Positions 1 through 25,629 of a stretch of DNA of 25,629 nucleotides are shown piece by piece. The DNA lies in the IMG/VR virus record IMGVR_UViG_3300021197_000960, positions 1 to 25,629 of that record. One strand, 5' to 3'. Position 1 is the stretch's first letter. Each line of letters begins with the position of its first letter. The notes under the pieces were generated by a model. That model did no database searches, was not told the DNA's origin, and was given only the letters and a program-made list of their open reading frames with translations. The position numbers were made by a program, and so were the translations under genes. This stretch comes from a virus.

Positions 1-270
1 AGCCTCAAAGCACTCAAGGCAGCTATAGTCGATGGAGAATTCGCTGAGGACGCTACAGAGGCCAGTGAGGTCTCTACAGCGGATGGGGCTGACACTTGGG
101 ACTGTGTTCACCCTTGTGCTTTGCTGATCACTAAGCTCCGAATGTTCGATGGCACTATCATCGAGACACTCGGAAACTACGGTTGGCTCGACGTTATGGG
201 GCGGCCCGATATCGCCAGAGCAGAGCGAGAAATTAAGCGAGTAGAGAATCTCAAAAAAATCTCAGAATAG
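1..270 (+). CDS. C-terminal 89 residues of an unrecognised protein, cut by the window edge
   Basis: Frame 1 is open from the first base to a TAG at 268-270, giving 89 residues with no start visible. The residues are mostly polar, with a mid-section containing WDCVHPC and a charged helical end (REIKRVENLKK). No family is recognised. It lies just upstream of the promoter that begins the replication operon and runs in the same direction. Being a real gene is supported by the uninterrupted frame, codon use like its neighbours, and the stop falling directly before a promoter. Function unknown. Confidence 0.6.
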   Translation, partial: SLKALKAAIVDGEFAEDATEASEVSTADGADTWDCVHPCALLITKLRMFDGTIIETLGNYGWLDVMGRPDIARAEREIKRVENLKKISE

Positions 271-273
271 GTG

Positions 274-302
274 TTGACGAGCCGAACTAATGCCGATAAG
301 AT
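274..302 (+). promoter_or_regulatory. Sigma70-type promoter for the early/replication operon
   Basis: TTGACG at 274-279 and TAAGAT at 297-302 are separated by 17 bp, close to the TTGACA/TATAAT consensus with ideal spacing. Initiation would fall near 309, giving a leader of about 45 nt before the ATG at 355. It sits in the only sizeable gap between the truncated first gene and the following operon. The 3' part of this region also resembles a transposase mosaic end (see findings), so the junction should be confirmed in reads. Confidence 0.65.
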
Positions 303-354
303 GACGTATAAGAGACAGAGGAAACATTAACTAACTTTACCAGGAGATGCTAAG

Positions 355-669
355 ATGACTTTTTCAAACGACAACAACAACGGAGAATCACGCATGTTCA
401 CTATCGACTTCTACACCATCAAGCAGTACACAGGCAAGCTAACCTTCGAAAGCTCTACAGACTTCGCTCATGAAGTTCTCTGTATGACTATCGACGACAG
501 CATCGTAGCCTTTCAAGCTCGATACCCTAACGGCAAGCTTCACCGCGAATTCGTTAACATTAACGCTCAGGAGCTTGTCAAAACTTGCCCATGCGAGAAA
601 AGCTGGGTAAATACTTTGGGCGGCGTAAGTCCAGAGGAGGCAGTGAGTTACGACAGCTTCGAAGAATAA
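355..669 (+). CDS. Hypothetical early protein, 104 aa
   Basis: ATG at 355 follows AGGAG (342-346) at 8 nt spacing. An internal ATG at 394, preceded by GGAG, is an alternative start that would remove the Asn/Asp-rich first 13 residues. The protein is soluble and acidic, with no transmembrane segment and a CPC pair near residue 78. No family is recognised. As the first gene after the promoter, it is placed where phages often put small host-takeover or regulatory proteins, but this is positional inference only. Confidence 0.7.
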   Translation: MTFSNDNNNGESRMFTIDFYTIKQYTGKLTFESSTDFAHEVLCMTIDDSIVAFQARYPNGKLHREFVNINAQELVKTCPCEKSWVNTLGGVSPEEAVSYDSFEE

Positions 670-730
670 TTTAGATTTTACACCGCCGAAAACCTAATAA
701 AATCCCGACTAATTTATGGAGACGATACTA

Positions 731-1222
731 ATGGAGAACGAGATGATTAACGACGAAAGACTATCACTGATCGAGCAGGCCGCTAAGATGTACATCCGGG
801 ATAACCCCGGACAGCTACAGAACTACGAGTTATCCGACTTAGTGAATGAGACGGTTTGCTTACTACTTGAGGGCTACGCGGGGCAGAAGATAGACGGTAA
901 CGCTATGTTCAGCGTGAAGAATGCAGCTTATCGATTAGGGCAAGTAGAATGTCAAGAGATGACCGGCCACGACTTCACGGCAGACGAAGGAGCTACTCCT
1001 TCAGGTAGACGTAACACCGACGACGACTACGTTAGCCAGATGGAGATAGACGACTGGGTAGAAACTAAGCTAGACCCTGATCAGCAGTTTATTGTCGAGC
1101 ATCTATTGCAGGGATACACTCACGACGACATAGCCGCGAAAGTCGGTCTAGCTAGACGAACAATCACAGACCGAGTAGCAGCAATTCAAGAGATCGCAAA
1201 GGAGGATTTTGATGTCAATTAA
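731..1222 (+). CDS. Small sigma-factor-like DNA-binding protein
   Basis: The start at 731 is chosen over an in-frame ATG at 716 because GGAG (718-721) sits 9 nt upstream of 731. The 163-residue product has a C-terminal helix-turn-helix (about residues 115-155: LDPDQQFIVEHLLQGYTHDD followed by IAAKVGLARRTITDRV) that reads like region 4 of sigma70/ECF factors. Its N-terminal helices (ELSDLVNETVCLLLEGY) are placed like a reduced region 2. The middle is acidic and probably flexible. It overlaps the primase gene by 11 nt. It may direct polymerase to middle or late phage promoters; a plain HTH regulator is the alternative. The fold call is fairly good, the exact role inferred. Confidence 0.7.
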   Translation: MENEMINDERLSLIEQAAKMYIRDNPGQLQNYELSDLVNETVCLLLEGYAGQKIDGNAMFSVKNAAYRLGQVECQEMTGHDFTADEGATPSGRRNTDDDYVSQMEIDDWVETKLDPDQQFIVEHLLQGYTHDDIAAKVGLARRTITDRVAAIQEIAKEDFDVN

Positions 1223-3461
1223 GAATTACCCTAACTGGCTTGTGTGGCAGCAGAAGCACCAACCCGTATCTGCCTTAACCGGCAAGAGTGCAGGCTGGAA
1301 CCGCAACTTAGCCACATACGCCGAAGCAGCCCAATTCTGCCTCGATAACCCCGGCTACCAGATTGGCCTATGCTTCAGCGAAGACCTACCCTACATTGGT
1401 CTGGATCTTGATGCCTGTATCGGCGAGAACGGCCTCGAAGACTGGGCTAGAGACATTATCTTATCGTTGGTCGACTGCATGGTTATCGACAATAAAAGTG
1501 TCTCTGGCACAGGTGTGAAGGTTGTGCTTAAATGTAGCGAGAAGGTCAAGCGTGGTGTTAAGTTTGTTGAGGCTGCACAGCACGGTGACCATGTACCGCA
1601 AGTGGAGCTATTTAGTGACAACAAGTACTTTGCTTTAACTCAACCACTCTACATCTGCGACGATACAGATAATGGAGTAGACGAAGCTAACCTTAGCACT
1701 CTGAGCGAGATCATGGGTTACGATGTCAAGGCTTTCGAAGTTGTAGAATCATCCGAAGCAACGGCAGGCGAAACATCGGCTGAAGAGCTTAAAGGGATGC
1801 TGGATAGGCTCGATGTCATGAACTACGATTCTCGCGAGTCATGGTTCAAGATACTTTCGGCGGCGCATCATGCCACAGGAGGCTCTGACGAAGGGTTAGA
1901 GGTATTCAAAGCATGGTCGGCGGGCGATGCGTCCAGTTACAACGAAAGCGACTTACGGAGGGACTGGGACAGCCTAGACACTAACACTGCCAGACCAATT
2001 ACAGTGGCTACAATCGTGAGAGAGTTGGCTCCTGAAGATCGGCCACGCATTGAACCCGAAGCAGACTTCGACGCTATTGAAGCTCCTAAGTCAACTTCAC
2101 GCTTACTAGGTTGGCTACTCAACGAGACGACTCGTAACCACAGCAAGGTAGTTGAGCAATTGGCTATCGACCGCGAAGGTGAGGTCATTAAGTATGTTGC
2201 AGACTGGGACTGTTGGATTATTTTTGATGGCTCGAAGTGGATCAGAGACTCGAAAGGCTCTCGTATCCACCAACACGTAAAAGAGTACATCACATCTCTG
2301 CAAGCTAGGATTCCCGACAATGGAGATTCAGAAGCAGCAGCGAAGGCGATGGGCTGGGTAAGTAACTTGTTGAACTATAACCCCACAATGGGCGTGGTTA
2401 GGCAGGCACGGGGAGAGCGGGGCTTGATGATTACTTTGGAGCAGATGGGCGATAAACCTAATCTGCTAAACTTTCGAAACGGAACTTACGATCTTGAAAA
2501 AGACCTATTCCGGGGCCACGAACCTACAGACTATTTATTCCATACTTGTGAGACCGACTACGTTGCTGGTCAAGAAGCTACGCTATGGAACCGAGTTATT
2601 GGGGAGATTTTTGATGGTGATACTGACCTCATCAGCTACGTCAGACGGTTGCTTGGGTATAGCATCTCAGGCGACACTAGCGATCCTGTATTCAACATCT
2701 TTTATGGTGACGGTGCGAACGGTAAGTCTACAGTTGTTGGTGCTGTTAGTGGTCTGCTGGGCGAGTATTCTAGGGACTTACCCTCAGAACTATTCAACAA
2801 GCAGAAAGAGCTTCACCCAACATATCTCGCAACATTGCGAGGGGCAAGGCTTGCAGTCGTCGCGGAGATGGAAAGTGACGTGCAACTCGCTGAAGCCACG
2901 ATCAAGAAAGTCACATCGTCTGACATGATCGAGGCTAGGCGTATGCGAGAAGACCCCTGGAGCTTTAAACCTTCCCATACTTCGGTGCTGTGTACTAATC
3001 ACCTACCGACAGTCAAGGGAAGCGATAAAGGCATCTGGCGGCGTTTGAAGTGTGTGCCGTTCGAAGTGGACTTAACAGATAGAAAGGATGCAACGATTCC
3101 AGAGCGATTGACTCACGAATACGCTGGGATAGCCAATTGGCTTATCGAGGGCTATCGGGAGTACAAGCAGAATGGCATTGGGACATGCAAGGCTGTTGAT
3201 GAAGCTACTGCTGCATATCGCGAGAATGAGGATGAGTTCCAAAGGATGTTCGAGGATTTATTCACGACATCGGAGGATTCATACTTGCCAGTGGTCGATG
3301 CTCTACAGGTCTACACCGCTAACGGTGGACGACTAGGCCGCAAGAAGTTTGTTGCTGAAGTGGAGCGGATGGGTTTCGAAGCCCGCAGATACCGAGTGAA
3401 CGGAAGTCAGGTTCACAGCTTTAAAGGTTTACGTTTAGTTATGACAGAATTTGGAGGTTAA
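1212..3461 (+). CDS. PrimPol-type primase fused to SF3 (D5-like) helicase
   Basis: The ATG at 1212 has GGAGG (1201-1205) 6 nt upstream and is preferred to the TTG at 1209. The 749-residue protein has three visible parts. Residues 1-165 resemble an archaeo-eukaryotic-type primase/polymerase, with the acidic metal motif GLDLDAC near residue 63 and a PQVELF strand followed by KYFALT. Residues about 195-275 resemble the PriCT-2 linker domain. The rest is a D5/SF3 helicase with Walker A GDGANGKST near residue 500, an acidic Walker B-like VVAEMESD, and the sensor stretch SVLCTNHLP. It would prime and unwind phage DNA at the fork. It overlaps the upstream gene and ends one base before the next gene's leader. 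The architecture is that of phage PrimPol-helicases such as that of NrS-1. Confidence 0.9.
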   Translation: MSIKNYPNWLVWQQKHQPVSALTGKSAGWNRNLATYAEAAQFCLDNPGYQIGLCFSEDLPYIGLDLDACIGENGLEDWARDIILSLVDCMVIDNKSVSGTGVKVVLKCSEKVKRGVKFVEAAQHGDHVPQVELFSDNKYFALTQPLYICDDTDNGVDEANLSTLSEIMGYDVKAFEVVESSEATAGETSAEELKGMLDRLDVMNYDSRESWFKILSAAHHATGGSDEGLEVFKAWSAGDASSYNESDLRRDWDSLDTNTARPITVATIVRELAPEDRPRIEPEADFDAIEAPKSTSRLLGWLLNETTRNHSKVVEQLAIDREGEVIKYVADWDCWIIFDGSKWIRDSKGSRIHQHVKEYITSLQARIPDNGDSEAAAKAMGWVSNLLNYNPTMGVVRQARGERGLMITLEQMGDKPNLLNFRNGTYDLEKDLFRGHEPTDYLFHTCETDYVAGQEATLWNRVIGEIFDGDTDLISYVRRLLGYSISGDTSDPVFNIFYGDGANGKSTVVGAVSGLLGEYSRDLPSELFNKQKELHPTYLATLRGARLAVVAEMESDVQLAEATIKKVTSSDMIEARRMREDPWSFKPSHTSVLCTNHLPTVKGSDKGIWRRLKCVPFEVDLTDRKDATIPERLTHEYAGIANWLIEGYREYKQNGIGTCKAVDEATAAYRENEDEFQRMFEDLFTTSEDSYLPVVDALQVYTANGGRLGRKKFVAEVERMGFEARRYRVNGSQVHSFKGLRLVMTEFGG

Positions 3462-3462
3462 G

Positions 3463-3663
3463 ATGTTTGATTGGATGTACGAGAAGTTGAAGTCTAAGAA
3501 GCAAGCGATTGAAGATATGGTTTGTAACCTATGTGGTGAACCTGTCTTGAGCTTCAAAGACGAGGACAGCTTGAAGGAGTATCATATCTCTGGATGCTGC
3601 CAAAATTGCCAGGATGAGATATTCGAACCCGATCCTTACGTGGAGGAAATCGATGAAGTATAA
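3463..3663 (+). CDS. Small zinc-ribbon protein, 66 aa
   Basis: The ATG at 3463 follows GGAGG (3453-3457) at 5 nt. The protein has a basic N-terminal helix (YEKLKSKKQ), then CNLC and, about 24 residues on, CCQNC, a typical four-cysteine zinc ribbon, and an acidic tail. It overlaps the next gene by 11 nt, so the two are probably coupled in translation. Location among replication genes suggests a DNA- or protein-binding accessory, but no family is recognised. Confidence 0.7.
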   Translation: MFDWMYEKLKSKKQAIEDMVCNLCGEPVLSFKDEDSLKEYHISGCCQNCQDEIFEPDPYVEEIDEV

Positions 3664-4438
3664 ACTTAGACCATCTGGCTCTGCTCGTTGGTTAGCTTGC
3701 CCGGCCTCATTAGTGTTAGAGGCTGGTGTTGAGCCAGAGAAGCGAGATGACCTGCACGCAGCCTATCTAGGCTCAGCAACCCACGAACTGCTTGAGATGT
3801 GTATCAAGCAGCAGAAGCGGGCTGAGGCTTTTAGGGGCGAGTTCATCACAGTTTACGATGAGGAACAGCAGAACTTCCCATACGTTAAAGAAGTCGATGA
3901 GACGATGATTGCTTCGGCTAACTTCTTCATCGATACGGTGGGCGAACCATTGCCGGGATCGGAAGTTTATTCCGAGTTGCAGATGGAGCATAGCGAGATA
4001 CCGGAACTTCGCGGTACCGCTGACTACCTTTGCATAAACGGCGACCATGCAGGGCTTTTCGATCTTAAAAACGGTCGAGGAATCGTGCAGGTCAAGAGTA
4101 GGAACGGGGAGCTTAACAAGCAGTTGCTGTCTTATGCAGCAATGGTCTTCGATAAGTTCCCGCAAGTTGAGACGATGACCATCGGGATTATCCAACCCAA
4201 TGGCTCCACTAAAAAGAAAGTACGCACCACAGGAATAAATCGAAAAGATTGCGAAATACACCTTGACAGAGTAAAGGAAGCTGCTAGACTTGCCGATGAA
4301 GCTACCGAGGCGAACTTGAATGTTATCGCTTCCGAAGGTTCACATTGCTATTTTTGCAAAGCCCGTAACGTCTGCCCTGTTCGGGGACAGAAAGAGATTA
4401 ACCGAGATTTTGGAGGAGATGCCAACCAAGTAAAATAA
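3653..4438 (+). CDS. DUF2800-type RecB/Cas4-like nuclease with iron-sulfur staple
   Basis: The start is ATG 3653 (MKYKLRPSGSARWL) with GGAGGA at 3642-3647, not the upstream in-frame start at 3614. The 261 residues match the phage DUF2800 pattern: N-terminal PSGSARWLACPAS, SATHELLE, then RGTADYL and DLKNGRG carrying the PD-(D/E)XK acidic and lysine-type residues, and IIQPNG. Four cysteines, C16 near the N-terminus and C232, C235 and C241 near the end, have the spacing of the 4Fe-4S staple seen in Cas4 and AddB nucleases. It is expected to process DNA ends during replication or recombination. It is followed by the DUF2815 gene, its usual partner in many phages. Family call strong; activity inferred. 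Confidence 0.85.
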   Translation: MKYKLRPSGSARWLACPASLVLEAGVEPEKRDDLHAAYLGSATHELLEMCIKQQKRAEAFRGEFITVYDEEQQNFPYVKEVDETMIASANFFIDTVGEPLPGSEVYSELQMEHSEIPELRGTADYLCINGDHAGLFDLKNGRGIVQVKSRNGELNKQLLSYAAMVFDKFPQVETMTIGIIQPNGSTKKKVRTTGINRKDCEIHLDRVKEAARLADEATEANLNVIASEGSHCYFCKARNVCPVRGQKEINRDFGGDANQVK

Positions 4439-4481
4439 GTTGCAGAAGTTTTCAGAGTTTACTAAGTTTTAAAAGTTAAAG
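4437..4481 (+). repeat. Five imperfect 9-bp tandem units beginning AAGTT
   Basis: AAGTT begins at 4437, 4446, 4464 and 4473, and the missing phase at 4455 holds GAGTT, so five units repeat every 9 bp. The stretch is AT-rich, spans the stop of the nuclease gene, and fills most of the leader of the ssDNA-binding protein, which lacks a clear Shine-Dalgarno. It could be an iteron-like protein binding site, a leader element, or low-complexity sequence. Confidence 0.5.
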
Positions 4482-4495
4482 AAAGAAATTTGATT

Positions 4496-5011
4496 ATGTC
4501 TACAAGAATTACTACCCCTTCGTTCGTCGCCAGCTTCCCTAACCTTTTCGAAGCATCAGGATTCGACGGTCAAGATCCTAAGTTCAGCGTTACGATGCTT
4601 TGGGATAAGGAAGAAGATTTATCAGCATTGAAGGCTGCATGCGAGGCGGCCATCGTGAAGAAGTTTGGAGATAAGAGACCGGCTAATATTCAGCTGCCGA
4701 TGAAGGACGGTAACGAAAAGCTCGATGCTGAGGGAAATGTTCGCCCAGAGTATGCGGGTAAGAAGTTTGCGATTGCTAAGGCTAAGCACACAGATCCACC
4801 GAAAGTAGTGGACTTGGAGCTTAACCCAATCCTGGATAAAAGTGAGATTTACGGTGGCTGTGAGCTTCGGGCTGCCGTTAGTGCCTATTGCTGGAGTTTT
4901 GCTGGTAAGCATGGTGTCTCGCTCTACCTCGGAAACGTCCAGAAGACAGGAGCCGGTGAAGCCTTCGGTGGCGGCGGGAACTCTGTCGAGTCTGACTTCG
5001 GCGGTTTCTAA
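4496..5011 (+). CDS. DUF2815-type single-stranded DNA-binding protein
   Basis: ATG 4496 (MSTRITTPSFVASFPNLFEA) is preferred to TTG 4490. The 171 residues fit the DUF2815 phage family, an OB-fold ssDNA-binding protein: ITTPSFVASFPNLFEAS at the start, a central YAGKKFAIAKA, and IYGGCELRAAVSAYCW. A glycine-rich stretch ends in an acidic-aromatic tail (ESDFGGF), like the protein-recruiting tips of bacterial SSBs. Only weak A/G-rich sequence precedes the start, unlike neighbouring genes, so expression may depend on coupling or on the repeat-rich leader. It is the last gene before terminator 5027-5062. Confidence 0.85.
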   Translation: MSTRITTPSFVASFPNLFEASGFDGQDPKFSVTMLWDKEEDLSALKAACEAAIVKKFGDKRPANIQLPMKDGNEKLDAEGNVRPEYAGKKFAIAKAKHTDPPKVVDLELNPILDKSEIYGGCELRAAVSAYCWSFAGKHGVSLYLGNVQKTGAGEAFGGGGNSVESDFGGF

Positions 5012-5026
5012 GCCTTATTAACCATT

Positions 5027-5062
5027 GCAGCCCACTCAATTGTGGGTGGGCTGCTTTTTTTT
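5027..5062 (+). terminator. Rho-independent terminator after the replication operon
   Basis: GCAGCCCAC (5027-5035) pairs perfectly with GTGGGCTGC (5046-5054) around a 10-nt loop and is followed by eight T (5055-5062). It lies 16 bp after the stop of the ssDNA-binding protein and just before a new promoter, so it would end the first transcription unit. Confidence 0.9.
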
Positions 5063-5076
5063 CTCAAGTTTTGCTA

Positions 5077-5106
5077 TTGAACCATCCGATGATACTTGCG
5101 TATACT
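5077..5106 (+). promoter_or_regulatory. Sigma70-type promoter for the endonuclease/polymerase unit
   Basis: TTGAAC (5077-5082) and TATACT (5101-5106) are 18 bp apart. Directly after a strong terminator and 36 bp upstream of the next ATG, this is well placed to restart transcription for the genes from 5142 onward. Confidence 0.7.
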
Positions 5107-5141
5107 AGACTGACAGACAAACAAACCACGAAAGGCGACCC

Positions 5142-5834
5142 ATGAAAACCTGTACCAAATGTAAGATCGAAAAGCCTTTCGAGGACTTCGGTAAGAACAG
5201 AACAAAGAAAGACGGACTATGTACCTGGTGTAAAGATTGCAGGAACCAGCAGAAAAACGAGTATCGCAAAACAGCTAGGGGCAAGGCAGCGAGAGCTAAG
5301 ACCAGTGCAGCTTATAGAGCTAGAGAAGGCCAAAAAGAGAAACAAGACGCATATAACGAAGTTTATAGGAACGTACCGAAAAACAAGGCGAAGCAGGCAG
5401 CTTACATGGCCGAATATTTGGCATCACCCAAGGGGAAGGCTGCAACGGCGAAACGTCGAGCTAACTACGTACCATCTGAAGAATGGGAGATCAAAAAGCA
5501 CCTACCTCACACTATGTACCTTATTCGTTTCACTCAAGGCAATCGAACCTACATTAAGCCTGGCATAACAAGAAAGTCTATACAAAGGAGGTTCTCCACT
5601 GACATCTACCACAGCAGAATGTCTAACTTCGAGATTCTCGACTCGATAACCTTTAAAGACTTCGAGACATGTAGCGTAGCAGAGTCAATCATTCACGATG
5701 CTACCCTTGACAGCCACGTAACGCCTGTGATAGCATTTAATGGATCGGTTAGCGAGTGCAGGCAACCAGAAGCACTAGAGCAGATTATTTCTATGTTCGA
5801 CTCGGCACGTGCCGGACTGGACAACACTAATTAG
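5142..5834 (+). CDS. Putative GIY-YIG (T5orf172-like) endonuclease with zinc finger
   Basis: ATG 5142 is preceded by AAAGG. The N-terminus has cysteines C4, C7, C27, C30 and C33 in a zinc-finger layout common in phage endonucleases (CTKCKIEKPFEDFGKNRTKK). A long Lys/Arg/Ala-rich linker (residues 35-110) looks DNA-binding. The C-terminal half begins MYLIRF near residue 125, continues to KPGITRKSIQRRF and later AESIIHDA, resembling the GIY-YIG-like T5orf172/Bacteriophage T5 type domain. The canonical Y-x-G motif is degenerate (the stretch before GIT reads YIKPGIT), so nuclease activity is uncertain. A likely free-standing homing or phage-exclusion endonuclease; it sits alone behind its own terminator and promoter, as mobile cargo would. 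Confidence 0.65.
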   Translation: MKTCTKCKIEKPFEDFGKNRTKKDGLCTWCKDCRNQQKNEYRKTARGKAARAKTSAAYRAREGQKEKQDAYNEVYRNVPKNKAKQAAYMAEYLASPKGKAATAKRRANYVPSEEWEIKKHLPHTMYLIRFTQGNRTYIKPGITRKSIQRRFSTDIYHSRMSNFEILDSITFKDFETCSVAESIIHDATLDSHVTPVIAFNGSVSECRQPEALEQIISMFDSARAGLDNTN

Positions 5835-5852
5835 TAACGGAGGAGAAGAGTT

Positions 5853-6521
5853 ATGAGTCGAGTATTAGCCATTGGAGACACGCACTGTCCATGTATGCGA
5901 GACGGATACGTAGACTTCTTATTAGAGACGTACCACGCTTGGGATTGCGATCGAGTAGTCCATATCGGCGATTTAGTTGATAACTGTGCTTTGAGTTTCC
6001 ACCTCAAGAAACCTAGCCTTAAAGACCCAGAGAGGGAGTACGAGCAAGCAATGGAGCAGGTAGCTATGCTAACATCTGCTTTCCCCGAAGCTGATCTACT
6101 CGTAGGTAATCACGATGCCTTACCTTACCGATGGGCACAAGAGATGGGAGTACCGGATTCGTTTCTGCGGGAACCTAAAGACCTCTGGCAGCTCCCTGAA
6201 GGCTGGAATGTGGTTAAGCGGTTCGGTCAGGTTATCATCGACGATGTGATATATCAGCATGGCGACCGAGGGCGGGCTAGTGCTATCTTGAACGCTAAGG
6301 ATGAGTTCCGAAGCTGTGTACAGGGACACCACCACAGCAAAGCAGGAGTAACCTACTACGCTAACAAGTTTACCCGTATTTTCGGCCTCCAGACAGGGAC
6401 GGGAGCCGATCATAACCACCAGCAGCAAGAGTATGGCATTAAATACTCAAGCAAGCCTATCCTTGGATGCGGCATCGTTCTGGATGGTGTCACAGGTATT
6501 TTTGAGCCTTGGCAGATTTAA
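5853..6521 (+). CDS. Calcineurin-like metallophosphoesterase
   Basis: ATG 5853 follows GGAGGAGAAG. The 222 residues show the full two-metal phosphoesterase set: GDTH (8-11), GDLVD (about 39-43), GNHD (about 84-87), the histidine of YQHGD, and GHHH. This family hydrolyses phosphomono- or diesters; in phages, relatives act on nucleotides, RNA ends or DNA. The gene lies between the endonuclease and a tiny ORF, in the nucleic-acid metabolism block. Substrate cannot be read from sequence. Confidence 0.85.
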   Translation: MSRVLAIGDTHCPCMRDGYVDFLLETYHAWDCDRVVHIGDLVDNCALSFHLKKPSLKDPEREYEQAMEQVAMLTSAFPEADLLVGNHDALPYRWAQEMGVPDSFLREPKDLWQLPEGWNVVKRFGQVIIDDVIYQHGDRGRASAILNAKDEFRSCVQGHHHSKAGVTYYANKFTRIFGLQTGTGADHNHQQQEYGIKYSSKPILGCGIVLDGVTGIFEPWQI

Positions 6522-6539
6522 GCCTAAATTTTCTCGAGA

Positions 6540-6574
6540 TAGGGCTTGCCTCTCGACGATGTAAGCCCTAAACT
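6540..6574 (+). promoter_or_regulatory. Inverted repeat, possibly overlapping a weak promoter
   Basis: TAGGGCTT (6540-6547) pairs with AAGCCCTA (6563-6570) around a 15-nt loop, with no T-run, so it is not a classical terminator. TTGCCT (6546-6551), a 17-bp gap and TAAACT (6569-6574) could form a weak sigma70 promoter inside it. It fills the 92-bp gap before the small ORF at 6614; an operator or leader hairpin is possible. Confidence 0.3.
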
Positions 6575-6613
6575 TGGGTATTCACTTATTAACAACCACT
6601 TGGAGGAGTAACA

Positions 6614-6718
6614 ATGACACGCGAAGAGATCGGAAGCAAAACTGACGAGGGTGCAGCTACAGCAGCAGAGGCAGCAGCACAGTCCATCAAAATTGTGATT
6701 TATGGAGGGCAACGATAA
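6614..6718 (+). CDS. Tiny alanine-rich protein, 34 aa
   Basis: ATG 6614 is preceded by a strong GGAGGAG (6602-6608) and the frame closes with TAA at 6716-6718, overlapping the ATG of the acetyltransferase gene (TAATG). The product is a charged start (TREEIGSK) followed by Ala/Glu-rich helix and IKIVIYGG. No family is recognised; the strong ribosome site and exact overlap with the next gene support translation, perhaps serving mainly as a coupling leader. Confidence 0.55.
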   Translation: MTREEIGSKTDEGAATAAEAAAQSIKIVIYGGQR

Positions 6719-7233
6719 TGAACTACTACCGCAATATCCTCGCTTCGGATTACGAAGCTATCGAGGCTTACGAAGAATCACAGGACTTAATTGACGAGTT
6801 ATGCGTCGAAGAGATGCAGGAAATGTTTAGCTATACCGAGAACAATTTCGCCCAATACAGTGCTATTGTATCCTGCGACCCCTCTGGCGGCATCATAGGC
6901 TACATAATCTACTTTGAGCTTAACAAGTATCCTGGCAAGCGTAGTATCCTTAGATGCTATGTAGCCCCGGAAGCTCGTCGAAGTGGGGTAGGCTCCGAGT
7001 TAATCAGTCGAGTCGCACCAACTAAGACCGGCGACCGAATCGCTATTGAGATCGGTGAGGAAGACTATGCTTCCGCGGCCTTCCTTCGTAAGAATGGCTT
7101 CGTAGTCAAGGAAGTTGTTGACGCTGAGTATAACGAAGAAGGCGAACTTGAGGCTGACGGCTTTATGATCCTAGTGAACGAGAAGCGGCCAGCGTTGGAA
7201 CTATCACAGCGTATTAAGTGGAGGGCAGTCTGA
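6718..7233 (+). CDS. GNAT-family N-acetyltransferase
   Basis: The start codon at 6718 overlaps the preceding stop and has GGAGG at 6704-6708. In 171 residues, GYIIYFELN, then LRCYVAPEARRSGVGSELI, give the GNAT beta-4/alpha-3 acetyl-CoA site (R-x-S-G-x-G after a V-x-P strand), and AAFLRKNGFV is the usual late helix-strand. The acceptor may be a host protein, a small molecule or a modified base; nothing in the sequence decides this. The TGA stop overlaps the next small gene. Confidence 0.85.
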   Translation: MNYYRNILASDYEAIEAYEESQDLIDELCVEEMQEMFSYTENNFAQYSAIVSCDPSGGIIGYIIYFELNKYPGKRSILRCYVAPEARRSGVGSELISRVAPTKTGDRIAIEIGEEDYASAAFLRKNGFVVKEVVDAEYNEEGELEADGFMILVNEKRPALELSQRIKWRAV

Positions 7234-7397
7234 TGACACTAGAGGCGTTTATCGCAGCAGTCCCAATGATTGTGGGGCTACTGTATTCGAGTGTAGCGAT
7301 AGCCTATCTGTGCAAGGGAGATGTTGCTTGGGCTATCGTTTGGGGGAGTTATGCTTTGGCTAACGTAGGTTTAATAATGGTAGGTCTGAGACAATGA
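7233..7397 (+). CDS. Small two-helix membrane protein, 54 aa
   Basis: ATG 7233 overlaps the upstream TGA (ATGA), with GAGGG 12-8 nt before it. Two hydrophobic stretches (roughly residues 4-27 and 32-51) are separated by a short charged turn (CKGDVA). Its TGA overlaps the polymerase ATG. It could be a holin-like or superinfection-exclusion protein, but its position before the polymerase does not favour lysis. Function unknown. Confidence 0.6.
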   Translation: MTLEAFIAAVPMIVGLLYSSVAIAYLCKGDVAWAIVWGSYALANVGLIMVGLRQ

Positions 7398-9268
7398 GAA
7401 TTTTACACATCGACTTCGAAACATCCTCGAAGGCTAATATCAAAGACACTGGCACATATCGTTACTGTGCCGATCCAACCACAGAAGTTATCTGTGTCGG
7501 CTGGGCTTTCGGTGATGATCCTGTCCAGGTCTCAGAGAGGCTACCTAATGAAGTCCTCGAACATATCGAGTCCGGTGGGCTAGTTTACGCACACAATGCC
7601 TCGATGGAAGAACAGATCCTATATCACATCTACGGCATTGAAAACGTCAATATGCGATGTACCTCAGCAGTAGCGAGCTACCACGCACTCCCGGCAAGCC
7701 TCGAAGCAGTCGCGGAACATCTTGGCCTCGATGTCAAGAAAGACAAAGAAGGCTCTAAAGTCCTTCGTAAGCATTTCAAGACTCCAGTGAGCGAGATACC
7801 TGCTTCTGACCTCGAAACTATCAAGGCCTACTGTAGGCAGGATGTCGAAGTTGAGCGGGCCATTCATCAAAGGTTAGGCGAATTGCCAGCCAACGAATTG
7901 AAGGTATGGCAACTAGACCAGAAGATGAACCGTAAAGGCTGGAAAGTCGATACCGCATTAGCTCGCTCTTGCATCAAAGCAGTCGAAGAAGCCAAGGCTA
8001 CCATCGAAACTGACCTACAGCGATTAACAGGGGGAGTGGCAGAGAAGCCTACTCAGGTCAAGCGAATCATCACCTGGCTCGAATCTCGCGGGATTGAGAC
8101 AGCGAATCTTACGAAGGATACTGTGGTTGATTTGCTTGAACAGGATCTACCGGCTGAAGTCCGCGAAGTGTTGCTTTGTAGGCAGCGAGGTGGTGGAAGT
8201 GCTACAGGCAAATATGTCAAGGCTCTAGCTATGGCTGATCCTAATGATAGTAAGGTTCGAGGGAACTTGAAGTATCATGGAGCAACGACCGGCAGATGGG
8301 CCGGTAGTGGCCTCCAAGTCCAAAACTTACCTCGAGGCAATGTTAGCGACACGGACACACTGGCTGATATGTTCCTCCGTGGTAACATCGGCAAGGTTAA
8401 GGAAGTCGCGGGCAATGTCTACGATGGAGCTAAGTCTGCTGTGAGGCCACTTCTGACGGCATCTAGCCCAGATAAGCGATTGATCGTCGCAGATTACTCA
8501 GCTATCGAATGTCGAGTATTGGCTTGGTTAGCCGGTCAGGAGGATCTAGTGCAAGAGATTCGAGATGGTGTTGATACTTACTGTAGCTTCGCCAGCAAGG
8601 TATTCAAGAAGACTATCACGAAGGAGGATAAGAAAGAGCGGGCAGTTGGCAAGGTGGCTATTTTGGGCTTATCTTACGGAATGGGGGCCGCAAAGTTTCA
8701 GGATACTTTGAAATCCATGGCAGGTTTGCAAGTTAACCTAAACTTCGCCCAATCTGTTGTCGATACTTACCGTAGCACCTACGCCCACATTCGAAACTAT
8801 TGGTACGACTTGGAGCGTAACGCTATCGAAGCTGTCAAGTATGGGGAAAGCAAAGATGGGAAATGGTATCGCGAAGGTAAAACTCTGCACCACATCCTTT
8901 CTAGCGGTCGAATCATACGATACCAAAATGTCTCGTTAATGGCTGGAAAGTTCGATAACGAGGCGATTAAGTATCGGCGGCCCCTAGGCAAGAATATGGT
9001 TTGGAGCGACACTTACGGTGGAAAGCTAACAGAGAACATCTGCCAAGCTACAGCCCGTTGCGTCATGTCGGATTCTATGCTAAGATTGGACGAAGCAGGG
9101 ATTGACTTGATCGCTACAGTTCACGATGAAGTGATAGCAGAAGCCCCGGCTAATGAAGCCGACTTGACTCTCGAACGTATGGAGTCTATTATGAGTGAAG
9201 AGAAGGCGTGGAGTGGTGGTCTACCGTTGGCTACTGAAGGTTTTGTATCTTATCGGTTTAAAAAGTAA
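7394..9268 (+). CDS. Family A DNA polymerase with 3'-5' exonuclease
   Basis: ATG 7394 overlaps the previous stop. The 624-residue protein starts with a DEDD-type proofreading domain: HIDFET (D7, E9), AHNASMEEQIL, and YCRQDVEVERA with the late acidic residue. It then has the polymerase core: RWAGSGLQVQNLPRG, motif A VADYSAIECRVLAWLAG near residue 367, a motif B helix (KERAVGKVAILGLSYGMGA) and motif C TVHDEVI near 577. There is no 5'-3' exonuclease domain. It is the phage replicative polymerase working with the PrimPol-helicase, DUF2800 nuclease and DUF2815 protein upstream. In the exonuclease second motif, Glu stands where Asp is often found. The TAA stop overlaps the next gene's leader. Confidence 0.95.
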   Translation: MRILHIDFETSSKANIKDTGTYRYCADPTTEVICVGWAFGDDPVQVSERLPNEVLEHIESGGLVYAHNASMEEQILYHIYGIENVNMRCTSAVASYHALPASLEAVAEHLGLDVKKDKEGSKVLRKHFKTPVSEIPASDLETIKAYCRQDVEVERAIHQRLGELPANELKVWQLDQKMNRKGWKVDTALARSCIKAVEEAKATIETDLQRLTGGVAEKPTQVKRIITWLESRGIETANLTKDTVVDLLEQDLPAEVREVLLCRQRGGGSATGKYVKALAMADPNDSKVRGNLKYHGATTGRWAGSGLQVQNLPRGNVSDTDTLADMFLRGNIGKVKEVAGNVYDGAKSAVRPLLTASSPDKRLIVADYSAIECRVLAWLAGQEDLVQEIRDGVDTYCSFASKVFKKTITKEDKKERAVGKVAILGLSYGMGAAKFQDTLKSMAGLQVNLNFAQSVVDTYRSTYAHIRNYWYDLERNAIEAVKYGESKDGKWYREGKTLHHILSSGRIIRYQNVSLMAGKFDNEAIKYRRPLGKNMVWSDTYGGKLTENICQATARCVMSDSMLRLDEAGIDLIATVHDEVIAEAPANEADLTLERMESIMSEEKAWSGGLPLATEGFVSYRFKK

Positions 9269-9279
9269 TGGAGGAAGTT

Positions 9280-10152
9280 ATGAGTAAGAAGTACGATACG
9301 ATCTATCTTGATTGGGATGGTGTGCTGTGGAACTTTAAGCAGGCGTTCTGCGATTGGTTCGAGATTTTAGACCGCGACTCCGACAAGTGGGAGTTCTACG
9401 AGGAGTTCGGCATGTCTGCCTCTAAGTTCCAGGAGTTACTAAGTGAGCTACCGCAGGAGTTCTGGCAACAGGAGAAATACCTCATACCTCATGCCCACAA
9501 GCTAGTCGAGTGGGCTAAGGCTAACGCTGATAACGTGTTCGTGCTTACTGTAGCTCCTGAATGGTCTACAGCACAGGGCAAGCAAAACCTAGCCCGTAAG
9601 CACTTTAACTTAGGTGTCTACACTGTCGCCAAGGCAGAAGAGAAGGTTGAGTTTGCTACGGATGGTGCTTTACTCATCGACGACAAACCTAGCTCAGTTG
9701 TTAGGTTTGCCAATGAGACCAGCTTATCGGGTGGCTACATCTGGCCTGCCGAGTATAATGATGGACTCGACGAGTCGTGGTACTTCGACGTATCGCAGCT
9801 TGAGAAGGCTACTGTTGACTCGAAGCCAGTGTTAGATTACGATGCTATGGATGAGGCGAAGCGGCGTAAGATGACTCCACTCTATTCGGGGTTACTTGCC
9901 TACTTCCCTGATGCACTGGCTATGGTGGCTCAGAATAGCGTTATCGGACAGCACCAGCACGGTACACTAGACGAGCCGTTACACTGGGATCGTTCGAAGT
10001 CATCGGATGACCCTGACGCTATGTTACGCCATATGGCTGACCATAGCCGAAACCCCTATGATACTGATGGGAGATTACATCTAGGTAAAGTAGCCTGGAG
10101 AGCTTTGGCAATGTTACAGAAGTTTATTGAGGAGGAGAATCAGTGTGGGTAA
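9280..10152 (+). CDS. HAD 5'-nucleotidase-like domain fused to DUF5664 dATP/dGTP-diphosphohydrolase-like domain
   Basis: ATG 9280 has GGAGGA (9270-9275) upstream and is preferred to ATG 9268. Residues 1-185 form a HAD-type phosphatase: YLDWDGVLW with the DxD pair D11/D13, VLTVAP around residue 90, a lysine region, and ALLIDDKPSSV, like deoxyribonucleotidases. After a short linker, about residues 200-290 match DUF5664 (PF18909, named dATP/dGTP diphosphohydrolase N-terminal): LLAYFPDALAMVA, HWDRSKSSDDPDAMLRHMAD and HLGKVAWRALAML. The first activity could produce dNMP from dNTP and the second dephosphorylate it. It lies between polymerase and methyltransferase, overlapping the latter by 8 nt. 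Domain calls good; coupled reaction inferred. Confidence 0.75.
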   Translation: MSKKYDTIYLDWDGVLWNFKQAFCDWFEILDRDSDKWEFYEEFGMSASKFQELLSELPQEFWQQEKYLIPHAHKLVEWAKANADNVFVLTVAPEWSTAQGKQNLARKHFNLGVYTVAKAEEKVEFATDGALLIDDKPSSVVRFANETSLSGGYIWPAEYNDGLDESWYFDVSQLEKATVDSKPVLDYDAMDEAKRRKMTPLYSGLLAYFPDALAMVAQNSVIGQHQHGTLDEPLHWDRSKSSDDPDAMLRHMADHSRNPYDTDGRLHLGKVAWRALAMLQKFIEEENQCG

Positions 10153-10847
10153 TACCAAAGAACTTACAGCTATCAGCTTTTGTGCCGGATACGGTGGAAT
10201 CGAAAGAGGACTTGAGCTTGCTGGAGTCAGAATTAGAGTCGTCGCTTATGTGGAGATCGAAGCCTTCGCGATTGCGAACCTGGTTGCTAAGATGGAATCG
10301 GGAGAGTTGGCTCCGGCTCCTATTTACACGGATCTTAAAACCTTCCCAGCAAGCTACTTTCGCGGAAAAGTGGACATCTTCACTGGAGGATATCCCTGTC
10401 AGCCCTTCAGCTTATCAGGTAAAGGACTCGCCCAAGACGACCCCCGGCACTTGTGGCCGTACCTCCTCGAACACATACGAGCAATTAGACCTGTTCGATG
10501 CCTCTGGGAGAACGTCTACGGCCACGTCCATCGAGGACTCGAAGAAGTGTTGTCCGACATGGAAGCAGAGGGCTACCGAACAGAATTCGGCATATTCTCA
10601 GCGGCTGAAGTCGGTTCAGTCCATGAAAGGAAAAGAGTCTTTATCTTGGCCGACTCCAACGGCACACATAGCGAAAGAAGGGGGTTACCCAGCGGAATAC
10701 AATCGGAACAGCCCATCAATAACGGCTGTGATGTTACAGCGGGAGGGATTGCCTCACAGTTCTGGGAAGATGAACCCGGAATATCTCGAATGGATGATGG
10801 GAGTCCAGATTGGTTGGACAGAGTTAGGATGTTGGGGAACGGAGTAG
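10143..10847 (+). CDS. Possible overprinted protein encoded inside the methyltransferase gene, 234 aa
   Basis: A GTG at 10143, two bases before the methyltransferase GTG and behind the same GGAGGAG, opens a different frame that stays open for 234 codons. The product contains YEQLDLFDASGRTSTATS, LSWPTPTAHIAKEGGYPAEY and MNPEYLEWMMG followed by QIGWTEL. From memory, this motif order recurs in phage proteins encoded beside C5 methyltransferases and usually left as hypothetical. The alternative is a shadow frame: ILADSNG in the methyltransferase frame yields WPTPTA when shifted, so apparent conservation could be secondary. No conserved catalytic motif is seen. Confidence 0.4.
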   Translation: MWVIPKNLQLSAFVPDTVESKEDLSLLESELESSLMWRSKPSRLRTWLLRWNRESWLRLLFTRILKPSQQATFAEKWTSSLEDIPVSPSAYQVKDSPKTTPGTCGRTSSNTYEQLDLFDASGRTSTATSIEDSKKCCPTWKQRATEQNSAYSQRLKSVQSMKGKESLSWPTPTAHIAKEGGYPAEYNRNSPSITAVMLQREGLPHSSGKMNPEYLEWMMGVQIGWTELGCWGTE

Positions 10848-10912
10848 TTCCTCAAACAGCGTGTAGAGCTTGGCAAGTATTAACTAGGAGGTTTAGTAAT
10901 GAGCAAGGGTGA
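10145..10912 (+). CDS. DNA cytosine-C5 methyltransferase
   Basis: The start is GTG 10145, with GGAGGAG (10131-10137) 7 nt upstream. The 255-residue enzyme has the ordered C5 motifs: I ISFCAGYGGIERGLE (11-24), IV GGYPCQPFS with catalytic C85, VI ENV (122-124), VIII RKRVFILA, a short recognition region, and IX/X RMLGNGVVPQTACRAW. It is compact, so the target-recognition part is small. It would methylate phage DNA, probably to evade host restriction; no cognate restriction enzyme is present. Its 5' end overlaps the HAD fusion gene, and a second long frame is open inside it (10143-10847). Confidence 0.92.
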   Translation: MGNTKELTAISFCAGYGGIERGLELAGVRIRVVAYVEIEAFAIANLVAKMESGELAPAPIYTDLKTFPASYFRGKVDIFTGGYPCQPFSLSGKGLAQDDPRHLWPYLLEHIRAIRPVRCLWENVYGHVHRGLEEVLSDMEAEGYRTEFGIFSAAEVGSVHERKRVFILADSNGTHSERRGLPSGIQSEQPINNGCDVTAGGIASQFWEDEPGISRMDDGSPDWLDRVRMLGNGVVPQTACRAWQVLTRRFSNEQG

Positions 10913-11003
10913 TAAGAATAGGACGGTTGACAGAGAATCCTATCGTGATACAATGGAGCGTATCAGGCGGAACGAAGAACAAAAGAAGGAGGCTAAGAAA
11001 TGA
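10899..11003 (+). CDS. Tiny highly charged protein, 34 aa
   Basis: ATG 10899 lies inside the last codons of the methyltransferase gene, behind AGGAGG. The product is Lys/Arg/Glu-rich (MSKGDKNRTVDRESYRDTME start) and probably one helix. Its TGA overlaps the next ATG. No family is recognised; tight overlap on both sides supports expression. Confidence 0.55.
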   Translation: MSKGDKNRTVDRESYRDTMERIRRNEEQKKEAKK

Positions 11004-11161
11004 ACATTGAGCAACAACGAGAGTACGTCGAGACTCTAAAGGAGATGTGGTTTAAGACCCTTCGAGTCTGCGGGGCCAACAGCAAACCAGAGAAGGCTAT
11101 GCTAGATGCTCTAGCAGAGCAGAAACAGAAACTACAAGAAATGGAGGACGACAATGCTTAG
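11000..11161 (+). CDS. Small helical protein, 53 aa
   Basis: ATG 11000 overlaps the previous TGA, with AAGGAGG (10985-10991) upstream. The 53 residues are mostly charged helix (NIEQQREYVETLKEMWFKTL, then ALAEQKQKLQEMEDD) with a cysteine-glycine turn in the middle, consistent with a short coiled-coil hairpin. Its TAG overlaps the next small gene. Function unknown. Confidence 0.6.
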   Translation: MNIEQQREYVETLKEMWFKTLRVCGANSKPEKAMLDALAEQKQKLQEMEDDNA

Positions 11162-11306
11162 GATGCTATCAGCTCTAATGTGGCAGACTGCCTTCATCCT
11201 GCTTCTCGTACTATGCGGGCTGCCATCGCTCGCATGGTTCGTAGGTGGAATGGCTCTTATGTTTTGGTGTATCGTATGGGTATTAGCCCAGAAAGTAGGT
11301 GAGTGA
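11154..11306 (+). CDS. Small two-helix membrane protein, 50 aa
   Basis: ATG 11154 follows GGAGG and overlaps the upstream stop. Two hydrophobic helices (roughly residues 5-25 and 27-46, FILLLVLCGLPSLAWFVGG and MFWCIVWVLA) with few charges make a hairpin membrane protein. The TGA shares a base with the next start. Placed shortly before other membrane proteins and a metalloprotease-like gene, it could belong to lysis or membrane defence, but no family is recognised. Confidence 0.6.
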   Translation: MLRMLSALMWQTAFILLLVLCGLPSLAWFVGGMALMFWCIVWVLAQKVGE

Positions 11307-11548
11307 TGAACAGGCTTAAATTTCTACGAGTGGTTTACTTGCTTCCGATCCTGCTATTGGGTCTGTGGCCTGTGCCAGTCAACTGCGTCCAGTGTGGCGA
11401 TCGTATCATCACAGAGAGCGTATTCGCGAGAGTCGCGGCAAACTGGGAAAGTAATTTCTTTTGCGGGCTTGGGTGTGCTCACGATTGGCTAGATGAGCAT
11501 CCACTTCGAGACGAGAATGGTGACATTATTAGGAGGACGAAGCAATGA
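11306..11548 (+). CDS. Membrane-anchored four-cysteine zinc protein, 80 aa
   Basis: ATG 11306 is used rather than GTG 11303. One N-terminal hydrophobic helix (YLLPILLLGLWPVPV, residues about 12-26) is followed by CVQCGD and, 26 residues on, FFCGLGCAHDWLDEH, a treble-clef-like CxxC...CxxxC site. The C-terminal part is polar. The anchor could also be a signal peptide, as alanine-free cleavage sites cannot be excluded. Neighbours are all small overlapping genes. Family not recognised. Confidence 0.65.
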   Translation: MNRLKFLRVVYLLPILLLGLWPVPVNCVQCGDRIITESVFARVAANWESNFFCGLGCAHDWLDEHPLRDENGDIIRRTKQ

Positions 11549-11697
11549 AGTACATATTCACATTCAATCTGTGGGATGGCCGTAAGGTCGACATCGAGTC
11601 CCGACTAATGAATTGGGCCATGGAAGACGCGATGAAGCAGGACATCTTCCTAGATGCCATCGAAAGCATTACAGTACGGGAGAAGTGTTATGATTAG
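11545..11697 (+). CDS. Small hypothetical protein, 50 aa
   Basis: ATG 11545 overlaps the upstream TGA, with AGGAGGA (11531-11537) behind it. The product (start MKYIFTFNLWDGRKVDIESR) looks like a short strand-turn-strand followed by helix; no motif is recognised. Its TAG overlaps the start of the next gene. Function unknown. Confidence 0.6.
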   Translation: MKYIFTFNLWDGRKVDIESRLMNWAMEDAMKQDIFLDAIESITVREKCYD

Positions 11698-11890
11698 AGA
11701 CGAGAAGGGCAAGCTCTCATCTAGCCGAATCTGCCTGTTCATCATGCTTAGCCTGTTCTGCTATCTAGCAGTAGCAGGCCAAGCAGTTGAGCCAGTGGTT
11801 TGGAATACGATACAGAGCGTTATGTTGCTGTGCCTCGGAGGTGCATCAGTTCGCGGGACAGTAAGCTGTTTAGGAGGTAAGCATGATTGA
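11690..11890 (+). CDS. Putative holin-like membrane protein, 66 aa
   Basis: ATG 11690 (MIRDEKGKLSSSR) with GGGAG upstream is preferred to the in-frame start at 11654, which lies inside the previous gene. A charged cytoplasmic-type N-terminus is followed by two hydrophobic helices (about residues 16-34 and 42-60) and a short polar end. DEKGKLSSSR before the first helix is typical of several small phage membrane proteins annotated as holins. No endolysin is adjacent, so the lysis role is tentative. Confidence 0.5.
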   Translation: MIRDEKGKLSSSRICLFIMLSLFCYLAVAGQAVEPVVWNTIQSVMLLCLGGASVRGTVSCLGGKHD

Positions 11891-12170
11891 CGGCGAAGAT
11901 TACGAAGTTACGGTACTAGGCCAGTCCTTCACAATCACACACGTTCCGAATCTTCTCGTAGAAGGTGACCGGTGTGAGGGGGCTTGCTACGTTAGCGAGA
12001 GGATTATCAAGCTAGACGACGAGCTTAGGTTCCAACCTGAGCGATACAATCGAGTGCTGAAGCATGAGCTTATGCACGCTGCACTTAGAACGAGTGGACT
12101 GGCAGAGATGATGGAGCTAAAGATGGAAGAAGCGATATGTGTTTTGGTCGAGAGTATCTCAGTTAAATAG
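11883..12170 (+). CDS. Small HExxH metalloprotease-like protein, 95 aa
   Basis: ATG 11883 follows GGAGG and overlaps the upstream stop by 8 nt. A zinc motif HELMH (residues 61-65) sits in a helix after the strand RIIKLDD, with a later conserved-looking glutamate (EEAICVLVES) that could be the third ligand, as in minimal ImmA/IrrE-like gluzincins. A C31/C35 pair precedes it. At 95 residues it is shorter than most proteases. It might cleave a host repressor or act in lysis; neither is shown by the sequence. Confidence 0.65.
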   Translation: MIDGEDYEVTVLGQSFTITHVPNLLVEGDRCEGACYVSERIIKLDDELRFQPERYNRVLKHELMHAALRTSGLAEMMELKMEEAICVLVESISVK

Positions 12171-12180
12171 GAGGTGGAGG

Positions 12181-12267
12181 ATGTTTATGGTGTTTTTGGT
12201 TGCGTTTGCTTCGGTGTATGTCACAGCAGCGGTTTGGTTAGCTTTCAGATTCGAGAGCAAACGATAG
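12181..12267 (+). CDS. Tiny single-helix membrane protein, 28 aa
   Basis: ATG 12181 is preceded by GGAGGTGGAGG. One hydrophobic helix (residues 3-22) and a basic end (FRFESKR) give an N-out/C-in type miniprotein. It is the last gene before the shared terminator. The near-perfect ribosome site is the main support. Confidence 0.5.
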   Translation: MFMVFLVAFASVYVTAAVWLAFRFESKR

Positions 12268-12281
12268 ATATTGAAACGAAA

Positions 12282-12316
12282 AAAGCCCCCATAGCTACTT
12301 GAGCTATGGGGGCTTT
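12282..12316. terminator. Bidirectional terminator between convergent blocks
   Basis: A perfect 15-bp stem (12282-12296 with 12302-12316; core AGCCCCCATAGCT) has a 5-nt loop. On the minus strand it is followed by TTTTTTCG. On the plus strand it ends in GGCTTTCTTATG, with a shorter T-rich end. Located 14 bp after the last plus-strand gene and 77 bp after the last minus-strand gene, it would stop transcription from both sides. Confidence 0.9.
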
Positions 12317-12392
12317 CTTATGTTATGGGTGGTGACTTTCGAAACGATCTACTCATCACCAGCTATCGGGGCAAATAGCTTCCCATTGTTTA

Positions 12393-13949
12393 TTACGTGT
12401 CTAAAATGTCCACTGCTAGATCGGAAATCGTATAGGACGAGTTACCCGCGTCTTTAGCATTATACCTAACCTGACCAAACCCGATACAGAACGGTGTGTT
12501 GAGAGCAGCCAACACCGGAAGTGTCGGTATTGACAATGTGGTAGCACCGTGCTGAATTAGGAAGTCGCGATCCCACTGGTTATATGTTATCCCACCCGAC
12601 TCGTAAGTACCTGCGGGAGTGAATTTAATGTCGATGGTTATATCCTCTGATGGATCAGTTCCTGCACTATACAAAGTGCCACCACTCCCACTACCGACCG
12701 TAAACTGTCTAACGTAAGTATCAGTCGCCACATCGTATACCACTTCCATGAATACATTGGCAACATTACCGCTCGTCTCGTAGCTTATTTTGAAATCTAC
12801 AAAAGGCGTTTTTGTCGTCTCCGTCATTCCAGAAGGCCACCCACCGCTAGGCACATTAACGCTAAAGTTATCCGAAAAAGATAACCTGACAGTGTTATTT
12901 TCGCACGGATTCCATAGGGCCGCGTCATTATTCAAGCCATCTGATGAGTGGTTGAGGGTCATCGTACTAGTGCCAGTTACCGCGTAGTTAGCGATACGGC
13001 TGTACATACTAAACGAGTTAGATGCACTTTCGAAGTCTATAGCACCGTAGGTGGTTGTTCCGTGATACCAGTAGAGTCCTGTAGGTGGGTTATTAGGGCC
13101 GGGACTTGCGGGTGCTATAGATGGAGTCCAGGGATAGAGTGTACTGTTAGTTTGGAGGTAGGGCCAAGCCGTGTAATCACTTATTACAGACAAGGAAGAT
13201 GGGGCGGCTATTTGGGCAGAATCATAGACGACACCAGCTTGGTTGCAGGCACAACTTGTGTCACCGTTTACGTGGAGCTTCACGTTGTCGATGGTCGTTG
13301 TTGCTTGGTCAGTGAACCTAGCGTTAATGAACCCGATTCTAGGCTGAGAGCACCAGTCGTTATTAGTTTGCCTGTATGCTAGAGGGTTGGAGTTTCTACT
13401 ACCTCCAGAGGTGAGCGACTCAAACAATACCACGCCATCCTTACTAACCTTGAATTCGAAGGTGCATGTATTACCTGTTGCAACCACCATATCATATAGC
13501 TCGATCTTGTACGTACCGTGTAGAATAGAAGTATCGCCTGTGTCAGTAAAGCTTGTGTTAAGTAGGAATTGAGTCAAAACACCGGAACCGCTGACCGTAG
13601 TGTAGTTGAACTTAGCCGAGTACCTAGTCTTAGAGTTGGAGAATACGCTGTCGAATTGTATTGAAGGTTCGAATAGGTTTTGGGAGGTGGGCACTGTGAA
13701 ATCCTGATCAGTTAATCCAGCATAGAAGTCAATCTCGGTATTGGCTCCAGCACCTAAGTCAACCAAGTCGAACTCCATTGTAGTGGCGTTAGCGTAGCCG
13801 CTTATAAACTCTGGAACCCCTGAACCGTCTTTATCTAAACCCCACCCCCTGTAGATACCGTAGGCATTGGAGTTGACTACACTAGACGAAATCTCTAGTT
13901 GCCCAGAAGAGTTCTCGATAGCTACTACGTCATTATTTGTAGCTGGCAT
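12393..13949 (-). CDS. LamG-like surface/tail appendage protein (uninterrupted part)
   Basis: 518 residues from ATG 13949 to TAA. The protein is rich in Ser, Thr, Asn, Gly and aromatic residues with alternating beta patterns, as in concanavalin/LamG-type jelly-roll domains of phage fibres. Two domains are visible: the first to about residue 225, the second beginning at a Cys motif (SCACNQAGVVYD) and running to the end (TISDLAVDILDT). It probably binds the host surface or decorates the virion, being last in the late block after tail genes. The true gene likely starts at 14099 and is interrupted by an in-frame TGA (see next feature). Only GGGAG 3 nt upstream supports start 13949. Confidence 0.7.
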   Translation of the reverse strand: MPATNNDVVAIENSSGQLEISSSVVNSNAYGIYRGWGLDKDGSGVPEFISGYANATTMEFDLVDLGAGANTEIDFYAGLTDQDFTVPTSQNLFEPSIQFDSVFSNSKTRYSAKFNYTTVSGSGVLTQFLLNTSFTDTGDTSILHGTYKIELYDMVVATGNTCTFEFKVSKDGVVLFESLTSGGSRNSNPLAYRQTNNDWCSQPRIGFINARFTDQATTTIDNVKLHVNGDTSCACNQAGVVYDSAQIAAPSSLSVISDYTAWPYLQTNSTLYPWTPSIAPASPGPNNPPTGLYWYHGTTTYGAIDFESASNSFSMYSRIANYAVTGTSTMTLNHSSDGLNNDAALWNPCENNTVRLSFSDNFSVNVPSGGWPSGMTETTKTPFVDFKISYETSGNVANVFMEVVYDVATDTYVRQFTVGSGSGGTLYSAGTDPSEDITIDIKFTPAGTYESGGITYNQWDRDFLIQHGATTLSIPTLPVLAALNTPFCIGFGQVRYNAKDAGNSSYTISDLAVDILDT

Positions 13950-14099
13950 TAACTCCCACTCAGTACTTCCGGCGTTTGGTTGCCCTATGACAGTGCTACC
14001 TGAGCCGTAGGTATCGAAGGCATCGTAGAGACACGTAGGGCCACAACCTGTGACCGGTGACCCACATCAGCACCTCGCTACACTTAGCCAATTAACCAT
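13950..14099 (-). other. In-frame 5' extension of the surface protein with an internal TGA
   Basis: ATG 14099 has a good ribosome site (AAAGGGGATATA) 20 bp after the previous gene's stop. It is in phase with 13949: ten codons (ending ARC), a TGA at 14067-14069, then CGSPVTGCGPTCLYDAFD and on into the long frame with no further stop. No ATG, GTG or TTG lies in frame between the TGA and 13949. The C-stop-C-G and following YDAFD align with CACNQAGVVYD at the start of the second domain, so this looks like genuine coding sequence broken by, or read through, one UGA. Confidence 0.65.
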
Positions 14100-14118
14100 T
14101 ATATCCCCTTTGATGTTA

Positions 14119-15189
14119 TTAAGCGTCTTCACATTCTGCACCAGTGATTCGCCAGATACCTTCATCGGCAAACCAAGTTATCATTACTTCCTTACCCAAG
14201 GATACCTGAGTAGTCCCAGCCATCCAATCGAGTGAAGCTGTCTCATCCTCAGTCGTATCGACGCCAGCACGCCAGATGCTAACAGTGCCTGTAGAGCCTA
14301 CAGTGATGTCAGCATCAGCCTTACCGATCTTGACAGTCTGTGGCCGTACTACGATGAACCTATTGAGTTCGAGCGAATACTCAATTAGCTGCTCACCAAT
14401 AGAAGCACTGTATGAGTACGGGTTATAAACCTCAATCTCATATGCCGCCTCATCCTTCTTAACCTCTAGCTCGCCTGTAGCTGCCGTAGAGGCTTCAACT
14501 CCATAGTAGGCGTATGCTGTGCCGCTATTCATAGTTATGACTTCTGAGGCTGTGCTAGATGCGTCTATCGTTGCATCTACTTTAGCTAAGAAGCTAGTTG
14601 GCCTCTGTGCCATATCGAGGGCTACATATACCTTATCGTCAGCATCGAAGCCCGCTATGGCTGTTGGGTCGTACCAGCTTAACAGCTTGTAGTGACCTAC
14701 CGGGGCGATTAGTCTAAGATCAGTACTCATAGTCTCATCAGGAACCATGTAGTATGATGAGTCGAACGAGCCTTCTTTCTCTGCATCTGCCTTATCAACG
14801 TATAGCTGCTCAGCGTCCATAGCTACGATAGCCAGTCCACCAATAACGATACGGCCACCATTAGCTTCGGTGACTCCCTCGCCTAGTGTGAAGCCATAGT
14901 TACCATGACGTTCGCCGTCAACAGCGTCTACAAGCTCCACTTCGTAGGATGGCATCGTATCAACGACGTTCTTGAACCCGAAGTTCTTAACGAGTCTGAC
15001 AGGCTGGAAAGCACCGATAGCAGACTCACCACTCTTAAGCGTAGCCGGTACGATTGTAGAAGATTGCAGGATTGGCGGTATTAAGCCTTGTCCTACAGTA
15101 TTGCCATAGAAAGCCTTGTGCATGTCTAGAAAGCCATTCCACTGACTAGCTGACCCTCGACTGCCTTTACTCGCTCTGTCATACTTCAT
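14119..15189 (-). CDS. Tail or adsorption-region structural protein, 356 aa
   Basis: ATG 15189 (MKYDRASKGSRGSASQW) with GGAG 6 nt upstream is preferred to TTG 15201. There is no transmembrane segment. It is a mixed protein with a beta-rich second half and an ending (TVSIWRAGVDTTEDETASLDW through WRITGAEC) of a type common in phage tail and fibre proteins. It lies between a probable baseplate/tail protein and the LamG-like protein, so a tail-tip or adsorption role is likely. Family not firmly recognised. Confidence 0.7.
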   Translation of the reverse strand: MKYDRASKGSRGSASQWNGFLDMHKAFYGNTVGQGLIPPILQSSTIVPATLKSGESAIGAFQPVRLVKNFGFKNVVDTMPSYEVELVDAVDGERHGNYGFTLGEGVTEANGGRIVIGGLAIVAMDAEQLYVDKADAEKEGSFDSSYYMVPDETMSTDLRLIAPVGHYKLLSWYDPTAIAGFDADDKVYVALDMAQRPTSFLAKVDATIDASSTASEVITMNSGTAYAYYGVEASTAATGELEVKKDEAAYEIEVYNPYSYSASIGEQLIEYSLELNRFIVVRPQTVKIGKADADITVGSTGTVSIWRAGVDTTEDETASLDWMAGTTQVSLGKEVMITWFADEGIWRITGAECEDA

Positions 15190-15190
15190 G

Positions 15191-16084
15191 TTAAACTCCA
15201 ATCATGCCTAATTGCCCGAAGTCTGATGTTGGGTAAACGTCCTGAACGATGTTAACAGACTTGATAACTCGCTTAGTCTTCTTCTCGCCTTCGTCGCCAT
15301 CTTCTACTGAGAACTTATCCCAAGCAGCCCAAACGTAATCCCAACCTCTAGTGGCTGGTGTGGTAATGGTTTGCGGGGTTCCATCGCTCTCTGTCTCGAA
15401 GCTCTGACCGGCGTTATCGGGTCTGTACTCGAAGTTGTAGGTTATGTTCCAGTTACCATCAGATCTTAGATCGCCTTGTAGGCCTGTGAAGGCTACTGAG
15501 CGTGCTGGCAATGATCGCCAAGTAGATGCGTTAAGCGTCCAAACTTGATCTAGCCTATCTTTGAACCATTGATTCGAGGCTACGTTACCCGCAACAACAG
15601 TCTTAGCTGTGATGGTTACAATAGCTTTGTTGATGCTCATCCCTTCCGGCATAGCGTCAACATGCTGCTTATTGATGCCACTCTCTACGCTAGTCGAGGC
15701 AGGCTTACCAGGCCGGTAGGTAGTCTGCTGATCTGAATACAGCTTCACATCTTCGATCGAAGCGAAGGAGAACGAGAAGCTAGTATCGTCTTCAGGCTCT
15801 TGCGGCTCTTGGCCGCCGCTATCGCTAGAATCCGGCGACTCCCAAGATACTGAGCCTTTAAAGACCGTACGCTCAGGGTCGTCTAGCATTGGCGAGACTG
15901 TGAACTTCGGCAGGATACAGATGTAGTTGCCTACCAAGATCGTCGGAGGTACGAAGCTAGTCAATGCAGATAAGGCTGCTTGACTGTCTACGTAGTCTAC
16001 GAGTAGGTATTCCCGTGAGGTTGAAGCCTTTTCAGCTTCGTAGCTCACTTTACGAGACGATTGAGTTTCTTTGATATAAGCCAT
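15191..16084 (-). CDS. Tail/baseplate-region protein, 297 aa
   Basis: ATG 16084 follows AAAGGGG. The protein is soluble, with an acidic Ser/Glu/Pro linker near residues 83-100 (SSDSGGQEPQEPEDD) between two folded parts. The second part (ITYNFEYRPDN, GWDYVWAAWDKF, VYPTSDFGQLG) is rich in aromatics. Directly downstream of the tape measure gene, where distal tail or baseplate proteins are encoded. Its stop is 2 nt before the next start. Exact family not recognised. Confidence 0.65.
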   Translation of the reverse strand: MAYIKETQSSRKVSYEAEKASTSREYLLVDYVDSQAALSALTSFVPPTILVGNYICILPKFTVSPMLDDPERTVFKGSVSWESPDSSDSGGQEPQEPEDDTSFSFSFASIEDVKLYSDQQTTYRPGKPASTSVESGINKQHVDAMPEGMSINKAIVTITAKTVVAGNVASNQWFKDRLDQVWTLNASTWRSLPARSVAFTGLQGDLRSDGNWNITYNFEYRPDNAGQSFETESDGTPQTITTPATRGWDYVWAAWDKFSVEDGDEGEKKTKRVIKSVNIVQDVYPTSDFGQLGMIGV

Positions 16085-16094
16085 TGGTTCCCCT

Positions 16095-17750
16095 TTATGA
16101 TGCGAAGCCTACTTCGGGCTGTTGCAAGTTCTCGATATTAGTATTGATACTCTTAAGCTCAGTTAGTTGGTCTTTCTGTACTTGATCTTTGCCTAGCTGA
16201 CTAAGCACCGAAGCAGCAGAGAAGCCGCCAGTTGTGCCGCTGTCAGTTATTAAGGATTTAGGGGCTGCTGCTGCTGCTGCGACCTCTGGAACCTTTGGAG
16301 GCTCTGGGGTCTCAGGCTCAGGAACCGCCGCGACTAACTCATCGCGCATAGCCTTCTGTTCTCCTGCTAGCTCCTCGTTGGTCTTTTTAAGCTCAGAAAG
16401 CCATGTATCTGCTATGGAATCTGTTTTGGATTGTATACGCTCGTTTCTATCTTTGCCGATCTTAGCTGACTCTATGAGCATCTGCTTACCTGTAGCTTCG
16501 TCGATAAGTCCTACAGCGATTCCGACTTTGATAATCTTTTCGGCTATCCAGTCTACGCCTTTGCTCCAGATGTTCTGAATGGACTTTACCACGTCACGGA
16601 AGACTTTAGTTATCCTGGCTGAGAAGTCACGCCAACCGCCCCATATACGATCCAATGTCTCGAACATGAATCGCTGGGCCGTCTTCATCGCCATGGCTAC
16701 AGCACCCTCGAAGTCGCCAACCTTAACAGCAGCCACGATCCCTTCCCAACCTACCTTCATCGAGTCCCACATCGCATCACTCCAGCCCTTAATCGAGGCG
16801 AATAAAGCCTCGAAGTCTACGAAGTACGCGATGAGTCCGATTATAGCAGCGGCGGCTAGTCCTATACCTATCACCATCGGATTGAATAGGACTCCTGCTA
16901 CGGCTGATATAGCTGACATAGCCATCCCAGCAGCCAGTAGGATGCCACCCAAGGCAACTAGGCCGACACCGACAGCAGCAACGGCTATGACAAGCATTTT
17001 GTTGTTTTTGACAAACTCAATGACCTTAGCGATGATCGGCGTGATGTAGGTCGATATTCTTACGAGAGCAGGAGCTAGTGCGGCTCCAATCTGCACGACG
17101 ACATACTTAAGCTGTGACTGTAGCCTACCCATTGCGTCTGTTAAGGCTGCTGCTGATGAGGCTGCGTCATCACTCATCGTGATACCGAGAGCTTCGGCCT
17201 CTGCTCTCAGGGCTGCAATACCTTCAGGGCCAGCTTGCAGCATGGGTAGCATGTCTCGGCCAGCACGACCGAAGACCTTCATAGCTAGACCAGCTTTCTT
17301 AGTTGGATCGGCTATGCCACTTAGTGCGGTCGTTAGCATCTCGAACTGCTGCTCTGGGTTAGCACCTTGGAAGTCCGAAAGAGATATGCCAAGCTCGTCT
17401 AGATTGTCGGTAGCGGTTGACAATCCACGGCCAGCGTCAACAGACATCCTAGCCATGCCTTGCAAAGCCTTATCCACTGATTCGAGGCTCGCACCACCTT
17501 GACCGGCAGCGAAGGCAAGCTCAGACAATGACTGGGCTGAGAAGCCTGTCTTGGCTCGCATCTTATCAAGCTGGTCTCCTGTCTTCGCAAACTTCAAAGC
17601 AGCAGCACCTAGCGAAGCTGATATAGCTGTTCCGGCTGCTGTAGATGCTACGCCTATCCCCTTCAGCTTTCGGGATATGTTCTTGATCGCTCCTGACATC
17701 TTATCTGTCAGGGAGATGGTTACATTGGCTTTTGTAGATGCTTTAGCCAT
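16095..17750 (-). CDS. Tail tape measure protein
   Basis: 551 residues; ATG 17750 overlaps the previous stop (TAATG) with AGGAAGAG upstream. The N-terminal third is Ala/Gly-rich helix with FAAGQGGASLESVDKAL and KVFGRAGRDMLPML, classic tape-measure features. Residues about 250-315 hold hydrophobic helices (MLVIAVAAVGVGLVALGG and IGIGLAAAAIIGLIAYFV). The C-terminal third is charged coiled coil with a Pro/Ala linker (EPETPEPPKVPE) and a final helix. It sets tail length and crosses the membrane at injection. At roughly 0.15 nm per residue it predicts a tail of about 80 nm. Confidence 0.92.
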   Translation of the reverse strand: MAKASTKANVTISLTDKMSGAIKNISRKLKGIGVASTAAGTAISASLGAAALKFAKTGDQLDKMRAKTGFSAQSLSELAFAAGQGGASLESVDKALQGMARMSVDAGRGLSTATDNLDELGISLSDFQGANPEQQFEMLTTALSGIADPTKKAGLAMKVFGRAGRDMLPMLQAGPEGIAALRAEAEALGITMSDDAASSAAALTDAMGRLQSQLKYVVVQIGAALAPALVRISTYITPIIAKVIEFVKNNKMLVIAVAAVGVGLVALGGILLAAGMAMSAISAVAGVLFNPMVIGIGLAAAAIIGLIAYFVDFEALFASIKGWSDAMWDSMKVGWEGIVAAVKVGDFEGAVAMAMKTAQRFMFETLDRIWGGWRDFSARITKVFRDVVKSIQNIWSKGVDWIAEKIIKVGIAVGLIDEATGKQMLIESAKIGKDRNERIQSKTDSIADTWLSELKKTNEELAGEQKAMRDELVAAVPEPETPEPPKVPEVAAAAAAPKSLITDSGTTGGFSAASVLSQLGKDQVQKDQLTELKSINTNIENLQQPEVGFAS

Positions 17751-18331
17751 TATCTCTTCCTAGTGTTAAGGTTGCTGAATAGTGTAGGGAATCTCTCGAA
17801 TGTCTTATCCCTTGCAGGTTCGAGGTATGGCCTCGCTTTATAGTTTGCGTTCTTCCAAGCCATTGGCCACTTCTTAGTTTTGTCCATTAGCTTTCGTTGC
17901 TTTCGCGTCATCTGGTTTAGCGTGAGTGGTAGCATAACCTGACCTCTGCCGCCGACCTCTTGGAATACGTCACCTTGGCCTGAGAAGCTAGTCTTAGCTC
18001 CAGCACCCGGAAACGGCTTAGGCCCAATGCGGTATGTGTCTGGGTTGATCTTCTCTGACCAGATATTCTTTAATCGCTTTCCTGGTTTATACTTCGGAGG
18101 TTTACCTGGTGCAGATGGCTTAGTCACTTTCCAAGGTAGGCCAACAACCTTCTTGGGTTGCCCTGCTGGTCGCATACTGTTACGAGCGACACGTCGACAA
18201 TAGAAAGCAGCACCACGAAGCCTATACCTAGCTTCTCGCTGTACAGACTTATTATAGTCTGATAGCCAGTTGCTAAAGGCTCCACGGCCTTTGTACTTTC
18301 CGACAGTCCATTCAGTTTTGACCTTTGCCAT
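17750..18331 (-). CDS. Minor tail / HK97-gp10-like protein, 193 aa
   Basis: Strongly basic, with RYRLRGAAFYCRRVARNSMR, a Lys/Pro/Gly-rich loop (SAPGKPPKYKPGKRLKNI) and TYRIGPKPF, resembling tail-completion proteins of the HK97 gp10 type (helix, PxxPG loop, then strand IGP). It sits between the tail chaperone and the tape measure and overlaps the tape measure start. It probably acts in tail assembly or joining; unusual that it follows rather than precedes the tube genes, if gp10-like. Confidence 0.55.
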   Translation of the reverse strand: MAKVKTEWTVGKYKGRGAFSNWLSDYNKSVQREARYRLRGAAFYCRRVARNSMRPAGQPKKVVGLPWKVTKPSAPGKPPKYKPGKRLKNIWSEKINPDTYRIGPKPFPGAGAKTSFSGQGDVFQEVGGRGQVMLPLTLNQMTRKQRKLMDKTKKWPMAWKNANYKARPYLEPARDKTFERFPTLFSNLNTRKR

Positions 18332-18332
18332 C

Positions 18333-18761
18333 TTACGACTCCTTAAAGTAGCCTTTTAGGGCTTTGATCTCATCGACTGTTGAGGACTTGTTAGTCTCAG
18401 CTAGGAACTTATGATAGTGTTCCATCTTTACCTTCTTAACCCCGACGAACGAAGCAGCGTAGGCAGTTGAGAACGCTAGTCTATCCCATGCTTCGAACTC
18501 GCAGCCATGACGCATGGCCATTAGCTGATAGAACTGGAAGGGCCGGGGGTCTAGCTTTAGAACCCCCGCCGATTCCCATATCACAGATTCGAAGTCTACT
18601 GGTTCAGATCGTCTAGAACCTTCTTTGCTTCGATTTCCATTGTCTCGCTGACCTTCTCGATCATCCGAGTCTTCGATGCGTCCAGAGTCTCCTGAGTCTT
18701 CTGTAGGCCCACTTCCACAGCTTCGATCACTGTTCTCATAGCTGTCTGTTTGTGAGCCGGT
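18333..18761 (-). CDS. Frameshift extension of the tail assembly chaperone (T-like)
   Basis: This frame is -1 relative to the chaperone gene. It is closed by a TGA just upstream of the slippery site and then open for 142 codons to 18333. The first 59 residues form a hydrophilic linker (Ser, Asp, Glu, Gly, Arg-rich, e.g. TEDSGDSGRIEDSDDREG). The last 83 (from VIWESAGVLKLDPRPFQF) are a folded domain with EFEAWDRLAFSTAYA. A GTG at 18584 could start an 83-residue protein alone, but it has no ribosome site. As in lambda G/GT, the fused product would be about 245 residues. Confidence 0.8.
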   Translation of the reverse strand, partial: TGSQTDSYENSDRSCGSGPTEDSGDSGRIEDSDDREGQRDNGNRSKEGSRRSEPVDFESVIWESAGVLKLDPRPFQFYQLMAMRHGCEFEAWDRLAFSTAYAASFVGVKKVKMEHYHKFLAETNKSSTVDEIKALKGYFKES

Positions 18762-19069
18762 AAAAAAAGCACAACGGCCTCAATGAAGGCAGATGTTGCA
18801 GCTTCTAGCGTGTCTCCGTCGAATAGTGCGAAGAAGTCATCACCACTAATGTTCTGCTCTTTACGAGTCGACTCAGTGACTTCGAGAAGGATACCGATCA
18901 GGTTCATAAGGTCATCTTGGGCCGCCAGTTGAGCGAGCCAGTTGTTGTCCTTGCTGAACACGTCTGAGATATCAATCCCGAACTTCTGCTTAATGTCGAT
19001 GTAGTTCTTGATGCTAATAGATAGCGTCCAGAGCCTACCGCTAGTGTCTTTGAATTGTGTCTTTTGCAT
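18596..19069 (-). CDS. Tail assembly chaperone, G-like short product, 157 aa
   Basis: ATG 19069 follows CAAAGGGGC at 5 nt. A small acidic protein with strand-rich start (TQFKDTSGRLWTLSISI), NYIDIKQKFGIDISD, DDFFALFDGDTLEAATSAFI and a C-terminal helix. Position after the tail tube genes and before the tape measure, and the frameshift inside it, identify it as the tail chaperone that coats the tape measure during tail assembly. Residues 104-157 are only in the unshifted product. Confidence 0.8.
   Translation of the reverse strand: MQKTQFKDTSGRLWTLSISIKNYIDIKQKFGIDISDVFSKDNNWLAQLAAQDDLMNLIGILLEVTESTRKEQNISGDDFFALFDGDTLEAATSAFIEAVVLFLPAHKQTAMRTVIEAVEVGLQKTQETLDASKTRMIEKVSETMEIEAKKVLDDLNQ
18761..18767 (-). 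promoter_or_regulatory. Programmed -1 ribosomal frameshift site, U UUU UUA
   Basis: On the minus strand the chaperone codons CTT TTT TTA (residues 101-103) form the canonical heptamer U UUU UUA in the correct phase for -1 slippage. The -1 frame has a TGA a few codons upstream and is then open for 142 codons. A possible stem (18745-18740 with 18722-18717, ACAGCT/AGCTGT) lies 15 nt downstream. Confidence 0.8.
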
Positions 19070-19086
19070 CGTATGCCCCTTTGTGT

Positions 19087-19278
19087 TTATAGTTCCATGT
19101 TAAGATCGTCTTCGATCTCAATCATCTGCTTCTCTTCGATCTGCTTAGGCTGAATCAATTCTCTGATCTTGCCTACTTTAGTCACTCGATCTACGCCGAG
19201 TTCTTCAGCTACGTCTTCGCGAAGTATGATGGTCGCGGAATCCTTTAGCTCTAGCATCCACTGTAGCTCTAACATCAT
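19087..19278 (-). CDS. Small tail-region protein, 63 aa
   Basis: The start is ATG 19278 (MMLELQWMLELKDS) behind AGGAG, with a second ATG directly after it; an in-frame upstream start at 19317 would sit inside the hairpin. The product is acidic, with a short helix-turn-helix-like middle (LREDVAEELGVDRVTKVGKI). No family is recognised. It lies between the tail tube and chaperone genes behind a strong hairpin. Confidence 0.65.
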   Translation of the reverse strand: MMLELQWMLELKDSATIILREDVAEELGVDRVTKVGKIRELIQPKQIEEKQMIEIEDDLNMEL

Positions 19279-19295
19279 GTGTCTCCTATGAAAGA

Positions 19296-19325
19296 AATGG
19301 GGGCTACGATATTGCAACCCCCATT
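19296..19325 (-). terminator. Hairpin after the tail tube gene, possible partial terminator
   Basis: AATGGGGG and CCCCCATT (19296-19303 and 19318-19325) pair perfectly and can extend by four weaker pairs. On the minus strand the hairpin is followed by TTCTTTC rather than a solid T-run. It lies 12 bp after the stop of the tube gene and could lower expression of downstream tail genes or protect the tube mRNA 3' end. Confidence 0.5.
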
Positions 19326-19337
19326 GAATCGACTAGG

Positions 19338-19778
19338 TTACGCCCAAACAGGGGCACCACCAGCACCGCTACCACTTTGCTTCGTAGGTGCGAAGCTAAG
19401 ATTGATGGTCATTCCATCAGCGAGAGGTGCGTTAAGATCAGATGTGAAGCACTGACCTGTAAAGTAAAGACCGCTTCCTGATACGCTATCAAGTACGGCG
19501 ATTGTCATAACGTCTCGATCAATGCACTTCTGAATGAAGGCTTTCGTAGTTGCATTGTAAGTAACTTCAGCGGTTACTTCAACTTCCAGCATAGCCGGGC
19601 AATACGTCTTGAAACGAGAAGCTCTGTCAGACATGTCTACTTTATCGACAGCGATCGTAACGTTAACGTCGCGAGCATTATCAATAGCAGCGAGACCGGC
19701 AGCAGAACTAGCGGGATCAGCTACAGTAGCCGACCAAGATAGAACGGCATCATAACCGACTAAGTTTAAATCTGGCAT
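19338..19778 (-). CDS. Major tail tube protein paralogue 2, 146 aa
   Basis: ATG 19778 has GAAAGG upstream. The product is beta-rich and clearly related to the neighbouring 146-residue protein: ARDVNVTIAVDKVDMSDRAS, then FK, LEVEVTAEVTY, a mid-protein helix, PLADGMTINLSFAP and a C-terminal AP-W. A tail-tube fold fits this pattern and the position between connector proteins and the tail chaperone. A small Gly/Ser linker precedes the end. Two tube-like copies in tandem are unusual. Confidence 0.75.
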   Translation of the reverse strand: MPDLNLVGYDAVLSWSATVADPASSAAGLAAIDNARDVNVTIAVDKVDMSDRASRFKTYCPAMLEVEVTAEVTYNATTKAFIQKCIDRDVMTIAVLDSVSGSGLYFTGQCFTSDLNAPLADGMTINLSFAPTKQSGSGAGGAPVWA

Positions 19779-19789
19779 GGTTTACCTTT

Positions 19790-20230
19790 CTACGCTAGTG
19801 TTACCCAAGCTGGAGCAGTTCCAGCGGAAGCCGGTGCAAACGTGACAGATACGGTCTGTCCCTCAGCCAAAGGCTGTGCAATGTCATTAGAGAAAACGTA
19901 AGCATCGAAAGCGATGCCTTCGGTTGATGCAGCTACGCCGTCAGTGAATAGACCAACTAGAATCGAGGTTCTATTTAGGCAGGCGTTTCTGATCGTAGTT
20001 AAATTGGTATCGTTAACATCGTAGGTAAGCTCAGCAGAGATCTCTACATCTAGTCCAGCAGATACGAAGCCTTTAAAGGCCGATGATCTGTCTGAAGTGT
20101 CTGCTTTATCAGCACTGATGGTAACGCTCGCATCGCGGGCACCATTCAAAGCTGTGAAAGAAGCGACAAGTGTAGCGTCTGCTCCTGCTGTTCCTATAGC
20201 TATCGACCCGTCAAATCCAGTGCAAGCCAT
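19790..20230 (-). CDS. Major tail tube protein paralogue 1, 146 aa
   Basis: ATG 20230 is directly after the upstream TAG, with AGGAGG 9 nt before. Same length and motif order as the next gene: ARDASVTISADKADTSDRSS, FKGF, LDVEISAELTYD, PLAEGQTVSVTFAP, AWV. Eleven bp separate the pair. One copy probably builds the tube; the other may form an alternative tube subunit, a decoration or a terminal ring. Which is the main tube protein is not evident. Confidence 0.75.
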   Translation of the reverse strand: MACTGFDGSIAIGTAGADATLVASFTALNGARDASVTISADKADTSDRSSAFKGFVSAGLDVEISAELTYDVNDTNLTTIRNACLNRTSILVGLFTDGVAASTEGIAFDAYVFSNDIAQPLAEGQTVSVTFAPASAGTAPAWVTLA

Positions 20231-20674
20231 CTATGGCCTCCTGTTCTTTGTGGTTCGGTAATTGAAATTAGTAAGAGTGAACATAACCCCAGCTTCATTA
20301 ACTGAAGTAGGATCAAAAAGCCCATCCATCTCGAAAGGTGGAACTAGGCAATAGTTAGCTTCTGCGGTTGTGATTTGGCGGTTATCAACTCTCGACAACC
20401 AATCCTGTATAGCCTCAGTCATGTCCAGGGCTGCTTCATAATCAGCATCGGTAGACACTGGATAGGAAAGCCCTACACCGACTGTGTAGCTCATATAGTC
20501 AGCACTTCTGTCCTGTTCGGCAGACTCCACGCCTTGTAGGGCAACGATGATCTTAGGAGTAAGACCTTTACGCTCTACACGAGGCAAAATCTGACGTTCA
20601 ACGGTTGCAGTTCCGAAAGTCGTTTCGCTTAGCTTGGCTACTACGCCATCTAAGACAGCTACTGAGAAAGACAT
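20231..20674 (-). CDS. Tail terminator / head-tail joining protein, 147 aa
   Basis: ATG 20674 (MSFSVAVLDGVVAKL) behind AAGGAG is preferred to the start at 20752, which lies inside the previous gene. The order helix, strand, MSYTVGVGLSYPVS, helix ALDMTEAIQDWLSRV, then strands ending VMFTLTNFNYRT, fits tail terminator-type proteins that cap the tube at the head interface. It is adjacent to the tube genes, which supports that role. Confidence 0.6.
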   Translation of the reverse strand: MSFSVAVLDGVVAKLSETTFGTATVERQILPRVERKGLTPKIIVALQGVESAEQDRSADYMSYTVGVGLSYPVSTDADYEAALDMTEAIQDWLSRVDNRQITTAEANYCLVPPFEMDGLFDPTSVNEAGVMFTLTNFNYRTTKNRRP

Positions 20675-20675
20675 G

Positions 20676-21047
20676 TTATATCTCCTTCGTATGGACTCGA
20701 AAGACTGTAATCCCTGAATCGGTTGAGGTGCTTGAACCGTCACCATTGGCATCGAGAACCTCGAAGTTACGAGGTACGCCGTTAATGACTTCGGTGATTA
20801 CGTCGAATCTAGCAGGCTCTACCTGTGTGCCATTAATGACATACGAGGCAGCTTCGATCAGATAGTCGCGGTTCTTCGTAAAGTGTTGCGTCCCATCTGA
20901 TTCATAAGTTGCTGAGCCTGAAGATCCAACAGTAGCCACCAAAGTAGCCGAGGTGTTAAGACCCCGGCTAACAGTGATGGTAACTCCGAGAAGTTTCTTG
21001 TGTGCCAACCTAGCCGCGAGATATGCTCTTCTGGCTGGGTTAGTCAT
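20676..21047 (-). CDS. Head-tail connector-type protein, 123 aa
   Basis: ATG 21047 starts two bases after the capsid stop. A helical N-terminus (ARRAYLAARLAHKK) precedes a beta-rich part (VTITVSRGLNTSATL, TKNRDYLIEAASYVI, ARFDVITEVINGVPRNFEV, VFRVHTKE). The pattern RDYLI...D...Y.V...HTK is like head-closure/connector proteins encoded after capsid genes. Family assignment is tentative. Confidence 0.6.
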   Translation of the reverse strand: MTNPARRAYLAARLAHKKLLGVTITVSRGLNTSATLVATVGSSGSATYESDGTQHFTKNRDYLIEAASYVINGTQVEPARFDVITEVINGVPRNFEVLDANGDGSSTSTDSGITVFRVHTKEI

Positions 21048-21049
21048 GA

Positions 21050-21982
21050 TTAGGCTACCACTGCTTCTGCGTGTGTGATAGCGTCAGTCGTGATGACAGG
21101 AATTCCAGCAACATTGTCGACCAATGGAGCAGGTGCACCAGTTACGTTAGTTGCTGTTCGTGAAGAACGAAGGGCGAACTGTGACTTACGGTTCATGATG
21201 CAAAGATCAGGAGAGTGTCCAGCAGGGAAACGCTCAAGAGCTTGGTAGATCAAGTCGTCTGTAAGACCGTTAGAAGCGTCCAAGTTAGCGATACGGACAA
21301 CGCTGTATAGGCTCCCAAAAAAGGCACCGAACCAGCCACAGCCTGGGGTGTAATATGCAGGGTAGTTCTTGCCAGTTCCGTCTAGTACGTTCTGAACCAT
21401 AGTTTCGCCTAGCTCAACTCCGCTTTCGGTCTTGTAAACCAAGCCACACTCAGCCGAGTTACGGCGAAGCATGAATACAGATGAGCAAGCACCAACAGCA
21501 GAACCACCAGCGTCAACAACCATCTCATCAGCAACAGCGTCTAAGTTAGTGCTGTCGATAAGGCCATTGAAACCATCAGCGTTAAAGCTAGTTCCGTAGA
21601 TCCACTGCTGCTCAAGATTGAACATAGCGGACTGAACGTGTCGCATTCCTTCGCGAGCAATGTACTGCTCACGTCCACCAGAAAGTCGTGAAGAATCAGC
21701 AACAGCTTTGTCGACCATCCAAGACCAATCTAAGATCTTGAGGTCGATAGTGTCAACTCGATCAGTCGAGTGATCGAAGTCACGTCCAGCGTTCTCGCTA
21801 CGGAAGCCAGTAACAGGAAGCTGAGTCATAACGCTCTGCTTATGAACGATTCCGTTCGAAGCAGGAATAGCAGGAAGAGAAGCGATAACAGGAGCAGCAG
21901 CACGAACCTCAGAAGTCTCAAGACCAGAAAGATCGTAAGCATCTGCAACCATGTCCGCAACAGTTAGAAAATCATTCGCCAT
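21050..21982 (-). CDS. Major capsid protein, 310 aa
   Basis: ATG 21982 follows AAGGA. HK97-type capsid features: a helical N-terminal arm (LTVADMVADAYDL), a long E-loop-like stretch (GFRSENAGRDFDHS), WSWMVDKAVADSS, a spine helix (MRHVQSAMFNLEQQWIYG), FNGLIDS, and a P-domain strand IPVITTDAI. Position straight after the protease/scaffold gene fixes the role. Length is close to small HK97-fold shells. A strong hairpin sits upstream. Confidence 0.85.
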   Translation of the reverse strand: MANDFLTVADMVADAYDLSGLETSEVRAAAPVIASLPAIPASNGIVHKQSVMTQLPVTGFRSENAGRDFDHSTDRVDTIDLKILDWSWMVDKAVADSSRLSGGREQYIAREGMRHVQSAMFNLEQQWIYGTSFNADGFNGLIDSTNLDAVADEMVVDAGGSAVGACSSVFMLRRNSAECGLVYKTESGVELGETMVQNVLDGTGKNYPAYYTPGCGWFGAFFGSLYSVVRIANLDASNGLTDDLIYQALERFPAGHSPDLCIMNRKSQFALRSSRTATNVTGAPAPLVDNVAGIPVITTDAITHAEAVVA

Positions 21983-22016
21983 CAGTAGTGTTCCTTAAAA
22001 TAGGAGGTAGAAAATA

Positions 22017-22037
22017 GGCTCCACACGGAAGGGAGCC
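22017..22037 (-). terminator. Short hairpin between scaffold and capsid genes
   Basis: GGCTCC and GGAGCC pair (22017-22022, 22032-22037) with a 9-nt loop, followed on the minus strand by TATTTTC. It lies 15 bp after the scaffold stop and before the capsid start, so it may be a weak terminator or an mRNA-stabilising or processing element that sets capsid level. It is not a classical T-run. Confidence 0.35.
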
Positions 22038-22051
22038 AAAAGTGTGTAAAG

Positions 22052-23323
22052 TTACTTGATTGTTACCTTGAATCCGTTACCCTTTGACTCAACAGCTTCG
22101 CCGTTGTTGCCAGAGAGAGGCTGATCTTCGGTCTGCTCTGAAAGTTCGATCTGTGCGTTAAGTGCTTCGATCTGCTCTTTCTGAGACTTGATGTATTCAG
22201 CTTGAGCAGCTTGGAAATCCAAACCGTTCATGAAGAATTCTAGTCCTTCGTTCTTGCCGAAGTTCTCGATGTATAGTCCGAGTTCTTCTTTGCTGAAGTG
22301 TCCCTTTTCGACAGGTGACTCAGCAGCAGGTGAGCCGCCGTCTACGATGTCTTCAACTTCGTCGACTTCAGGTGCTTCTTCAACAGGAGCTTCTTCTTCG
22401 ACGACTTCTTCAACTTCAGGAGCTTCTTCAACTTCAGGAGCTTCTTCAACAGGAGCTTCTTCAACTTCAGGGGCTTCTTCAGCAACAACTTCTTCAACAA
22501 CAACTTCTTCAGCTTGCAGTTCTTCAACGATTGGAGCCACTTCGACTTCTTCGCTGATCTGCTCTTCTTTGTTAAGTTCCACGATTTGCAGTCCTTTTAG
22601 AGAGAGGAAATTAGAAACGAAGCCCAGCAACCGCTCTGGTTCGACTCCGAATAACGATTCAGTAGGTTTAACGTCAGACAAGCCTAATCCGTACTCAAGA
22701 AGCTCAACGGCCTTAGCTGCTGTATCGTCTCGATGGAACAAGCCATCAGGGTTAGCGGCAGGCTCATCGACAATATCGACGAATCGTAGCTGTCCCAATC
22801 TAACGTGAGGGTAATTATTAACATTCGCCGGGTCTGGCGAGGTAGGATTCTCAGCCGCAAACATCTCTTCTGACTCAGCGTCTCGCATGAAGCTAATAGA
22901 GGCTCCAAACGCTTCAGGGTCATCCTGTGCCAAGTCAATGAGAAAGCCAGCTAGGTCGCCGTCTGGAGTGTTGTGGGCTGCTTTCCAGAAGTGGAGGTCA
23001 CCTCTGACTTTGCCATCTCCATCTGCACGATAGAATACTCGACCCAAGCCCTTGCTGAGTGAATCTCCGCATTGGTTAGGATGAGTGTAGCGGCTCTTGA
23101 TGCCCTTCTTGGCGTAACCAAGTTCCGAGGCAACTTGAGCAACGAACTCATCGTCGACCCAAGCACCGTGACCAAGTGCTTCGCCTTTAGTGATAACTGC
23201 GAAGTTCTTGATGTATCCGGCTCCATACTCGCCACCTTTGCGGCTAATCTCTGGAGCTTGATCGAAGCCTCGAATGGTTGAGGCCCGGAATAGGGTAGGT
23301 TTGAGATATGTCTTATTCGCCAT
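22052..23323 (-). CDS. Prohead protease fused to acidic scaffold, 423 aa
   Basis: ATG 23323 (MANKTYLKPTLFRAST), behind AGGAGCC, overlaps the portal gene by 11 nt; the longer start at 23410 is inside the portal. Residues 1-185 look like a head maturation protease: RYTHP with H81, GDLHFWKAAH, and DDPEAFGASISF with S142, the likely His/Ser pair of herpes-assemblin-like phage proteases. Residues about 240-360 are Glu/Val/Pro/Ala repeats (EAPEVEE), then a coiled coil (AEYIKSQKEQIEALNAQIEL) as in internal scaffolds. It would shape and then process the prohead. Protease assignment is by pattern only. Confidence 0.75.
   Translation of the reverse strand: MANKTYLKPTLFRASTIRGFDQAPEISRKGGEYGAGYIKNFAVITKGEALGHGAWVDDEFVAQVASELGYAKKGIKSRYTHPNQCGDSLSKGLGRVFYRADGDGKVRGDLHFWKAAHNTPDGDLAGFLIDLAQDDPEAFGASISFMRDAESEEMFAAENPTSPDPANVNNYPHVRLGQLRFVDIVDEPAANPDGLFHRDDTAAKAVELLEYGLGLSDVKPTESLFGVEPERLLGFVSNFLSLKGLQIVELNKEEQISEEVEVAPIVEELQAEEVVVEEVVAEEAPEVEEAPVEEAPEVEEAPEVEEVVEEEAPVEEAPEVDEVEDIVDGGSPAAESPVEKGHFSKEELGLYIENFGKNEGLEFFMNGLDFQAAQAEYIKSQKEQIEALNAQIELSEQTEDQPLSGNNGEAVESKGNGFKVTIK
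22356..22512 (-). repeat. Coding tandem repeats in the scaffold gene (about 18-bp unit)
   Basis: Imperfect repeats based on GCTTCTTCAACTTCAGGA (as written on the plus strand) encode EAPEVEE/EAPVEE units of 6 residues. They are in frame with the scaffold gene and account for the long plus-strand Ser/Thr shadow frame here. Confidence 0.85.
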
Positions 23324-24806
23324 CTTCAGGCTCCTGTGGTTGTGGTTGGTCTTCTGGTTGATCCTCTGGCTGAGGTTCTTCCGTTGGTTCTTCTTTGACG
23401 GGTGCAGCAACAGCTAAGCCAAGCTCCTCAAGCATCTGCTTCTCTTCTGCCAGCTTAGTAGCAACGTCTACCCATTCGTCCCCGAAGCGTTCGCGTCTGA
23501 TCTCTGTCCGAGTTCTTAGGCCGCCTTCGATTAATGCGAGGTCTGCATCGGCTTCCTTTTTGGTATCCCAGTATTGGAGACCGTCGGGAATCCAAAGCCA
23601 GTTCTTAGGATCGATCTCGAAGTTAGCGGGCAATTGAATCTCACCCTTTAAGATGCCGACTTTGAGCCGCCACATGAACCAATCGTTACGAAAGGCCACT
23701 TGACGTTCTCGGTCTTTCTCGCAACTCCGAAGGTAGAGAATCAAAGCTGTTCTCGAACCATTGAAGTTAGTGTAGCTTTCATCCCAGAAGCTATAAGGTA
23801 TGTTGAGACTCTTGAGAGTCATCGAGATCATATCTTTCCAGAAGCCTTGAGTGTTGGCTTCAGGTGTAGCTGTCGAGAGGAAGTTAGCTGATTCGCCGGG
23901 ATCAAGGTCTAATATCTGCGGGCCTTTGTCGAAGCTAACTGAGCGTGTTGGGTCACTGTCACCATCTTGCTCATCGTCGCCTAATCCGAATTGGGCATCT
24001 CGTGTAATCGAGAGAGCGAATAGCTGAGAGACTTTGGCCTTGGCTAGTGCGTAGTCATAGCTTTCGTTCAAGTCCATGATTGTATCGACTACAGCAGCCA
24101 ACGGTGAGATGCCTCTGGTTTGATCGAAGCGATCCCAAAAGCCCATACCGATAACCTTCTTAGCTGAGACGTTACGCTCAAACTGGTAGTTATTCTCCAT
24201 CCGCTTCCAGATGGCATATTGCTTATGACGGCCAGTAACGTCAATCTTAACTCCCTGAACCCAATTCTGTAGTGGGTCTTCCTGAGTAGTATCAGATGGA
24301 GTAACGCCGGACATCTCTCGAAGAAAGGTTGGCTGGCGAACACGATCAGACTCGATGGCCTGCAAGTAACCGCCACGCTGTCGGACACAGTAGACATCTC
24401 CATCAATCACGGCAGACGACTCTAGCATCCTCATGAAGGTACTTAGGTCATATCGACCGCTGATGTCAAATTGCTCTTTCTTCGATGCGTAGTTGTAGAA
24501 CTCTCGAAGCGTGTCGTCTGTAGCCTTGTCGCCTGTGTTGGGCTGGAAGTTATGACGCACAACGAAGTCAATATGCTTGCTAAGAATCCAACGAGCAGCA
24601 ACTTCGTTTCGTCGCAAGTCGCGGGTAGTAGCCTGTAGAGTCTTTCGATCTGTGGCTCTTAACTGCTTGTCTTCCGTTGTTAGCTTTCTCTTCTTAGGTT
24701 TGCGGTTGGTGCTTGTTGAGCCTGCTCCGTCATAACCGAAGTCTGTACTCTGAGAGTTTGAACCCCCGAAGTCGAGCGAGCCGTTAGCTTCATTTAACCA
24801 GTCCAT
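23313..24806 (-). CDS. Lambda-type portal protein, 497 aa
   Basis: ATG 24806 follows AAGGAG. Lambda gpB-like features: RATDRKTLQATTRDLRRNEV, ARWILSKHIDFVVR, EFYNYASKKEQFDISGRYDL, SSAVIDGDVYCVR, LQAIESDRVRQP, a stem region, and LNIPYSFWDESYTNFNGSRT, with the usual length. The last 40 residues are an acidic Glu/Pro/Gln tail (EEPTEEPQPEDQPEDQP). It is the dodecameric head vertex channel. Followed by the protease/scaffold gene as in lambda. Confidence 0.9.
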   Translation of the reverse strand: MDWLNEANGSLDFGGSNSQSTDFGYDGAGSTSTNRKPKKRKLTTEDKQLRATDRKTLQATTRDLRRNEVAARWILSKHIDFVVRHNFQPNTGDKATDDTLREFYNYASKKEQFDISGRYDLSTFMRMLESSAVIDGDVYCVRQRGGYLQAIESDRVRQPTFLREMSGVTPSDTTQEDPLQNWVQGVKIDVTGRHKQYAIWKRMENNYQFERNVSAKKVIGMGFWDRFDQTRGISPLAAVVDTIMDLNESYDYALAKAKVSQLFALSITRDAQFGLGDDEQDGDSDPTRSVSFDKGPQILDLDPGESANFLSTATPEANTQGFWKDMISMTLKSLNIPYSFWDESYTNFNGSRTALILYLRSCEKDRERQVAFRNDWFMWRLKVGILKGEIQLPANFEIDPKNWLWIPDGLQYWDTKKEADADLALIEGGLRTRTEIRRERFGDEWVDVATKLAEEKQMLEELGLAVAAPVKEEPTEEPQPEDQPEDQPQPQEPEDGE

Positions 24807-24816
24807 TTTAGGCTCC

Positions 24817-25032
24817 TTAGCTTAGGTCGATTTTGTTGAATATGGGTCGTCGTGTCTTCTTCCCTTGCAACGTAGCAAGTTCAGCTTTAAGTGATGATAG
24901 TCGAGCGTTAACTGACTTCATGTCGAAGGTGGTAGTCTCACCGTCTACGGTTACCGAAGAAGCTCCAGAGTCTAGGATCTGCTCTAGGTTAGAGATGGCT
25001 TCTTTGATGTCTGCTTCTGATCTATTACTCAT
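24817..25032 (-). CDS. gpW-like head-tail joining protein, 71 aa
   Basis: ATG 25032 overlaps the thioredoxin-like stop. The fold pattern matches lambda gpW: helix (ADIKEAISNLEQILDSG), a short hairpin (SVTVDGETTTFD), helix (VNARLSSLKAELATLQG) and a basic tail (KKTRRPIF). The order gpW-portal-protease is as in lambda. Length is also right (gpW 68 residues). Confidence 0.75.
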   Translation of the reverse strand: MSNRSEADIKEAISNLEQILDSGASSVTVDGETTTFDMKSVNARLSSLKAELATLQGKKTRRPIFNKIDLS

Positions 25033-25391
25033 TCCAGTATCCACCTTTTTAGGTTACGCTGGGACTGATACCCAGTTCTGATAGTCTTTACCCACTTGCT
25101 GCCGTCCCATTTGAACTTGATGATAGCTGGTACCGACGAGCCTTTGTATAGTTCCCTGCCCCATTTGGACTTATAGTCGACGATGACTAAGTTAGCGTAG
25201 GTGAATGATGAAGCATTGGCTTTGATCTCGCCCTTCATCTTCTTGCAGGGGGCACACCATGAAGCACCAACCACGACGATTAGAGGCTTCTTCGATATCT
25301 CGCTGGATGCCTTAGCTGCTTCGTATGTGCTATGAAGCCCGGCAGGCGTGATCGAGGCGAGGACAATTACTGCTAATAGTGATCGGATCAT
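25029..25391 (-). CDS. Secreted thioredoxin-like protein, 120 aa
   Basis: ATG 25391 overlaps the previous stop. Residues 1-18 form a signal peptide (IRSLLAVIVLASITPAG). The thioredoxin active site ASWCAPCKKMK has C46 and C49, and SVPAI supplies the usual cis-proline. A single-domain thioredoxin of normal length, probably periplasmic or surface-exposed. It interrupts a head module that is otherwise structural; possible roles are disulfide isomerisation of virion or host envelope proteins, or superinfection control. Confidence 0.75.
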   Translation of the reverse strand: MIRSLLAVIVLASITPAGLHSTYEAAKASSEISKKPLIVVVGASWCAPCKKMKGEIKANASSFTYANLVIVDYKSKWGRELYKGSSVPAIIKFKWDGSKWVKTIRTGYQSQRNLKRWILE

Positions 25392-25629
25392 CGTGACTGG
25401 TCGCTTTCTACGCAGACATTACCTTTCGTAATTGTCCAGCGTGAATCAGCCGAGAACTCAATCTCGACATCGAATTTGAATACTGAAACAGCAGGATCTA
25501 GTAACTCCGTTGCTGCTGTCGATAGTGATACTTCAACCAAGGTTCCTGTTGCACTCGTCGTAACACCTGTAGTGTCTTGATCGAGAATGATAACATCCTT
25601 GCTATCACGAATGGTGAAGTTAACTGTCT
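25388..25629 (-). CDS. C-terminal part of a beta-rich phage protein, cut by window edge
   Basis: Open on the minus strand from the edge to TGA 25388-25390 (79 codons visible). The residues (TVNFTIRDSKDVIILDQDTTG, LVEVSLSTAATELLDP, FKFDVEIEF, WTITKGNVCVESD) look like an Ig-like or baseplate-appendage beta sandwich common in phage genomes, often called hypothetical. It stands where terminase or head genes would be expected upstream. The final six bases of the window may be adapter remnant. Confidence 0.55.
   Translation of the reverse strand, partial: TVNFTIRDSKDVIILDQDTTGVTTSATGTLVEVSLSTAATELLDPAVSVFKFDVEIEFSADSRWTITKGNVCVESDQSR

Follow-up and report, generated by a model that had tools for sequence, protein, structure and literature searches.

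Two almost fully overlapping phage reading frames as probable subunits of one split C5-cytosine methyltransferase

C5-cytosine methyltransferases (C5-MTases) encoded by phages generally protect phage DNA from restriction. That such an enzyme can be divided between two polypeptides is already known from M.EcoHK31I, in which, as Lee, Kam and Shaw reportedly described in 1995, a small polypeptide of 176 aa is read from an alternative frame within the coding sequence of the 309-aa large one. Motifs I-VIII and X of M.EcoHK31I are located in the large subunit, where the predicted target-recognition domain (TRD) is also placed, while motif IX is found on the small subunit (PMC3404938). M.AquI is likewise a natural two-subunit C5-MTase, the small subunit of which holds motifs IX and X (PMC3404938). 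Among phages, Streptococcus phage MM1 possesses orf13 and orf14, annotated as the alpha and beta subunits of a C5 methyltransferase, with the beta product belonging to phrog_16143. Paenibacillus phage Lily encodes gp63 ('g62 internal gene'), annotated without a proposed function. A phage methylase carrying an HNH-encoding insertion placed out of frame (PMC11855218) is a different case from the alpha/beta overlap considered here. While the split-enzyme principle is thus established, the extent and form that it takes here are not well described in searchable literature, in which no paper on this phage-wide overlap was found; what is new is how nearly complete the overlap is, how the starts are nested and how widely the pair occurs, together with a second set of genes, for ordinary phage methyltransferases of the MM1 type, in which a +1 frame is under selection but has no motif IX.

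Layout of the locus and comparison with described systems

The locus lies on the plus strand of a stretch of 25,629 nucleotides from IMG/VR record IMGVR_UViG_3300021197_000960, referred to below as the window. The first frame, alpha (10145-10912, +), encodes a C5-cytosine methyltransferase of 255 aa with motifs I-VIII and X, as judged from Pfam PF00145, AlphaFold and Foldseek. Its true start is the GTG at 10145, the TTG at 10127 given in the list of open reading frames being a mere upstream in-frame codon. The second frame, beta (10143-10847, +), is +1 relative to the methyltransferase, opens with GTG (ATG in most relatives), and specifies a 234-aa member of phrog_1008. A preliminary description of this DNA had reported a stop-free frame of 234 codons inside the methyltransferase, initiated by a GTG on a shared ribosome site and terminating 65 bp before the enzyme does (10847 vs 10912), all of which was confirmed. 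The two frames share 703 of the 768 nt of alpha (>90%).

The start codons are nested, beta's GTG at 10143 preceding alpha's GTG at 10145, and both stand 7-9 bases after a single ribosome-binding site, AGGAGGAG (10130-10137, +), located inside the end of the upstream gene. This upstream gene (9268-10152, +), the C-terminal part of which matches PF18909, the dATP/dGTP diphosphohydrolase N-terminal domain, ends with a TAA at 10150-10152 that runs across the start region of both alpha and beta. Because the stop overlaps both starts, termination of the upstream gene is likely to be translationally coupled to initiation of the pair. The window start reads GTGTGG, while members of the close clade mostly carry ATGTGG (beta ATG, alpha GTG, offset -2). 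Within a wider set, beta opens at the start of alpha in 72 of 187 genes, often at an offset of +4, and inside alpha in the other 115, a median of 166 nt in. In one relative (L043, ~2478-2486) the start is ATGTAG, with a stop right behind the usual beta start, and beta may begin internally there.

When compared by described motif layout, the window alpha resembles the large subunit of M.EcoHK31I in having motifs I-VIII and X without IX, and the pair also resembles the overlap reported for that enzyme in that its second polypeptide is encoded in an overlapping frame, here +1. Several features set the two apart: in the window, 92% of alpha is covered by beta, whose start codon lies 2 nt ahead of that of alpha behind a common ribosome site, the pair is phage-encoded with no endonuclease gene seen adjoining it in the window, and no TRD is recognisable in alpha, unlike in the large subunit of M.EcoHK31I. 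The pair differs from M.AquI in that motif X belongs to alpha and not to the small subunit; mycobacteriophage pairs of the gp80/gp79 type are closer to M.AquI than the window pair is. Like the window, MM1 has a selected +1-frame beta over the catalytic region. Unlike the window alpha, that of MM1 forms a complete enzyme in which motifs IX and X are both present, and the MM1 beta, shorter than the window beta, has no IX-like segment. Lily gp63 shares both frame and motifs with the window beta and likewise lies over a C5-MTase, but begins internally. Finally, the name of phrog_1008, 'DNA methyltransferase' (class 'other'), hides that its members are +1-frame products without catalytic motifs.

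Dual coding and selection on both frames

The openness of the +1 frame was compared with expectation in several ways. Synonymous-codon permutation within alpha gave a mean of 5.2 stops in the beta stretch, where none is observed, and roughly 1 in 5000 permutations was free of stops; resampling with phage codon usage gave a mean of 9.2 stops, with 0 of 5000 replicates lacking one. The +2 frame contains 15 stops. Among 80 alpha homologues collected with the enzyme protein alone, blind to the +1 frame, all 80 keep their +1 frame free of stops over a long distance, which reaches 467 codons at the most and is not broken even where insertions extend the enzyme to 493 codons, while their +2 frames usually hold 10-33 stops; the freely appearing stops that were looked for among close homologues are therefore not seen. 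A very long case is provided by phage C75C1 (L002:2001-3380), in which a 459-codon +1 frame with several WxTP modules lies over a 480-aa alpha.

Substitution patterns were examined in pairs that are not independent and at rates calculated without a bootstrap, though the direction was the same in every identity band relative to control genes. At 65-80% amino acid identity, changes silent in alpha and altering beta occur at 0.424 per site vs 0.694 in control genes from the same contigs, and third-position differences in the overlap amount to 0.358 vs 0.538 in same-contig controls; in the single-coded tail of alpha the latter value is 0.602. A synonymous-rate analysis of the kind proposed in the preliminary description thus shows suppression of both measures. 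OLGenie-like dNN/dNS values were not trusted alone, because ordinary genes also reach 0.77-0.88 in the +1 frame, and the comparisons with control genes were used instead. A profile HMM of beta scores +1 translations at a median of 368 bits vs 149 bits for synonymous-permuted genes, with 76 of 76 genes scoring above their own permutations; part of the beta-frame similarity is therefore a shadow of the enzyme, while most of it is not. Taken together, the open homologues, stop depletion and suppression of alpha-silent changes support the long dual-coding pair put forward in the preliminary description, and demonstrate dual coding with selection on both frames.

Among 65 distinct genes of the MM1 type, 64 keep the +1 frame free of stops for 142-209 codons across the catalytic region, and third-position differences, at 75-97% identity, are far fewer in this overlap than towards the 3' end of these genes (0.225 vs 0.472). 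Similarity between MM1-type and window-type beta is only slightly above shadow level, 42 of 64 genes scoring above their own permutations. A selected +1 product without a motif IX role therefore exists in this set, of which L462 (alpha 1501-2658, beta 1652-2077; relatives L464-L541) is an example.

Division of motifs and distribution of the pair

Alpha matches PF00145 with an E-value of 8e-28, but only over profile positions 2-168 of 324. Its catalytic domain contains motifs I-VIII, including PCQ and ENV, which are conserved in the alpha alignment, with motif IV (GGYPCQPFS, bearing the catalytic cysteine) at 10385-10411 (+) and motif VIII (HERKRVFIL) at 10622-10648 (+); motif X (LGNGVVPQ) follows at 10832-10855 (+). 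The small C-terminal domain with motif IX was not found in alpha's own chain, where the Pfam match ends at position 168, and no recognisable target-recognition domain was found; both TRD and motif IX are absent from alpha. Residues 186-231 of its AlphaFold model are of low confidence, and in a Foldseek search the modelled fold matches the large domain of M.HhaI and M.HaeIII (TM ~0.44 of their length).

Beta contains the LSWPTPTA, MNPEYLEWMMG and QIGWTEL strings noted earlier. A single copy of a [W/F/L]xTPxA module occupies 10647-10730 (+); relatives carry 0-7 copies, the W/LPTP module is also present in single-coded beta, and a role for it in target recognition is a guess. At the C-terminal end of beta lies a motif IX-like segment, MNPEYLEWMMGVQIGWTEL (10770-10826, +), delimited by sequence, motif scan and hhalign, the family consensus of which is LNPxWVEWLMGxPxGWT. 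Direct alignment by hhalign of window-type beta, which lacks motif X, with canonical enzymes places it best at motif IX, though not significantly (E 0.53). The putative assignment of this segment to motif IX comes instead from relatives in which the motif is single-coded. In BellusTerra, a mycobacteriophage, and in phages like it, the C-terminal end of beta is single-coded, with a motif IX-like segment followed by GNGVVVQQ; the C-terminal end of BellusTerra gp79 matches canonical phrog_116 (E 6e-9), and hhalign of single-coded betas with canonical enzymes sets IX on IX and X on X (E 5e-4). In L120, L127, L229 and L231, as in L341, L343 and L345, alpha ends after motif VIII and a single-coded beta holds IX and X.

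The window beta matches phrog_1008 at 1.1e-18, as do 62 of 62 relatives. Searches of Pfam, NCBIfam and PADLOC with beta gave no real match, a PDB sequence search with the beta profile returned chance-level matches only, and a stitched alpha-beta-alpha chain matched no better in Pfam. The N-terminal part of beta had no known homologue in the searches run, and the AlphaFold model of beta alone (pTM 0.21) is too poor to be used for a fold search. A selected +1 frame is present even in MM1-type enzymes that have a motif IX of their own, and the N-terminal part of beta therefore probably has some function beyond the provision of motif IX.

A DNA pattern for the C-terminal motif of beta alone, ignoring the enzyme, retrieved at least 239 copies from viral and bacterial contigs, and the family is larger than these. 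In 234 of the 239 copies among the matches listed, the -1 frame across the motif belongs to an alpha; the other five have a motif X tail in the beta frame, one of them (L152) being cut at its left end and the remaining four having an upstream alpha that stops after motif VIII. No stand-alone beta occurs among the 239 listed copies, and among these matches beta is obligately linked to alpha. The suggestion of the preliminary description that the pair is rare does not hold, given at least 239 copies in viral and bacterial contigs, and its suggestion that the motif typifies a separate family encoded beside methyltransferases is not supported, as every listed copy lies on or partly on a C5-methyltransferase. 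By record title, the bacterial hosts of the matches listed include Pseudomonadota, Bacillota, Actinomycetota, Bacteroidota, Planctomycetota, Verrucomicrobiota, Spirochaetota, Chloroflexota and others. Complementary data come from sampled bacterial genomes, in which none of 69 full-length C5-MTases has a strong beta, their +1 frames holding 5-39 stops, and each of the 12 complete enzymes with a truncated Pfam match carries one (E <= 2e-27). Three bacterial full-length enzymes (L352, L442, L445) display unusually long +1 open stretches of 175-184 codons, with weak beta HMM matches (~5e-5) in L352 and L442.

A proposed split enzyme and competing explanations

We consider it probable that the locus encodes one phage C5-cytosine methyltransferase split into two subunits produced from overlapping frames. 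Ribosomes recruited to the one Shine-Dalgarno site would initiate at either of the two nested codons, 2 nt apart, both of which may in addition receive ribosomes re-initiating after the stop of the upstream gene. Alpha would supply the AdoMet-binding and catalytic motifs I-VIII together with motif X, while beta would contribute the missing part of the small domain, ending in the motif IX-like segment, ahead of which a long N-terminal stretch overlaps the coding DNA of the catalytic domain. By analogy with M.EcoHK31I, alpha and beta would most likely assemble into one methyltransferase, presumably marking phage DNA against host restriction as phage C5-MTases do in general.

Other explanations account for parts of the data. 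Beta could be a real, selected, overprinted protein that is not an enzyme subunit, for example a regulator or counter-defence factor, as might be suggested by the ~160-codon +1 frame kept in 64 of 65 MM1-type genes, whose single-chain enzymes contain motif IX themselves, and by an N-terminal part lacking known homologues. Such a role appears improbable, given that motif-bearing beta is found at an alpha in all 239 listed copies, that the partner alpha always lacks the C-terminal part, and that single-coded betas match the canonical C-terminal end. A single chain might also be made by programmed frameshifting from the alpha N-terminus into +1 for the TRD and motif IX and back for motif X, the beta start being incidental. 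The DNA order VIII - TRD/IX - X is indeed preserved, and in the four loci L120, L127, L229 and L231 motif X follows IX in the beta frame; yet two shifts would be required, nested or internal beta starts are conserved, and the +1 frame is also open and selected ahead of motif VIII, in a stretch that a frameshift product could do without, making this explanation very improbable.

The preliminary description had also allowed for a shadow frame, with openness and apparent conservation being by-products of codon bias and of residues conserved in the enzyme, and had correctly observed that ADSNG read one base later becomes WPTPTA (10647-10681). Permuted genes do retain some score with the beta HMM, but real genes exceed them throughout; stop depletion, suppression of alpha-silent changes, the stops in ordinary C5-MTases and the persistence of the motif where it is single-coded likewise argue against a shadow. 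This reading was rejected by the stop, substitution and permuted-HMM tests, and its probability is now negligible.

With respect to the origin of the split enzyme, the earlier proposal that the WPTPT/GWTEL family arose by overprinting probably holds for the N-terminal part of beta, but the C-terminal part, going by relatives in which it is single-coded, matches the enzyme's own motif IX-X end. It is conceivable, though rather doubtful, that the N-terminal domain is a distinct methyltransferase partner that was first overprinted on phage enzymes complete in a single chain, a state to which MM1-type genes would still correspond, and that it subsequently acquired the roles of target recognition and motif IX, alpha then becoming dependent, in a two-step origin of an obligate heterodimer through overlapping genes in phages.

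Long same-strand overlaps in which both products are selected are uncommon, and here two probable subunits of one enzyme have over 90% of their DNA in common, across phages and prophages from a wide range of bacterial phyla, providing a large natural data set on the origin and maintenance of overlapping genes. The arrangement is widespread in these elements and often mis-annotated. Where annotations keep one frame, or label the two alike as 'DNA methylase', half of the enzyme is overlooked, and tests of such an enzyme with cloned alpha by itself would therefore be expected to fail. In Stenotrophomonas phage SOVA965 (L003), the annotated 'DNA-cytosine methyltransferase' at 1926-2426 is the beta frame, and the real enzyme frame at 1724-2449 is left unannotated.
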